Source: Luteimonas sp. YGD11-2
GTDB taxonomy: Bacteria; Pseudomonadota; Gammaproteobacteria; Xanthomonadales; Xanthomonadaceae
Direction: 5' to 3'
Assembly: GCF_004118975.1 (NCBI RefSeq)
Contig: NZ_CP035376.1
Location: forward strand, 1,488,001 to 1,552,000
DNA length: 64,000 bases
Shown here: in pieces, positions 1-64,000 of the stretch
Numbering within the stretch: the stretch's first letter is position 1
Layout: every line of letters begins with the position of its first letter
Position numbers and translations under genes: made by a program
Notes under the pieces: model-generated
The model's database searches: none
What the model was told of the DNA's origin: nothing
Seen by the model: the letters and a program-made list of their open reading frames with translations, nothing else

Positions 1-1178
1 GCCAGCAGGCACGCGGCGATGCCGACGATGATCGTGCCGACGTAGGGGGTATGGTGCTTCGGGTGCACCTTGCCGAAGATCCCCGGCAGCAGGCCGTCGC
101 GCGACATCGTGTAGAAGATGCGCGGCTGCGCCATCAGCATCACCAGGATCACCGACGACAGGCCGGCGATGGCGCCGATCTCGACGGCGGTCTTCAGCCA
201 CGCGAGCTCCGCATACGGCTCGAGTGCGGTCGCGACCGGCTTGGCGGTGTTGAGTTCGGTGAAGGGTGTCATGCCGGTCAGCACCGCGCAGACCGCGATG
301 TAGATCACCGTGCACAGCGCCAGCGAACCGAGGATGCCGATCGGCATGTCGCGCTGCGGGTTCTTGGCCTCGCCGGCCGCGGTCGAGACCGCGTCGAAGC
401 CGATATAGGCGAAGAACACCACGGTGGCCGCGCGGAACACGCCGTCCATGCCGAACTGGCCCGGGCCGGTGTTCTCCGGGATGAAGGGCGTCCAGTTGGC
501 GGGATCGACGTAGAAGATGCCGACACCGAGGAATGCGGCGATGACCGTGACCTTGATCGCCACGACGATGCCGTTGACGAACGCGGACTGGGTGATGCCG
601 ACATAGCACAGCCCGCTCACCGCGGCGACGATGACGACCGCGGGCAGGTTGAAGATGTTGGCGGTACGCACGAAGCCACCGTTCTCCCAGGCGATCGGCG
701 CACCGGCAAGCTCCGCCGGGAAGGGTATGCCCAGCGTCGACGTGAGGAAGCTCACGAGATACCCGGACCAGCCGACCGCCACCGTGGAGGAGGCGAACAG
801 GTATTCGAGCACCAGGCACCAGCCGATGAACCAGGCGACGAATTCGCCCAGCGTGGCATAGGAATACGAATACGCACTGCCCGAGACCGGCAGCAGCGCC
901 GCGAACTCGGCATAGCACAGGCCGGCCAGGGCGCAGGCGATGCCGGCGATGACGAAGCTCAGCATGATCGCCGGGCCGGCGTGGTTGGCCGCGGCCTGGC
1001 CGGTCAGCACGAAGATGCCGGCGCCGATGACCGCGCCCAGCCCGAGCAGCACGAGGTGCTTCGCGGTGAGGGTGCGCTTGAGTTGGGCTTCGCCCTGGAG
1101 ACTCCCTTCGACTGGTTCACCCGCGTCCACGCGCGGTGCGGCTTCGACCGGTTTGACCCTGAAGAGGTCTCTGAGCAT
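1..1178 (-). CDS. Amino acid permease, APC superfamily (partial, C-terminus off the window)
   Basis: The gene reads leftwards and runs off the window, so about 392 N-terminal residues are present. After a roughly 35-residue cytoplasmic head the protein is a succession of hydrophobic helices typical of the cationic-amino-acid-transporter branch of the APC family. The signature GAVIGAGIFVLTG lies near residues 48-60, and a YAEFAALLPVSGSAYSYSY segment covers helices 2-3. The expected role is proton-coupled amino acid uptake across the inner membrane; the substrate cannot be read from sequence. Start 1178 is preferred because GGGGAA lies just upstream; an in-frame ATG at 1193 is the alternative. 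It is divergent from the NUDIX gene. Confidence 0.9.
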   Translation of the reverse strand, partial: MLRDLFRVKPVEAAPRVDAGEPVEGSLQGEAQLKRTLTAKHLVLLGLGAVIGAGIFVLTGQAAANHAGPAIMLSFVIAGIACALAGLCYAEFAALLPVSGSAYSYSYATLGEFVAWFIGWCLVLEYLFASSTVAVGWSGYLVSFLTSTLGIPFPAELAGAPIAWENGGFVRTANIFNLPAVVIVAAVSGLCYVGITQSAFVNGIVVAIKVTVIAAFLGVGIFYVDPANWTPFIPENTGPGQFGMDGVFRAATVVFFAYIGFDAVSTAAGEAKNPQRDMPIGILGSLALCTVIYIAVCAVLTGMTPFTELNTAKPVATALEPYAELAWLKTAVEIGAIAGLSSVILVMLMAQPRIFYTMSRDGLLPGIFGKVHPKHHTPYVGTIIVGIAACLL

Positions 1179-1305
1179 GTTGTTCCCCAGCATTGAGTAC
1201 GAGCGGGACGTCGGCAGCCGACGCCTGCGGTGCGCGCTCCCCCCGGGAACGCAACCGCCGTACCTTGCCAAAGCTGCAACGGGATCACAAGCGCGTGAAG
1301 CCATG

Positions 1306-1311
1306 GATAAT
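1306..1311 (+). promoter_or_regulatory. Possible -10 element of the NUDIX gene
   Basis: GATAAT lies 22 nt before the upstream candidate ATG (1334) and 34 nt before the preferred one (1346). It matches the GATAAT/TAGAAT boxes seen before several other genes here. No clear -35 box is visible, so this is a weak call. Confidence 0.3.
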
Positions 1312-1345
1312 CGTGCGCTTTCCGCCACTCCGTATGCCATTCGTC

Positions 1346-1927
1346 ATGCCTGTCGACACACCGTCGCGGACGCTGCTCGCGGCCTTCGCCGATTACGCGC
1401 GCCGCTGGCCGGAAGAAGCCGATGTGGCCGGCGCATTCATCGCACTGGTCGACGACGTCGACGATCCCTTCGTGCGCGAACGCCTCGCCGGCCACTTCAC
1501 GGCGTCGGCGTGGCTGGTCAGCATGGATGGCACGCGCACCCTGCTCACCCACCACCGCAAGCTCGACCGCTGGCTGCAGCCGGGCGGGCATGCCGACGGC
1601 GATCGCGACCTTGCGGCCTCGGCGCTGCGCGAAGCCTGCGAGGAAACCGGGCTGAGCGGGTTGACGGTGGAGCCGGCCATCTTCGACCTCGACCGGCACT
1701 GGATCCCGGCGCGCACCGACGTGCCCGGGCACTGGCACCACGACGTGCGTTACGTCGTGCGGGCGGGTACAGACGAGAACTTCGTGGTCAGCGAGGAGTC
1801 GCATGCGCTTGCATGGCGACCGATCGATCGCGTTGCGACAGACAACGCGGCCGACCCCTCACTCCGGCGGATGGCGCGCAAGTGGCTTGCGCGGAAGGAG
1901 AGGGAAGCGGTATCGCTCACGTCGTGA
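1346..1927 (+). CDS. NUDIX hydrolase
   Basis: A 193-residue protein with a NUDIX box near residues 80-103, GGHADG...REACEETGL. The REUXEEXGU core that binds metal is intact. The first glutamate of the classical GX5E half is not present; an arginine sits there, as far as the alignment by eye can tell. NUDIX enzymes cleave nucleoside diphosphates linked to another moiety; the substrate is unknown. The start at 1346 places the first helix right after the Met; 1334 is an in-frame alternative and neither has a clear Shine-Dalgarno sequence. It is transcribed alone, divergent from the permease. Confidence 0.85.
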   Translation: MPVDTPSRTLLAAFADYARRWPEEADVAGAFIALVDDVDDPFVRERLAGHFTASAWLVSMDGTRTLLTHHRKLDRWLQPGGHADGDRDLAASALREACEETGLSGLTVEPAIFDLDRHWIPARTDVPGHWHHDVRYVVRAGTDENFVVSEESHALAWRPIDRVATDNAADPSLRRMARKWLARKEREAVSLTS

Positions 1928-1990
1928 CGCGGCGGGATGGACGCGCGTCCAGGGCCGCGTACCCGCTCGCTCCAGGACGAACTTCTCGCC

Positions 1991-2695
1991 TCAACCCACG
2001 GTGTTGGTCGTATCGCGCTTCTCGCGCGGCGGCAGGCTGTCGTCGCCATGCACCAGGAACCACACGTTCTCGGCGATGTTGGTGGCGTGGTCGCCAATAC
2101 GCTCGAGGTTCTTGGCGATGAACAGCAGGTGCGTGCACGGTGTGATCGAGCGTGCGTCTTCCATCATGTAGGTCAGCAGCTCGCGGAACAGACCGGTGTA
2201 GCGCGCGTCCAGTTCGGCGTCGGATTCCCGCACCCGCTGCGCGGCGTCGGCGTCCAGGTCGCGATAGGCCACCAGCACCTCGCGCAGCTGGCGCACGGCA
2301 AGCTCGGCCAGCCCGTTGAGGCCGCGGGTCAGCGGCAGCGGCGGTGACTGGTTGAGTGCCACCGACCGCTTGGCGGCATTGGCCGCGTAGTCGCCGATCC
2401 GCTCGATGTCCGACGACACCCGCAGGGCCGCGAGGATCTCGCGCAGGTCGCGCGCCAGCGGGCCGCGCAGCGCCAGGCGCATGACGTCATGGCTGATCTC
2501 CTTCTCCAGCGCATCGATCGCCTCGTCGTTGGCGACGACGCGCGCCGCGGCGCTGTCGTCACGACGCTCGATCACGTCGAGTGCCGCTTCCAGCTGCGAC
2601 GCAGCCATTTCGCCCATCCGCAGGATCTCCGCCAGCAGGCGCTGGCGTTCGTCGTCGTAGCTCTTGACGATATGGTTGTGGGGCTGCGTGGTCAT
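1991..2695 (-). CDS. phoU: Phosphate-specific transport accessory protein PhoU
   Basis: A 234-residue helical protein made of two PhoU repeats. Each repeat carries the family's metal-binding E/D-rich motif: DIERIGDYAANAA in the first half and NLERIGDHATNIAE in the second. PhoU links the Pst transporter to the PhoR/PhoB two-component system and restrains both Pho-regulon expression and phosphate influx. It is the last gene of pstSCAB-phoU, 61 nt after pstB. Length is normal for the family. Confidence 0.97.
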   Translation of the reverse strand: MTTQPHNHIVKSYDDERQRLLAEILRMGEMAASQLEAALDVIERRDDSAAARVVANDEAIDALEKEISHDVMRLALRGPLARDLREILAALRVSSDIERIGDYAANAAKRSVALNQSPPLPLTRGLNGLAELAVRQLREVLVAYRDLDADAAQRVRESDAELDARYTGLFRELLTYMMEDARSITPCTHLLFIAKNLERIGDHATNIAENVWFLVHGDDSLPPREKRDTTNTVG

Positions 2696-2756
2696 GGGAG
2701 GTTCCCGAGAGGGGTGGTCCGGGCGGCTGCGAAGCGTGCGGGCACGAATGGCAACG

Positions 2757-3611
2757 TCAGCCGAACCGGCCGGTGATGTAGTCCTCGGTCTGCTGCTTCG
2801 AGGGGTTGGAGAAGATCGCCTGCGTGGTGTCGTGCTCGATCATGTCCCCGAGGTACATGAAGGCGGTGAAGTCCGAGACGCGCGCGGCCTGTTGCATGTT
2901 GTGGGTGACGATGACGATCGTGTAGTCGCGCTTGAGCTCCTCCACCAGTTGCTCGATGCGGCTGGTGGAGATCGGGTCCAGCGCGGACGTCGGCTCGTCG
3001 AGGAGCAGCACGTCGGGCCGCAGCGCCACGGCGCGTGCGATGCACAGGCGCTGCTGCTGGCCACCGGACAGGCCGAGCGCGTTCTGGCCGAGCTTGTCCT
3101 TCACCTCGTCCCACAGCGCCGCCTGCCGCAGGGCGAGTTCGACGCGCTCGTGCATCTGCGCCCTGGACAGCTTCTCGTGGTGGCGGATCGCGTAGGCGAT
3201 GTTCTCGTAGATCGTCATCGGGAACGGCACCGGCTTCTGGAACACCATGCCGACCTTGCTGCGCAGGCGGTTGAGCGGATACTTCGGCGCGAGCACGTTC
3301 TCGCCGTCCAGCAGCACCTCGCCGCTGGCCTGCATGCCGGGATAGAGGGCGTAGATTCGGTTGAAGACGCGAAGCAGGGTGGATTTGCCGCAGCCCGACG
3401 GCCCGATCATCGCCGTGACCCGCTTCTCCGGAATCTCGATGTTGATGCCCTTGAGCGCGTGGAACTTGCCGTAATGGAAGTCCAGGTTGCGTGCGGCGAT
3501 CTTCACCGGAGCATCGGCCTGCGTCGCGCGTTCGGGCGTCGCGAGCTGGATCCGCTGCGGCGCGTGGGCGGTGGATTCGTTCATGGACAGGTCCGTCGCG
3601 AGGAAGGTCAT
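2757..3611 (-). CDS. pstB: Phosphate ABC transporter ATP-binding protein PstB
   Basis: A 284-residue ABC ATPase with Walker [10 protein letters not shown] near residues 70-78, the PstB-type Q-loop segment [18 protein letters not shown], signature LSGGQQQR and Walker [10 protein letters not shown]. It powers high-affinity phosphate import through PstC/PstA. It lies 6 nt after pstA. The N-terminus up to about residue 35 is longer than in most PstB proteins; an in-frame ATG at 3584 (MNEST) is a possible shorter start. Confidence 0.97.
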
Positions 3612-3617
3612 GGCGGG

Positions 3618-4505
3618 TCAGTCGTTGGTGATGCGGTTGCGCAGCAGCAGCACGCGTGCGAGCAGGCTGACAACCAGCACGAACGCGGTCAGCACCAGTG
3701 CGCCGGCCCACGCAAGCTGCTGCCAGGATTCATACGGGCTGCCGGCGTACTGGTACATCACCACCGGAACGCTCGCCATCGGACGCATGATGTCGCTGTT
3801 CCAGTACTGGTTGCCGAAGGCGGTGAACAGCAGTGGCGCGGTTTCGCCCGAAATGCGGGCCAGGGCCAGCAGCACGCCGGTCACGATACCTGCCATCGCG
3901 CTCCGGTACAGCACCTGCACGATGACCTTCCACTGCGGAATGCCCAACGACAGTGCGGCCTCGCGCATCTGCGTCGGGACCAGGCGCAGCATTTCGTCGG
4001 TGGTGCGTACCACCACCGGCAATACGATGAAGGCCAGGGCGATCGCGCCGGCGAGTCCCGAGAAGCGGCCCCCGGTCTGCATCACGAACAGGGTGTAGAC
4101 GAACAGTCCGAGCACGATCGACGGTGCCGACAGCAGGATGTCGTTGACGAAACGCACCACGATGCCGATCTTGCGTGCGCCGCCGTACTCGGCGAGCCAC
4201 GTTCCCGCGGCCACGCCCAGCGGCGTGCCGATGCCGATCGCCAGGGCGCACATCACCGCACTTCCGAAGAACGCGTTGAGCAGGCCGCCTTCGACCATCG
4301 GCGGCGGCGTCATCTGCGTGAAGAGCTCGATGTTGATGCCGCCGGCCGCCTTGGCCACCAGCGTCCAGAGGATCCAGCCGAGGAAGAACAGGCCGAAGCA
4401 TGCGGTGAGCACGGACAGCACGATGGCGATGACGTTGCGGATGCGCCGGCGCAGGTAGAGCGCATCGGATCCGCGCGCGACGTGGCTCCCGTTCGCGGCC
4501 ATCAT
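3618..4505 (-). CDS. pstA: Phosphate ABC transporter permease PstA
   Basis: A 295-residue inner-membrane permease with six predicted helices and the EAA loop (EAALSLGIPQWKVI) that docks onto PstB. With PstC it forms the phosphate channel. Its start overlaps the pstC stop by 4 nt (ATGA), which implies translational coupling. Normal family length. Confidence 0.96.
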   Translation of the reverse strand: MMAANGSHVARGSDALYLRRRIRNVIAIVLSVLTACFGLFFLGWILWTLVAKAAGGINIELFTQMTPPPMVEGGLLNAFFGSAVMCALAIGIGTPLGVAAGTWLAEYGGARKIGIVVRFVNDILLSAPSIVLGLFVYTLFVMQTGGRFSGLAGAIALAFIVLPVVVRTTDEMLRLVPTQMREAALSLGIPQWKVIVQVLYRSAMAGIVTGVLLALARISGETAPLLFTAFGNQYWNSDIMRPMASVPVVMYQYAGSPYESWQQLAWAGALVLTAFVLVVSLLARVLLLRNRITND

Positions 4506-5476
4506 GTGCCCTCCCGGCGCGACAGTTGCATGAGCATGAACCGGGCGATCGCGAGCACCACGAACGTCACCAGGAACAGCACGAAGCCGAGCAGCAGCAG
4601 CGCCGAGCGGTAGGTCTCCGTAGCCTCGCCGAAGTCATTGGCGATCAGCGCCGCGATCGTGGTGCCCGGCTCGAGGAGGGACGGCGTCAGGCGGACCGAA
4701 TTGCCGATGACGAACGCCACCGCCATCGTCTCGCCCAGCGCACGACCCAGGCCGAGGAACACGCCGCCGATCACCGCGGACCGGGTGTAGGGCAGCACGA
4801 TGTCCCAGCTGACTTCCCACTTCGTCGCACCGAGCGCATAGGCGGATTCCTTGAGCCGCGTGGGGACCGTCAGGAACACCTCGCGCATCACCGACGAGAT
4901 GAACGGGATGATCATGATTGCCAGGACGAAGCCGGCGGTGAGCATGCCGATGCCCAGCGGCGGGCCCCGGAACAGCACGCCGATGCCGGGCACGGTGCCG
5001 AGGTGGTCGTTGAGCCAGGGAGTGACGTACTCGGTCATCACCGGCACCAGCACGAACAGACCCCACATGCCGTAGATGATCGAGGGAATGCCGGCGAGCA
5101 GTTCGATCGCGGTGCCGACCGGGCCACGCATCCAGCGCGGCGCCACCTCGGTGAGGAAGAACGCGATCCCGAAACTCACCGGCACGCCGATCAACATGGC
5201 GATCATCGCGGTGACGATCGTGCCGTAGATCGGCACGAGGGCGCCGTACCTGTTCTCGACGGGGTTCCAGTCGGCCGAGTAGAAAAAGCTCAGCCCCTGG
5301 CTGGCCAGTACGTCACGCCCGCCCCACAGCATCGAAAGCGCGGCACTGGCCAGCGCCACCAGCACGAACACCACGGTGCCGGTGAGTACCCAGCGGAACA
5401 GGCGGTCCGCACGTGCATCGCGGATGTCGCGACCGGTGGGGGCCGGCCGCGACTCGGGGATGGAAATCGCGTTCAT
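4502..5476 (-). CDS. pstC: Phosphate ABC transporter permease PstC
   Basis: A 324-residue binding-protein-dependent permease. It has a hydrophobic helix after a roughly 30-residue head, a periplasmic segment containing FFYSADWNPVENRYGALVPI that is typical of PstC, and the EAA loop ESAYALGATKWEV. It pairs with PstA in the inner membrane. It starts 21 nt downstream of the pstS stop and overlaps pstA by 4 nt. Confidence 0.96.
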   Translation of the reverse strand: MNAISIPESRPAPTGRDIRDARADRLFRWVLTGTVVFVLVALASAALSMLWGGRDVLASQGLSFFYSADWNPVENRYGALVPIYGTIVTAMIAMLIGVPVSFGIAFFLTEVAPRWMRGPVGTAIELLAGIPSIIYGMWGLFVLVPVMTEYVTPWLNDHLGTVPGIGVLFRGPPLGIGMLTAGFVLAIMIIPFISSVMREVFLTVPTRLKESAYALGATKWEVSWDIVLPYTRSAVIGGVFLGLGRALGETMAVAFVIGNSVRLTPSLLEPGTTIAALIANDFGEATETYRSALLLLGFVLFLVTFVVLAIARFMLMQLSRREGT

Positions 5477-5497
5477 GCGCAGGCTGTCGGCCGGTCC

Positions 5498-6607
5498 TTA
5501 CTGCTGCGGCTGGAAGCCGAACTCGCTCTGCCAGTACGCCTGCACCTGCTGCACAAGCGGCTCGGGCAACGGCACGTAGTGGAGCTCGGCGGCCTGGGTC
5601 TTGCCGTTGGCGAACGCCCACTGGAAGAACTCGAGCGTCGCGCGCGCGCGCTCCGCATCGCGCGGCTGCTTGTGCATCAGCATGAAGTTGGTGGCGGTGA
5701 TCGGCCAGGCCTCGGCGCCCGGGGCGTCGGTGATCACCAGGTTGAAGTCCTGCGCGTTCGCCCAGTCCGCGGTCTCGGCGGCCGCGGCGAAGCTTGCTTC
5801 ACTGGGTTCCACCCAGTTGCCGGCGGCATTGCGCAGCGAGGCGTAGGGCATGCTGTTCTGCAGCGCGTAGGCCAGTTCCACGTAGCCGATCGAGCCGCGG
5901 ATCTGCTGCACGTACGAGGCCACGCCTTCATTGCCCTTGCCGCCCACGCCGGTCGACCACTGGACCGTAGTGCCTTCGCCGACCCTGGACTTCCATTCCG
6001 GGCTGACCTTGGACAGGTAGTTGGTGAAGTTGAACGTGGTGCCGGAGCCGTCGGAGCGGTGGACGATGCTGATCTTGCCGCTGGGCAGCGAGGTGCCCCC
6101 GTTGAGCGCCACGATCGCCGGATCGTTCCACGTGGTGATCTCGCCCAGGAAAATGCGCGCAAGGGTCGGGCCGTCCAGGCGCAACTGGCCGGGTGCGAGG
6201 CCTTCGATGTTCACCACGGGGACCACGCCGCCGATCGCGGACGGAAACTGGCCCAGGCCCGCCTGCGAAAGCTCATTGCTGTCGAGCGGACGGTCCGAGG
6301 AACCGAAGTCGACCGTGCCGGCCTTGATCTGGGCGATACCACCACCCGATCCGATCGACTGGTAATTGACGCGGTGGCCGGTAGCGGCGTTGTAGTCCGC
6401 CGACCACTTGGACACCAGCGGGAAGATGAAGGAAGCGCCGGCGCCGGAAATCTCGGCCACCACGCGATTACCGCTGCCCCGGGTGGCGGTGCCGTCCGCG
6501 GAGGGTGCACCGGTTGCGTTCCCGGCGTTGTCGGAAGGCTGGCAGGCAGCCAGGCCGATGGTGATCGACAGGGCCAGGGTCGCCAGACCGGCTCGGGAGA
6601 GGTTCAT
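5498..6607 (-). CDS. pstS: Phosphate-binding periplasmic lipoprotein PstS
   Basis: A 369-residue substrate-binding protein. The N-terminus is a lipoprotein signal, with ITIGLAACQ giving an LAAC lipobox and lipidated Cys near residue 22, so the protein is probably membrane-anchored rather than free as in Escherichia coli. Phosphate-binding segments GAGASFIFP, GSGGG, SSDRPL and RSDGSGTTFNF are all present. The start is fixed by GGAGTG 5 nt before ATG; the frame stays open upstream but lies over non-coding palindromes. First gene of the pst operon, with a Pho-box-like site upstream. Confidence 0.96.
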   Translation of the reverse strand: MNLSRAGLATLALSITIGLAACQPSDNAGNATGAPSADGTATRGSGNRVVAEISGAGASFIFPLVSKWSADYNAATGHRVNYQSIGSGGGIAQIKAGTVDFGSSDRPLDSNELSQAGLGQFPSAIGGVVPVVNIEGLAPGQLRLDGPTLARIFLGEITTWNDPAIVALNGGTSLPSGKISIVHRSDGSGTTFNFTNYLSKVSPEWKSRVGEGTTVQWSTGVGGKGNEGVASYVQQIRGSIGYVELAYALQNSMPYASLRNAAGNWVEPSEASFAAAAETADWANAQDFNLVITDAPGAEAWPITATNFMLMHKQPRDAERARATLEFFQWAFANGKTQAAELHYVPLPEPLVQQVQAYWQSEFGFQPQQ

Positions 6608-6651
6608 GAGCACTCCGGATTCATGGAAGGCCGGCTGACCGGCGGATGCGC

Positions 6652-6660
6652 ATATAAAAT
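6652..6660 (-). promoter_or_regulatory. Putative -10 region of pstS
   Basis: An A/T-only run reading ATTTTATAT on the minus strand, standing out in a GC-rich background. It lies about 10 nt downstream of the Pho-box-like site, the spacing of PhoB-activated sigma-70 promoters where the Pho box replaces the -35. Confidence 0.45.
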
Positions 6661-6669
6661 GATGTTTTT

Positions 6670-6687
6670 GTTTCAGCTTGATTACAT
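6670..6687 (-). promoter_or_regulatory. Pho-box-like PhoB binding site upstream of pstS
   Basis: On the minus strand the site reads ATGTAAT-CAAG-CTGAAAC: two 7-nt direct repeats spaced by 4 nt, as in the Escherichia coli Pho box (CTGTCAT-N4-CTGTCAC). Each repeat matches the consensus at about 5 of 7 positions. It sits 63-80 nt before the pstS ATG with an AT-rich -10 region downstream. Expected role: PhoB activation under phosphate limitation. Confidence 0.55.
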
Positions 6688-6716
6688 TGCCGGGCGCGGA
6701 CCGCCGACCATGCGGC

Positions 6717-6748
6717 TCCGGCGCACCGGCCATGGCCGGTGCGCCGGA
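6717..6748. repeat. 32-bp perfect palindrome upstream of pstS
   Basis: The two 16-nt arms (6717-6732 and 6733-6748) are exact reverse complements with no spacer, centred on GGCCATGGCC. It lies between the leftward terminator and the Pho-box-like site. It could form a cruciform or RNA hairpin, bind a dimeric protein, or be a REP-like element. Confidence 0.75.
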
Positions 6749-6768
6749 CCATCTACCGCCCCTGGCGC

Positions 6769-6793
6769 AAAAAAAAACGGGCCCGGAGGCCCG
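6769..6793 (-). terminator. Intrinsic terminator insulating the pst operon
   Basis: On the minus strand a CGGGCC/GGCCCG stem with a 4-nt loop is followed by nine T. It would stop transcription arriving from the right (the Mrr-like gene) before the pst promoter. Confidence 0.75.
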
Positions 6794-7064
6794 CCAAGGG
6801 AGGGGAGAGAGAAGAACGCTGTCGATTGCCTGCCTGCTGGCGCAACGGACGTCCAACGCCCGCCACGTGGTGCCGGGCGTGCGGGCAGGTCTGACAGGCG
6901 AAACGCAGCCGCCGCGAACCGGGCGTAGTGCTTCATGGACACGACGTGCTCTGGTGCGGCGGGCCGATTCCGCTCGCGGCACATTCAATCGCGGGCTGAT
7001 GATCGGACCATGGCAGCAGGATGACCAGGCCGTGACACCGCCTGGGCGATGCCGTAGCCGGTCG

Positions 7065-8009
7065 TCAGTAGCTCCGGCACTGCCGGAACCGCACCTGCGC
7101 GGCGCTGCCCGGGGGAGGCGTCAGCTGGATCCGGGACGAGGAGATCGCCGAGTGACGGACGATCAGCGGGCATAGCGCCTCGAACGCCTGGTCGGCGTCG
7201 GTATCGAGCAGATGGACCTCCAGCGTGGACTGGGTGGTCCAGAGGGCGCGGTCGACCATCGGCAGCGTCGCGATCGCGGTGATGGCGGCCTGGCGTTGCT
7301 GCTCCGGCGACAGATCCGTCGCTTCGGCCTCGAGGGTATCGCCGGATGGTGCAGTGGGCGGACCCGATGCAGGCACCGACACCGTCGGCGCCGCGGACGC
7401 TTCCGTGCGCGGCGGGAGCAGGGTGGGCACCACCATGAACGTCGCGATGCCGGCCAGCAGCGCCGCCAACCAGACCATCAGCGTGCGCTGGCGGGCGCGC
7501 TGGGCGGCGCCTGCGCAGATCGCCTCCAGCTGGGCAGGCTTGACCAGCTCGCGCACTTCCGGCCACAGGGTGGCGCCATCAAGCAGTTCGATGCGCTGGT
7601 TGGCAGAAGCCGCGCGCGCGTTGTCGTCGATCCGCCCCTGGGTGACCAGCAGTCCACCGGTCGCATTGGCCATGTGCACGTCGCTGACCAGCTCGTTGAC
7701 CGTCAGTTTGCCGATCACGTAGGCGCTGCCGTGCTTGCACGCCAGTAGCCAGCGTTCCTGACCGCGGCCCAGGGTGTACTCGCTGTCGCCCGAAGCGACC
7801 TCCCTGTCCAGAACGCGGGTGAATCCGCGACGGGCCATGGCCTCCAGCACCAGGTGCAGGAATTCCCGCCAGGACATCGCCGCAAGCGCACGGATGCCCG
7901 CGGCGGTCTCGTCGCGGCGCATCAGCACGCCGCGCACATAGACGGTTCCCAGGATCCCCACCGCCGCCATCACCGCCAGTGTGACGACCCACTGCAGTAC
8001 TGCACTCAC
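7065..8009 (-). CDS. Membrane-anchored Mrr-like restriction endonuclease-fold protein
   Basis: A 314-residue protein. An N-terminal membrane helix (about residues 5-28) is followed by an Mrr-like nuclease domain (about 48-160) and a second membrane helix (about 176-196). A low-complexity linker and a C-terminal domain with two cysteines (ALCPLI, FRQCRSY) follow. The nuclease core shows GDSEYTL...WLLACKHG, then NATGGLLVTQG and IELLDGATLW. In active Mrr proteins the last catalytic strand reads QxK; here it reads AxK, so the fold is clear but activity is uncertain. Mrr domains usually cut modified DNA; why this one is tethered to the membrane is unknown. It is followed by a terminator about 270 nt downstream. 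Confidence 0.7.
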   Translation of the reverse strand: MSAVLQWVVTLAVMAAVGILGTVYVRGVLMRRDETAAGIRALAAMSWREFLHLVLEAMARRGFTRVLDREVASGDSEYTLGRGQERWLLACKHGSAYVIGKLTVNELVSDVHMANATGGLLVTQGRIDDNARAASANQRIELLDGATLWPEVRELVKPAQLEAICAGAAQRARQRTLMVWLAALLAGIATFMVVPTLLPPRTEASAAPTVSVPASGPPTAPSGDTLEAEATDLSPEQQRQAAITAIATLPMVDRALWTTQSTLEVHLLDTDADQAFEALCPLIVRHSAISSSRIQLTPPPGSAAQVRFRQCRSY

Positions 8010-8083
8010 GACAACCCCTTTTCGAGGCCGGTCCCCTGCGGCCGGCGGTCGGCAGGATAGACGGATTCGCGCTGGGGGTTAAA

Positions 8084-8104
8084 GGCGCCGCCTGCGGCGG
8101 CACC
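8084..8104 (-). terminator. Terminator after the phasin gene
   Basis: On the minus strand a 9-bp stem (one G-U pair) with a GCA loop is followed by TTTAA. It lies about 25 nt beyond the phasin stop and just before the Mrr-like gene start. Confidence 0.6.
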
Positions 8105-8129
8105 TGCCCGGACATCCCGGCGTTGGTGG

Positions 8130-8828
8130 TCAGGCGCCAGTGTCCGGCCCCCTGGAAGTCGCCGGCAGCGGGGTGGTGGATGTGCCAGCAGAGCCTGTCG
8201 TGCCGGCGCCCGTCGGTTTCGCGGCCGCGGTCGATGACGATGAGCTGGCGGCGCCAGGTGCGACTGCAGACGTCGCGGTGCCGCCCGATGCCGAACGGGC
8301 ACCGGTCGCGCCGGACCGGCTGCGGCGTGTGCCCGGGGCGCGCGGCTTGGTGGCGGCGTCGTCGCCGTCGGCCCGGCGTGCCTTCTCGCGGCGTGCTGCG
8401 GCGTCGCGCGCGCGCAGCTCGGCCGTCAACGCCTCGATGCGCGCATTGAGCTCGGTGACATCGCGACGGGTCGGAACGCCCATGCGGGTGAGGGTGCGCT
8501 GCAGACCGCCGTCGAACAGGCGTTCGAGGCGCTCCCAGCCGGCGGTGACCTGTTCCCGGGCGTCATCGATGGTGGACCCGAGACCATCGCGCACATCATC
8601 GGCATGTGGACCGGAATCACCGCGGGCACTGCGGTCGACCTCACGGCCCTCGCGTACCAGGGTTTCGAACAACCGGCCGCCTTCCTCCTGCGCGCGCCCG
8701 AGCGCGCCGAGTCCGGCGAGCCAGATCTGCTGCGCCGATTCGCCGAGGGCGCGCTGGAACGAGGTTTCGGGCGGCGGTGGCGGCGGGGTCGCGGTGCGGG
8801 TGTCGTCGGCTTTCTTGTACGTCGCCAT
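8130..8828 (-). CDS. Phasin family (PHA granule-associated) protein
   Basis: A 232-residue protein. Residues about 20-150 resemble the PhaI/PhaF phasin domain: SAQQIWLAGLGALGRAQEEGGRLFETLVREG, then amphipathic helices and LTRMGVPTRRDVTELNARIEALTAEL with heptad character. The tail is Lys/Arg- then Ala/Ser/Thr/Gly-rich and disordered. Phasins coat polyhydroxyalkanoate granules; no PHA synthase is in the window, so granule binding is inference and a stress or DNA-binding role is possible. The start at 8828 has GGAG 8-9 nt upstream; the frame stays open for another 143 codons without similarity. Confidence 0.82.
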   Translation of the reverse strand: MATYKKADDTRTATPPPPPPETSFQRALGESAQQIWLAGLGALGRAQEEGGRLFETLVREGREVDRSARGDSGPHADDVRDGLGSTIDDAREQVTAGWERLERLFDGGLQRTLTRMGVPTRRDVTELNARIEALTAELRARDAAARREKARRADGDDAATKPRAPGTRRSRSGATGARSASGGTATSAVAPGAASSSSSTAAAKPTGAGTTGSAGTSTTPLPATSRGPDTGA

Positions 8829-8943
8829 GCTGGTCTCCAGCGTCGTGTGACCAGCCGATCGTGTCGTACCCGGCATTAGCGCGGCGTCTAGAGGCGTCGT
8901 CGATGCCCGTATGCCGGCAGGTCCGGTGACGGCATGGGCCGGA

Positions 8944-8964
8944 GGGCGGGGAGGATCCCCGCCC
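8944..8964. terminator. Hairpin after the PHA-system gene
   Basis: A 9-bp perfect stem (GGGCGGGGA/TCCCCGCCC) with a 3-nt loop, 7 nt beyond the stop of the gene at 8972-9250. There is no T run, so it may be an imperfect terminator or an RNA 3'-end stabiliser. Confidence 0.45.
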
Positions 8965-8971
8965 GGGTGCC

Positions 8972-9250
8972 TCAGGCGCTGAATTCCTTTTCCAGCACGC
9001 GGCGGATCTCGGCTTCGATCGGGCCGCGCATCGCCGACAGCAGGAAGCCGAGTCTGGCAGTGACGCGCACCTCGTCGCCGGCCAGCGCGATCGCGCCGTC
9101 GACGCCCGAGCGCTGGAAGTTCAGTACGTCGCCATTCCATGCACAGCGCACGTCGAACTTCTGCGCCAACTTCGCGGAGATCTCCTCGACCGCTGCACGT
9201 GCCTGCGGCAACGGCAGCGAATGGGGATGGCGGATGTCGATATCGGACAT
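8972..9250 (-). CDS. Polyhydroxyalkanoic acid system family protein
   Basis: A 92-residue protein matching the small PHA_gran_rgn-type family: MSDIDIRHPHSLPLPQARAAVEEISAKLAQKFDVRCAWNGD, then FQRSGVDGAIALAGDEVRVTARLGFLLSAMRGPIE and a C-terminal EIRRVLEKEF. The family occurs beside phasins, as here. The exact biochemical role is not known; the fold resembles a small START/SRPBCC-like sheet, which is inference. Start 9250 (MSDID) is preferred over the 10-residue upstream extension because similarity begins there. Confidence 0.85.
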   Translation of the reverse strand: MSDIDIRHPHSLPLPQARAAVEEISAKLAQKFDVRCAWNGDVLNFQRSGVDGAIALAGDEVRVTARLGFLLSAMRGPIEAEIRRVLEKEFSA

Positions 9251-9320
9251 GGTGCACCTGGTGGCAGGACGGGCACCCATTCTGCGTGCAGCCGGAAGCC
9301 GACTCCAGCGATGCGCGTGC

Positions 9321-9326
9321 TAGATT
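9321..9326 (+). promoter_or_regulatory. Candidate leaderless promoter -10 of the FHA gene
   Basis: TAGATT ends 8 nt before the ATG at 9335, so the transcript would begin at or next to the start codon. There is no Shine-Dalgarno sequence between them. Confidence 0.45.
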
Positions 9327-9334
9327 CGCCGCGC

Positions 9335-10126
9335 ATGGAAATCCTCAGACTCCGCTTCGTCGGCGGCGATCAGCCTGACCTGCCGCTCGATGTCGGCATG
9401 CACCGCATCGGCCAGCTTTCCGGCGGCGGCATCGGTCGCATCGAGGGGGGCGATGCCATCGCCCTGTTGTGCGTGGACCGGCGCGGCGTGTGGCTCACGG
9501 TCGGTGAAGGCCGGCGCGGGGTGCATGTCAACGGGCGTCCGGTGCAGCGGCTGGCGATGCTGCGCCGGGGCGACACCCTGCATCTCGAAGGCGCCGAACT
9601 GCGGCTGCTGGGCGGGGCGCCCGTGCGCAGGCCGGGCGTGGGTGAACTGGCCACCGCGGCGGACGCCGCAGCGGGGCTGCACATCGTGCTGCGCGCGATC
9701 GGCGGGCGCCACCACGGGCGCAGCTTCACCCTCGATCGTCCGCGGCTGGTCGGCAGCCACGCCGAGGCCGACATCCATATCGACGACCCGGCATTCGCCG
9801 AGCGCCACGCACGCGTGGAACTGGTCCGCGGGGACGTGCTGCTGCGCGACCTGGGTTCCGCGGATGGCAGCATCGTCAACGGTGAGAGCGTGCGCGACGC
9901 ACTGCTGCAGCCGGGTGACCAGGTGGTCTTCGATGCCTACCACCGCTTCGTGGTCGAGGCGCCGCTGGGCGGCGGATCGCATGCGCCGGCGTTGCCCGAG
10001 GTGGAGCTGCCATCCGACGAGGACGAATCGCCAGGGCGGCGCCCGTGGCCGCTGCCGTGGCTGCTGCTGACGGCGTTGCTGATCGCCGGCCTGCTCAGCC
10101 TGTTGCTGCTCTACGGCGCGGACTGA
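9335..10126 (+). CDS. Double-FHA-domain membrane protein
   Basis: A 263-residue protein. Residues about 110-215 form a clear FHA domain with the phosphothreonine-binding elements GSHAEADIHI, ERHARVELV and LGSADGSIVNGESV. The N-terminal ~90 residues look like a degenerate second FHA fold (GIGRIEG, RGVHVNGRPVQRLAMLRRGDTLHLEG). An acidic linker leads to a C-terminal membrane helix of about 20 residues, so the FHA domains face the cytoplasm. FHA proteins read Thr-phosphorylated partners; no Ser/Thr kinase is nearby, so the partner is unknown. Convergent with msrQ, 22 nt apart. Confidence 0.85.
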   Translation: MEILRLRFVGGDQPDLPLDVGMHRIGQLSGGGIGRIEGGDAIALLCVDRRGVWLTVGEGRRGVHVNGRPVQRLAMLRRGDTLHLEGAELRLLGGAPVRRPGVGELATAADAAAGLHIVLRAIGGRHHGRSFTLDRPRLVGSHAEADIHIDDPAFAERHARVELVRGDVLLRDLGSADGSIVNGESVRDALLQPGDQVVFDAYHRFVVEAPLGGGSHAPALPEVELPSDEDESPGRRPWPLPWLLLTALLIAGLLSLLLLYGAD

Positions 10127-10148
10127 CGGTGCGCGGCGGGGCCGGTGA

Positions 10149-10805
10149 TCAGCCGGCGCGGCGCGCGCGCGCTGCCGGAGGGCGCAGCCTGCGCCACAGC
10201 CTCCAGCCCAGCAGCAGTGCCAGCAGCACCGCGTACAGCAGCGGTTCGCGGATGTCTGACTTCACCACCCACCAGAAGTGCAGCACCGCCAGTGCGGCGA
10301 TCGCATAGATGAGCCGATGCAGGCGCTGCCACGCACCGGCCAGGCGGCGCATCCAGCCACGGGTGGAGGTGATGGCAAGCGGCACCAGCAACAGCCACGC
10401 GAGGAAACCCACGGTGATGAACGGCCGGCGTGCGATCTCGGTGGCGACGCCGGCCCAGTCCATGCGCAGGTCCAGCACCAGCCACGCGGCGAAGTGCAGG
10501 CTGGCATAGAGGAACGCGTACAGCCCCAGCATGCGCCGGAAGCGCAGCAGCTGCGGCTGGCCGGTCAACTGTCTGAGCGGGGTCACCGCCAGGGTCAGCA
10601 GCAGCAGGCGCAGCGCCCACAGCCCGAGCGTGTGTTCGATCATCGCCACGGGGTCGGGGCCCAGCGCGTCGATGTCGGTGCCGGTCTGTACCCGCCACGC
10701 ACGCCATGCCAGCAGCGTGACCGGTGCGAGTGCCAGCGCATGCACGGCGGCCTTGGCGGCGATCAGCCCGCGCGGCGCGGCCCTGCGGTTCGGGGATGCC
10801 GGCAC
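10149..10805 (-). CDS. msrQ: Heme-binding membrane subunit MsrQ
   Basis: A 218-residue inner-membrane protein of the MsrQ/YedZ ferric-reductase-like family with about six helices. Candidate heme-ligand histidines lie in SLHFAAWL, RLHRLIYA and VLHFWW. It passes electrons from the quinone pool or flavin reductase to MsrP for repair of oxidised methionines in the periplasm. It follows msrP by 6 nt on the same strand. Confidence 0.95.
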   Translation of the reverse strand: MPASPNRRAAPRGLIAAKAAVHALALAPVTLLAWRAWRVQTGTDIDALGPDPVAMIEHTLGLWALRLLLLTLAVTPLRQLTGQPQLLRFRRMLGLYAFLYASLHFAAWLVLDLRMDWAGVATEIARRPFITVGFLAWLLLVPLAITSTRGWMRRLAGAWQRLHRLIYAIAALAVLHFWWVVKSDIREPLLYAVLLALLLGWRLWRRLRPPAARARRAG

Positions 10806-10811
10806 GCGCGG

Positions 10812-11798
<987 letters not shown>

Positions 11799-11957
11799 GA
11801 TCCGGCTCCAGTCGGGTGGGGCACCCGGTCGACGGCAGTGTGCGCCCGTGGGTGTTGCATGCGCGCGAACGCGCGTCCTGCCTGCGCAACGCTGCGGCAT
11901 ACTAGGCCACCGGCAGGCGCACAGCCGGCCGGCCTCCCACAGATGGATGTCGCCACC

Positions 11958-13043
11958 ATGTCGCGTGCCTACAACTTCAGCGCCGGCCCGGCCGCGCTGC
12001 CCGAGCCCGTCCTCGAGCGGGCTCGCGAGGAGATGCTCGAATACGGCCACGCCGGCGCATCGATCGTCGAGCTGAGCCATCGCGGCGAGGAATTCATCGA
12101 AGTCGCACGCCGCGCCGAAGCGGACCTGCGGACGCTGGTCGGGATTCCCGACGACTACGCGGTGCTGTTCCTCGGCGGCGGTGCCACCACCCAGCAGGCG
12201 CTGATCGCACTGAACTTCGCCGCTCCGGGGCAGCCTGCCGATTACGTGGTCACCGGCCACTGGGGGCGCACAGCGCTGAAGCAGGTGGCGCCGTACGTCG
12301 ACCTGCGCATCGCCGCCAGCAGCGAGGCCGACGGCTTTCGCAGCATCCCGGAGCGCGCGCAGTGGGCGCTGTCGGCGGATGCGGCCTACGTACACATCAC
12401 CGCCAACGAAACCATCCATGGCGTCGAATTCCGCGAGGTGCCCGACACCGGCGCGGTGCCGCTGTTCGCGGACTTCAGCTCATCGATCGCCTCCGAGCCG
12501 ATCGATGTCGGCCGTTACGGGCTCATCTATGCCGGTGCGCAGAAGAACCTCGGCCCGGTCGGCATCGGTGTCGTGGTGGTCGATCGTGAACTGCTGGCGC
12601 GCGCGGGCCAGCCGCGTGCGGAGATCTTCGACTACCGCGCGCACCTTGCCGCGGAATCCATGCTCAACACGCCGCCCAGCTGGAACTGGTACATGCTCGG
12701 GCTCACCGTGCGCTGGATGCTCGACGAGGGCGGGGTGGAGGAATTCGCCCGTCGCAGCGCCGCGAAGGCGCACGTGCTCTACGCGGCCATCGACGGCTCC
12801 GGCGGTTTCTACCGCAACGACGTCGATGCGGCGGTGCGTTCGCGCATGAACGTACCGTTCTTCCTGCACGACGCCGCGCTGGACGAGGACTTCCTCGCCG
12901 GCGCCCGAGAGGCGGGCCTGATCGGGCTGCGCGGCCATCGCGTGCTCGGCGGCATGCGCGCATCGATCTACAACGCGATGCCGGTTGCCGGCGCGGAGGC
13001 GCTCGCGGCCTACATGCGCGACTTCCAGCAGCGTCGGGGCTGA
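11958..13043 (+). CDS. serC: Phosphoserine aminotransferase SerC
   Basis: A 361-residue PLP enzyme beginning [15 protein letters not shown], the classic SerC N-terminus. The pyridoxal lysine is in [12 protein letters not shown]; other hallmarks are [21 protein letters not shown] and [20 protein letters not shown]. It converts 3-phosphohydroxypyruvate to phosphoserine and also acts in pyridoxal phosphate synthesis. An in-frame ATG 15 nt upstream (11943) is an alternative start. First gene of serC-pheA-aroA; 3 nt separate it from pheA. Confidence 0.97.
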
Positions 13044-13046
13044 GCG

Positions 13047-14176
13047 ATGACGATCGACGACAGGCCGCCTGGCATCGGGACGGGCGACGACGCGCCATCG
13101 GCCGTGCCCGACCTTGCCGCGGTGCGCGCGCAGATCGACGGCATCGACCGCGAGATCCAGTCGCTGATCGCCGAGCGTGCGCAGTGGGCACGCCAGGTCG
13201 GCCGCGCCAAGGGCCCGCTGGCCGCCGCGGTGGACTACTACCGGCCCGAGCGCGAAGCCCAGGTGCTGCGCCGAGTGGTGGACCGCAACCAGGGCCCGCT
13301 GTCGGACGAGGTGCTGGTGCGGCTGTTCCGCGAGATCATGTCGGCGTGCCTTGCCCAGCAGGAGCCGCTCAAGGTCGGTTACCTCGGGCCGGAGGGCACC
13401 TTCTCCCAGCAGGCCGTGCACCGGCACTTCGGCCATTCCGCGCGGGGCATTCCGCTGGCGAGCGTGGAGGAGGTGTTCGACGAGGTTGCCAGCGGTACCG
13501 CCGACTTCGGCGTGGTGCCGGTGGAGAATTCAGGGCAGGGCACGATCCAGTCGACCCTGGACCTCTTCCTGACCTCGCCGCTGATGATCTGCGGTGAGGT
13601 CGAGTTGCGGGTGCATCAGTACCTGCTGTCGCGCACCGGCCGCCTCGCGGACATCGAGCGCGTGTACTCGCACGGTCTCTCCCTCGCGCAATGCCGCAAT
13701 TGGTTGCGCCAGCACCTCGCCACCGCCGAGAAGCATCCGGTGGCGAGCAATGCCGAGGGCGTGCGCCGCGCCCGCAATGCCGACGACGCAGCGGCGATCG
13801 CCGGCGAAAACGCCGCCCATGTCTACGGCATGCAGGTGGTGGCCGGCCCGATCGAGGACCGCGACGACAACACCACACGCTTCCTGGTGATCGGCCGCGC
13901 GGCCTTCCCGCCGTCGGGCAATGACCGCACCTCGCTGCTGGTATTCATCCGCGACCAGCCGGGTGCCCTGTATTCGATCCTCGATCCGCTGGCGCGGCGT
14001 GGCATCAGCATGAACCGCATCGAATCGCGCCCGGCCCATGGCGGGCTCTGGCAGTACGCGTTCTTCATCGAGGTGTCGGGACACGCGGAGGAATCACCGC
14101 TGCGCGACGCACTGGACGAACTCAACGCCTTCGCCGGGGACGTGCGGGTGCTGGGGTCGTTCCCGGTGGCGGTGCC

Positions 14177-14180
<4 letters not shown>
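13047..14180 (+). CDS. pheA: Bifunctional chorismate mutase/prephenate dehydratase
   Basis: A 377-residue fusion. The N-terminal AroQ chorismate mutase spans about residues 22-105 (DLAAVRAQIDGIDREIQSLIAER). The prephenate dehydratase domain follows from GYLGPEGTFS to TRFLVIG, with FGVVPVENSGQGT. The C-terminal ACT domain (RDQPGALYSILDPLARRGIS, then IESRP) gives phenylalanine feedback control. It makes phenylpyruvate. The upstream region shows no Phe leader peptide; the gene sits inside an operon with serC and aroA, an arrangement common in gammaproteobacteria. Confidence 0.97.
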
Positions 14181-15529
<1,349 letters not shown>

Positions 15530-15541
15530 AGTCGCGCGTGC

Positions 15542-16114
15542 TCAGCGCTGCGCGGACGCGTTGGCCTCGAGGCGGAAGTCCACCGGCACCTGCACGGTGG
15601 AGGCGATCGGCTCGCCATCGCGCATGGCCGGGGAGAAACGTGCATCGCGTACCGCCGCAAGCGCGGCACGGTCGAGTTCCCGCGAACGGCTGGACTCGAT
15701 GATCTCGATGTCGCCGGTCCGGCCCTCGCTGTCGACGCTGGCGCTCAGCATGACAAGGCCCTCCTCACGTGCCCGCAGGGCGGCGGCCGGGTAGCCGGGG
15801 TCGATCGGGGTCACCGGGCTGGCATCGCGGGTCACGCCGACGGCCGGCGCGGGTGCGGGCTCGGGGCGTGGGCGCTCGCTGGCCGGGGGCGGGGCGGTGC
15901 CGTCGCCGATCTCCGGGCTGGTGCCGATCGGCGTGGGCGGCGCCTCCGGCGCGTTGACGGGGCCGCGCTGGCTGTAGAAGTACCAGCCAACCGCGATCAG
16001 CGCGATCAGCAGGAGGATCCACAGCAGGGGGCTGGAGCTCTTGCGCGGCAGCGACTCGCGCGGCGGCTCGCCAGCGGGTTGGCGGACATCGTCCGTGCGG
16101 CGTGGATCGTTCAT
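15542..16114 (-). CDS. TonB C-terminal domain protein (energy transducer-like)
   Basis: A 190-residue protein. A basic cytoplasmic head leads to one membrane helix (LLWILLLIALIAVGWYF, about residues 30-46), then a Pro/Ala/Glu-rich periplasmic spacer. The C-terminal TonB fold spans about 105-185 (PIDPGYPAAALRAREEGLVMLSASV...GDIEIIESSRSRELDRAALAAV). TonB proteins pass proton-motive energy from ExbB/ExbD to outer-membrane receptors. No exbB/exbD is beside it, and the short spacer could also fit a non-TonB structural role. A second TonB-C gene lies directly upstream. Confidence 0.85.
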   Translation of the reverse strand: MNDPRRTDDVRQPAGEPPRESLPRKSSSPLLWILLLIALIAVGWYFYSQRGPVNAPEAPPTPIGTSPEIGDGTAPPPASERPRPEPAPAPAVGVTRDASPVTPIDPGYPAAALRAREEGLVMLSASVDSEGRTGDIEIIESSRSRELDRAALAAVRDARFSPAMRDGEPIASTVQVPVDFRLEANASAQR

Positions 16115-16191
16115 GGGTGACCCCTGTTCAGGTGGGGCGTCGAGCGTTCCACAGCGGATGTGCGGGCCGCGTTACGGGTGCGCACGCGTAC

Positions 16192-18546
<2,355 letters not shown>

Positions 18547-18616
18547 TCGCGGCCAGTGTTGTGCAATCGGGACGGACGTGATTCGATTGCGCCCATCGTT
18601 CCATCAGGCGTCGCGC

Positions 18617-19609
18617 ATGCAGGACCTCAACGACCTCTACTATTTCGCCGTGGTGGTCGATCACGGCGGTTTCGCTGCGGCCGAACGTGCGCTCGGCATT
18701 CCGAAATCGCGACTGAGCCGGCGCATCAGCCAGCTCGAGAACGAGCTCGGCGTGCGCCTGCTGCAACGGTCCACGCGCCGCTTCGCCGTGACCGACGTCG
18801 GCCAGAGCGTGTACCGCCACGCGCAGTCGATGCTGGCCGAGGCCACCGCCGCACGCGAGGTGGTCGATCGCCTCAGTGCCGAACCGCGGGGGCTGGTGCG
18901 CGTCAGCGTGCCGGTATCGATCGCGCAGCAGTCGATGCCCAAGCTGCTGCCGGACTTCCTCGCCCGCTATCCGCAGGTGCGGGTGCAGCTGCATGTGAAC
19001 AACCGCCGCGTGGACGTCATCAACGAAGGGTTCGACATCGCGGTGCGCGTGCGTTCCAGGCTCGACGACGACGGCAGCCTGGTCATGCGCAGTTTCGGGC
19101 ATATCCAGGAACTGCTGGTCGCCAGCCCGGAGTATCTGAAGCGGGCCGGGCGGCCGCGCGAGCCCGAGGACCTGCGCGAGCACGTCACCATGACGATGGG
19201 CGAGGACGAGGTGAAGCAGCGCTGGGAACTGCACGGCGGCGACGGCCAGGTGCAGCGCATCGAACTGAAGCCGCGGGTGGCGGGTTTCGACTTCCCGATG
19301 CTGATGTCGCTGGCCCGCCAGGGGCTCGGCATCACCATGCTGCCCGAGACCATCTGCGCCGACGCGGTGCGCAGCGGAGAACTCGAAGTGGTGCTGCCCG
19401 ACTGGACGTTGCCGCAGGGCATCGCACATGCGGTGTTTCCGTCGCGTCGTGGCCTGCTGCCAGCGGTGCGGGTGTTCATCGACTACCTCGCCGAACGGCT
19501 GCCACCGCTGCTCGAGGAATCGAGCCTGGACTGCAAGCATCGCGCGAAGACCGGCGAGCCGCGCGCGCGTGGTACATCCGCGCCGGCCACGCATGCGACA
19601 ATATCCTGA
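18617..19609 (+). CDS. LysR-family transcriptional regulator
   Basis: A 330-residue regulator. The N-terminal winged helix-turn-helix (about residues 1-60) reads DLYYFAVVVDHGGFAAAERALGIPKSRLSRRISQLENELGVRLLQRSTR. The effector domain of periplasmic-binding fold follows (about 90-300). The sequence fits the CrgA/YhjC-like branch, which often controls an adjacent divergent gene, but no such gene is adjacent here. Start 18617 (MQDLNDL) is chosen because similarity begins there; a GTG 39 nt upstream is also in frame. The C-terminal about 25 residues are unusual and run up to the tRNA array. Confidence 0.9.
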   Translation: MQDLNDLYYFAVVVDHGGFAAAERALGIPKSRLSRRISQLENELGVRLLQRSTRRFAVTDVGQSVYRHAQSMLAEATAAREVVDRLSAEPRGLVRVSVPVSIAQQSMPKLLPDFLARYPQVRVQLHVNNRRVDVINEGFDIAVRVRSRLDDDGSLVMRSFGHIQELLVASPEYLKRAGRPREPEDLREHVTMTMGEDEVKQRWELHGGDGQVQRIELKPRVAGFDFPMLMSLARQGLGITMLPETICADAVRSGELEVVLPDWTLPQGIAHAVFPSRRGLLPAVRVFIDYLAERLPPLLEESSLDCKHRAKTGEPRARGTSAPATHATIS

Positions 19610-19621
19610 CCGGTACAGTCC

Positions 19622-19724
19622 GGGAAAATGGCCGAGTGGTTGAAGGCACCGGTCTTGACCCGGAGGCCGGAGGCCGGAGGGAACAGCGGCACAGCCGCTG
19701 GTCGAACCGGCAGTGAGCGATATC
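19622..19724 (+). pseudogene. Broken tRNA-Ser-like unit 1
   Basis: A 5' tRNA-Ser half with acceptor segment GGGAAAA, D arm, and anticodon 5' stem CCGGT followed by CTTGA. A 45-nt insert then leads to GAACCGG and the tail CAGTGAGCGATATC. There is no variable arm, T arm or 3' acceptor strand, so it cannot make a normal tRNA. Confidence 0.8.
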
Positions 19725-19832
19725 GGAGAGATGGCCGAGTGGTTCAAGGCAGCGGTCTTGACCCGGAGGCGCAAGCCGGAGGGAACAGTGGCGCAGCCAC
19801 TGGTCAAACCGCCCTGATGGACAGGAAGTTTC
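19725..19832 (+). pseudogene. Broken tRNA-Ser-like unit 2
   Basis: Its first 45 or so nt are nearly identical to the intact tRNA-Ser(UGA): acceptor GGAGAGA and anticodon stem GCGGT. After CTTGA a 44-nt insert interrupts the loop, then AAACCGCC restores the 3' anticodon stem exactly. The sequence then leaves the tRNA (CTGATGGACAGGAAGTTTC). Its insert stem (GTGGC/GCCAC) differs from units 1 and 3 by paired changes. Confidence 0.8.
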
Positions 19833-19935
19833 GGAAGCGTGGCCGAGTGGTTGAAGGCACCGGTCTTGACCCGGAGGCCGGAGGCCGCAGGGAACAGCGG
19901 CACAGCCGCTGGTCAAACCGGCAGTGAGCGATATC
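19833..19935 (+). pseudogene. Broken tRNA-Ser-like unit 3
   Basis: Nearly a copy of unit 1 from the D arm through the tail, but with a different acceptor-like segment (GGAAGCG). The insert has 45 nt and AAACCGG closes the anticodon stem. Variable arm, T arm and CCA are absent. Confidence 0.8.
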
Positions 19936-20025
19936 GGAGAGATGGCCGAGTGGTTTAAGGCAGCGGTCTTGAAAACCGCCGAAGGGTCAAACCTTCCGTG
20001 GGTTCGAATCCCACTCTCTCCGCCA
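19936..20025 (+). tRNA. tRNA-Ser(UGA)
   Basis: An intact 90-nt class II tRNA with encoded CCA. The acceptor stem GGAGAGA/TCTCTCC is perfect, with discriminator G. The D arm contains GCCGAGTGGTTTAAGGC, the anticodon arm is GCGGT-CTTGAAA-ACCGC with anticodon TGA (19970-19972), the long variable arm is GAAGG/CCTTC, and the T arm is GTGGG-TTCGAAT-CCCAC. It reads UCA and other UCN codons. It directly abuts the third broken unit, so all four are probably on one transcript. serS lies about 1.7 kb upstream. Confidence 0.98.
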
Positions 20026-20052
20026 CTCGGGAATACCGGCCACGCCGACGCC

Positions 20053-20081
20053 TTGCGATCCCCCCGCTGCCTCGCTAGCCT
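20053..20081 (+). promoter_or_regulatory. Weak sigma-70-like promoter before the response regulator
   Basis: TTGCGA (20053-20058) and TAGCCT (20076-20081) are spaced by 17 nt, 33 nt before the ATG. Matches are partial (4/6 and 3/6). Confidence 0.3.
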
Positions 20082-20114
20082 CGTGCGCGGGGAAAGCAGA
20101 GGGAGGGGCCAAGG

Positions 20115-20762
20115 ATGACCATCCGTGTCTTTCTGGTAGACGACCATGCGCTTGTCCGTACCGGCATGCGCATGATCCTGGCCAGCGAAGTCGACATCGA
20201 AGTGGTGGGTGAGGCGGAGACCGGCGAGGCCGCGCTGCCGGAGATCCGGCGCCTGACGCCGGACGTGGTGCTGTGCGACCTGCACCTGCCGGGCCTGAGC
20301 GGGCTGGAGGTGACCGAGCGGATCGTGCGCGGCAAATACGGGCCCCGGGTAATCGTGGTGTCGGTGCTCGAGGACGGCCCGATGCCCAAACGTCTGATCG
20401 ATGCTGGCGCGTCCGGCTACGTCGGCAAGGCCGGCGATGCCAGCGAGTTGCTGCGCGCGGTGCGCGTGGTCGCTGCCGGCAAGCGCTATCTGGCCACCAG
20501 CATCGCCCAGAACATGGCGCTGTCCGCGCTGGCCGGCGACGACAGCCCGTTCGACCAGCTGTCCGCGCGTGAACTCGAGATCGCCATGCTGCTGATCCAG
20601 GGCCTGCGGCAGGAGGAAATCGCGCGCCGGCTCAGCCTCAGTGCGAAGACCGTCAACACCCACAAGACGCGGATGTTCGTCAAGCTGCAACTGCAGGACA
20701 CCATCGCGCTGGCGCGTCTCGCCGGCCAGTACGGTCTGGCGGACCCGACGCACGCGCTCTAG
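20115..20762 (+). CDS. NarL/GacA-type response regulator
   Basis: A 215-residue two-domain regulator. The receiver has acidic residues D9-D10, the phospho-acceptor Asp near 54 in VLCDLHLPG, and the conserved Lys in GYVGKAGD. The C-terminal LuxR-type helix-turn-helix (about residues 145-200) reads LSARELEIAMLLIQGLRQEEIARRLSLSAKTVNTHKTRMFVKL. Overall it resembles GacA/UvrY, which activates small regulatory RNAs, but no sensor kinase, uvrC or pgsA lies next to it, so the pathway is inference. A GGAGGGG ribosome binding site precedes ATG 20115; a bidirectional terminator follows. Confidence 0.9.
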   Translation: MTIRVFLVDDHALVRTGMRMILASEVDIEVVGEAETGEAALPEIRRLTPDVVLCDLHLPGLSGLEVTERIVRGKYGPRVIVVSVLEDGPMPKRLIDAGASGYVGKAGDASELLRAVRVVAAGKRYLATSIAQNMALSALAGDDSPFDQLSARELEIAMLLIQGLRQEEIARRLSLSAKTVNTHKTRMFVKLQLQDTIALARLAGQYGLADPTHAL

Positions 20763-20779
20763 CCGATTGGACGGAACGA

Positions 20780-20807
20780 AAAAGGGCGGCCCGAAGGCCG
20801 CCCTTTT
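20780..20807. terminator. Bidirectional terminator between the response regulator and rne
   Basis: An 8-bp perfect stem GGGCGGCC/GGCCGCCC with a CGAA tetraloop, flanked by AAAA on the left and TTTT on the right. It can stop the response-regulator transcript rightwards and rne leftwards. Confidence 0.9.
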
Positions 20808-20826
20808 CGTGTTGCCTTGCCGATGA

Positions 20827-23800
20827 TCAGGCGTCGCGCGGCGGACGTGTATCGGCGCCGGTCTCCTGCACGGTCGCGGCATGCCCGCTGCCGTCGCCGT
20901 CGACACCGGCCTGTTCCCCGGCCTGTTCCCCGGCCTGCACGCCGTCTGCAGTGGCCTCGGCTTCGGCGTCGCGAGCGCTGCTGCCGAGCGGGTCCGGCGC
21001 ATTACCGGTCTTCGCGTCGAACAGGCCGGGCATCACCGGATCGGTCGCCGGCGCGGAAGGCATCGCCGGTGCTGCAGGCTGCTCCGCGGCTGCGGGTGCC
21101 GTGGCAATCTCCGGCGCGGCTTCGCTGCCGGCCACCGCGTCATCGGCAGGCGTCGGATTGACGACCGCAACCGGAACCGCAGCGTCGACCGGCGGCTCGG
21201 TGGCATCAGCCACTTCGGCCACCTCGGTCATGGGCTCCGGCTGGAGCCGCGCCGGTTCACCGACCGCAGGCTCCGTCTGCGCGGCGACCTGCTGCACAGT
21301 CGAGGCGTCGGCCGGCGACGCCGTCCCGGTCTGCGTGGTGCCGGCCGGCAACGGTGCGGCCCCGGCATCGGCGACGTCCACGGGCTGGGCGTGGGCAGGC
21401 GCGGGTGCGTCGGCCGGCGCTGCGGTGGCAGGCTCGCTGGCCACCGGCTCCGCCAGCGAGGGCAGCTCGGCGTCCGTGGTGGCCTCCACGGCTTCTGGCT
21501 CGACCTCGGGGCCACCGCGGTCATGGTTGGACCTGTAGCGATCCTGCGAGGCAGGCGGTGCCGGCTGCGGGTTCGCCTTCGCGGTTTCCGCTTCGGGCGC
21601 CGTTGCCTGCTGCGGTGCCGAGGCTGCAGCCGCGGCGGTCATCGCCACGGCGGAGGCGGCCACGCGGGCGGCAGCACGTTGCGCAGGTTCGGTGCCGGAC
21701 GCGATGTCCTGCATCGGCGCGGCGGCACGCTCGGGGGTCGCTGCCGGCATGTCGTCGAAGTCGAACTCGGGCTGCGAGCCATCGACGGCGGCCGTCGGGC
21801 CATCGGACGCGGCATCGTCGTCCTGCATCGCACCGTCCTCGCCAGCTGCGGCCTGTTCGCCGTTGCCGCGACGACGGCGGCGGCCACCGCGACGTCCGCG
21901 ACGGCGACGGCTGCCACCATCACCCTCGCCATTGCCGTCATCCGGTGCCGACCCGGCGTCGCTGCCGGTCGTGCCCGGGGCCGCCTCGGCGACGTCCGCT
22001 GCGAGCTGCACATTGGTATCGACTGCAGGCGATGCGGTGCTGGTCTCGACGGTTTCGACCGGGCTTGCGGCCATCGGCCTGGTGGCCTCGGTCGCCGCGG
22101 CGGTCACCGCGACGTCGTCGCGACGCGGCTCCTCGACCTGCCCACGCGGTGCCCCCGCGTCGGCCGCCTCGGACCTGCGTCCGCCCTGCTGCGGTGCGGG
22201 CTTCGGCTGCTTCGGCGGGCGCGGCTGCTTCTGCTGTCCGTTCTGCTGCGCTTGGGCGGCCGCCTGCTGTGCGCCCTGCGCACCCCTGGCGGCCTTCTCG
22301 CCCTTTTCAGGACGCTGCTCGGACTGCGCGTTGCGCGCATCACGGCCACCCTGCTGCATGTTGCGCTCGGCCTGCGCCGGCTTGGGACCGCGGCGCTCGT
22401 CGCGGCGTCCGTTGCCACCACCGCCGTCACGGCCCTGGCGGCGGTCACCGCGGCGAGCGCCGCGGCCATTGCGATCGGCCGAGGCGTCGTCGCGGTCCGC
22501 CTGTGGGCGGTTGCCGCGATTGCCGCCAGTGGCAGGTGCCGCCGGCTCGGAAGCGAACAGCCGCTTGAACCAGCCCACCAGGCCCGCGGCGGGCGCAGGT
22601 TGCGGTGCCGCGACAGGCGCCGCGGGCGCGGCAGCCGCCACCGGTGCAGGCGTCTCCTCACGCGGCTCGCGCACCGGCGCCGGCTGCGCCGGACGCACGT
22701 TGGTGACGGCCGGCGGCGGCACGTTGAGGTTGTTCTTGTTCAGCGCGATGGTCGCGAGCTTGCGCGGGGTGCCGCGCTGGTAGCTCGGCTTGCTGGTTTC
22801 CTCGCCGAGTTCGTTCTCGCGGATGCGGGTGACCTCGTAATGCGGGGTGTGCAGCTGCTCGTCGGCGACGATCACGATCGGCGCGGCATGGCGCTTCTCG
22901 ATCTCGGCCAGCGCGCCGCGCTTCTCGTTGAGCAGGTAGTTGGCGATCTCCACCGGCGCCTGCACCAGCACCTGGCCGGTGTTGTCCTTCATCGCGTGCT
23001 CTTCGGCCACGCGGATGATCGACAGCGACAGTGATTCGATGCTGCGCATGCGGCCGTGGCCATCACAGCGCGGGCAGACGATCTGGCTGGACTCGCCCAG
23101 GCTTGCACGCAGGCGCTGGCGGCTCATCTCCAGCAGGCCGAACTTCGAGATCCGGCCCAGCTGCACGCGCGCGCGGTCGTACTTGAGCGCGTTCTGCAGG
23201 CGGTTCTCGACCTCGCGCTGGTGCTTGGAGGACGACATGTCGATGAAGTCGATCACCACCAGGCCGCCCAGATCACGCAGGCGCAGCTGGCGGGCCACTT
23301 CGTCGGCGGCTTCCAGGTTGGTGTGGAACGCGGTTTCCTCGATGTCGCCGCCACGGGTGGCGCGCGCCGAGTTCACGTCCACCGCGGTCAGCGCCTCGGT
23401 CTGGTCGATCACCAGTGCGCCGCCCGACGGCAGGCGGATGGTGCGCTCGTAGGCGTTCTCGATCTGCGATTCGATCTGGAAACGGTTGAACAGCGGGGTG
23501 TCGTCGGTGTAGTGCTTGAGTTTGCGCAGGTTGTGCGGCATCACCTGCTCGACGAACTCCTTCGCCTCCTCGTACATCTCCGGGGTGTCGACGAGGATCT
23601 CGCCGATGTCGGCGCGCATGTAGTCGCGCAGCGCGCGGGTGATCAGGCGCGATTCCTGGTAGATCAGGAACGAGGCCGGCTTCGACAGCGCGGCGTCGCA
23701 GATCGCCTTCCAGATGCTGAGCAGGTAGTCGAGGTCCCACTGCAGCTCTTCGGCGTCACGGCCGACGCCGGCGGTGCGGATGATCACCCCCATCTCGTCG

Positions 23801-24279
23801 GGGATGTTGAGCTTGTCCATCGCCTCTTTCAGCGCCGCGCGGTCCTCGCCCTCGATGCGGCGCGACACGCCACCGGCAGTGGGCGAGTTCGGCATCAGCA
23901 CCATGTAGCGGCCGGCCAGCGAGATGAACGTGGTCAGGGCGGCACCCTTGTTGCCGCGCTCCTCCTTCTCGACCTGGACCACGACCTCCTGGCCTTCACG
24001 CAGCAGCTCGCGGATCCCGGCGTTGCGATGGTCGACGCCCGCCTGGTAGTAGTCGCGCGAGATTTCCTTCAGCGGCAGGAAGCCCTGGCGGTCCGCGCCG
24101 TAATCGACGAAGGCGGCTTCCAGCGAAGGTTCGAGCCGGGTGATGCGGCCCTTGTAGATGTTGGACTTGCGCTGTTCCTGGGACGGCTGCTCGATGTCGA
24201 TGTCGTAGAGCGTCTGTCCGTCAACGGTGGCCACGCGCAGTTCTTCAGCCTGCGTGGCGTTGATCAGCATGCGTTTCAT
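20827..24279 (-). CDS. rne: Ribonuclease E
   Basis: A 1150-residue endoribonuclease. The catalytic half (about residues 1-510) has the S1 RNA-binding domain (about 35-125), the RNase H-like and 5'-sensor parts, the magnesium-binding aspartates in [14 protein letters not shown] and [11 protein letters not shown], and the zinc-link CPRCDGHG. The C-terminal ~600 residues are disordered. They hold an Arg/Gly-rich stretch ([24 protein letters not shown]), a second basic block ([18 protein letters not shown]), and a long Ala/Pro/Glu tail that may scaffold a degradosome. It processes rRNA and tRNA precursors and starts mRNA decay. The start codon is preceded by a hairpin that covers the ribosome binding site. 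Confidence 0.97.
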
Positions 24280-24744
24280 GGGTGCGTTCCTCGCGCGCTA
24301 CACCGCGCGGAACGCCGGGGGCGTCTCGCCTCTGGAGACTTGGACCGCGTCACCCGGGACAAGCCCGGGGGGCAGGGCAATGGGATGCCCCGGCGCCTGG
24401 CGGCGCGGCCTTGGGTATTCCAGCGCTGCGACACCACGGCGTACCGCGGGAGCGCTTGTTCTTCGTTGTCTGTTTGAAGGCCGGAGGCGGGTCGGCTGGG
24501 CCGTCCGCCACGCGGGTCATGTTCATTACACCGGAACCTCGCGGGCCGGACGATGGCCGGGTCTGCCAATGAGCCGCTAACATGTCCGCCCCGGGGGCGG
24601 TGGCCGCGCACTGCATCGGAATCGAAGGAAGGTGGGCTTTCGGCCCCCGCGCGCGGCGCCGGCCATCTCGGCCGCACAGCTCGCAACTCCCTGCGAAATC
24701 AAACCCTTATCTCGCGCGGCGAGTGTAGCAGATCAAAATCGCCG
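24280..24744. other. 465-nt divergent intergenic region between rne and rluC
   Basis: No gene recognised. It should hold the long rne 5' leader and both promoters. Besides the hairpin at the rne start, a GC-rich inverted repeat (CCGCC/GGCGG) lies near 24590-24602. Divergent rne/rluC with a long rne leader is the usual proteobacterial arrangement. Confidence 0.6.
24284..24315 (-). promoter_or_regulatory. Hairpin covering the rne ribosome binding site
   Basis: Arms GCGTTCC (24284-24290) and GGAACGC (24309-24315) pair over 7 bp, with a further GC-rich inner helix. On the minus strand the Shine-Dalgarno GAGGAA (24287-24292), 7 nt before the ATG, lies mostly inside the 3' arm. The fold would hide the start site. 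RNase E is known to autoregulate through its 5' leader in Escherichia coli; that this hairpin does so here is inference. Confidence 0.55.
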
Positions 24745-25710
24745 ATGTCCCATTCAGAACCGCCCCAACGCGCCGGTGGCGCCCGCACTGTCCGGGTGCC
24801 CGACGACCGTGACGGCCAGCGTCTCGACAACTTCCTGCTCGGCCAGCTGAAAGGCGCACCGCGCAGCCTTGTCTACAAGCTCGTGCGCTCCGGGCAGGTG
24901 CGCGTGAATGGCGGCCGTGCCAAGGCCGAGCGCAAGCTCGCCGGCGGCGACGAGGTGCGGATCCCGCCGGTGCGGCTGGAGGAGGCAGGCGCCAGCGGTC
25001 GCCCGGCGAAGGGGCTGCTGCAGGCGATCGAATCGGCGGTCGTGTATGAGGATGCCCGCCTGCTGGCCCTGAACAAGCCGTCGGGGATTGCCAGCCACGG
25101 CGGCAGCGGGATCAGCTTCGGGGTGATCGAGACCCTGCGCGCCTTGCGGCCGGACGAACCCTTCGAACTGGTCCATCGCCTCGACCGCGATACCTCCGGC
25201 CTGCTGGTCATCGCGAAGAAACGCTCGGCACTGACCACCCTGCAGGCGCTCATGCGCGAGGATGACGGGGGCATCGCCAAGCGCTACCTCGCGTTGCTGG
25301 TCGGGCGGATGCCGGACGGCACCATGACGGTCGATGCGCCGCTGCATGTCGGCCTGCGCCAGGGCGGCGAGCGCCATGTGCAGGTCAACGACGCCGGCAA
25401 GCCGTCGGTCAGCCACTTCCGCGTGCTGGAACGTCGTGGCGGCCACTCCTGGTGCGAGGTACGCATCGAGACCGGCCGCACCCACCAGATCCGCGTGCAT
25501 GCCCAGCACATCGGCCATCCGGTGGCCGGCGACGACAAGTACGGCGATCCCGAGGTGAACCGCCGGCTGCGCGAGCAGATCGGGCTCAAGCGCCTGGCCC
25601 TGCATGCCGCATCGATGGAGTTCGCGCTCGAGGGCGGCAGCGTGCCCTATGTATTGCATGCGCCGCTGGCGCCGGAGCTCGCGACCGCACTGGATGCGCT
25701 GGGCGGCTGA
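24745..25710 (+). CDS. rluC: 23S rRNA pseudouridine synthase RluC
   Basis: A 321-residue protein: N-terminal S4 RNA-binding domain (about residues 22-80, GQRLDNFLLGQLKGAPRSLVYKLVRSGQVRVNGGRAK) and RluA-type catalytic domain. The catalytic aspartate is in HRLDRDTSGLLVIAK, and GRTHQIRVHAQHIGHPVAGD is a family hallmark. It makes pseudouridines at several 23S rRNA positions. Start 24745 follows from the S4 domain position; the upstream 64 codons of open frame have no similarity. Confidence 0.95.
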   Translation: MSHSEPPQRAGGARTVRVPDDRDGQRLDNFLLGQLKGAPRSLVYKLVRSGQVRVNGGRAKAERKLAGGDEVRIPPVRLEEAGASGRPAKGLLQAIESAVVYEDARLLALNKPSGIASHGGSGISFGVIETLRALRPDEPFELVHRLDRDTSGLLVIAKKRSALTTLQALMREDDGGIAKRYLALLVGRMPDGTMTVDAPLHVGLRQGGERHVQVNDAGKPSVSHFRVLERRGGHSWCEVRIETGRTHQIRVHAQHIGHPVAGDDKYGDPEVNRRLREQIGLKRLALHAASMEFALEGGSVPYVLHAPLAPELATALDALGG

Positions 25711-25937
25711 GCCGGCCGCCGCGGGTTGACGCGGATGAACGCGGGTCACGGCAACGCGTGGCGGGTGGCCACAATGAAGCGGGGGTCGATACGCCCCTCG
25801 CGCGCCCGGCGTTATCGGTCCAGGTTACGGCGCGCAGATCGGCCATGGAGCGACCGTGCGGGAAGGCGCATCCGGATGGCGAGCCACCGTTTCGCGTGAT
25901 CCGTGCCCCCTTGGGCCGATCCGCGGCGGAGCCGCTG

Positions 25938-26279
25938 TCAGCCCAGCAGCGCGTCGGCCTTTGCCGCGCAGATGAAGTCGTTCTCGGACAGGCCGCCGAC
26001 ATCGTGGGTCGACCAGCGCACCACGCAGCGGTCGTAGTGCACGCCGAGGTCGGGGTGGTGGTCCTCGCGATGGGCGATGAAGGCCAGTGCGTTCACGAAG
26101 GCCATGGTGCGGTGGTAGTCGTCGAAGCGGAACGTGCGCACCAGTGCGTGGCCGTTCTCGGCGAGTGCCCATTCCGGCAGTTCCGGCAAAAGTTCGCGCA
26201 GGCGCGCTTCGGGAAGCCGGTGTTCGACACCCCTGCGGGGGATGCAATGGGCCTGTGCAAGCGGCACGAGATCGGACAT
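25938..26279 (-). CDS. phhB: Pterin-4a-carbinolamine dehydratase
   Basis: A 113-residue protein with the family core [53 protein letters not shown]. The HHPD motif carries the active-site histidines. It regenerates tetrahydrobiopterin after aromatic amino acid hydroxylation and can act in pterin salvage. No phenylalanine hydroxylase is in the window. GAGGAG precedes ATG 26279. It is divergent from nfuA, 96 nt apart. Confidence 0.93.
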
Positions 26280-26363
26280 GGCGGGCTCCTCGGTAATCCA
26301 ACCGCAGGCCAACGGCGCAGTGCCGCGCACGTCGGCGTTCCGGAAAAGGTGTGACGGGAGGGC

Positions 26364-26369
26364 TAGAAT
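26364..26369 (+). promoter_or_regulatory. Leaderless promoter -10 of nfuA
   Basis: TAGAAT is followed by only 6 nt (ACGCCG) before the ATG, placing the transcription start at or next to the start codon. Confidence 0.6.
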
Positions 26370-26375
26370 ACGCCG

Positions 26376-26969
26376 ATGATCCAGATCTCCGACAGCGCGC
26401 AGACCCACTTCCGTACCCTGATCGAACGCGAAGGCCTTCCCGGCCTGGGCGTCCGCCTGGCCGCCATGCACGCGGGCACCTCGCGCGCCGATGTGCGCCT
26501 CGAGTTCGCCGAACCCGGCGACCTGCAGGGCGACGAGTGGGCCGTCGACTGCGAGGGCTTCACGCTGTGGTTGGAAGCCGCGAGCGTGCGCTGGCTCGAC
26601 GGCGCCGAGATCGACTACGCGACGCAGGCCACCGGTGGCCAGCTGCAGATCCGCGCCCCGAAGATCAAGGGCGAGGTGCCGGCGGATTCGGCGTCGCTGG
26701 TCGAGCGCGTCCGCTGGCTTGTGGAGCACGAGATCAACCCGCAGCTGGCCCAGCATCGCGGCCATGTATCGGTGGTGGAAGTGACCGGCGACGGCGTGGT
26801 GGTGCTGCGTTTCGGTGGCGGCTGCCACGGCTGCGGCATGGCCGACGTGACCCTCAAGCAGGGCATCGAGAAGACCCTGATGGAGAAGGTGCCGGGGGTG
26901 ACCGCCGTGCGCGACGCCACCGACCACGACACCGGCGACGCGCCGTACGTGCCGCGCGACGTCGCCTGA
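26376..26969 (+). CDS. nfuA: Fe-S biogenesis protein NfuA
   Basis: A 197-residue protein with an N-terminal degenerate A-type scaffold domain (about residues 1-95) and a C-terminal Nfu domain containing [22 protein letters not shown]. The CxxC pair binds a 4Fe-4S cluster at the dimer interface. NfuA delivers clusters to target enzymes, especially under stress. Transcribed from an apparently leaderless promoter. Normal family length. Confidence 0.96.
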
Positions 26970-26985
26970 CAGGGCCCCGGCGCGA

Positions 26986-28596
26986 GTGTTCTCCTCCGCC
27001 GAACTGATTTCCGCGCTGCACAGGCGCCAGCGCCGCTCCATCCGTCCACCCTTGCCGGCCGGCGTGTTCCCGCCCGGCTGGCAGACATGGCTGGACACGC
27101 TGCGCGCGCGTCCCGGCCAGGTGCGCGGCGCGGCGGCTGCCGACATCGTCGCGCTGCTGGCGGCGCGCGAGCCGCGCCCGCTGCCGCCGGGGGAGGTGCT
27201 GGCGAACCGCTGGCAGGTGTTCACCACCCTGTGGCGGCAACACTGGGAACCGGCTCCCGATGATGAGCGCGGCACGCGGCGGCTGTCCGGCGCGGTCTCC
27301 GGCGTGCTGCATCTGCTCGGGCTGTTCCTGCTCGGCTGGCTGTTGATCGTGCCGCCGTGGGCCGGCCCGAGCCAGGTCGGTGACGACAGCGTCATCGAGG
27401 TGACGTGGATCGGCGAAGGCACTCCACGCGACGAGGGGGGCGGCCCACCCGCGTCGGCCGACGCCGAGGACACTTCCGAACCGCAGCGGTCGTCGTCGGC
27501 TCCACCCCCGCCGCCGACGGCCCGGCCGGAACCCGCTGCGGCGAGCGTCGCGCAGGAGTCGCCGCCGCCGACGCCACAGCCCGCGCCAGCGGTCGCGGAG
27601 CAGCCGCTCGTGGTCACCGAGACCCCGACGCCCGATACCACCTTCCTGATTCCGCCACCGCCGGAGGTTCCGGTACTGCAGCCGACGCTGCGCGAGCGCA
27701 CCGTGGAGTTGCGTGACCGCGAGATCCCGGTGCAGGAGCCGGTGGAACTGGCCCAGCCCACGCCTCCCGAGCTGCGGCCGGTGGAAATGGCCGCCGCGCC
27801 GCGTATCGAGCAACCGGTGGTGGAGCTGGCCGAACGCGAGGTGGTGGTTCCGATCCGCCGTGCCGAGGTGCCGCGGATCGCGGCGCCATCCGTGGAGGCC
27901 CCCGTCGTCGAACGCGATGCGCCGGCGGCTCCGGTGCGCGAGATCGCGCTGCGCGACACATCGCAAGGGCAGGGGACCGCCAGTGTTGACGCCGCGGCGT
28001 CGACGCCCTCGTCCTCCGCAAGCGCCAGTGCGGGCGCGACCCGGTCCAGCGATGCGGGCACCCGGCCGGATGCAACCGCCGCCGGGGCCGGCGCGACCGC
28101 GTCACCGGCGCCCGGAGCGATCCCGTCAGCGCGCCCCGGCGACGACTGGGATACCGCGGCGCAGGATCGCCCGGGTGGACAGGCCGGCACTGCTGGGCTG
28201 TTCAACCGCGACGGACGTCCACAGCTGCCGCCGGGGGCCGGCGGGCGCGTTGGTGGCGGACTGCCCCCGGGCACGATCACCGAGGACTACGAGAAGATCG
28301 ACCGCATGGGCACCTGGCTGCGCCGTCCATCCTCGGATTTCGAACCGACCTCGCTCGACCCCTTCTGGGTGCCCCACGAGAACCTGCTCGAGGAATGGGT
28401 GCGCCGCAGCGTGCGCACGGTGCTGATCCCGATCCCCGGTACCAGCAAGTCCATCCGCTGCGACGTGTCGCTGCTGGCCCTGGGGGGGCGCTGCGGGGTC
28501 ACCGACCCCAACATGCAGGACGTCGAAGCGGAGGCGCGACCGCCACCGGACATCCCCTGGAAGCCGGAACTGCAGGAAGGCAACGACGCCTGGTAA
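26986..28596 (+). CDS. Proline-rich single-span membrane protein of unknown function
   Basis: A 536-residue protein starting with GTG, 16 nt after nfuA. A basic soluble N-terminus (about residues 1-100) leads to one strong membrane helix ([21 protein letters not shown]). The next ~270 residues are repetitive Pro/Glu/Val/Ala-rich sequence with recurring EVP/VEA/ELAE blocks. The C-terminal ~100 residues (from [20 protein letters not shown]) are compact and aromatic, with two cysteines (SIRCDVS, GGRCGVT) that could form a disulfide. The layout resembles a TonB-like or envelope-spanning tether, but no TonB domain is seen. It resembles proteins annotated as 'transmembrane repetitive protein' in xanthomonads. 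Confidence 0.75.
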
Positions 28597-28609
28597 GCCC
28601 CCAACGAAC

Positions 28610-28631
28610 GACGGAGCCTTGCGGCTCCGTC
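28610..28631. terminator. Hairpin between convergent genes (28.6 kb)
   Basis: A 9-bp perfect stem GACGGAGCC/GGCTCCGTC with a TTGC loop, 14 nt after the upstream stop. There is only a poor T run on either side, but the site lies between convergent genes, so a bidirectional stop is plausible. Confidence 0.6.
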
Positions 28632-28655
28632 GGTGTCGTTGCGGCGTGTTGTCCC

Positions 28656-29090
28656 TCAGCGCTGCGAGTGCGCCGCTTCCAGGGTGACGATCTGCGACGG
28701 GCGCGAACCGAAGTACGCCGCGAGATCGGCGATCTCCTGGTCGTTGAGGCCGGAAGCCTGGTTGGCCATCAGCGCGTTCGAGCGCTCGCCGGCACGGTAG
28801 GCCATCAGCGCGTGCGCGAGGTAATCGGCGTACTGGCCGCCCAGCTTCGGGTAGGTGGGGTCGAGCGGCTCGTTGCCGTCGGGGCCGTGGCAGTCGATGC
28901 AGGACTGGCCGGTGGCCTCGCCCTTGGTGTGCGCCAGCGCTTCGCCCTGTTCCACGCGGCCCTTGGGCAGGCCAGCGGACGAGGAACGGTTCTGGGCGGT
29001 GGCGGCATGCTCGCTGTCGTTGCTGCCGGAGCAGGCCGACAGCAGCAGGGCGGTGGCGATCGGAAAGGCGATGAGATGCAGACGGGTCAT
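28656..29090 (-). CDS. c-type cytochrome, probable lipoprotein
   Basis: A 144-residue class I cytochrome c. The N-terminal signal ends in LLLSACSGS, an LSAC lipobox. The heme site is CIDCH (about residue 64) and the distal methionine region is probably SNALMANQ. It belongs to the small cytochrome c4/c5-like diheme-subunit family and likely carries electrons in the periplasm. It follows another small cytochrome by 8 nt; together they form a two-gene operon. Confidence 0.9.
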   Translation of the reverse strand: MTRLHLIAFPIATALLLSACSGSNDSEHAATAQNRSSSAGLPKGRVEQGEALAHTKGEATGQSCIDCHGPDGNEPLDPTYPKLGGQYADYLAHALMAYRAGERSNALMANQASGLNDQEIADLAAYFGSRPSQIVTLEAAHSQR

Positions 29091-29098
29091 GGCGCGGC

Positions 29099-29437
29099 TC
29101 ACTGCTGCAGGCTGGACAGGAACGCCGCGATATCCGCGATGTCCTGGTCGGAGAAGCTCTTTGCCTGCACTTCCATGGTCGGGTGCCGGCGACCGCTGTT
29201 GCGGTATTCGGTCAGCGCGTTGACCAGGTAGGGCTCGGGCTGGCCGCCGATCTTCGGCACGCGATAGTTGGGATACGCGTTCTTGTAGTTCGGGATGCCG
29301 TGGCAGCCGTGGCACGTGTAGGTCAGCATGCGACCGTTTTCGAGGTCGGGTGTGCCGGTGGCCGGCTGCGGCTGCTGCGCATGGGCCGCGCTGGCGGCGG
29401 CAAGGGCAATACAGGCGGCAAGTAGCGGTCGCATCAT
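29099..29437 (-). CDS. Periplasmic c-type cytochrome
   Basis: A 112-residue monoheme cytochrome c. A cleavable signal (MMRPLLAACIALAAASAAHA) is followed by the heme motif CHGCH in LTYTCHGCHGIPNYKNAYPNYRVPKIGG; the axial Met is probably in HPTMEVQAK. The start is set by GGAA 6 nt before 29437; ATG 29434 is next to it. It leads the pair with the second cytochrome. Partner enzymes are not in the window. Confidence 0.9.
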   Translation of the reverse strand: MMRPLLAACIALAAASAAHAQQPQPATGTPDLENGRMLTYTCHGCHGIPNYKNAYPNYRVPKIGGQPEPYLVNALTEYRNSGRRHPTMEVQAKSFSDQDIADIAAFLSSLQQ

Positions 29438-29893
29438 GTTGTTCCGCATTCCTGTTGGCTGGGTTCGCGTGGCGTGGGCCGGAAGGGATCGGGCACCCGC
29501 TTCCCCTGGCGCGCAATCGCCCGAGTATAGCCTGCGTTCACCGTGCATCCCAAGATGCGCGGCCATCGATGTCCGGGGCCACCATCCCGCTGCGGGCATG
29601 GCCAGGCGCGGCACGTGGCGGCGTTGGTGGCGCCATGGAGATGCGTCGGCCCGGGCGTGATGGCTTACGATGCGCGCCCGGCATCACGGGACCGGAGCGG
29701 GGGTGCCGCTGGTCACCCACGATGCCGGATGGGGAACCGGAACTTCGGGCGCATCGGGCGGACCAACAGGTCGTCGCCTGCGGCGGCGGGTGGCTCGCCA
29801 CGAGTCACCATGACCTTCGGCGGATGGTGTCGCCGGGTCCTGGTGATATACATAACTACAACACCAATCACACGTTTTCGGGGATCCACGGAC
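29438..29893. other. 456-nt divergent intergenic region upstream of the RND operon
   Basis: No gene recognised; open frames here have no recognisable domain. An A/T-rich patch at 29842-29872, unusual for this genome, lies just upstream of the efflux operon and probably contains its promoter. No regulator gene is adjacent. Confidence 0.55.
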
Positions 29894-31024
29894 ATGCGTT
29901 CGTATCGTGTAGCGGCCACGCGCCGGCGCCAGGGCCTGACGGCCATCGGAATGGTCTTCCTGTTCGCCCTGCTCGCGGGCTGCGGCAAGGGGTCGGGCGA
30001 TGCCGCGGCAAAGGAACAGGCCGATCCGGCCGCCACCGCGGTGCCGGTGGAAACGGCGGAAGCCTCGCGGCGTGCGATCGCGGCGAGCTACACCGGCACG
30101 GCGCCACTGGAAGCGCAGGCCGAAGCCCAGGTGGTCGCTAAGACCTCCGGCGTCGCGTTGCAGGTGCTGGTGGAGGAAGGCGATGTCGTCCGCGCGGGGC
30201 AACCGCTGGTGCGGCTCGACCCCGACCGCGCGCGCCTCAACCTGGCGCAGCTGCAGGCGCAGCTGAGCAAGCTCGAGAGCAACTTCAACCGCTCCGACCG
30301 GCTGGCTTCGCAGCAGCTCATCAGCGCCGGTGACCACGAGCAGCTCAAGTACGACCTCGAGAATGTGCGGGCGGCCTACCGGCTCGCGCAGCTCGAGCTG
30401 TCGTACACCAACGTCGTCGCACCGATCTCCGGCGTGGTGGCCTCGCGGTCGATCAAGACCGGCAATTTCGTGCAGATCAACACGCCGATCCTGCGCATCA
30501 TCGACAACTCGCGCCTCGAGGCCACGCTCAACGTGCCCGAGCGTGAACTCGCCACCCTGCGCGCCGGTCTGCCGGTGCGCCTGCAGGTGGACGCGCTGCC
30601 CGGCCGCGAGTTCGTCGGCACGGTCGACCGCGTGGCGCCGGTGGTGGATGCGGGCAGCGGCACGTTCCGGGTGATCTGCGCGTTCGCCGGCGACAACCTG
30701 CAGCCGGGTATGTTCGGCCGCATCCGCATCGACTACGACGAGCGCGCCGACGCGCTCACGATCCCGCGCCTGGCATTGCTCGACGACGAGGGCGAGCCCT
30801 CGGTGTACGTGGTGCGCGAAGGCAAGGCGGTGCGCACGCCGATCGAGCTCGGCTATATCGACGGCAACTTCGTCGAGGTCCGCAAGGGTCTCGAGCCAGG
30901 CGACGCGGTGGTGACCGCCGGCAAGGTGGCCCTGCGCGACGGCGGCCTGGTGCAGGTGATCGGCCCGCGCATGGCGGCAGCGGCGGCCGACGCATCCAAC
31001 GACAGCAGCGGCGAACGTCAATGA
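29894..31024 (+). CDS. RND efflux periplasmic adaptor (membrane fusion) lipoprotein
   Basis: A 376-residue adaptor. A hydrophobic N-terminus ends in FALLAGCGKG, an LAGC lipobox, so it is inner-membrane anchored by lipid. Barrel-sandwich, alpha-hairpin and beta-barrel domains follow in the usual order: ETAEASRRAIAASYTGTAPLEAQAEAQVVAKTSG, a heptad region RARLNLAQLQAQLSKLESNFNRSDRLASQQL, and YTNVVAPISGVVASRSIKTGNFV. It joins two RND pumps to an outer-membrane channel. Its stop overlaps the first pump gene by 4 nt. Confidence 0.94.
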   Translation: MRSYRVAATRRRQGLTAIGMVFLFALLAGCGKGSGDAAAKEQADPAATAVPVETAEASRRAIAASYTGTAPLEAQAEAQVVAKTSGVALQVLVEEGDVVRAGQPLVRLDPDRARLNLAQLQAQLSKLESNFNRSDRLASQQLISAGDHEQLKYDLENVRAAYRLAQLELSYTNVVAPISGVVASRSIKTGNFVQINTPILRIIDNSRLEATLNVPERELATLRAGLPVRLQVDALPGREFVGTVDRVAPVVDAGSGTFRVICAFAGDNLQPGMFGRIRIDYDERADALTIPRLALLDDEGEPSVYVVREGKAVRTPIELGYIDGNFVEVRKGLEPGDAVVTAGKVALRDGGLVQVIGPRMAAAAADASNDSSGERQ

Positions 31025-34000
31025 ACCGGATCGATGACGACATGGCTGGCGCCCCAGCAGGCACCGGCCCGGGGCCGCACGCCCGCGGCGGGGTGATCGA
31101 GTTCTCAACCCGGCGCCGGGTGACCGTGGCGATGGTGACGGTCAGCCTGCTGCTGTTCGGCCTGCTGGCCCTGGGCAACCTCAAGGTCAACCTGCTGCCC
31201 GACCTGAGCTTCCCGACGCTGACGGTGCGCACCGAATACACCGGTGCCGCGCCGTCGGAGATCGAGACGCTGGTCAGCCAGCCGGTGGAGGAAGCGCTGG
31301 GCGTGGTGAAAGGGCTGCGCAAGATGAAGTCGGTCTCGCGTACCGGGCAGAGCGATGTCGTGCTCGAGTTCGCCTGGGGCACCGACATGGACCAGGCCGG
31401 CCTCGAGGTGCGCGACAAGCTGGAGACCCTGCAGCTGCCGCTTGAAGTGGCACCGCCGGTGGTGCTGCGATTCAATCCCTCGACCGAGCCGATCCTGCGC
31501 GTGGCGCTGAGCGCGACCGGCGAGGGCGACGCCGTGCGCCAGCTCACCGGCCTGCGCCGCTATGCCGATGACGACCTGAAGAAGAAGCTGGAGCCGGTAA
31601 CGGGCGTGGCCGCGGTACGCGTGGGCGGGGGCCTCGAGGACGAGATCCAGGTCGAACTCGACACCCAGATGCTTGCGCGCATCGGCCTGCCGATCGACAA
31701 CGTGATCCAGCGGCTCAAGCAGGAGAACGTGAATCTCTCCGGCGGGCGCCTGGAGCAGGGCACCCAGCGCTACCTCGTACGCACGGTCAACCAGTTCGCC
31801 GACGTCGAGGAAATCCGCGGAATGCTGGTCGCCACGCAGTCGGCCGCTTCAAGCGGCGGCGGCGGCGCCGACGAGGTCGCACGGATCGCCGCGGCGTCCG
31901 GCGATGCCGCGGTCATGGCGGCCGCAATGCAGGCGCAGAGCGCCGGCAGCGGTGGCAGTCGTGCGGTGGCCGATGGCCGCCCGGTGCGCCTGCGCGACAT
32001 CGCCGAGGTGCGCCAGGGCTGGCGCGAGCGCGAATCCATCATCCGCCTGGACGGGCGCGAGGCGGTGGAGCTGGCGATCTACAAGGAGGGCGACGCCAAC
32101 ACCGTCGCCACTGCCGACGCCATACATGCGCGCCTCGAACGGCTGCGCAAGGAGGTACCGCCCGGCATCGAACTCACGGTGGTCGACGACCAGGCGAAGT
32201 TCATCCGCGCGGCGATTTCCGACGTCAAGTTCGACGCCGTGCTGGGCGGCACGCTGGCGGTCCTGATCATCTTCCTGTTCCTGCGCAGCGGCTGGAGCAC
32301 GTTCGTCATCGGGCTGTCGCTGCCGGTGTCGATCATCACCACGTTCTTCTTCATGGACCAGATGGGCCTGAGCCTCAACGTCATGTCGCTCAGCGGCCTG
32401 GCGCTGGCCACCGGCCTGGTGGTGGACGATTCGATCGTGGTGCTGGAGTCGATCGCCAAGGCGCGCGAGCGCGGACTGGGCGTGCTTGCCGCCGCGATCG
32501 AGGGCACCCGCGAGGTCAGCATGGCGGTGGTGGCCTCGACGCTGACGCTGGTGGCGGTGTTCCTGCCGCTGGTGTTCGTCGAAGGCATCGCCGGCGAGCT
32601 GTTCCGCGACCAGGCCATCACCATCGCGCTGGCGGTATCCATCTCGCTGGTGGTGGCGATGACGCTCATCCCGATGCTGAGCGCGCTCGGCGCGAAGTCG
32701 CCGATGCAGTTCCCCGATGAGGCGCCGCATCCGCAGTGGCGGCCGGAGCGCCGCTGGCAGAAGCCGGTGGCGGCCACGGGGCGTGGCATCGGCGCATCGG
32801 TGCGCGGGCTGTGGTTTGGCATTGCGTGGCTGGTGGTGCGTGCCTGGCGCGGCGCGGTCGCTGTGGTCGGCCCGGTCATGCGCAAGGCCAGTGACGTCGC
32901 CATGGCGCCGTACGAGCGCGCCGAGCGCGGCTATCTGCGCCTGCTGCCTGCCGCGCTGGCGCGGCCGGTGCTGGTGCTGGGGGTTGCAGCGGTGGCATTC
33001 CTCGCCAGCCTTGCGGTGGTGCCGATGCTCGGCACCGACCTGATCCCGCAGCTGGCCCAGGACCGCTTCGAGATGACCATGAAGCTGCCGCCCGGCACGC
33101 CGCTGCGCGAGACCGACCGGGTGATGGCCGACATCCAGCGTGCGCACGCCGACGACGATGGCGTGGACGTGCTGTTCGGTTACAGCGGCTCGGGCACCCG
33201 CCTGGACGCCAGCCCCACCGACAGCGGCGAGAACGTCGGCAAGCTCACCGTGGTCATGGCCGATGGCGGCAGCCGCGCGCTCGAAAGCACGCTCAGCGAC
33301 GCCCTGCGCGCGACGATGGCGCGCTATCCCGGTGTGCAGGTGGACTTCAGCCGGCCGGCGCTCTTCAGTTTCTCGACGCCGCTGGAGATCGAACTGCGTG
33401 GCCAGGACCTCGACAGCCTGGCCGTCGCCGGGCAGCGGATGGCGGAGCTGTTGCGGGCCAGTCCGAACTACGACGACGTCAAGTCGACGGTCGAGCAGGG
33501 TGCGCCCGAGATCCAGATCGTGTTCGACCAGGCACGTGCAGGCGCGCTGGGCCTGACCACCCGGCAGATCGCCGATGCGGTGGTACGCTCGGTGCGTGGC
33601 GAGGTGGCGACGCGCTACAACTTCCGCGACCGCAAGATCGACGTGCTGGTGCGCGCGCAGCAGGACCAGCGCGGCTCGGTGGAAGCGATCCGCAACCTGG
33701 TGGTGAACCCGGAGGCCGCACGACCGGTGCGGTTGTCGGCGGTCGCCGACGTGGTCTCGACCACCGGCCCGGCGGAGATCCGTCGTGCCGACCAGGTGCG
33801 CGTGGCGGTGGTGTCGGCCAACCTGCGCGGCATCGACCTCGGCACTGCGGTGTCGGACGTGCAGCGGCTGGTGGCGGACGCCAACGCGGCCGGTACCGGC
33901 CTCGGCGCAGGCGTGTCGATGCATATCGGCGGCCAGGGCGAGGAGCTCGCGAGTTCGCTGCGTTCGCTGCTGTTCGCGTTCGCGCTGGCCATCTTCCTGG

Positions 34001-34533
34001 TCTACCTGGTGATGGCCTCGCAGTTCGAATCGCTGCTGCACCCGTTCGTCATCCTGTTCACCATTCCGCTGGCGGTGGTCGGTGCGGTGCTGGCACTGCT
34101 GGTGACCGGCAACACGATCTCGGTGGTGGTGTTCATCGGCCTGATCCTGCTGGTCGGCCTGGTGGTCAAGAACGCGATCATCCTGATCGACAAGGTCAAC
34201 CAGCTGCGCGAGGAGGGCGTGCCCAAGCGCGAGGCGATGGTGGAGGGCGCGCGTTCGCGCCTGCGGCCGATCGTGATGACCACGATGTGCACGGTGTTCG
34301 GCTTCCTGCCGCTGGCACTGGCGCTGGGCGAGGGCGCCGAGGTGCGTTCGCCGATGGCGATCACCGTGATCGGCGGGACCATCGTGTCCACGCTGCTGAC
34401 GCTGCTGGTCATCCCCGTGGTCTACGACCTGATGGACCGTCGCGGTGATGCCTGGTATCGCGCGCGTGGCCTGCGTGCACGTGGTGCCACCGACGCCGCG
34501 CTGGTTGCCTCGGCGGAGGCGCAGCACGCATGA
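31021..34533 (+). CDS. RND-family efflux pump, subunit 1
   Basis: A 1170-residue inner-membrane pump of the HAE1/AcrB superfamily, with twelve helices and two large periplasmic domains. It is about 130 residues longer than typical. One extra stretch (about residues 275-320, Gly/Ala/Ser-rich, SAASSGGGGADEVARIAAAS) lies in the first periplasmic domain. A second (about 560-640, basic and partly hydrophobic) lies in the central cytoplasmic loop. Helix 4 carries the GLVVDDSIVVLESI proton-relay aspartates. It overlaps both the adaptor and the second pump gene by 4 nt. Confidence 0.93.
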   Translation: MNRIDDDMAGAPAGTGPGPHARGGVIEFSTRRRVTVAMVTVSLLLFGLLALGNLKVNLLPDLSFPTLTVRTEYTGAAPSEIETLVSQPVEEALGVVKGLRKMKSVSRTGQSDVVLEFAWGTDMDQAGLEVRDKLETLQLPLEVAPPVVLRFNPSTEPILRVALSATGEGDAVRQLTGLRRYADDDLKKKLEPVTGVAAVRVGGGLEDEIQVELDTQMLARIGLPIDNVIQRLKQENVNLSGGRLEQGTQRYLVRTVNQFADVEEIRGMLVATQSAASSGGGGADEVARIAAASGDAAVMAAAMQAQSAGSGGSRAVADGRPVRLRDIAEVRQGWRERESIIRLDGREAVELAIYKEGDANTVATADAIHARLERLRKEVPPGIELTVVDDQAKFIRAAISDVKFDAVLGGTLAVLIIFLFLRSGWSTFVIGLSLPVSIITTFFFMDQMGLSLNVMSLSGLALATGLVVDDSIVVLESIAKARERGLGVLAAAIEGTREVSMAVVASTLTLVAVFLPLVFVEGIAGELFRDQAITIALAVSISLVVAMTLIPMLSALGAKSPMQFPDEAPHPQWRPERRWQKPVAATGRGIGASVRGLWFGIAWLVVRAWRGAVAVVGPVMRKASDVAMAPYERAERGYLRLLPAALARPVLVLGVAAVAFLASLAVVPMLGTDLIPQLAQDRFEMTMKLPPGTPLRETDRVMADIQRAHADDDGVDVLFGYSGSGTRLDASPTDSGENVGKLTVVMADGGSRALESTLSDALRATMARYPGVQVDFSRPALFSFSTPLEIELRGQDLDSLAVAGQRMAELLRASPNYDDVKSTVEQGAPEIQIVFDQARAGALGLTTRQIADAVVRSVRGEVATRYNFRDRKIDVLVRAQQDQRGSVEAIRNLVVNPEAARPVRLSAVADVVSTTGPAEIRRADQVRVAVVSANLRGIDLGTAVSDVQRLVADANAAGTGLGAGVSMHIGGQGEELASSLRSLLFAFALAIFLVYLVMASQFESLLHPFVILFTIPLAVVGAVLALLVTGNTISVVVFIGLILLVGLVVKNAIILIDKVNQLREEGVPKREAMVEGARSRLRPIVMTTMCTVFGFLPLALALGEGAEVRSPMAITVIGGTIVSTLLTLLVIPVVYDLMDRRGDAWYRARGLRARGATDAALVASAEAQHA

Positions 34534-37500
34534 GCGTCGCCGAACTCAGCCTGCGCCGCCCGGTCACCACGGTGATGCTGTTCGTGTCGCTGTTCGTGGT
34601 CGGGCTGATCGCGTCGTTCCGGCTGCCGCTGGAGGCGCTGCCCGATGTCTCCGCGCCGTTCCTGTTCGTGCAGTTGCCGTATGCCGGCTCCACGCCGGAA
34701 GAGGTCGAGCGCAACGTGTTGCGGCCGGCCGAGGAGACGCTGGCGACGATGACCGGCATCAAGCGGCTGCGCGGTCGCGCCGACTCCGAGGGCGCGTCGG
34801 TCATCATGGAGTTCTCCGACTGGGAGCGCGACGTGGCCATCACCGCGTCCGAGGCGCGCGAGCGCATCGACGCCATCCGCAGCGAACTCCCCGACGACTT
34901 CAGGCGCTACTTCGTCTTCAAGTTCTCGACCTCGGACCAGCCGGTGCTGCGCGTACGCCTTGCCGGCGATACCGACCTCACCGGTGCCTACGACCTGATC
35001 GACCGCCAGCTCAAGCGGCGGATCGAGCGCGTGCCCGGCGTCGCCCGCGTGGACATCAGCGGTGCACCGCCCAACGAGGTCGAGATTGCGATCGACCCGG
35101 AGCGGCTGGGCGCGCACGGGGTCGAACTCAATGCACTCGCGCAGCGGCTGCAAGCGGCCAACTTCTCGGTCTCCGCCGGGCTGATCGAGGACGGCGGCCA
35201 GCGGCTGCGCGTGCAGCCGGTCGGCGAGATCGATGATCTCGAACAGCTGCGCGAGATGTCGATCAACAACAGTGGCCTGCGCCTGCGTGATGTCGCCGAC
35301 GTGCGGCTGCGCCCGCAGCGCATGGACTACGGGCGCCGGCTGGACGGGCGCACCGCGGTGGGAATCGACATCTTCAAGGAACGCGACGCCAACCTGGTCG
35401 AGGTGTCGCGCGAGGCACTGGCCGAGATCGACCGCGCGCGCAGCGAGCCCGGGCTGGAGGGCATCGACGTCAAGGTCATCCAGAACATGGGCGAGGAGGT
35501 CACCGGCTCGCTGCTGGAACTCGCCGAGGCCGGCGCGATCGGCCTGCTGCTGTCGATCATCGTGCTGTTCTTCTTCCTCAGGCACTGGCCGTCCACGCTG
35601 ATGGTCACGCTGGCGATCCCGATCTGCTTCGTGATGACGCTGGGCTTCATGCACTTCTTCGGCGTCACCCTCAACGTGCTGACGCTGATGGGCCTGCTGC
35701 TGGCCGTCGGCATGCTGGTCGACAATGCGGTGGTGGTGGTGGAGAGCATCTACCAGGAGCGCGAACGCTACCCCGACCGCCCGGCGCATGCCTCGATCGT
35801 GGGCACCCGCAACGTGGCCATCGCGCTGTCGGCCGGCACGCTGTGCCACTGCATCGTGTTCCTGCCGAACCTGCTGGGCGAGACCAACCAGATCAGCATC
35901 TTCATGGCGCAGCTCGCGATCACCATTTCAGTGTCGCTGCTGGCCTCGTGGCTGGTCGCCGTGAGCCTGATCCCGATGCTGTCGGCGCGCATGCGCACGC
36001 CACCGGCGGTCGCCAGCCCCCACGGGTTCATTCCGCGCCTGCAGCGTCGTTACGCGGGCTTCCTGCGCTGGACGCTCGAGCACCGTGGCTGGACCGTCGC
36101 GGGCATCGTGCTGGTCGTGGCCGTCAGCATCGTGCCGATGGTCAAGACCCAGATGAACATGTTCGGCGACTCGCAGGGTGGCAACGAGGTCACCGTCTAC
36201 TACCAGTGGAAGGGCAGCTACAACCGGGAGCAGCGTTCGCAGGAAGTGGCGCGCGTCGAGAACTTCCTCGACGACAACCGCGAGCGGATGGGCATCACCC
36301 AGATCTATTCCTGGTACGGCGAGCAGGGCGACGCCGGCACAGTGGTCACGTTCGGCGATGGCAAGGTCGACCTGCGCGCCAAGAGCGACCAGCTCAGCAG
36401 GGAACTTCCGAAGTCCGCGCGGGCGGATATCGGCATCCAGGGCGCGGGCGATGGCGGCCAGGGCGGTGGCGCCGGGCAGAACGTGCAGGTGCTGCTGGTC
36501 GGCGACTCGGCGCAGGCGCTGCGCGAACTTGCGGTCGACATCCTGCCGGTGCTCGAAAGCAGGCGCGAGCTGCGAGACGTGCGCGTCGACGCCGGCGACA
36601 CCAACCAGGAGCTCACCGTGCGGGTGGACCGTGACCGCGCTGCCGCCTACGGGTTCAGCGCCGAACAGGTGTCGAGCTTCGTCGGCATGGCGCTGCGCGG
36701 GATCCAGCTGCGCGAGTTCCGCCGCGGCGAGACCGAGGTGCCGGTATGGGCGCGATTCGCCGGCGCCGAGAGCTTCTCGGCCGAGGACATCGCCACCTTC
36801 ACGGTGCGTTCGCCGGATGGCCGCACCGTGCCGCTGATGAGCATGGTCGACGTGACGCTGGTGCCCAGTGCCAGCCAGATCAGCCGCACCGACCGCCAGA
36901 CGACGCTGGCGATCCAGGCCAACCTGGAAGGCAAGGCGACCATGCAGGACGCGCGCAGGGCAATGGAGCAGACGCTGTCGGCGATGTCGTTCCCGGCCGG
37001 CTACAGCTACAGCTTCTCCGGCAGCGGGTTCGAGGAGGACCAGCAGGCGATGAAGCAGATGCTGTTCAACTTCGTGCTGGCACTGGTGATGATCTACGTG
37101 GTCATGGCGGCGGTGTTCGAGTCGCTGCTGTTTCCGTCCGCGATCATGAGCTGCGTGCTGTTCTCGATCTTCGGCGTGTTCTGGCTGTTCTGGATCACCG
37201 GAACATCGTTCACGGTGATGGCCTTCATCGGCGTGCTGGTGCTGATGGGGGTGGTGGTCAACAACGGCATCATCATGGTCGAGCACATCAACAACCTGCG
37301 CCGCCGCGGCATGTGCCGTACCGATGCACTGGTGGAAGGCAGCCGCGAACGCCTGCGCCCGATCCTGATGACGATGGGCACCGCGATCCTGGCGATGATC
37401 CCGATCTCGCTCAGCGACACCGTGGTGCTCGGCGGCCTCGCGTACTCGCCGATGGCACGTGCGGTGGCGGGCGGGCTGGCGTTCTCCACCGTGGTCAGCC

Positions 37501-37628
37501 TGCTGTTCCTGCCGACCATCTACGCGCTGCTGGACGATCTCGCCGGCGGCACGACCCGGGTGCTGCAGCGCGCACGCCGGCGTCGCGGCGAGGGCGTGGC
37601 GCCACCTCTGGCGGCGGATGCGGGCTGA
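34530..37628 (+). CDS. RND-family efflux pump, subunit 2
   Basis: A 1032-residue pump of the same superfamily with canonical length. It begins MSVAELSLRRPVTTVMLF and has GMLVDNAVVVVESIYQERERYP in helix 4; the first relay aspartate is kept but the second is asparagine. It clearly differs from subunit 1, so this is an MdtBC-like pair that could form a mixed trimer rather than a tandem duplication. No outer-membrane channel gene lies in the operon, so a TolC-type protein must come from elsewhere. Substrates are unknown. Confidence 0.93.
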   Translation: MSVAELSLRRPVTTVMLFVSLFVVGLIASFRLPLEALPDVSAPFLFVQLPYAGSTPEEVERNVLRPAEETLATMTGIKRLRGRADSEGASVIMEFSDWERDVAITASEARERIDAIRSELPDDFRRYFVFKFSTSDQPVLRVRLAGDTDLTGAYDLIDRQLKRRIERVPGVARVDISGAPPNEVEIAIDPERLGAHGVELNALAQRLQAANFSVSAGLIEDGGQRLRVQPVGEIDDLEQLREMSINNSGLRLRDVADVRLRPQRMDYGRRLDGRTAVGIDIFKERDANLVEVSREALAEIDRARSEPGLEGIDVKVIQNMGEEVTGSLLELAEAGAIGLLLSIIVLFFFLRHWPSTLMVTLAIPICFVMTLGFMHFFGVTLNVLTLMGLLLAVGMLVDNAVVVVESIYQERERYPDRPAHASIVGTRNVAIALSAGTLCHCIVFLPNLLGETNQISIFMAQLAITISVSLLASWLVAVSLIPMLSARMRTPPAVASPHGFIPRLQRRYAGFLRWTLEHRGWTVAGIVLVVAVSIVPMVKTQMNMFGDSQGGNEVTVYYQWKGSYNREQRSQEVARVENFLDDNRERMGITQIYSWYGEQGDAGTVVTFGDGKVDLRAKSDQLSRELPKSARADIGIQGAGDGGQGGGAGQNVQVLLVGDSAQALRELAVDILPVLESRRELRDVRVDAGDTNQELTVRVDRDRAAAYGFSAEQVSSFVGMALRGIQLREFRRGETEVPVWARFAGAESFSAEDIATFTVRSPDGRTVPLMSMVDVTLVPSASQISRTDRQTTLAIQANLEGKATMQDARRAMEQTLSAMSFPAGYSYSFSGSGFEEDQQAMKQMLFNFVLALVMIYVVMAAVFESLLFPSAIMSCVLFSIFGVFWLFWITGTSFTVMAFIGVLVLMGVVVNNGIIMVEHINNLRRRGMCRTDALVEGSRERLRPILMTMGTAILAMIPISLSDTVVLGGLAYSPMARAVAGGLAFSTVVSLLFLPTIYALLDDLAGGTTRVLQRARRRRGEGVAPPLAADAG

Positions 37629-37634
37629 GGTCCG

Positions 37635-37662
37635 GTGGAGCGGACGGCGACGTCCGCTCCAC
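37635..37662. terminator. 12-bp hairpin after the RND operon
   Basis: A perfect 12-bp stem (37635-37646 with 37651-37662) closed by a GCGA tetraloop, 6 nt after the RND stop. There is no T run. It lies between convergent genes and probably ends or protects both mRNAs. Confidence 0.6.
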
Positions 37663-37741
37663 GGTCACGGACAGACGATCCGATTTGCGCCCACGATCGG
37701 CGTCAGGCCCTGGCGACAGTGGCGCCAGGCCTGCCGGCAGG

Positions 37742-38950
37742 TCAGCTGAACATCTGCCGCGCGATGCGCAGGCCCGCCACCCACACGCCAATGCTCGAGC
37801 CGACATTGGTCAGGATGAAGTTGAGGATCGTCCGCGACACCCGGTTGCGGTACCAGCCGCGCAGGGTCACCGCGTCATCGCGCAGCGCCAGGAAGTCGCC
37901 GTACGCGGGCTTGCGCAGCCGCGCCTCGATCAGGGCACTGAACAGGCCCGGCGAGACCCCGGGTGGGCGGAACGGCTTCAGTGGCGCGGCAATGGCGGCG
38001 GCCAGCACCCCCAGCGGATGTGCCGCCGCGGCGATCGCGCCCAGCGCCGCGAAGCCCGCGGTGATCACCACCCAGTCGGTGACCATCTGCCGGCCGAGTT
38101 CGGCGCCGCCATGCCAGAACCCCCAGCCGATCATCGCCAGGATCAACACCATGACCGCCGTGGTGATCCAGCGCATGCTGCGTTTCGGCGGCACGTGTTC
38201 GAGCTGCGCACGCAGGTCGCCGGGGCGGTCGGCGTCCTCGGCGAGATGGCGCGCGAGCCCGGCCAGATGCCCGGCACCGACGACGGCCAGGACCTCACGT
38301 GCACCGTCCGGCACCTCGCGCAGGCGCGCGGCCATGTAGCGGTCGCGCTCGGCGATCACGCTCTCGTACAACGCCGGGCTGGTCTGCGCGAACTCGCCGA
38401 AGCTCGACTCCAGCATGTCGCCCTGTTTGAGCTTCTCGATCTCGTCCTCGCCCATCTCCTCGCTGCTCATCAGCCCGGCGAGCAGGCTGGAGGCGAGCTT
38501 GAGCTTGCCGAAGAAGCCGAGGCGGCTCGACGCACGGCGGAACGTGAGGCCGACCTCGCGGTCGATCAGTTCCACCGCCAGCCCGCGCTCGCGCGCCACC
38601 GCCACCGCGCGCTTGAGCTCGGCACCGGGCTCGATACCCAGTTGTTCCGCCAGCCGGCGCTGGTACGCGGCCAGGGCGAGGTTGGCGGCGAACATCGCCA
38701 CGCGACCCTTGCGGATGACGTCGACCAGGTTGAGGCTGGCCAGCGTGTCGGGGTCGGTCAGTGCCTGCAGGCGGCCTGCATCGAGTTCCACCGCGACGGT
38801 ATCGAACCCGCCGCTGTCGATGGCGTCCTCGACCGCGTCGACGCTGGCGCGCGAAACATGCGCGGTGCCGAGGAGGGTATAGCGCACGCCGTCGCGTTCG
38901 ACGATGGCGTGCGGCTGGCTGTGCCACAGCCGGGACACGGCTTCGGTCAT
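37742..38950 (-). CDS. TraB/PrgY-family membrane protein
   Basis: A 402-residue protein. The N-terminal ~230 residues form a TraB/TIKI-like domain with GTAHVS near residue 29 (the GxxH motif proposed for metalloprotease-like TIKI proteins), FDTVAVELDAGR and AVVGAGHLAGL. The C-terminal half has about four membrane segments. Enterococcal homologues limit pheromone activity and others are thought to be peptidases; the bacterial role is not settled. The start is ATG 38950. Confidence 0.85.
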   Translation of the reverse strand: MTEAVSRLWHSQPHAIVERDGVRYTLLGTAHVSRASVDAVEDAIDSGGFDTVAVELDAGRLQALTDPDTLASLNLVDVIRKGRVAMFAANLALAAYQRRLAEQLGIEPGAELKRAVAVARERGLAVELIDREVGLTFRRASSRLGFFGKLKLASSLLAGLMSSEEMGEDEIEKLKQGDMLESSFGEFAQTSPALYESVIAERDRYMAARLREVPDGAREVLAVVGAGHLAGLARHLAEDADRPGDLRAQLEHVPPKRSMRWITTAVMVLILAMIGWGFWHGGAELGRQMVTDWVVITAGFAALGAIAAAAHPLGVLAAAIAAPLKPFRPPGVSPGLFSALIEARLRKPAYGDFLALRDDAVTLRGWYRNRVSRTILNFILTNVGSSIGVWVAGLRIARQMFS

Positions 38951-38977
38951 CAAGGGTGTTCCGTTCCCGGGAGCGGG

Positions 38978-39862
38978 TCAGTCGATGTAGCGCTTGAGCA
39001 GGTCGCCGTAGGCGTCGATGCGGCGGTCGCGCAGGAACGGCCAGATCCGGCGCACGTCCTCGCTGCGCTTCATGTCCACCTCTGCGAGCAGGATCTCCGG
39101 GCCGGTGCCGGCCTGGGCGAGGAATTCGCCCTGCGGACCGAGCACATGGCTGTGGCCCCAGAAATCGATGCCGGATGCGCCGAGCGGCGACGGCTCGTGG
39201 CCGACGCGATTGCACGACAGCACCGGCAGGCCATTGGCCACGGCGTGGCCACGGTGGCTGAGGATCCACGCGTCGCGCTGGCGATCCTTTTCGGCCTGCC
39301 CGTCACCCGGGTCCCAGCCGATCGCGGTGGGATACAGCAGCAGTTCCGCGCCGGCCAGCGCCATCAGGCGGGCGGCTTCCGGGTACCACTGGTCCCAGCA
39401 CACCAGCACGCCGAGGCGGCCCACCGCGGTATCGACCGGCTGGAAACCAAGGTCGCCCGGGGTGAAATAGAACTTCTCGTAGAAGCCCGGGTCGTCGGGG
39501 ATGTGCATCTTGCGGTACTTGCCGGCGATGCTGCCGTCGGCGTCGAACACCACCGCGGTGTTGTGGTACAGACCCGCCGCACGACGCTCGAACAACGAGC
39601 TGACCAGCACGACGCCATGCTGCTTCGCCAACGCGGACAGCCGGTCCGTGCTGGGCCCGGGGATCGGCTCGGCCAGGTCGAATTCGTCCACGCACTCGTG
39701 CTGGCAGAAGTACGAACCGTTGTGCAGTTCCTGCAGCAACACCAGGCGCGCACCGGCGGCCGCAGCTTCCGCCACGCGCTGCTCGATAACGGCGAGGTTG
39801 GCGGCGGCGTCGCCGTGGTTGCGCTCCTGGATGAGCGCGACGGAAAGAGTGTTGGTCTTCAT
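38978..39862 (-). CDS. aguB: N-carbamoylputrescine amidase
   Basis: A 294-residue carbon-nitrogen hydrolase with the Glu-Lys-Cys triad: Glu in RLVLLQELHNGSYFCQ, Lys in GKYRKMHIPDDP and Cys in GVLVCWDQWYPEAARL. The segment YEKFYFTPGD is typical of AguB. It hydrolyses N-carbamoylputrescine to putrescine, CO2 and ammonia, the last step of the agmatine route. aguA lies just upstream on the same strand, 103 nt away. A TAGACT box 6 nt before ATG suggests it also has its own leaderless start. Confidence 0.95.
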   Translation of the reverse strand: MKTNTLSVALIQERNHGDAAANLAVIEQRVAEAAAAGARLVLLQELHNGSYFCQHECVDEFDLAEPIPGPSTDRLSALAKQHGVVLVSSLFERRAAGLYHNTAVVFDADGSIAGKYRKMHIPDDPGFYEKFYFTPGDLGFQPVDTAVGRLGVLVCWDQWYPEAARLMALAGAELLLYPTAIGWDPGDGQAEKDRQRDAWILSHRGHAVANGLPVLSCNRVGHEPSPLGASGIDFWGHSHVLGPQGEFLAQAGTGPEILLAEVDMKRSEDVRRIWPFLRDRRIDAYGDLLKRYID

Positions 39863-39868
39863 GCGGAC

Positions 39869-39874
39869 AGTCTA
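39869..39874 (-). promoter_or_regulatory. Leaderless promoter -10 of aguB
   Basis: TAGACT on the minus strand ends 6 nt before the aguB ATG (39862), the same spacing as in nfuA and moeB. Confidence 0.45.
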
Positions 39875-39965
39875 ATCCCCGAGGGCTGTACGCCCCTTGA
39901 TCGACGCCATGGCAACAGTACGTGCGCGAGTGCAGGCGCGCGGCGCGCGGATGGCCGAACCGGTG

Positions 39966-41000
39966 TCAGCCGAGAAGCCCCGCCGGCAGCTGCATCGTCA
40001 GGCAGTGCAGGCTGCCGTTCTGCCAGATCAGCGGGCGGCAGTCGATCTGCACGACCTCGCGGCCCGGGAACGCGGCGGCCACCACCTCACGCGCGCGCGT
40101 GTCGGCCGCATCGCCATACCCCGGCATCAGCACCGCGTCGTTGAGGATCAGGAAATTGGCGTACGAGGCGGCCAGGCGGCGGTCACCATCATGGATCGGC
40201 CGCGGCCACGGCAGCGGAAACGTGCGGTACGCGCTGCCATCGCGGGTGCGCAGCGCGGCGATCTCCTCGCCCATCGCGCGCAGTTCTTCGTAATGACTGG
40301 CGTCGGTCGCGTCGTCGCAGGCCTGGTAGACGATGGCATCGGGCGCTGCAAAGCGGGCGAGGGTGTCGACATGGGCATCGGTGTCGTCGCCTTCGAGATA
40401 CCCGTGGCGCAGCCACAGCACGCGGTCCTGGGCCAGCGGCTCCATCAGCCGTGCATCCAGCTCCTGCTGCGACAGGCCGGGGTGGCGCTCGCGCAGGCAC
40501 TTCCAGGTCGTCAACAGGGTGCCCTGGCCATCGGTTTCGATGGCGCCGCCCTCGAGTGCGAAGTCGATCGTGTGCACCTCGTTGCCGGCGAACACGCCCA
40601 GCGCCGCCAGCCGCCGCACCAGCGCATCGTCGTCGCCGGCCTCGAACTTGCCGCCCCAGCCGGTGAAGCGGAAATCCAGCAGGCGGAAGCCTTCACCGGT
40701 GCGCAGGGTGATCGGTCCGGAATCGCGCAGCCAGGTGTCGTTGTAGGGCACCGTCAGGAAGCGCACGCGCGCCATGTCGATGCGCGCCGACGCCAGCCGT
40801 GCCCGCGCATAGGCCTCCACGTCGTCATCGGCTACGCACAGCAGCACCGGCTGGAAGCGGGTGATCGCGGCGACCAGCGCGATATAGGTCTCCTCGACCT
40901 CGGCCAGGCGATCGGCCCAGTCGGTGGCGGCATGCGGCCAGGCCAGCAGGATTGCATCCTGCGGTTCCCATTCGGCGGGGAAGCGGGTGGTGTCGGTCAT
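39966..41000 (-). CDS. aguA: Agmatine deiminase
   Basis: A 344-residue peptidyl-arginine-deiminase-fold enzyme. Family segments in order are WEPQDAILLAWPHAATDW, NDTWLRDSGPI, LEGGAIETDGQGTLLTT, DTDAHVDTLARF and, near the C-terminus, the catalytic cysteine in NGSLHCLTMQLP. It converts agmatine to N-carbamoylputrescine, feeding AguB. Together they give an arginine-decarboxylase-dependent putrescine route. It is preceded on the minus strand by a terminator. Confidence 0.96.
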   Translation of the reverse strand: MTDTTRFPAEWEPQDAILLAWPHAATDWADRLAEVEETYIALVAAITRFQPVLLCVADDDVEAYARARLASARIDMARVRFLTVPYNDTWLRDSGPITLRTGEGFRLLDFRFTGWGGKFEAGDDDALVRRLAALGVFAGNEVHTIDFALEGGAIETDGQGTLLTTWKCLRERHPGLSQQELDARLMEPLAQDRVLWLRHGYLEGDDTDAHVDTLARFAAPDAIVYQACDDATDASHYEELRAMGEEIAALRTRDGSAYRTFPLPWPRPIHDGDRRLAASYANFLILNDAVLMPGYGDAADTRAREVVAAAFPGREVVQIDCRPLIWQNGSLHCLTMQLPAGLLG

Positions 41001-41011
41001 TTCGGATCCTG

Positions 41012-41043
41012 CAAACGAAAGAGCCGGCCGCTGGGGCCGGCTC
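41012..41043 (-). terminator. Terminator between the 41.1-kb gene and aguA
   Basis: On the minus strand a 9-bp stem GAGCCGGCC/GGCCGGCTC is followed by TTTCGTTT. It would end the transcript of the small periplasmic gene before aguA. Confidence 0.75.
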
Positions 41044-41060
41044 GGGAAGCACGCGCGCGG

Positions 41061-41390
41061 TCAGCGGATGGCGGGCTTGGGCCCGATCTCGTTGGACGCG
41101 GCCTTGTTCAGTACCGCGTTGACTACGCGGTCGCGCTCGAAATACACGGTGAAGCCCGGATACACCCAGCGGTTGATCGTCGGCCAGTCGCGCTTCTGGC
41201 CACCACGCGGGTCCAGGCGTTCCGCCGGCGCGCCGTAACGCGCCTCGACCTCGGCCATGCGCATGCCCTGGGTCGGCAGGGCGATCTGCGATTGCGCCTG
41301 CACACGTTCGATCAGCAGCACGTCCGCGGATGCGGGACCTGCCATGAGGAGGAGAAGGCACGACACGGCTGCGATGCTGCGGACTTGCAT
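41061..41390 (-). CDS. Small conserved periplasmic protein
   Basis: A 109-residue protein with a cleavable signal (VRSIAAVSCLLLLMAGPASA) and a mature part containing ALPTQGMRMAEVEARYGAPAERLDPRGG, then WPTINRWVYPGFTVYFERDRVVNAVL. The GMRMAEVEARYGAP segment resembles the start of BamE/SmpA-like folds, but the family cannot be named. A TACAAT box on the minus strand (41417-41422) and CAGGAG before ATG support expression. Confidence 0.75.
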   Translation of the reverse strand: MQVRSIAAVSCLLLLMAGPASADVLLIERVQAQSQIALPTQGMRMAEVEARYGAPAERLDPRGGQKRDWPTINRWVYPGFTVYFERDRVVNAVLNKAASNEIGPKPAIR

Positions 41391-41416
41391 GGCACGGCTC
41401 CTGAACGGGACGGCCG

Positions 41417-41422
41417 ATTGTA
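41417..41422 (-). promoter_or_regulatory. Candidate -10 of the small periplasmic gene
   Basis: TACAAT on the minus strand, 26 nt before the ATG. Confidence 0.4.
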
Positions 41423-41456
41423 GGGTGCAACACCGGCCGCGTGGCGTTGCGGGCGC

Positions 41457-41487
41457 ACAAAAGACGCGGGCCGCAACAGGGCGGCCC
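41457..41487 (-). terminator. Terminator after the L36 gene
   Basis: On the minus strand GGGCCGC/GCGGCCC (7 bp, 6-nt loop) is followed by GCGTCTTTTG. It lies about 40 nt beyond the L36 stop; a second weaker stem CGGCGC/GCGCCG lies between. Confidence 0.6.
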
Positions 41488-41527
41488 GATCGTCAACCCA
41501 TCGGCGCCTGGAGCGCCGACGCACGCC

Positions 41528-41653
41528 TCAGCGCTGGCGGGCCTTGAAGCGCGGGTTGGACTTGCAGATCACGAAGACCTTGCCACGACGACGAACGACC
41601 TTGCAGTCACGGTGGCGGGTCTTCGCCGACTTCAGGGAGGACAGGACCTTCAT
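41528..41653 (-). CDS. ykgO: Ribosomal protein L36 (bL36, alternative YkgO type)
   Basis: A 41-residue protein of the 50S subunit that reads [20 protein letters not shown] at its N-terminus and ends NPRFKARQR. It is longer than standard 37-38 residue L36 and has a single cysteine in each half (DCKVV, ICKSN) rather than the full C-C-C-H zinc ribbon. That fits the zinc-independent type used under zinc limitation in some bacteria. Whether a zinc-binding paralogue exists elsewhere cannot be seen. Confidence 0.93.
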
Positions 41654-41694
41654 GATGGAACCTCAGGGAAAGTGATGACGACAGGAAACCCGCG

Positions 41695-41700
41695 ATTCTA
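41695..41700 (-). promoter_or_regulatory. -10 element of the L36 gene
   Basis: TAGAAT on the minus strand, 41 nt before the L36 ATG. No Zur-like palindrome was recognised next to it. Confidence 0.45.
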
Positions 41701-41763
41701 GCGGACATTCCGCAGCTGCGGCAACAGTCGATGATGCCGGGCGGGCATTGCCGGGCGCGGCAT

Positions 41764-41781
41764 TAGAATGGCGCCATTCTA
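41764..41781. promoter_or_regulatory. 18-bp perfect palindrome containing the cmk -10 box
   Basis: TAGAATGGCGCCATTCTA is an exact inverted repeat without spacer. Read rightwards its first six bases are a -10-type TAGAAT 27 nt before the cmk ATG; read leftwards it again begins TAGAAT. It could be a symmetric operator over the promoter or a promoter firing both ways. Confidence 0.55.
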
Positions 41782-41796
41782 CAGCCGAGCCCGACC

Positions 41797-42477
41797 ATGC
41801 CCCTGTCCGATCCCACCGCGCCCGTTCTTGCCATCGATGGCCCCTCCGGGTCGGGCAAGGGCACGATCAGCCGCGCGGTGGCCGGGGAGCTCGGCTGGCA
41901 CTACCTCGATTCGGGCGCGCTGTATCGCGGCGTGGGCGTGGCGGCCGGCTGGAGCGATATCGACCTGGCCGACCCGGCGGCGCTGGTGCGCTGCACCTTC
42001 GACACCCGGATCTCGTTCCGTGACGCACCCGGCGGCGAGCCGCGGGTGCTGATCAACGACGTCGATGCCACCGACGAACTGCGCACCGAAACCGCGGGCG
42101 CCGCGGCCTCGGCGATCGCCGCGATCCCGGAGGTCCGGTCCGCGCTCAAGGAGCGGCAACGCGCGTTCAGGCAGCAACCGGGGCTGGTGGCGGACGGCCG
42201 CGACATGGGCACGGTGATCTTTCCCGATGCGCGCTGGAAGGTATTCCTGACCGCGAGCGCCGAAGAGCGTGCCGGGAGGCGCTATAAACAGTTGATCGGC
42301 AAGGGGGTTTCCGTTACATTGGACGGTCTGTTGCGCGAGATCCTCGCACGTGACGCCCGCGACGCGAACCGTCCGGTGGCGCCGCTGCGGCCGGCCGATG
42401 ACGCCGTCCGCATCGATACCACCGGCGTCGGCATCGACGAGGTGGTCGCGCGCGTGCTGGCGGTGGTGCGGGGATAG
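41797..42477 (+). CDS. cmk: Cytidylate kinase
   Basis: A 226-residue NMP kinase. The P-loop GPSGSGKGT is near residues 14-22, followed by [46 protein letters not shown] and [20 protein letters not shown]. It phosphorylates CMP and dCMP. It is followed by rpsA, the conserved cmk-rpsA order of proteobacteria. Confidence 0.97.
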
Positions 42478-42656
42478 ATTCCGCCCACGCCGTCCCGCAC
42501 GGCAGAACAGCCCGTCCGGTGCATCCGCGCCGCGACGGAAATCCACCAACTGCAACGGCCACCGCATCCCGCACCGGCCGACCTACGGGTGGACCGTGGT
42601 CCGCAGGCGGAGTTCCCGCCGGCACCGCGTGTCCGTGTCCTCACCGAGTAACTCCA

Positions 42657-44345
42657 ATGACCGAATCATTCGCAGAACTGTTCGAGCAGAGCCAGGCCAA
42701 CCTCGCCAAGCTCAAGCCCGGCGCCATCGTCACCGGTACCGTCGTCGACGTGCGTACCGACGTGGTCGTGATCAACGCCGGCCTGAAGTCCGAGGGCATC
42801 GTGCCCATCGAGCAGTTCCGTAACGACGACGGCGAGATCGACATCGCCGTGGGCGACACCGTCAAGGTGGCGCTGGACTCCCTGGAAAACGGCTTCGGCG
42901 AGACCGTGCTGTCGCGCGAGAAGGCCAAGCGCGCGATGGTGTGGGACGAGCTGGAAGAAGCGCTCGAGAAGAACGAGACCATCACCGGCAAGATCAGCGG
43001 CAAGGTCAAGGGCGGTTTCACCGTCGACATCAAGGACGTCCGCGCGTTCCTGCCGGGCTCGCTGGTCGACGTGCGCCCGGTCCGCGACCCGGTGTACCTC
43101 GAGGGCAAGGAACTCGAGTTCAAGCTGATCAAGCTCGATCGCAAGCGCAACAACGTCGTCGTCTCCCGCCGTGCGGTGGTCGAGAGCGAGCACTCCGAGG
43201 AGCGCGAGGCGCTGATGGAGAAGCTGGTCGAGGGCGCCGTGCTCAAGGGCGTGGTCAAGAACCTCACCGACTACGGCGCGTTCGTCGACCTCGGCGGCAT
43301 CGACGGCCTGCTGCACATCACCGACATGGCCTGGAAGCGCGTGCGCCATCCGTCCGAAGTCGTGGAAGTGGGCCAGGAACTCGACGTGCGCGTGCTCAAG
43401 TACGACCGCGAGCGCAACCGCGTCAGCCTGGGCCTCAAGCAGCTGGGCGAGGATCCGTGGGACAACATCGCCCGCCGTTACCCGTCCAACACCCGCGTGT
43501 TCGGCAAGGTCTCCAACGTCACCGATTACGGCGCGTTCGTCGAGATCGAGCCGGGCGTCGAGGGTCTGGTGCACGTGTCCGAGATGGACTGGACCAACAA
43601 GAACGTCAACCCGCAGAAGGTCGTGCAGGTCGGTGACGAGCTCGAGGTCATGGTGCTCGACGTCGACGAGGAGCGCCGCCGCATCTCGCTGGGCATCAAG
43701 CAGGTCACGTCCAATCCGTGGGAGACCTTTGCGGCCATCCACAAGAAGGGCGACAAGGTCGAGGGCCAGATCAAGTCGATCACCGACTTCGGCATCTTCA
43801 TCGGCCTGGACGGCGGCATCGACGGCCTGATCCACCTGTCCGACATGAGCTGGAACACCAGCGGCGACGACGTGGCCCGCAACCTCAAGAAGGGCGACAC
43901 CGTGCAGGCGGTGGTGCTGGCGGTCGACCCGGAGCGCGAGCGCATCAGCCTCGGCGTCAAGCAGCTCGAGCAGGATCCGTTCGGCCAGTTCATGGCCTCG
44001 CATCCGAAGGGTTCGAAGGTCAGCGGCACCGTGCGTGAAGTCGATGCCAAGGGTGCACTGGTCGACCTCGCCGAGGGCGTGGAAGGCTACGTGATGGCCC
44101 GTGACATCAGCGACCAGCGCGTCGATGACGCGTCGCAGGTGCTCAAGGTCGGCGACCAGATCGAAGCCAAGTTCGTGGGCATGGACCGCAAGGGCCGCAC
44201 CCTCCAGCTGTCGATCAAGGCCAAGGACGAGGCGGAAACCGCCGAGAGCCTGGCCGAGTACAACCGCAACGCCGCGGAAGCGTCGAGCGGCACCACCAAG
44301 CTCGGTGCACTGCTGCGCGAGCAGCTGCAGGGCAAGGGCGAGTAA
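42657..44345 (+). CDS. rpsA: 30S ribosomal protein S1
   Basis: A 562-residue protein with six S1 RNA-binding repeats. The first two (starting near [13 protein letters not shown] and [13 protein letters not shown]) are the ribosome-binding, divergent ones. Repeats 3-6 carry the strong pattern [41 protein letters not shown] and [15 protein letters not shown]1 unfolds and positions mRNAs on the 30S subunit, which matters for structured leaders but is dispensable for leaderless mRNAs. Start 42657 matches the family N-terminus [12 protein letters not shown]. Confidence 0.98.
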
Positions 44346-44360
44346 GTCGAAGCACGCGAA

Positions 44361-44386
44361 CGGCGGCCCGGGTGTCCGGGCCGCCG
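44361..44386 (+). terminator. Terminator after rpsA
   Basis: An 11-bp perfect stem CGGCGGCCCGG/CCGGGCCGCCG with a GTGT loop, followed by TTTCGC, 15 nt after the rpsA stop. The short T run suggests partial termination before ihfB. Confidence 0.7.
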
Positions 44387-44413
44387 TTTCGCATCCAGCG
44401 TCAGACCGGGGAT

Positions 44414-44716
44414 ATGACCAAGTCGGAACTCATCGAGATCCTCGCGGGGCGGCAGGCCCACCTCAAGGCCGACGACGTCGATCTGGCGGTGAAGTCGCTG
44501 CTCGAGATGATGGGGGCCTCGCTGGCGCAGGGCGAGCGGATCGAGATCCGCGGGTTTGGCAGCTTCTCGCTGCATTACCGGCCGCCGCGTACCGGCCGCA
44601 ATCCCAAGACCGGCGACGCCGTGGCGCTGCCCGGCAAGCACGTGCCGCATTTCAAGCCAGGCAAGGAATTGCGCGAGCGCGTCAGCGGCGTGATCCCGTT
44701 GCCCGGCGAGGGCTGA
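44414..44716 (+). CDS. ihfB: Integration host factor subunit beta
   Basis: A 100-residue HU/IHF-family protein: [14 protein letters not shown] at the start, [29 protein letters not shown] carrying the DNA-bending beta-arm with its proline, and [11 protein letters not shown] near the end. With IHF-alpha it bends DNA at promoters and recombination sites. Conserved position after rpsA. The start at 44414 gives the family length. Confidence 0.97.
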
Positions 44717-44837
44717 CCGGCCCGGGTCGTCCTGCCGGTAATGGCAGGTGCCCATTCACGTCATACTTCGGCGCGACGTTCGCAGAACGCGTGGCGCCCG
44801 ACCGCGCCCGGCGCGTGGACTGAAAGGAGTCGATCCG

Positions 44838-46019
44838 ATGGCCTTCATCAGCGAGTGGTTCCTGTTCTTCCTGCTGTTGCCGCTGGCTGCGCTGAGCGGC
44901 TGGATCATTGGCAGGCGCGGTGGGGAACGCCACAGCGACACCCAGGTCAGCCGCCTGTCCACCACCTATTTCCGTGGCCTGAACTACCTGCTCAACGAGC
45001 AGCCGGACAAGGCGATCGAGCTGTTCCTGCATATCGCGGAGCTCGACAAGGACACCTTCGAGACCCAGGTCGCACTGGGGCACCTGTTCCGCCGTCGTGG
45101 CGAGGTCGACCGTGCGATCCGCCTGCACCAGGGGCTGGTGGAGCGTGCCGACCTCAGCGACCAGCAGCGCGTGCAGGCACTGCTCGCGCTGGGCGAGGAC
45201 TATATGCGCTCGGGGCTGCTCGATCGCGCGGAGACGGTGTTCACCGAGCTCGCCGCACTCGATGACCGTGCACCGCAGGCGCTCAAACACCTGATCTCGA
45301 TCTACCAGGCCGAGCGTGACTGGCCAAAGGCCATCGAGAACGCGACCCGCTACGAGGCGGTGACGGGCGAGCCGATGGGCCGGCTGATCGCGCACTTCGA
45401 ATGCGAGCTGGCCGAGCGGCTGCGCTCGAGCGGTGATTTCGACGGTGCGCGCGCGGCGGTGGCACGGGCATATGCGGCGGACTCCAAGTCCGTGCGTGCC
45501 GGCATCCTGTCGGGGCGCCTGGAATTCGATGCCGCCAACTACGCCGCCGCCATCAAGGCTTTCGAGCGCGCGGGGCGCCACGATACCGAGTTCCTCCCGG
45601 AGATCATGCCGCAGCTGATGACCGCCTATGAGCGGATCGGTGATGCCCCGGGCGCGAAATCCTTCCTGAGCGAGATGGCCGAGCATTACCGCGGCATCGC
45701 TCCGGTGCTGGCGCTGACACGGCTGATCGAGGCCGATCAGGGCGTGGACGTCGCGCGCGAGTATCTGGCCGACCAGTTGAAGGACCGGCCTTCGGTGCGA
45801 GGCGAGGCGGCGCTGATCGATCTCACCCTGGCGGGCGAGGGCGGCAACCCTGCGCACACGCTGCGCGACCTCAAGCACATCACCGACCAGTTGCTGGTGC
45901 GCAATCCCAGCTACCGCTGCAACCGGTGCGGCTTCGGTGCACGCAGCCACCACTGGCAGTGCCCGAGCTGCAAGGAATGGGGCACCATCAAGCCGCTGCT
46001 CAACTACGCCGTCGTCTGA
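44838..46019 (+). CDS. lapB: Lipopolysaccharide assembly protein LapB (YciM)
   Basis: A 393-residue protein: an N-terminal membrane helix (WFLFFLLLPLAALSGWIIG), about nine TPR repeats and a C-terminal rubredoxin-type metal site CNRCGFGARSHHWQCPSCKEWG (two CxxC pairs). LapB guides FtsH to degrade LpxC and so balances LPS against phospholipid. AAAGGAG precedes ATG 44838. lapA, which sits between ihfB and lapB in enterics, is absent: only 121 nt separate the genes. Confidence 0.96.
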   Translation: MAFISEWFLFFLLLPLAALSGWIIGRRGGERHSDTQVSRLSTTYFRGLNYLLNEQPDKAIELFLHIAELDKDTFETQVALGHLFRRRGEVDRAIRLHQGLVERADLSDQQRVQALLALGEDYMRSGLLDRAETVFTELAALDDRAPQALKHLISIYQAERDWPKAIENATRYEAVTGEPMGRLIAHFECELAERLRSSGDFDGARAAVARAYAADSKSVRAGILSGRLEFDAANYAAAIKAFERAGRHDTEFLPEIMPQLMTAYERIGDAPGAKSFLSEMAEHYRGIAPVLALTRLIEADQGVDVAREYLADQLKDRPSVRGEAALIDLTLAGEGGNPAHTLRDLKHITDQLLVRNPSYRCNRCGFGARSHHWQCPSCKEWGTIKPLLNYAVV

Positions 46020-46023
46020 CGTT

Positions 46024-47040
46024 TTGACCGCAATCGCGCTCATTGGCTGCGCGGCATTGCTGGCCGCGGCCCTGACCTGGCTTGCGCGCCGGTATGCGCT
46101 GGCACGGCACCTGGTCGACCAGCCCGGCGAGCGGCGCAGCCACCAGGCCGCGACTCCCAGGGGGGGCGGCGTCGCGATCGTGGTGGTGATGCTTGTGGCT
46201 CTGCTGTGGCCCGGGAAACACGGGTTGCAGGCGGCGGTCGCGCTGCCGATGGCGCTGGGCCTGGCCCTCGTCGCGGGAATCGGCTGGTGGGACGATCACC
46301 GTCCGCTGTCGGCGCGGTTGCGGCTTGCGGCACACGTGGTCGCGGGAATGCTGTTGGCCGCTGGCCTCCATGGCACCGGGTTGGATGTGCCCACGTGCGT
46401 GGTCCTCGGTGTCACCGCGGTGGTGCTGGTCAACGTCTGGAACTTCATGGACGGCATCAATGGTCTGGCGGCGAGCCAGGCCGCGCTGGTGGCCGCGACG
46501 GCCGCCGTCCTCGCGGGGCCGGGTGCCCAGGGGTGGATGCCGGGCTGGCTGCTGATGGCCGCCTGCATCGGCTTCATTCCCTTCAACTTTCCGCGTGCGC
46601 GCATCTTCCTTGGCGATGTCGGAAGCGGCGCGCTGGGCTATCTGCTGGCACTGCTGGCCGGACTTGTCGCACTGGGTGGCGCCGACGGGCCCGGGCGCGG
46701 CGATGCGATGCTGTTGCTGCTGCCCGCCAGTGCGTTCCTCGTTGATGCGTCACTCACGCTGGCAAGGCGCATCCTCCGACGCGAGCGATGGTGGGAGCCC
46801 CATGTCCAGCATGCCTATCAGGCATCGGCCCGGCGTCATGGCCATACCGTCACCACACTTGCATACGGCCTATGGAGTGCGGGTGGAGCGTGGCTTGCGT
46901 GGATGCTCGGGGGGAATGATCGCGCAGTTGGGTTTATGATGTGCGCCGCCGTTGCAGCGTGGCAGGGAATGGGGGCCTGCTGGTGGTGGTACCTGCAGGA
47001 CTTTGAGCGCCGGATGACAGCACGAGGCCCCCGCACATGA
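46024..47040 (+). CDS. WecA/WbpL-like undecaprenyl-phosphate glycosyl-1-phosphate transferase
   Basis: A 338-residue protein with about ten membrane helices of the MraY/WecA family. Hallmarks are the aspartate pair in GIGWWDDHRPLSARLRL, VNVWNFMDGINGLAASQ, FPRARIFLGDVGSGALGYLLA and the cytoplasmic PHVQHAYQA loop. It starts lipid-linked sugar synthesis for O-antigen or related polymers. The best start is a TTG at 46024, 4 nt after the lapB stop, suggesting translational coupling; no ATG fits. Overlaps the next gene by 4 nt. Confidence 0.9.
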   Translation: MTAIALIGCAALLAAALTWLARRYALARHLVDQPGERRSHQAATPRGGGVAIVVVMLVALLWPGKHGLQAAVALPMALGLALVAGIGWWDDHRPLSARLRLAAHVVAGMLLAAGLHGTGLDVPTCVVLGVTAVVLVNVWNFMDGINGLAASQAALVAATAAVLAGPGAQGWMPGWLLMAACIGFIPFNFPRARIFLGDVGSGALGYLLALLAGLVALGGADGPGRGDAMLLLLPASAFLVDASLTLARRILRRERWWEPHVQHAYQASARRHGHTVTTLAYGLWSAGGAWLAWMLGGNDRAVGFMMCAAVAAWQGMGACWWWYLQDFERRMTARGPRT

Positions 47041-48944
47041 TCTCCTGGCACGAACGCGCCGGCGCATGGCTGCCCCGCGCGGGCATCATTGCCCATGACC
47101 TCTTCATGGTCTGGCTGTGCTGGATCGTCCTGCACCAGTTCCGCCTGTCGATGCAGCCGGTGCCGATGGAGACGCCGCTGTGGTCGACCGCCACGCTGAT
47201 CGTGGTGGCGGCACAGGGCCTGGTGCTGTGGCGCGTCGGCCTGTACCGCGGGGTATGGCGATTCGCCAGCGTCCCCGACCTCGTCAACATCCTCAAGGCC
47301 AGCGTCTTCGGCCTGCTCGCGATCCTCATCGCGCTGTTTCTCTACAACCGCCTCGAGCTGGTGCCGCGGACGGTGCTGGTGCTCTATCCGGTCGCGCTGA
47401 CGGCGCTGCTCGGCATGCCGCGTCTTCTGTACCGGAGCTGGAAGGACCACAGCCTGGCGCGTACCGACCAGAGTGCCGTGCGCGTGCTGATCCTCGGTGC
47501 CGGCCAGGCCGGCGAGGCCCTGTTGCGCGACCTGCGCCGGACCGGCGCCTACCAGGCGGTTGGATTCCTGGACGATGCCGCCAAGCTGCGTGGCAGCTAT
47601 CTGCAGGGCGTGCCGGTGCTGGGACGGGTGGAGGATGTGGCCCGCATCGCCCCGGAGACGGCGGCGCGGCTGCTGATCATCGCCATGCCGTCGCTCGACG
47701 CGGCGAACATGCGTCGCGTCGTCGCCCTGTGCGAGGAAACCGGACTCCCGTTCCGCACCGTGCCGCGGCTCGACGACCTGCTCGAAGGGCAGTCGCTGCC
47801 CGGCGAGCTCAAGGAGGTCGCGATCGAGGACCTGCTCGGGCGCCAGCCGGTGCTGCCCGACTGGCAGGCCATCCGCAGCTGGCTCGGTGGTCGCAGCGTG
47901 CTGGTGACCGGCGGCGGTGGCTCGATCGGTGCGGAACTGTGCCGGCAGTGCGCGCGCAATGGTGCACGCCAGATCACCGTCGTCGACGTGGACGAACTTG
48001 CGCTGGCGACCATCCAGGCGCGACTGGGCCGTGATTTCCCGCATATCGAGTGCCTGCCGGTGCTGGGCGACTGCGGCGATCCTGCGGTGATGCGCCACGC
48101 GCTTTCGCTGTCCACGCCCGAGGCGGTCTTCCACGCCGCCGCGTACAAGCAGGTCCCGGTGCTCGAGGGCCAGTTGCGCGAGGCGGTACGCAACAACGTG
48201 CTGGCCACCGAGACCGTCGCCCGCGAAGCGTCGGCGGCGGGAGTCGGGTCGTTCGTGCTGATCTCGACCGACAAGGCCGTCGATCCCGCCAATGTGCTCG
48301 GTGCCACCAAGCGGCTGGCGGAAACCGTGTGCCAGTCGCTCGCGGAATCGACGCAGACGCGTTTCGTGACCGTGCGATTCGGCAACGTGCTGGACTCCGC
48401 AGGCAGCGTCGTCCCGCTGTTCCGTGAGCAGATCCGCACGGGTGGGCCGGTGACCGTCACCGACCCGGATGTCACCCGGTACTTCATGACCATCCCGGAA
48501 GCCTGTCTGCTGATCCTGCAGGCGGCAGCGATCGGCTCCAGGCACGCCGTGTACACGCTGGACATGGGCGAGCCGGTTTCGATCCGCCTGCTGGCCGAGC
48601 AGATGATCCGCCTTGCGGGCAAGCATCCGCAGCGCGACATCGCCATTGTCTATACCGGCCTGCGGCCCGGCGAGAAGCTGCATGAGACGCTGTTCCACGC
48701 CGACGAGCGCTATCGACCGACCTCGCATCCGAAGATCCTGCAGGCCGAGGCCCGCGCGGTGCGCAGCGAGGACGTGCTTGCCGCGACCCAACGCCTCCGT
48801 CACGCGTCGGAACGCTACGATCTCGCGGAGCTCGCCGTGACCCTGCGCGCGTCGGTCCCGGAATTCATCCCGGCGAACATCCCCGACACGCACAAGTCCC
48901 GCACGGTGGTCGAATTCCCCGCCAGACACGCACGCAGGACATGA
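47037..48944 (+). CDS. WbpM/CapD/FlaA1-type nucleotide-sugar dehydratase
   Basis: A 635-residue inner-membrane protein. Four N-terminal helices and a CoA-binding-like Rossmann domain (VLILGAGQAGEALLRDLRRTGAYQAVGFLDD, about residues 145-260) precede the extended SDR domain (SVLVTGGGGSIGAELCRQ, about 295 to 590). The active-site region reads VLISTDKAVDPANVLGATKRLAE. In WbpM-type enzymes the usual Tyr is Met; here that position is Leu. It converts UDP-GlcNAc to 4-keto-6-deoxy sugars for O-antigen. It overlaps galU by 4 nt. Confidence 0.92.
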   Translation: MISWHERAGAWLPRAGIIAHDLFMVWLCWIVLHQFRLSMQPVPMETPLWSTATLIVVAAQGLVLWRVGLYRGVWRFASVPDLVNILKASVFGLLAILIALFLYNRLELVPRTVLVLYPVALTALLGMPRLLYRSWKDHSLARTDQSAVRVLILGAGQAGEALLRDLRRTGAYQAVGFLDDAAKLRGSYLQGVPVLGRVEDVARIAPETAARLLIIAMPSLDAANMRRVVALCEETGLPFRTVPRLDDLLEGQSLPGELKEVAIEDLLGRQPVLPDWQAIRSWLGGRSVLVTGGGGSIGAELCRQCARNGARQITVVDVDELALATIQARLGRDFPHIECLPVLGDCGDPAVMRHALSLSTPEAVFHAAAYKQVPVLEGQLREAVRNNVLATETVAREASAAGVGSFVLISTDKAVDPANVLGATKRLAETVCQSLAESTQTRFVTVRFGNVLDSAGSVVPLFREQIRTGGPVTVTDPDVTRYFMTIPEACLLILQAAAIGSRHAVYTLDMGEPVSIRLLAEQMIRLAGKHPQRDIAIVYTGLRPGEKLHETLFHADERYRPTSHPKILQAEARAVRSEDVLAATQRLRHASERYDLAELAVTLRASVPEFIPANIPDTHKSRTVVEFPARHARRT

Positions 48945-49840
48945 CCCAGCGCATCCGAAAGGCCGTATTTCCCGTCGCCGGACTCGGCACCCGCTTCCTT
49001 CCTGCCACCAAGACCGTTCCCAAGGAGATGCTGCCGATCGTCGACCGGCCGCTGATCCAGTACGCGGTCGATGAAGCGATCGAAGCGGGCTGTGACACCC
49101 TGATCTTCGTCACCAACCGCTACAAGCACGCGGTGGCCGATTACTTCGACAAGGCCTACGAGCTCGAACAGAAGCTCGAGCGTGCCGGCAAGCTGGAACA
49201 GCTGGAACTGATCCGCCATGTGCTGCCCAGGGGTGTACGTGCGGTGTTCGTGACCCAGGCCGAGGCACTCGGGCTCGGGCACGCGGTGCTCCAGGCCAGG
49301 CCGATCGTCGGCGACGAGCCGTTCGCCGTGCTGCTGCCCGACGATCTGATCTGGAACCGCAACGGCCATGGCGCACTGCGCCAGATGGCCGACCTTGCCG
49401 AGCGCGAGTCCGCTAGCGTCATCGCGGTGGAGGATGTCCCGCGCAGTGCCACCGGCAGCTACGGCATCGTGGCGACCGGGGACTTCGCGGATCGCTCGGG
49501 GAGGATCTCGGAGATCGTGGAGAAGCCGTCGCCCGACGTCGCGCCATCGACGCTGGCCGTGGTCGGTCGCTACGTGCTCGACGGCAGCATCTTCGAACTG
49601 CTGGAAAGCACGACACCCGGTGCGGGCGGGGAGATCCAGCTCACCGACGCGATCGCCGCACTGCTCCAGAAGAAGCCGGCACTGGCCTACCGGTTCGAGG
49701 GGACGCGCTTCGACTGCGGCCAGCACCAGGGGGTCGTGGAAGCCAATATGCGTTTCGCGCTCGACAACCCGAAGTTGCGCGAATCCACCCTGGCCGCGAT
49801 GCGCAAGGCGCTGGCCGACGCGGAGACCGGCGACGCCTGA
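48941..49840 (+). CDS. galU: UTP-glucose-1-phosphate uridylyltransferase
   Basis: A 299-residue nucleotidyltransferase. The nucleotide loop is FPVAGLGTRFLPATKTVPKEMLPIVDRPLIQYAVDEA; FAVLLPDDLIW and GRYVLDGSIFELLE follow. It makes UDP-glucose, a precursor for LPS core, exopolysaccharide and other glycans. Last gene of the lapB-wecA-wbpM-galU run; a strong terminator follows. Confidence 0.97.
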   Translation: MTQRIRKAVFPVAGLGTRFLPATKTVPKEMLPIVDRPLIQYAVDEAIEAGCDTLIFVTNRYKHAVADYFDKAYELEQKLERAGKLEQLELIRHVLPRGVRAVFVTQAEALGLGHAVLQARPIVGDEPFAVLLPDDLIWNRNGHGALRQMADLAERESASVIAVEDVPRSATGSYGIVATGDFADRSGRISEIVEKPSPDVAPSTLAVVGRYVLDGSIFELLESTTPGAGGEIQLTDAIAALLQKKPALAYRFEGTRFDCGQHQGVVEANMRFALDNPKLRESTLAAMRKALADAETGDA

Positions 49841-49861
49841 CCCGCGCCTGCCGACCCGATG

Positions 49862-49888
49862 AAAAAGGCGCCGTTGCGGCGCCTTTTT
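49862..49888. terminator. Bidirectional terminator between galU and the thiolase gene
   Basis: A perfect stem AAAAAGGCGCCG/CGGCGCCTTTTT with a 3-nt loop. The A and T runs make it work in both directions between the two convergent genes. Confidence 0.92.
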
Positions 49889-49908
49889 CGTGACCGCCAG
49901 TGTGCGGA

Positions 49909-51114
49909 TCAGAGCGCTTCGAAAATCCCCGCCGCGCCCATGCCAGTGCCGATGCACATCGTCACCATGCCGTACTTCTGCTGGCGACGACGCAAACCGT
50001 GCAGCAGCGTCGCCGTGCGGATGGCACCGGTGGCGCCCAGCGGATGGCCCAGCGCGATGGCGCCACCCAGCGGATTGACCTTGTCCGGGTCCAGTTCGGA
50101 ATCGCGGATGACCGCCAGCGCCTGCGCGGCGAACGCTTCGTTGAGTTCGATCCAGTCCAGCTGGTCCTTGGTGAGACCGGCCTGCCTGAGCGCCTTGGGG
50201 ATCGCCGCGATGGGGCCGATGCCCATCACCTCCGGGCGCACGCCTGCCACCGAGAAGCTCACGAAGCGGGCGAGGGGCGTCAGGCCGTAGTCCTTGATGG
50301 CCTGTTCCGACGCCAGCAGCACCGCGCCGGCGCCGTCGCTCATCTGCGACGAGTTGCCGGCGGTGACGGTGCCGCCGAACTGGCCGTTGCGGAACACCGG
50401 CCGCAGTTTCGCCAGGCCTTCGCTCGAGGTGTCCGGGCGCGGGCCTTCATCGTGCTCGACGAGCAGCTGTTTCACACGAACCGCATTGCCGGCCAGGTCG
50501 GCCTGGCGCGAGACCACTTCCAGCGCCGAGATCTCGTCGCGGAATTCGCCGGCCTTCTGCGCGGCCAGCGCCTTCTGGTGCGAGGCGAGGGCGAAGGTGT
50601 CCTGGTCCTCGCGCGAGACCTTCCATTCCTCGGCGACCTTCTCGGCGGTGATGCCCATGCCGTAGGCGATCGCCACATGGTCGTCCTTGAACACCGACGG
50701 CGACAGCGCGACCTTGTTGCCCATCATCGGCACCATCGACATCGATTCGGTGCCGCCGGCCAACATCAGGTCGGCATTGCCAAGACGGATCTGGTCCGCC
50801 GCCAGCGCAACCGCCTGCAGGCCCGACGAACAGAAGCGGTTGATGGTCTGCGCGGCGATGGTGTCGGGCAGGCCGGCCAGCAGCAGGCCGATGCGCGCCA
50901 CGTTCATGCCCTGCTCGCCCTCGGGCATGGCGCAGCCGATGATCGCGTCGTCGATGCGGTTGACGTCGATGCCCGGCGCCTGCGCGATCACGGCACGCAG
51001 TACGTGGGCCAGCATGTCGTCGGGACGGGTATTGCGGAACACGCCCTTGGGCGCCTTGCCCACCGGGGTGCGGGTGGCGGCGACGATGTAGGCGTCCTGG
51101 ATCTGCTTGCTCAT
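49909..51114 (-). CDS. fadA: Acetyl-CoA acyltransferase (3-ketoacyl-CoA thiolase)
   Basis: A 401-residue thiolase. The acylated cysteine is in NRFCSSGLQAVALAADQI. The second active-site block is GGAIALGHPLGATGAIRTATLLHGL with its histidine, and the third is CIGTGMGAAGIFE with the acid/base cysteine. It cleaves 3-ketoacyl-CoA in the last step of beta-oxidation. It is preceded by the multifunctional dehydrogenase on the same strand, 65 nt away. The start at 51114 matches MSKQIQDAYIVAATRTPVGK. Confidence 0.96.
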   Translation of the reverse strand: MSKQIQDAYIVAATRTPVGKAPKGVFRNTRPDDMLAHVLRAVIAQAPGIDVNRIDDAIIGCAMPEGEQGMNVARIGLLLAGLPDTIAAQTINRFCSSGLQAVALAADQIRLGNADLMLAGGTESMSMVPMMGNKVALSPSVFKDDHVAIAYGMGITAEKVAEEWKVSREDQDTFALASHQKALAAQKAGEFRDEISALEVVSRQADLAGNAVRVKQLLVEHDEGPRPDTSSEGLAKLRPVFRNGQFGGTVTAGNSSQMSDGAGAVLLASEQAIKDYGLTPLARFVSFSVAGVRPEVMGIGPIAAIPKALRQAGLTKDQLDWIELNEAFAAQALAVIRDSELDPDKVNPLGGAIALGHPLGATGAIRTATLLHGLRRRQQKYGMVTMCIGTGMGAAGIFEAL

Positions 51115-51179
51115 AGGGTTCTCCGGAATCTGTGGTCGGCGATGCGATCGTGCCGGCGCGCCTGGCGCGCCGGGCCCGA

Positions 51180-53552
51180 TCAGTTCCGCAACGGCTTGCC
51201 CGTCTTGAGCATGTGGCCGATGCGCGCCTGGGTCTTTTCCTGCTGGGCCAGCTCGACGAAGTGGGTCCGCTCGAGCCGCAGCAGCCACTCCTCGTCCACC
51301 AGTGCGCCACGGTCGATGTCGCCGCCGCTGAGCACCGTGGCGATGCGGGTCGCGATCTCGTCGTCGTAGGGGCTGATGAAGCGGCCTTCGAGCATGTTGA
51401 CCAGCAGCATCCGGAAGGTGCTGATGCCAACGTCGCCGGCGGCCTGGATGCGGCGGGCCGGCATTGGTGGCCGGTAGCCGCCTTCCGCCAGCGCGCGCGC
51501 CTCGGCCTTTGCCACGTGCAGCAGCTCGTGGGCATGGAACACGATGCGGTCATTGGCGCGTAGCAGGCCCAGTTCCTTCGCCTCGAGCGCCGAGGTCGAC
51601 ACCTTGGCCATCGCCACGGTCTCGAAGGTCTTCTTCAGCTCCGCGAACACATCGCCACCCGGCCCCGCGGCCTGCGACGCGCGCACGGCCAGTTCCTTCA
51701 GGCCACCGCCGGCCGGCAGCAGGCCGACGCCGGCTTCCACCAGCCCGATGTAGCTCTCGAGGTGCGCGACCGTGCGCGCCGAGTGCATCTGGAATTCGCA
51801 GCCACCGCCCAGCGCCAGGCCACGCACTGCCGCGACCACCGGCACCAGCGCGTACTTGATCCGCTGGCTGGTCGCCTGGAAGTTCGCCACCATCGCCTCG
51901 AACGCGTCGACCTTGCCGGCTTGCAGCAGGCCCAGCGCACCGGCCAGATCGGCGCCGGCCGAGAACGGTTCCTTCGGCTGCCAGATCACCAGCCCCTGGA
52001 AGTCACGTTCGGCGATCGCCACCGCTTCCTGCAGGCCGTCGAGCACCTGGTCGGAGACCGTGTGCATCTTGGTCTTGAACGACACCACCGCAATGCCGTC
52101 GCCGTCGTGCCACATGCGCACACCGTCGTTCTCGAACACGGTCGTGCCCTGGTCGAACGACTCGCCAAGCACCGGATCCGGGAAACGCTGGCGTCCGTAG
52201 ACGGCGAGCGTCGAACGTGGCACCACCGCGTCCCGGCCCGGGCTGTAGCTGCCCTCGGCCGAATGCACGCCTTCGCGCCCGTCCAGCACCCACGCCGGCA
52301 GCGGGGCATCACTCATGGCCCTGCCGGCGGCGATGTCGTCGGCGATCCACTGCGCGACCTGCGTCCAACCCGCGGCCTGCCAGGTCTCGAACGGCCCGAG
52401 CGACCAGCCGTAGCCCCAGCGGATCGCCAGGTCGACGTCACGCGCGGTCTCGGCAATATCGGCCAGGTGGTAGGCGCTGTAGTGGAACAGGTCGCGGAAC
52501 ACCGCCCACAGGAAGCGCGCCTGCGGGTGCTGGCTTTCGCGCAGCTTCGCGAACTTCTCCGCGGGGTTCCGGGTCTTCAGGATCTCGACCACCTCGTCGG
52601 CCGCCTTGCGGTCGGCCGGGCGGTAGTCCTGTTGCCCGAGGTCCAGGACGTGGATGTCCTTGCCGATCTTGCGGAAGATGCCGGCACCGGCCTTCTGGCC
52701 CAGCGCACCCTTTCCGATCAGTGCCTGCAGCCAGTCCGGCGCCTGGAAATAGCGGTGCCACGGGTCGTCCGGCAGGGTGTCGGCCATGGTCCGGATCACG
52801 TGGGCCATGGTGTCGAGGCCGACCACGTCGGAGGTGCGGTAGGTCGCCGACTTCGGGCGGCCGACCAGCGGTCCCGTCAGCGCGTCCACCTCGTCGAAGC
52901 CGAGGCCGGCTTCGCGGGTGTGGTGGATCGTCGCCAGGATCGAGAACACGCCGATCCGGTTGCCGATGAAGTTCGGCGTGTCCTTGGCATACACCACGCC
53001 CTTGCCGAGCTGGGTCGTCAGGAAGGTTTCCAGGCCTTCCAGCACCGAGGCGTCGGTGGTGTTCGCCGGGATCAGTTCGGCCAGGTGCATGTAGCGCGGC
53101 GGGTTGAAGAAGTGCACGCCGCAGAAGCGGTGGCGAAGCTGCTCCGGCAGCACATCGGCCAGCGCGTTGATGCCCAGGCCCGAGGTGTTGGACGCCAGCA
53201 CCGCGTGGTCGGCCACGAACGGCGCGATCTTCCGGTACAGGTCCTGCTTCCAGTCCATCCGTTCCGCGATCGCTTCGATCACCAGGTCGCACCCGCGCAG
53301 TTGCTCAAGCCCGGTGTCGTAGTTGGCCGGCGTGATCGCCGCAGCCAGTGCCTTGCTCGCGAGCGGGGCAGGGCTGAGCTTGCCGAGGTTGGCGATCGCC
53401 TTCAGCACCACGCCGTCGGCAGGACCTTCCTTGGCTGGCAGGTCGAACAGCACCGTATCGATGCCCGCGTTGGTCAGGTGGGCGGCGATCTGGGCGCCCA
53501 TGACGCCGGCACCCAGCACCGCTGCGCGACGGACAAGCAGTTTCTCAGACAT
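51180..53552 (-). CDS. 3-hydroxyacyl-CoA dehydrogenase/enoyl-CoA hydratase fusion, FadN-type order
   Basis: A 790-residue fusion. The N-terminal NAD-binding dehydrogenase (VLGAGVMGAQIAAHLTNAG near residue 12, then FFNPPRYMHLAELIP and DTPNFIGNRIGVF) precedes the crotonase domain (about residues 470-700, with GLALGGGCEFQMHSARTVAHLESYIGLVEAGVGLLPAGGG). This order, dehydrogenase first, is that of FadN-like proteins and the reverse of Escherichia coli FadB. It does the middle two steps of beta-oxidation. The start at 53552 is set by similarity. In an operon with the thiolase and preceded by a TetR regulator. Confidence 0.95.
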   Translation of the reverse strand: MSEKLLVRRAAVLGAGVMGAQIAAHLTNAGIDTVLFDLPAKEGPADGVVLKAIANLGKLSPAPLASKALAAAITPANYDTGLEQLRGCDLVIEAIAERMDWKQDLYRKIAPFVADHAVLASNTSGLGINALADVLPEQLRHRFCGVHFFNPPRYMHLAELIPANTTDASVLEGLETFLTTQLGKGVVYAKDTPNFIGNRIGVFSILATIHHTREAGLGFDEVDALTGPLVGRPKSATYRTSDVVGLDTMAHVIRTMADTLPDDPWHRYFQAPDWLQALIGKGALGQKAGAGIFRKIGKDIHVLDLGQQDYRPADRKAADEVVEILKTRNPAEKFAKLRESQHPQARFLWAVFRDLFHYSAYHLADIAETARDVDLAIRWGYGWSLGPFETWQAAGWTQVAQWIADDIAAGRAMSDAPLPAWVLDGREGVHSAEGSYSPGRDAVVPRSTLAVYGRQRFPDPVLGESFDQGTTVFENDGVRMWHDGDGIAVVSFKTKMHTVSDQVLDGLQEAVAIAERDFQGLVIWQPKEPFSAGADLAGALGLLQAGKVDAFEAMVANFQATSQRIKYALVPVVAAVRGLALGGGCEFQMHSARTVAHLESYIGLVEAGVGLLPAGGGLKELAVRASQAAGPGGDVFAELKKTFETVAMAKVSTSALEAKELGLLRANDRIVFHAHELLHVAKAEARALAEGGYRPPMPARRIQAAGDVGISTFRMLLVNMLEGRFISPYDDEIATRIATVLSGGDIDRGALVDEEWLLRLERTHFVELAQQEKTQARIGHMLKTGKPLRN

Positions 53553-53614
53553 TGTTCCCAACTCCTTGATATGTAACGGTAGCGACGCACGGTGGAGACC
53601 GGGCGCCGGTGCGG

Positions 53615-54229
53615 TCAGCTGCGAAAACCTGCGGCGGCGAAGCAGATCAGCTCCGCGGCGGCGCGGCGTCGATGGGTGTCCTCGTCCACCCCGGGCGGGC
53701 GGCGGATCAGGCCGAAGTCGGCCATGGCATAGGTGAGCGCGCCGCCGAGGAAGTCCAGTCGCCAGTAGAGCTGCGCCTTGGCCAGTCCCGGCACGCACTC
53801 GGCAATCGCACGGGCGAATTCGCGCTGTACATGCCCGTAGCGCTCGGACAGGAAGCCGCGCAGCCCATCGTTCTGCTCGGCGTATGCCCGGGCGATCACC
53901 CGGATGAACGCACCACCCCCGTTGCGGCCGGCCGCCAGGGCCAACGCTGGTTCGACGAATGCGGCAAGGATCGCCTCCAGCTCGCCGGGGCGGTCGCGCC
54001 GCGCGTCTTCGAGCATCGACAGGCGATGGCCGCTCATCTCGTCCATCCGGCGGCGGAAGACCTCGTTGACGAGGTTCTCCTTGCTCCCGAAGTGGTAGTT
54101 CACCGCCGCAATATTGACGTCGGCGCGGCTGGTGACCTGGCGGAGGGAGGTCGCGCCAAACCCTTGCTGGGCGAAGAGTTCTTCCGCCGCGCCGAGGATG
54201 CGTTCCTTGGTCGAGAACTGGGTGGACAT
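53615..54229 (-). CDS. psrA: TetR-family regulator, PsrA-like
   Basis: A 204-residue repressor. The N-terminal helix-turn-helix reads TKERILGAAEELFAQQGFGATSLRQVTSRADVNIAAVNYHFGSKENLVNEVF, very like PsrA of Pseudomonas. The C-terminal domain is the ligand pocket, expected to bind long-chain acyl-CoA or fatty acid. It heads a fadN-fadA operon, and a PsrA-type operator lies 14-27 nt before its start, which implies autoregulation and control of the operon. The symbol is by similarity and context. Confidence 0.85.
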   Translation of the reverse strand: MSTQFSTKERILGAAEELFAQQGFGATSLRQVTSRADVNIAAVNYHFGSKENLVNEVFRRRMDEMSGHRLSMLEDARRDRPGELEAILAAFVEPALALAAGRNGGGAFIRVIARAYAEQNDGLRGFLSERYGHVQREFARAIAECVPGLAKAQLYWRLDFLGGALTYAMADFGLIRRPPGVDEDTHRRRAAAELICFAAAGFRS

Positions 54230-54242
54230 GGGCTCACATGAT

Positions 54243-54256
54243 CAAACGCTTGTTTG
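54243..54256. promoter_or_regulatory. PsrA-type operator
   Basis: CAAAC-GCTT-GTTTG: two 5-nt inverted arms separated by 4 nt, matching the published PsrA consensus (G/C)AAAC-N(2-4)-GTTT(G/C). It lies directly upstream of the TetR gene. A further CAAAC half site at 54284-54288 has no partner. Confidence 0.7.
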
Positions 54257-54338
54257 GATGTTAGGTGCCAGCCTGTCCAGCGGTCAAACGCGGGGCGCCG
54301 ACGCGGCAGGGCAGCTACTAATGCAGGTGCTTTTCGGC

Positions 54339-54344
54339 TAGAAT
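54339..54344 (+). promoter_or_regulatory. -10 box upstream of ndk
   Basis: TAGAAT, 103 nt before the ndk ATG. The transcription start would fall near 54351-54353, upstream of the terminator hairpin at 54366-54390. Confidence 0.5.
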
Positions 54345-54365
54345 CCGCCACAGCCAGATCGGCTA

Positions 54366-54390
54366 AACCCGCGCGCTGACGCGGGTTTTT
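54366..54390 (+). terminator. Intrinsic terminator in the ndk leader
   Basis: An 8-bp stem AACCCGCG/CGCGGGTT with a 6-nt loop, followed by TTT beyond the stem's own T pair. It lies about 15-40 nt after the predicted start and 58 nt before ndk. It could be an attenuator or the end of a roughly 40-nt RNA. Confidence 0.7.
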
Positions 54391-54447
54391 CCATGAAACC
54401 CAATTTACGGTCGCCGTTCGCGCGACCCTTATCCCCGGAGATCGTCC

Positions 54448-54873
54448 ATGGCGCTGGAGCGCACCCTGTCCATCATCAAGCCCGATGCCGTCGCCAAGAA
54501 CGTCATCGGCGAGATCTACAGCCGTTTCGAGAAGGCCGGCCTCAAGGTCATCGCCTCGCGCATGACCCAGCTGTCGCGCAAGGAAGCCGAGGGCTTCTAC
54601 GCCGTGCACCGCGAGCGCCCGTTCTTCAACGCGCTGGTGGAGTTCATGATCTCCGGCCCGGTGATGATCCAGGTGCTCGAGGGCGAGGGCGCGATCGCCA
54701 GGAACCGAGAGCTGATGGGCGCGACCAACCCGAAGGAAGCCGCAGCCGGCACGATCCGCGCCGACTTCGCCGACTCCATCGACGCCAACGCCGTGCACGG
54801 TTCGGATGCCGCGGAGACCGCGGCGGTCGAGATCGCCTACTTCTTCGCATCGACCGACGTCCACGCGCGTTGA
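54448..54873 (+). CDS. ndk: Nucleoside diphosphate kinase
   Basis: A 141-residue kinase. [21 protein letters not shown] forms the N-terminal strand, the NTP site follows ([17 protein letters not shown]), and the phospho-histidine is in [16 protein letters not shown]. It keeps NTP and dNTP pools balanced. CCGGAG precedes the ATG. In many gammaproteobacteria ndk-rlmN-pilF-rodZ are contiguous, as here. Confidence 0.98.
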
Positions 54874-54949
54874 GTTGCACCGCCACGGACTGCGCGGCCT
54901 CCAGCCGCATGGTCCGTGGCAACACCCCGCTTACGAATTCTGGAATCCA

Positions 54950-56101
54950 GTGACCGACTCCGCCACCAGGCAGAACCTCCTCGAGCTCGACCGCGAAGGG
55001 CTCGAGCTCTTCTTCGTCGAGACCCTCGGCGAGAAGCGCTTCCGTGCGCATCAGGTCATGAAGTGGATCCACCACCGGCACGTGACCACGTTCGAGGAGA
55101 TGACCGACCTCGGCAAGGCGCTGCGCACCAAGCTCGAGACGCATTCCGAGATCCGCGTACCGGCGATCCAGTTCGACAAGCCGTCGGTCGATGGCACCCA
55201 CAAGTGGCTGGTCGGCATGGATGGCAGCAATGCCATCGAGACGGTGTTCATTCCCGACAAGGGCCGCGGCACGCTGTGCGTCTCCTCGCAGGTGGGCTGC
55301 GCGCTGAACTGCCAGTTCTGTTCCACGGCCACCCAGGGCTTCAATCGCAACCTGTCGACGGCGGAGATCATCGGCCAGGTGTGGATCGCGGCGCGCCATC
55401 TCGGCAACGTGCCGCACAGGCAGCGCAAGCTCACCAACGTCGTGATGATGGGGATGGGCGAGCCGCTGATGAATTTCGACAACGTCGTACGCGCGATGAG
55501 CGTGATGCGCGACGACCTCGGCTATGGCCTGGCCAACAAGCGGGTGACGCTGTCCACCGCCGGCCTGGTGCCGATGATCGACCGGCTCGGCGAGGTGAGC
55601 GACGTCTCGCTCGCGGTGTCCTTGCACGCGCCCAACGACGAACTGCGCACCCGGCTGGTTCCGCTCAACAAGAAATATCCGATCGCCGAACTGATGGATG
55701 CCTGCGTGCGCTACGCGCTGCGCAGGAAGGGTGAGTCGGTCACCTTCGAATACACGCTGATGAAGGGCGTCAACGACCAGCCCGAGCACGCGCGCGAACT
55801 GGTGGCGCTGCTGCGCGCGTTCGATCGCGCGGTGCAGATGAAGGACGCGGCGAAGATCAACCTGATCCCGTTCAATCCGTTCCCGGGCACGCGTTACGCG
55901 CGGCCGGACGACGAGGTGATCCGCGCGTTCCAGAAGCAGCTCAACAACGCCGGCATGATCGCGCCGGTGCGCCGCACCCGTGGCGACGACATCGATGCCG
56001 CGTGTGGCCAGCTCAAGGGCCAGGTCGCGGACCGCACCCGCCGCCAGGCCGAATTCAGGAAGCAGCTGGAAGCACAGGGAAATGCCGATGCGGCCGCCTG
56101 A
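54950..56101 (+). CDS. rlmN: Dual-specificity rRNA/tRNA adenine C2-methyltransferase RlmN
   Basis: A 383-residue radical-SAM enzyme. The cluster cysteines are in [24 protein letters not shown] (CxxxCxxC). [13 protein letters not shown] and the SAM-binding [17 protein letters not shown] follow, with [10 protein letters not shown] near the C-terminus. It methylates A2503 of 23S rRNA and A37 of some tRNAs. The start is a GTG (VTDSA) 76 nt after ndk; no ATG lies in a suitable place. Its end overlaps pilF. Confidence 0.95.
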
Positions 56102-56918
56102 GGCAGTCGTACGCATTTTCTTCCTTGCGGCCGCGGTCGCGCTTGTCGCCACCGGTTGCTCCCGCCTCACCTTCATCAAGGCCGATGCCAGCCGCGGCAA
56201 GACCCACCAGGTGGCACCCGACTACAGCTTCCGCACCACCGCCGACGACCGCCGTCGCACCGAGGCCGCCGCGCACGTGGGTCGCGCCGACCGCGCGCTG
56301 GTTGCAGGGGAGTTCGACGCCGCCGTGGGTCATGCGCGCGACGCCCTGCGGGTGGATCCGAAGTCCGCCGATGCGCTGACGCTGCTGGCGCTTGTGGAGT
56401 CTCGCAGGGGACAGGCCGGCGCCGCGGGGGAGTACTACCGCCGCGCCGCGGACGCGGCGCCCGACAACGGGCTGGTGCTCAACAACTACGGCGCGTGGCT
56501 GTGCGGGAACGCACGGGCCGCCGAGGCGATGGTGTATTTCGACCGCGCGATCGCGGACCCGCGTTATGGCCGGGTGGCCGACGCGCTGGCCAACTCCGGC
56601 GCCTGCGCGGAGGCCGGCGGGCAACCGGGCAGGGTGGAGCGCGACCTGCGGGTCGCCCTGGATCTGGACCCGGCCAACAGCGTGGCATTGTCAGCAATGG
56701 CCGAATACCAGTACCGTAGTGGCCGTTTTCTCGAAGCACGGGCGTTTTCCGAGCGCCGCCTCGCGGCAGCGCCTCCAACACCCGGTGCGCTTCTACTTGC
56801 GTCACAGATTGAAACAAGCCTCGGCGACATGGCCGCCGCCGAACGCTATCGTCAGCGCCTGGAAACGGAATTTCCGCGCGCGCTGTCCGAATCATCCGGG
56901 GAAAGCAGTCAGCTATGA
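56088..56918 (+). CDS. pilF: Type IV pilus biogenesis lipoprotein PilF (PilW)
   Basis: A 276-residue TPR lipoprotein. The signal [17 protein letters not shown] ends in an ATGC lipobox. About five TPR units follow, with [34 protein letters not shown] and [29 protein letters not shown] as the clearest. It is the pilotin that brings the PilQ secretin to the outer membrane. Start 56088 has AGGGA at a suitable distance; ATG 56082 is too close to it. Overlaps rlmN by 14 nt and rodZ by 4 nt. Confidence 0.92.
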
Positions 56919-57742
56919 CATCTGCAGCGAATCCAGGCCACTCTGATGGCCACGGGGACCGCCTGCGGGACGCCCGCCAACGTGCCGGCCTGAGCGTGGC
57001 CGACGTCGCGTCAAGGATGCGTGTACCCGCACGGGTGGTGGAATCGCTCGAATCGTCCGACTGGAGCAGGCTGGGGGCGCCTGTCTTCATTCGTGGCCAG
57101 ATCCGCAGCTATGCGCGCGTGCTCGGGGTGCCGGCCGACAGCCTGCTGCCGCCGGAGGCGCAGCAGCCGCTGGAGCCCTCGCGGCTGCAACCGCGCACCT
57201 ATACCTCCCCGCTGCAGCGCTATGTCGAGCAGGCGGCGCGCAAGGTGGTGTACGTGGTGATCACCGCCGCGATCGCGGTGCCGGTGTGGATGGTCACCCG
57301 CCAGCACGTCGACAGCGGTGGCCAGGCCGTGATCGCGCTGGACGTCGATCCGTCGAGCATGGGCGACGGCACCGGTACGCCGTCGCCGGCGGCCACCGCA
57401 CGCACGCCGCAGCGCCCACTGGTGGCGTCGATGGCACCTCCGGTGCAGCGCGGCGCGCCGGCCCTGCCGGCCACGCCGCAGTCGCTCTCGCTGGAGTTCC
57501 GCGGCGACAGCTGGGTGCAGGTGATCGGCCCGGATGGCCGCGAAATCGAGCAGGCGCTGTTGCGCGCCGGTGATTCCCGCAGTTACGAGCCCGGCCAGGT
57601 CGGCCGCGTGGTGCTCGGCAACGCGGGTGGCGTCGAGGTCCGCCGCAACGGCGAGATCCAGGATCTCGACGGATTCAAGCGGGCGAACGTGGCCCGCTTT
57701 GAGGTATCCTCCGACGGCTCGCTCACGCCGGTCACGGAGTGA
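56915..57742 (+). CDS. rodZ: Cytoskeletal anchor protein RodZ
   Basis: A 275-residue protein. An N-terminal Cro-like helix-turn-helix (about residues 15-80, LRDARQRAGLSVADVASRMRVPARVVESLES) binds MreB. A membrane helix follows (VVYVVITAAIAVPVWMV). The C-terminal periplasmic DUF4115 beta domain includes SLEFRGDSWVQVIGPDGREIEQALLRAGDS. It organises the elongasome for rod shape. The Thr/Pro/Ala-rich linker is of ordinary length. Overlaps pilF by 4 nt. Confidence 0.95.
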   Translation: MTSAANPGHSDGHGDRLRDARQRAGLSVADVASRMRVPARVVESLESSDWSRLGAPVFIRGQIRSYARVLGVPADSLLPPEAQQPLEPSRLQPRTYTSPLQRYVEQAARKVVYVVITAAIAVPVWMVTRQHVDSGGQAVIALDVDPSSMGDGTGTPSPAATARTPQRPLVASMAPPVQRGAPALPATPQSLSLEFRGDSWVQVIGPDGREIEQALLRAGDSRSYEPGQVGRVVLGNAGGVEVRRNGEIQDLDGFKRANVARFEVSSDGSLTPVTE

Positions 57743-57770
57743 TCCGCACGCCCGCGGGGCGTATCCCACC

Positions 57771-57792
57771 GGCCCGCGTGCACATGCGGGCC
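57771..57792. other. Hairpin between rodZ and yfgM
   Basis: A 7-bp stem GGCCCGC/GCGGGCC with an 8-nt loop, and no T run. A second smaller GC-rich inverted repeat (CGCCC/GGGCG) lies just upstream. It may slow decay or set differential expression inside the operon rather than terminate. Confidence 0.35.
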
Positions 57793-57840
57793 CCATAGAA
57801 GAACAACAGGTCGCACGTCCCGCGTGCGGCGAGAGACAGC

Positions 57841-58470
57841 ATGGCGATCGACGATCTTCCGGACGAACACGAACAGGGTGAACGCGTCCGTACCTGGCTG
57901 CGCGAAAACGGCTTCGGCATCCTCGCAGGCATCGTGGTGGCATTCGCGCTGGTGGGCGGCTGGCGCTGGTGGCAGGGCAACCAGCACGCCAAGCGCGTGG
58001 ACGCCGGCATGACCTACCAGCGCATGGTCGCCGATCTGGCGGGTGGCGATCTCGCCGACGCCCAGCGCCAGGTCGCGGCATTGCAGGGCGGCAGTTACGG
58101 CGTGCTCGCCGCGCTGGACCTCGCACGTGCGCAGGTGGAGGCCGGGCAGCACGAGGCGGCCATCCAGACGCTGCAGGGCGCGGATGCGAACGACCCCGCA
58201 CTCGAACCCATCCGCCGCCAGCGACTCGGCCTGTTGCTGATCGACGCCGGGCGCGCCGAAGAGGCTGTTGCCCTGCTGCGCGATGCAAGCGATGCCACCG
58301 GGCTGGAAACACTGGGCGATGCCCACGCCGCGCTCGACCAGGACGCCGAGGCCCGCACGGCGTATACGCGCGCCCTCGCGCAGACCGACGTCGCCTCTCC
58401 CGGCCGCGGCCTGATCGAAATCAAGCTCGCTGCCGCAGGCGGCGAACCGACCCCCGACGAGGCCTCTTGA
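57841..58470 (+). CDS. yfgM: YfgM-family TPR membrane protein
   Basis: A 209-residue protein. A short cytoplasmic head (EQGERVRTWLRENG) leads to one membrane helix (GILAGIVVAFALVGGWRWW) and a TPR-like periplasmic domain. YfgM associates with the SecYEG translocon and PpiD as a chaperone partner and sits next to bamB in many gammaproteobacteria. The stop TGA overlaps the bamB ATG by 1 nt. Confidence 0.92.
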   Translation: MAIDDLPDEHEQGERVRTWLRENGFGILAGIVVAFALVGGWRWWQGNQHAKRVDAGMTYQRMVADLAGGDLADAQRQVAALQGGSYGVLAALDLARAQVEAGQHEAAIQTLQGADANDPALEPIRRQRLGLLLIDAGRAEEAVALLRDASDATGLETLGDAHAALDQDAEARTAYTRALAQTDVASPGRGLIEIKLAAAGGEPTPDEAS

Positions 58471-59660
58471 TGAAGTCTGCCAAGCGTTCTGCCGCGTTGC
58501 GTGGCGCGATCCTCCTTCTGGGCGCCGTTGCGCTGAGCGGCTGCGGCACCGTCCGCGGCTGGTTCAGCGACGACGACGACAAGCCCAACACCACCGATCC
58601 GGCGCCGCTGGTCGAGTTCACCGCCACTGCCACGCCCACCCGGATCTGGACCGCGAACGCGGGCAAGGGCGAGGGCCGCATCGGCGTGCGCCAGGCGCCC
58701 ACAGTCGGCGATGGCCGCGTGTACGCCGCGGCCGTGCGCGGTGGCGTGCGCGCGATCGACCTGCAGAGCGGGTCGCAGGTGTGGCATTACCCGTCCGACA
58801 TGCGGCTGTCCGGCGGCCCCGGACATGGCGAAGGCCTGGTCGTGGTGGGCGGGCTGGATGGCGAAGTCATCGCGCTGGACGCGGCCACCGGTGCCGAGCG
58901 CTGGCAGGCCCAGGTCGGCAACGAGGTGCTGGCCGCACCGGTGATCGGGCAGGGCACGGTGATCGTGCGCTCCAACGATGGCCGGGTGACCGCGTTCGAC
59001 GCCGCCACCGGCGCGCGGCGCTGGTTCTGGGTGCGCGAGCTGCCGACGCTGACCGTGCGCGGCCACGGCTCCGCGCTGCTGGGCCCGGGTGTGGTGTTCG
59101 TCGGCAACGATGACGGCACCATGGTCGCACTGAGCATCGCCGACGGCCGGGTGCTGTGGGAGCAGCTGGTCGGCCCGCCCGACGGGCGCACGGAGCTCGA
59201 GCGCATGGCCGACATCGACGGCACGCCGGTGCTCGACGGCACCGCGGTCTTCGCCACCAGCTACAAGCGCACCACCATGGCCATCGACGGTCCGACCGGT
59301 CGCCCGCTGTGGGTGAGCGATCGCGGCGGCTCCGGCCGCGTCGGCCTGGCGCCGAACCTGCTGGCGGTGTCCGACCCGGCCGGTACGGTGTGGGGTCTCG
59401 ACAAGCGCAGCGGATCGGCGATGTGGCAGCAGGACGGGCTCGCCCGTCGTGACCTCGGCTCCGCGGTGGTCCATGGCGACTACGTCGTGGTCGGCGATTA
59501 CGACGGTTACCTGCACTGGCTGCAGCTCGACAGCGGGCAGTTCGCCGCCCGCGCCCGGGCCGGCCGTGATGCCCTGCGTGGCACACCGGTGGTGGCCGAC
59601 GGGATCCTCGTGGTCCAGAACGTCGACGGCGACCTGAGCGCCTGGCGCATCGGGCAGTAA
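58470..59660 (+). CDS. bamB: Outer-membrane assembly lipoprotein BamB
   Basis: A 396-residue eight-bladed beta-propeller lipoprotein. The signal ILLLGAVALSGCGT ends in an LSGC lipobox. PQQ-like blade motifs recur: VYAAAVRGGVRAIDLQSGSQVW, VIALDAATGAERWQAQVG, VTAFDAATGARRWFWV. It is part of the BAM complex that inserts outer-membrane proteins. Normal length; follows yfgM directly. Confidence 0.95.
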   Translation: MKSAKRSAALRGAILLLGAVALSGCGTVRGWFSDDDDKPNTTDPAPLVEFTATATPTRIWTANAGKGEGRIGVRQAPTVGDGRVYAAAVRGGVRAIDLQSGSQVWHYPSDMRLSGGPGHGEGLVVVGGLDGEVIALDAATGAERWQAQVGNEVLAAPVIGQGTVIVRSNDGRVTAFDAATGARRWFWVRELPTLTVRGHGSALLGPGVVFVGNDDGTMVALSIADGRVLWEQLVGPPDGRTELERMADIDGTPVLDGTAVFATSYKRTTMAIDGPTGRPLWVSDRGGSGRVGLAPNLLAVSDPAGTVWGLDKRSGSAMWQQDGLARRDLGSAVVHGDYVVVGDYDGYLHWLQLDSGQFAARARAGRDALRGTPVVADGILVVQNVDGDLSAWRIGQ

Positions 59661-59707
59661 CCCCGCCTCGCGCCCCTCCGGATCCTGCGCGCGAGCGTCA
59701 GGATCCC

Positions 59708-59713
59708 TAAGAT
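59708..59713 (+). promoter_or_regulatory. Candidate -10 of der
   Basis: TAAGAT, 67 nt before the der ATG. The transcript would begin close to the 10-bp hairpin at 59717-59742. Confidence 0.4.
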
Positions 59714-59716
59714 GGT

Positions 59717-59742
59717 CATCGGCCGCATCGCTGCGGCCGATG
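59717..59742 (+). other. Hairpin at the 5' end of the der transcript
   Basis: A perfect 10-bp stem CATCGGCCGC/GCGGCCGATG with a 6-nt loop, followed by CCGTTTCC. It is either a weak terminator for bamB or a stabilising 5'-end hairpin of the der mRNA. Confidence 0.5.
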
Positions 59743-59779
59743 CCGTTTCCATCTCCCGTCTTTTTCGCGGATTGCCCAC

Positions 59780-61177
59780 ATGCTGCCTCTCGTCGCCCTG
59801 GTCGGGCGCCCCAACGTCGGCAAGTCGACGCTGTTCAACGCGCTCACGCGGACCCGCGATGCGCTCGTGCACGACGAGCCGGGGGTCACCCGCGACCGCA
59901 ACTACGGCATCTGCCGGCTGATGCCGGAGCGTCCGTTCGTGCTGGTCGACACCGGCGGTATCGGTGGCGAGGAGGAAGGCCTTGCCGGCGCCACCGCGCG
60001 GCAGTCACGTGCCGCGGCCGAGGAAGCCGACCTGGTGCTGTTCGTGGTCGATGGCCGCGAAGGCCCGTCGTCGCTCGACGACGAACTGATGCAGTGGCTG
60101 CGCCGGCATTCGCGGCCGACCCTGCTGGTGGTCAACAAGACCGACGGCATCGATGCGCGCCAGGCCATCGCCGAGTTCTCGCGCTACGGCTTCGAAGACG
60201 CCACCGCGGTGTCGTCCGCGCACCGGCTCGGCCTGGACGACCTGCTCGACGACGTGCTCGAGCGCTTGCCGGAGGAGGGTAGCGGCGAGGTCCTGGACCA
60301 GGATCCGGAGCGCGTGCGCATCGCCTTCATCGGCCGTCCGAACGTCGGCAAGTCGACCCTGGTCAACCGCCTGCTGGGCGAGGAGCGGATGATCGCTTCC
60401 GACGTGCCCGGCACCACCCGCGACTCGATCGCCGTGGACATGGAACGCGACGGCCGCCTGTACCGGCTGATCGATACCGCCGGCATCCGCCGCAAGGGCC
60501 GGGTCGAGGAGGCGGTCGAGAAGTTCTCGGTGATCAAGACGCTGCAGGCGATCGAGGAATGCCAGGTCGCGGTGGTGATGCTCGACGCCAACGAAGGTGT
60601 CACCGACCAGGACGCCACCGTGCTGGGTGCGGTGCTCGATGCCGGCCGTGCGCTGGTGGTCGCCGTCAACAAATGGGACGGCCTGACCAGCTACCAGCGC
60701 GAGCAGGTGGAAGCGCTGCTGTCGCGCAAGCTGACCTTCGCGCCCTGGGCCGAAAACGTGCGCATCAGCGCGGTACACGGCTCCGGGTTGCGTGAACTGT
60801 TCAAGGCGATCCACCGCGCGCACCTGTCGGCCACGCGCGAACTCGGCACCTCCGAGGTCACCAAGGCGCTGGAGGCGGCCTATACCGCGAACCCGCCCCC
60901 CACCGTGCGTGGCCACGTGCCGAAGCTGCGCTTCGCGCACCCCGGCGGCACCAATCCGCCGACCGTGGTGATCCACGGCAGCCGCCTGAAAACACTGCCG
61001 CAGAGCTACCACCGTTACCTGGAAAACTTCTTCCGCAAGCGCTTCAAGCTGGTGGGTACGCCGGTGCGGTTCGTGTTCAAGGAAGGCGACAACCCCTACA
61101 AGGACCGCAAGAACGAACTGAGCGATCGCCAGGTCGCCCAGCGCCGGCGCCTGATGCGCCACGTCAAGCGGAAGTGA
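59780..61177 (+). CDS. der: Ribosome biogenesis GTPase Der (EngA)
   Basis: A 465-residue protein with two GTPase domains in tandem. G1 is in [12 protein letters not shown] near residue 9 and [12 protein letters not shown] near 190. G3 is DTGGIGG and DTAGIRR, and G4 is NKTDG and NKWDG. A C-terminal KH-like domain ([36 protein letters not shown]) binds rRNA. It is needed for 50S assembly. Conserved position after bamB. Confidence 0.98.
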
Positions 61178-61187
61178 CCGCGGCACG

Positions 61188-62423
61188 ATGATGTCCGCGC
61201 GCGACGAGTTCCCGACCCGCGTGGCGTACGGCGAGGCCTGCCGGCTGATCGACGCGGTCGCGGCGACGTATCGCCTGCCCGTCGGGCGGCTGCCGCTGGC
61301 GCGCGCGCATGGTCACGTCGTCGCCGAAGACGTGCATGCGGTGCTGCCGCAGCCGCCATTCGACAACGCGGCGATGGACGGCTTCGCCTACCGGCGTGCG
61401 GACATCGCTCTCGCGGCCGATACGGGCCTGCTGCTGGTCGGCGACCGGTTCGCCGGGCCGGTGTCGCAGCTGGCGGTGGCGCCGGGCGAGTGCGTGCGCA
61501 TCACCACCGGCGCTCCGCTGCCGCCCGGCGCCGACAGCGTGGTGATGAAGGAGGACGTGTCGCTGGTGGACGGCCACGTGCGGATTCCACGCGGCGAAAC
61601 CGCGGGTCGCTACGTCCGCCGCGCCGGGGAGGACTGCAGCGTCGGTGACCTGCTGGTGGCCCAGGGTGACGTGCTGACCGCCACGCGCCTGACCCTGTGC
61701 GCCGCCCAGGGCATGACCGGCGTCGCGGTGCGCCGGCGCCCGACGGTTGCCGTCTTCACCACCGGTGACGAACTGACCGAGCCGGGCATGCCGCTCGAGC
61801 CGGGGATGATCTACAACGCCAATCGCGTGCAGCTGATGGCGCTGCTGCGCGAAGCCGGTCTCGAGCCGACCGCGTGGCCGACGCTGCCGGACGATCCCGG
61901 CCAGACGTACTCGGCGCTGTTGCATGCAGGCCACGCCTTCGATCTGGTGCTGACCTGCGGCGGCGTATCCGCCGGCGAGAAGGACCACCTGCCGCGCCTG
62001 CTGCGCGAGCGGGCGCGCATCGTGTTCTGGAAAGCGCGCCTGAAACCCGGCATGCCGGTGCTGCTGGCGGAAGGCGGGTCGCTCGGCAACGCGCTCTTCC
62101 TGTGCCTGCCGGGCAATCCGGTTTCGGTGCTGGCCACCTGGCTCATGCTGGGGCGTCGGCTTACCGACGGCCTGCAGGGCCGGGTGGCGCGCCCGCTGCG
62201 CAGTGCGCGGCTGTCGCGCGACTGGGACAAGCAGCACGAGCGCCTGGAGTTCCTGCGCGGCCGCCTGCGCGATGACGGCGACGGCCTGCTCCATGTCGAG
62301 CCGAACCCGGCCGATGCCTCGCACCGGATGCGCGCGGCGGCGGATTCCGACGCGCTGATCGTGCTCGACGAGGGCGCCCGGCACTACCCGGCGGGCACGC
62401 CGGTCGGCGTCATCGCGTATTGA
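61188..62423 (+). CDS. moeA: Molybdopterin molybdenumtransferase
   Basis: A 411-residue MoeA with the usual four domains. PPFDNAAMDGFAYR, ITTGAPLPPGADSVVMKED and the MoCF domain FTTGDELTEPG...GMIYNANRVQLMALL...LTCGGVSAGEKDHL are present, with KPGMPVLL and LPGNPVSVLATWLML. It inserts molybdate into adenylylated molybdopterin, needed for enzymes such as MsrP here. Two adjacent ATGs (61188, 61191) are possible starts. It lies 10 nt after der. Confidence 0.96.
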   Translation: MMSARDEFPTRVAYGEACRLIDAVAATYRLPVGRLPLARAHGHVVAEDVHAVLPQPPFDNAAMDGFAYRRADIALAADTGLLLVGDRFAGPVSQLAVAPGECVRITTGAPLPPGADSVVMKEDVSLVDGHVRIPRGETAGRYVRRAGEDCSVGDLLVAQGDVLTATRLTLCAAQGMTGVAVRRRPTVAVFTTGDELTEPGMPLEPGMIYNANRVQLMALLREAGLEPTAWPTLPDDPGQTYSALLHAGHAFDLVLTCGGVSAGEKDHLPRLLRERARIVFWKARLKPGMPVLLAEGGSLGNALFLCLPGNPVSVLATWLMLGRRLTDGLQGRVARPLRSARLSRDWDKQHERLEFLRGRLRDDGDGLLHVEPNPADASHRMRAAADSDALIVLDEGARHYPAGTPVGVIAY

Positions 62424-62485
62424 GCCGCGGCGGGTCCGCCCGGCAGGGGCCCGTGTCGCTTACCGGTGGTTGCGGCGGCGCGGGC

Positions 62486-62491
62486 GATAAT
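62486..62491 (+). promoter_or_regulatory. Leaderless promoter -10 of moeB
   Basis: GATAAT is followed by 6 nt (CGGGCA) before the moeB ATG, so the mRNA would begin at or next to the start codon. Confidence 0.55.
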
Positions 62492-62497
62492 CGGGCA

Positions 62498-63634
62498 ATG
62501 AGCATCGAGGAAATCACTCCGCGCGAGGCGCTGCGCCGCCAGCGCGCCGGCGCGCGGCTTGTCGACGTGCGTGAACAGCACGAGCGCGAGCTGGGAATGG
62601 CGGATGGCGCCACCGGCATCGCCCTGGGCGAGCTGGCTGCGCGCATCGCCGGGGCAGCACCGGACGCCGGTGACGAACTGCTGCTGATCTGCCAGTCCGG
62701 TGCGCGCTCGCTGCAGGGTGCGCAACGGCTGCAGGCGCTGGGTTACCGCCGGATTGCGTCGGTCGCCGGGGGCACCAGCCGCTGGCAGGCCGAAGGGCTG
62801 CCGATGGCGGCGCCGGCCGCGCATGTCGACCCCGATTTCCACGAGCGCTATGCGCGCCACCTGCGCCTGCCCGAGGTGGGCGTGGAGGGGCAGCGACGGC
62901 TCGAACGCGCGCACGTGATGATGGTCGGCGCCGGCGGCCTGGGCTCGCCGGCGGCGTACTACCTGATCGCCGCCGGTGTGGGCCGGCTGCGTATCGTCGA
63001 CGACGACGTGGTGGACCGCAGCAACCTGCAGCGGCAGATCCTGCATACCGACGCGCGCATCGGCCATGCCAAGGTCGCATCGGCCGCGGCCGCCCTGTCG
63101 GCGCTCAACCCGCGCGCACGCATCGAACCGGTGGCCGAGCGCGTCACCAGCACCAATGTCGAAGCGCTTCTCGAAGGTGTCGACGTGGTGATCGACGGTG
63201 CCGACAACTTCCCGGTGCGCTATCTGGTCAACGATGCCTGCGTGAAACTCGGCAAGCCGCTGGTCTACGGCGCGGTGCACCGCTTCGAAGGCCAGACCAG
63301 CGTGTTCGACACCGGCGGCCGCCGCGGCGAGGCACCGTGCTATCGCTGCCTGTTCCCGGAGCCGCCGCCGCCCGAAGCCGCGCCCAACTGTTCCGAGGCC
63401 GGCGTGCTGGGGGTGCTGCCCGGCGTGATCGGCCTGCTGCAGGCAACCGAGACGCTGAAGCTGCTGCTGGGCATCGGTGAGCCGTTGCGCGGGCGATTGC
63501 TGCACTTCGATGCGCTGGCGATGCGTTTCCGCGAGACGCGGCTTGCTGCCGACCCCGACTGTCCGCTATGCGCGCCGGGGCGCGCGTTCCCGGGTTATAT
63601 CGATTACGCGGCGTTCTGCGCCGGCGGGAGCTGA
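62498..63634 (+). CDS. moeB: Rhodanese-MoeB/ThiF fusion adenylyltransferase
   Basis: A 378-residue fusion. The N-terminal rhodanese domain (about residues 1-105) holds VDVREQHERELG and the persulfide cysteine in LLLICQSGARS. The E1-like domain follows, with ATP loop MMVGAGGLGSPAAYYL, DDDVVDRSNLQRQILH, the structural CYRC/CPLC zinc pairs, and NCSEAGVLGVLPGVIG. It adenylates a sulfur-carrier protein (MoaD, possibly ThiS) so sulfur can be loaded; the attached rhodanese may hand over the sulfur. It starts 74 nt after moeA with its own leaderless promoter. Confidence 0.93.
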   Translation: MSIEEITPREALRRQRAGARLVDVREQHERELGMADGATGIALGELAARIAGAAPDAGDELLLICQSGARSLQGAQRLQALGYRRIASVAGGTSRWQAEGLPMAAPAAHVDPDFHERYARHLRLPEVGVEGQRRLERAHVMMVGAGGLGSPAAYYLIAAGVGRLRIVDDDVVDRSNLQRQILHTDARIGHAKVASAAAALSALNPRARIEPVAERVTSTNVEALLEGVDVVIDGADNFPVRYLVNDACVKLGKPLVYGAVHRFEGQTSVFDTGGRRGEAPCYRCLFPEPPPPEAAPNCSEAGVLGVLPGVIGLLQATETLKLLLGIGEPLRGRLLHFDALAMRFRETRLAADPDCPLCAPGRAFPGYIDYAAFCAGGS

Positions 63635-63711
63635 GCGCCAGCGCCTGTCGGCGTTCTTCACGACGGCATCGGCAGGATCGGGTTCCGCTCCGATCCATCG
63701 AGGTGTTCCGC

Positions 63712-64000
63712 ATGTCGTCGCGCTGGTGGTTGTTGTTGCTGCTGCAGGCCTGCCTGCTGGTGCCGGGCACTGCCAGTGCCGCGGATCCCTGTCCGCTGTT
63801 GCGTGCGCAGACCGGGGCTGTCGATGTCGCCACGCGGGTCGCGGCGATCGCCTGCGACGAACACCAGCTCTGGTACCGGCCGTTCATCGATGCCGATGGC
63901 CGCGTGGGCGGTTCCAGCGTGCGCGAAGCCGAGGTCAGCCAGCTGGCCAATGGCGAGCAGGCCTGGCGCCGCGTGGCCGGCTACTGGCGTGGCAGTGGCC
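63712..64000 (+). CDS. DUF2272-like secreted protein (partial, C-terminus off the window)
   Basis: 96 N-terminal residues are present. A signal peptide (WWLLLLLQACLLVPGTASA) is followed by DPCPLLRAQTGAVDVATRVAAIACDEHQLWYRPFIDADGRVGGSSVREAEVSQLANGEQAWRRVAGYW. This resembles the start of DUF2272-type proteins, by recollection of the family. GAGGTG precedes the ATG. The function is unknown. Confidence 0.65.
   Translation, partial: MSSRWWLLLLLQACLLVPGTASAADPCPLLRAQTGAVDVATRVAAIACDEHQLWYRPFIDADGRVGGSSVREAEVSQLANGEQAWRRVAGYWRGSG

Follow-up and report, generated by a model that had tools for sequence, protein, structure and literature searches.

Three interrupted units in front of tRNA-Ser(UGA)

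The array lies in a complete genome of 3.22 Mb (G000), of which a stretch of 64,000 nucleotides, referred to here as the window, was analysed. It reads on the forward strand and is flanked by a LysR-type gene (18,578–19,609) before it and a response-regulator gene (20,115–20,762) after it, the functions being taken from the ORF translations. A seryl-tRNA synthetase-like gene, also named from its translation, occupies 16,931–18,211 and ends 1.7 kb upstream of tRNA-Ser(UGA); at one locus from another family (L030, G040) a serS-like 3′ end is located immediately 5′ of tRNA-Ser. As the original prediction stated, the array is comprised of three tandem tRNA-Ser(UGA)-type units, each interrupted in the anticodon loop (19,622–19,710, 19,725–19,813, and 19,833–19,922), followed by an intact tRNA-Ser with the anticodon TGA (19,936–20,025). 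The latter, which scores 62.3 bits with Rfam family RF00005, is the one tRNA that ARAGORN finds in the window, as tRNA-Ser(tga). The other tRNA-Ser genes found in the genome have the anticodons GGA, CGA, and GCT and the intact pattern matches once, so that the intact copy is the only UGA tRNA-Ser seen in G000.

Each unit contains a 37-nt 5′ part of tRNA-Ser, running from the acceptor 5′ strand to A36 and ending in CTTGA, then an insert, and then 7–8 nt of the 3′ anticodon strand. In unit 1 these elements are found at 19,622–19,658, 19,659–19,703 (45 nt, two hairpins), and 19,704–19,710 (GAACCGG); in unit 2 at 19,725–19,761, 19,762–19,805 (44 nt), and 19,806–19,813 (AAACCGCC); and in unit 3 at 19,833–19,869, 19,870–19,914 (45 nt), and 19,915–19,922 (AAACCGGC), the resumed strands being read directly. 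The insertion point falls exactly between A36 and A37 in all three units, confirming that inserts of 44–45 nt share one junction. The inserts score 92.4, 86.1, and 93.5 bits, respectively, with model R1, whose alignment includes these units, and the fold of unit 2 was predicted as well. Comparison of the 5′ parts with the first 37 nt of the intact tRNA gives identities of 32/37, 36/37, and 31/37 for units 1, 2, and 3. The prediction, which describes all three units as copying a tRNA-Ser, needs correction in that only unit 2 closely matches the neighbouring gene; units 1 and 3 diverge from it. Their acceptor strand is unlike that of the neighbouring tRNA, and they have a stem CACCGG with a matching ACCGG 3′ strand of their own. 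A near relative (G017) contains five units that alternate between the two types.

None of the three units has a variable arm or a T arm, in agreement with the prediction, as indicated by direct reading and by ARAGORN, and removal of the insert does not give a complete tRNA. Recognition by SerRS rests on the variable arm, and there is no evidence for the suggested role of the units, which lack this arm, as decoys for SerRS. Only tRNA passes the Rfam gathering score, at the intact gene, and no intron family does so; the sub-threshold matches are sX4 over the intact tRNA (27.5 bits against a threshold of 70) and tRNA in the unit 3 region (16.7 against 29). A 99-aa ORF at 19,628–19,927 was rejected as a protein-coding gene, being tRNA-like sequence in all units as judged by reading. 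Introns in tRNA genes are known as group I introns and as protein-spliced introns of archaea and eukaryotes. Like these, the insert sits in the anticodon loop and its removal would restore the loop. It differs in being 44–45 nt long, in having no tRNA 3′ half after it, and in lying at position 36/37 rather than at 37/38, one nucleotide 3′ to the anticodon, which is the canonical position according to the part of the source consulted (PMC4090602).

A conserved fold in a short and a long form

The predicted fold of a unit consists of the anticodon stem, a bulged C32, and a TTGA/TCAA extension by which the insert lengthens this stem, leading to a three-way junction that encloses two hairpins. The first of these has an internal loop, GGA/GGA. 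The folding energy of a single unit is modest (z −1.89, with 12 of 200 shuffles equally good) and that of the array together with the tRNA gives a z of −3.39. Alignment A1 has 20 units, of which one (L050) comes from a metagenome-assembled genome and the other 19 belong to loci of the same genus. Identical repeats of a unit are excluded, as are other genera, fragments at contig ends, the first unit of G017, the unit of G415, which has shrunk, and those of G014 and G027, which are decayed. The structure has 22 pairs with 98.9% of cells paired, and 7 of the 22 pairs show changes on both sides. The covariation is 0.260, compared with 0.116 ± 0.012 in shuffles, and controls in which the structure was slid reach at most 45.4% paired cells and a covariation of at most 0.064. 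The slid controls carry more weight, because related sequences may exceed shuffles without any structure. Further standard pair types are not above shuffles in this alignment (13 versus 14.4). RNAalifold gives a nearly identical fold for A1. Unpaired motifs of the cassette, such as an AAC linker and a GNA/GNA internal loop, are also conserved.

A longer form of the insert, with four hairpins, occupies the same tRNA-Ser site in families f12 and f3 and in genera g51, g70, g45, and g61. It is about 70–80 nt in length, apart from four units made longer by extra insertions, and is ordered as hairpin 1, AAC or GAC, hairpin 2, GG, hairpin 3, and hairpin 4. Alignment A3 holds 19 of the 43 distinct long-form units (it omits three with an unrelated first hairpin, both L102 units, three with nested extra insertions, and 16 near-duplicates) and gives a structure of 32 pairs with 96.8% paired and eight pairs changed on both sides; further standard pair types are again not above shuffles (14 versus 14.4). 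In another alignment of 29 rows (A2), three rows with an unrelated first hairpin are misaligned. In g45, in g61, and in G049, the last judged by reading and not folded, an unrelated stem takes the place of hairpin 1 in the order. GGA is present in the loop of the first hairpin in 43 of 43 distinct long-form units (37 by script and six by eye), even where that hairpin has an unrelated stem, and in the loop of the fourth in 41 of 43. The short form in A1 has GGA in the first-hairpin loop of only 2 of 20 units, both from this window and found by eye. At two f12 loci (L121 and L122) an additional short palindrome is nested in the hairpin 4 loop of the tRNA-Ser cassettes. The window inserts are best read as the short form of a composite palindromic cassette found in several families of one order.

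Distribution at tRNA-Ser and elsewhere

Interrupted tRNA-Ser(UGA) 5′ halves, searched for as an exact 5′ half whose next base is not A, a pattern that misses decayed units, occur at 57 places in 36 of 398 genomes of the order, with at most five per genome. The backwards-read control of this pattern has no match in any row and the window's three-unit array matches a relative at E 9e-113, which together exclude chance. Among 369 genomes across the class, only the window's own genome matches the interrupted pattern. The same pattern with a final A, which marks the intact tRNA, is found in only 32 of these 369 genomes, so the class-wide negative is weak and restriction to the order weakly supported. 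In this sensitivity control, intact tRNA-Ser(UGA) is detectable in only 28 genomes outside the order. Within the genus, 16 of 41 genomes match R1 under stricter filters; 13 of these have the cassette at a tRNA-Ser array, a count that may miss decayed ones, two have it nested in REPs elsewhere (G034 and G006), and the remaining match (G029) looks like coding sequence. At the family level 50 of 395 genomes match R1, a tally that overstates the true cassettes because several weak matches (L136, L137, L139, L143, L145, L147, and L148–L151) resemble coding sequence and are probably due to chance.

The A36/A37 junction is exact in most of the relatives' loci printed, the g70 units reading CTTGC instead. 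Of 110 oriented tRNA-Ser loci, a set in which many entries repeat one genome, 106 end with the intact copy, and the stretches of the other four show none. Decay of the outer units is seen at several loci of the genus and at some others. The view that this is not ordinary decay was borne out, since fold and junction are kept across genera. The condition under which the prediction was to fail, absence of the array from close relatives and no recurrence of the insert near other tRNAs, has a divided outcome: the array is absent from many relatives and the insert does recur near other tRNAs. Several loci show further features. L038 (G055) and L040 (G044) contain tandem tRNA-Ser 5′ halves with unrelated spacers and without the cassette, the G044 tRNA-Ser having another anticodon. 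An antisense-looking tRNA 3′ end precedes the units in L072 (G379), where it reads GGGGGCAGGATTTGAACCTGC, and, as a variant, in L074 (G303). A tyrosine-recombinase-like sequence downstream of tRNA-Ser(UGA) in L046 (G030) suggests an island at the tRNA, and in the drafts G002 and G010 contigs end inside such arrays.

In model searches of G000 the three window units are the only clear copies. Weaker matches (model E of at least 0.08 and one insert match at E 0.17) led to eight places besides the intact tRNA, most of which look like coding sequence or chance on inspection. One of them (G000:C1:667750-667821, L210; E 0.59) has the long-form hairpin order by eye, ends in GAGTC, lies within a 536-aa open stretch, and is possibly a divergent second copy. 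At another (G000:C1:1892991-1893071, L212; E 2.6) a GGCAGGATGCC hairpin is found on the opposite strand just past a tRNA-like 3′ end. Several copies per genome are found in g51 and in many f12 genomes. Three g51 genomes have 12 (G091, two being tRNA-Ser units), 13 (G182), and 4 (G156) matches to R1, and the dispersed g51 copies that were read interrupt variants of the palindrome GTCATTCCCGCGAAGGCGGGA-cassette-ATCCAG. The long model finds matches in 132 of 197 f12 genomes, in many of them at more than one place; no more than 21 candidates were scored in any one genome. Twenty stretches, a non-random choice of f12 matches that are not tRNA-Ser(UGA) 5′ halves, show the cassette in REP-like palindromes, in tRNA-Gln T-loops, in short tandem repeats, and in hairpin clusters. 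ARAGORN finds a tRNA in nine of the 20: Ser CGA in four, Gln CTG in two, and Ser TGA, Ser GCT, and Gln TTG in one each. In L192 (G665) and L198 (G671), copies of tRNA-Gln(UUG), or their 3′ parts, stand in tandem, and the long cassette lies in their T-loop between TTCGA and ATCC; in L198 the intact tRNA-Gln gene comes first, unlike the order at tRNA-Ser. An insertion place after GA is common to the anticodon loop, the T-loop, and the REP-like palindrome. Clusters of differing hairpins are located past the terminator-like end of tRNA-Ser or tRNA-Gln genes in L185, L186, L190, L191, L195–L197, and L203, several of them bounded by antisense-looking tRNA 3′ end pieces.

These distributions bear on two other accounts of the array. 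One, which the prediction had listed, takes the units as remnants of repeated site-specific integration with the attachment site in the anticodon loop. It would account for the exact junction repeated each time and for the intact tRNA being last, as expected if 5′ halves stay behind, and in L107 (G448) a further tRNA-Ser 5′ half, after one unit, enters unrelated AT-rich DNA just past CTTGAAA, as though the anticodon loop had been invaded by an element, with no intact copy following in the stretch. However, the halves are separated by a short cassette of several hairpins that is conserved and shows compensatory changes, rather than by deletion remnants, and the same kind of cassette is also found in T-loops and REP-like palindromes. 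Apart from L107, the loci read contain only cassette and leader-like spacer between the halves, with no integrase gene, no mobile-element DNA, and no DNA of integrase size. A long-form unit had no match in phage or plasmid searches, and carriage by either was rejected. The window array matches 13 plasmid-collection records, the ten listed ones through a 41-nt stretch taken for E. coli tRNA-Ser. Integration is thus a highly improbable origin. The other account, neutral tandem duplication in which palindromes are corrected by template switching at hairpins, would give covariation with neither function nor transposition, and hairpin-templated correction could mimic compensatory change. It fits with tandem units being nearly identical within genomes and with the spacer between units resembling a tRNA leader in some loci. 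By itself, however, it leaves unexplained both the cassette at many other loci and the conserved unpaired motifs, and we regard it as quite unlikely.

Clustering of the cassettes by site was examined in a tree of 60 rows and 77 columns, of which 13 of 55 inner branches are firm. It omits four long tRNA-Ser units, the stretches L191, L192, L193, and L198 of the 20, cassettes with nested extras, and tRNA-Gln cassettes. The label tRNA-Ser versus other changes four times on the tree, compared with 17.7 times in shuffles (0 of 500 as low), a clustering that near-copies inflate. In four f12 comparisons from three genomes, the similarity of tRNA-Ser cassettes is 76–80% to a dispersed copy within the same genome and 93–99% to tRNA-Ser cassettes elsewhere. 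The corresponding values in g45 are 73% and 92%, and the g45 dispersed cassette of L144 (G085) is identical to that of L141 (G127). In two g51 comparisons, both made with one genome, the tRNA-Ser cassette is most similar to a dispersed cassette from a different genome, and this speaks against a strict split between tRNA-Ser and dispersed cassettes.

Repeats of the REP type (GTAG and CGTC superfamilies) are described, in the part of Di Nocera et al. 2013 (PMC3733652) consulted, as short imperfect palindromes that are dispersed and lie mainly outside genes; insertion of some REP dimers into other palindromes is reported, CGTC REPs are without a dedicated transposase, and REPs are placed in tRNA-synthetase and tRNA-modification genes, that part naming no tRNA gene. 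The cassette is likewise a short imperfect palindrome able to fold as a hairpin, with dispersed copies in g51 and many f12 genomes, some of them nested in other palindromes, and with only the three units as clear copies in G000. In contrast to REPs, each of which is a single palindrome with a tag, it consists of two to four different hairpins in fixed order and lies in tRNA anticodon and T-loops, in tandem with tRNA pieces. By reading, the palindrome that surrounds the dispersed copies in g51 resembles the CGTC type, and in some dispersed copies CGTC stands before this outer palindrome only. No GTAG or CGTC tag was read on the end of the cassette itself, which starts with CCC, TCC, CGC, or CTGCG and mostly ends in GTC or GTA; because this tag is missing the cassette was not filed as a REP, and it works like a nested palindromic repeat. 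Rickettsia palindromic elements (105–146 bp), which the part of PMC2229807 consulted places in RNA genes including tmRNA and M1 RNA, are also palindromic elements inside an RNA gene. Compared by description rather than by sequence, they differ in host and in length, and they lie in the RNA gene itself, whereas here an intact tRNA remains adjacent. Of the options in the original prediction, a repeat-generating palindromic element targeting tRNA-Ser came closest; the palindromic family is upheld and the specificity for tRNA-Ser is not, the cassette also occurring in REP-like palindromes, in tRNA-Gln T-loops, and next to further tRNA-Ser and tRNA-Gln genes. Literature searches found no description of the interrupted tRNA-Ser and cassette arrangement, which is not proof of its absence.

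Proposed origin and possible role

The reading we favor, with a probability of roughly 60%, is that a REP-like palindromic cassette became lodged at an early time in a duplicated tRNA-Ser(UGA), was multiplied in tandem, has been inherited vertically, and may be transcribed in the leader of the intact gene. We infer that a redundant copy of tRNA-Ser(UGA) would have received the cassette in its anticodon loop, at the A36/A37 junction, and that this interrupted copy would then have lost its 3′ half. The block of leader, tRNA 5′ half, and cassette would have multiplied by tandem duplication, through slippage or unequal crossing over, with the intact last tRNA being kept. The chimeric locus would since have been passed on vertically with its fold maintained. 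An extended −10-like sequence, TGCGACAAT (19,594–19,602), contains GACAAT at 19,597–19,602, a candidate promoter of the tRNA-Ser precursor, and most of the same-genus loci printed have a TGCGACAAT-like sequence ahead of their first unit. This box suggests that the array is transcribed together with the tRNA; a consensus scan of 19,400–20,120 returned no sigma-70 site. With a possible promoter on one side and the intact tRNA on the other, the array may form a structured leader of the transcript, which RNase P would perhaps remove. A structured RNA processed with the tRNA, as the prediction had suggested, is thus possible judging from the position of the array.

Signs of mobility were not seen, neither a target-site duplication nor a transposase nor a pair of empty and filled strains. 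Y1 transposase (PF01797) is present in 11 of 16 chosen genomes and has no match in G000, G008, G608, G1050, and G1116, some of the genomes being drafts. A RAYT as the mover of the cassette is not supported, G000 being without a Y1 transposase match. Two further points count against the favored reading. A merely selfish element in G000, where no other clear copies are seen, might be expected to decay, and the shared grammar in spite of an unrelated first hairpin (g45, g61, and G049) fits selection on RNA shape equally well.

Selection of this kind would apply if the array were a leader RNA, in which the transcribed D-arm and extended anticodon arm with its hairpins bind something and tandem copies raise the dose. 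Candidate partners would be processing enzymes, a tRNA-binding protein, or RsmA/CsrA through the GGA loops. The long-form loops resemble CsrA/RsmA sites. GGA motifs and hairpins, here in the long-form loops, are also features of sRNAs that sequester CsrA/RsmA, such as RsmU (PMC7694677, in the part consulted), a likeness that the short form, mostly without a loop GGA, does not share. The same part of that paper reports no significant homologue of the known CsrB/RsmX–Z-type sRNAs in sequenced Xanthomonas genomes, which counts in favor of this reading. The compensatory changes at the tRNA-Ser site, retention of the array in G000 without other clear copies, the clustering of cassettes by site, and the GGA loops of the first (43/43) and fourth (41/43) long-form hairpins all speak for a leader RNA. 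On the other hand, the short form has GGA in the first loop of only 2 of 20 units, dispersed copies elsewhere have identical loops, and the cassette is seen at tRNA-Ser in only 13 of 41 same-genus genomes (decayed ones may be missed), which indicates that it is dispensable. We therefore consider a selected leader RNA doubtful, and its RsmA version is kept as a minority reading because the short form mostly lacks the loop GGA and the dispersed copies share the loops. A related and bolder proposal would be a class of chimeric leader RNAs, spread over several families of the order and recruited from a palindromic mobile cassette, in which the anticodon stem of a tRNA-Ser(UGA) 5′ half has become a multi-hairpin platform that is freed by RNase P, is set by growth rate, and uses its GGA loops to bind a regulator, RsmA for example; this we hold to be improbable.

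The favored reading, a REP-like cassette lodged in a duplicated tRNA gene, explains the broken tRNA-Ser copies in these genomes. The array is an instance of a family of palindromic repeats nested in tRNA loops, which several genera carry with its fold preserved at a single essential tRNA locus. Two questions thereby become accessible to testing: by what route REP-like palindromes insert when no transposase is obvious, with hairpin loops as targets, and whether such palindromic repeats become functional RNA. If the class of chimeric leader RNAs proved true, tRNA synthesis, and with it growth rate, would set the level of a regulator-binding hairpin RNA.
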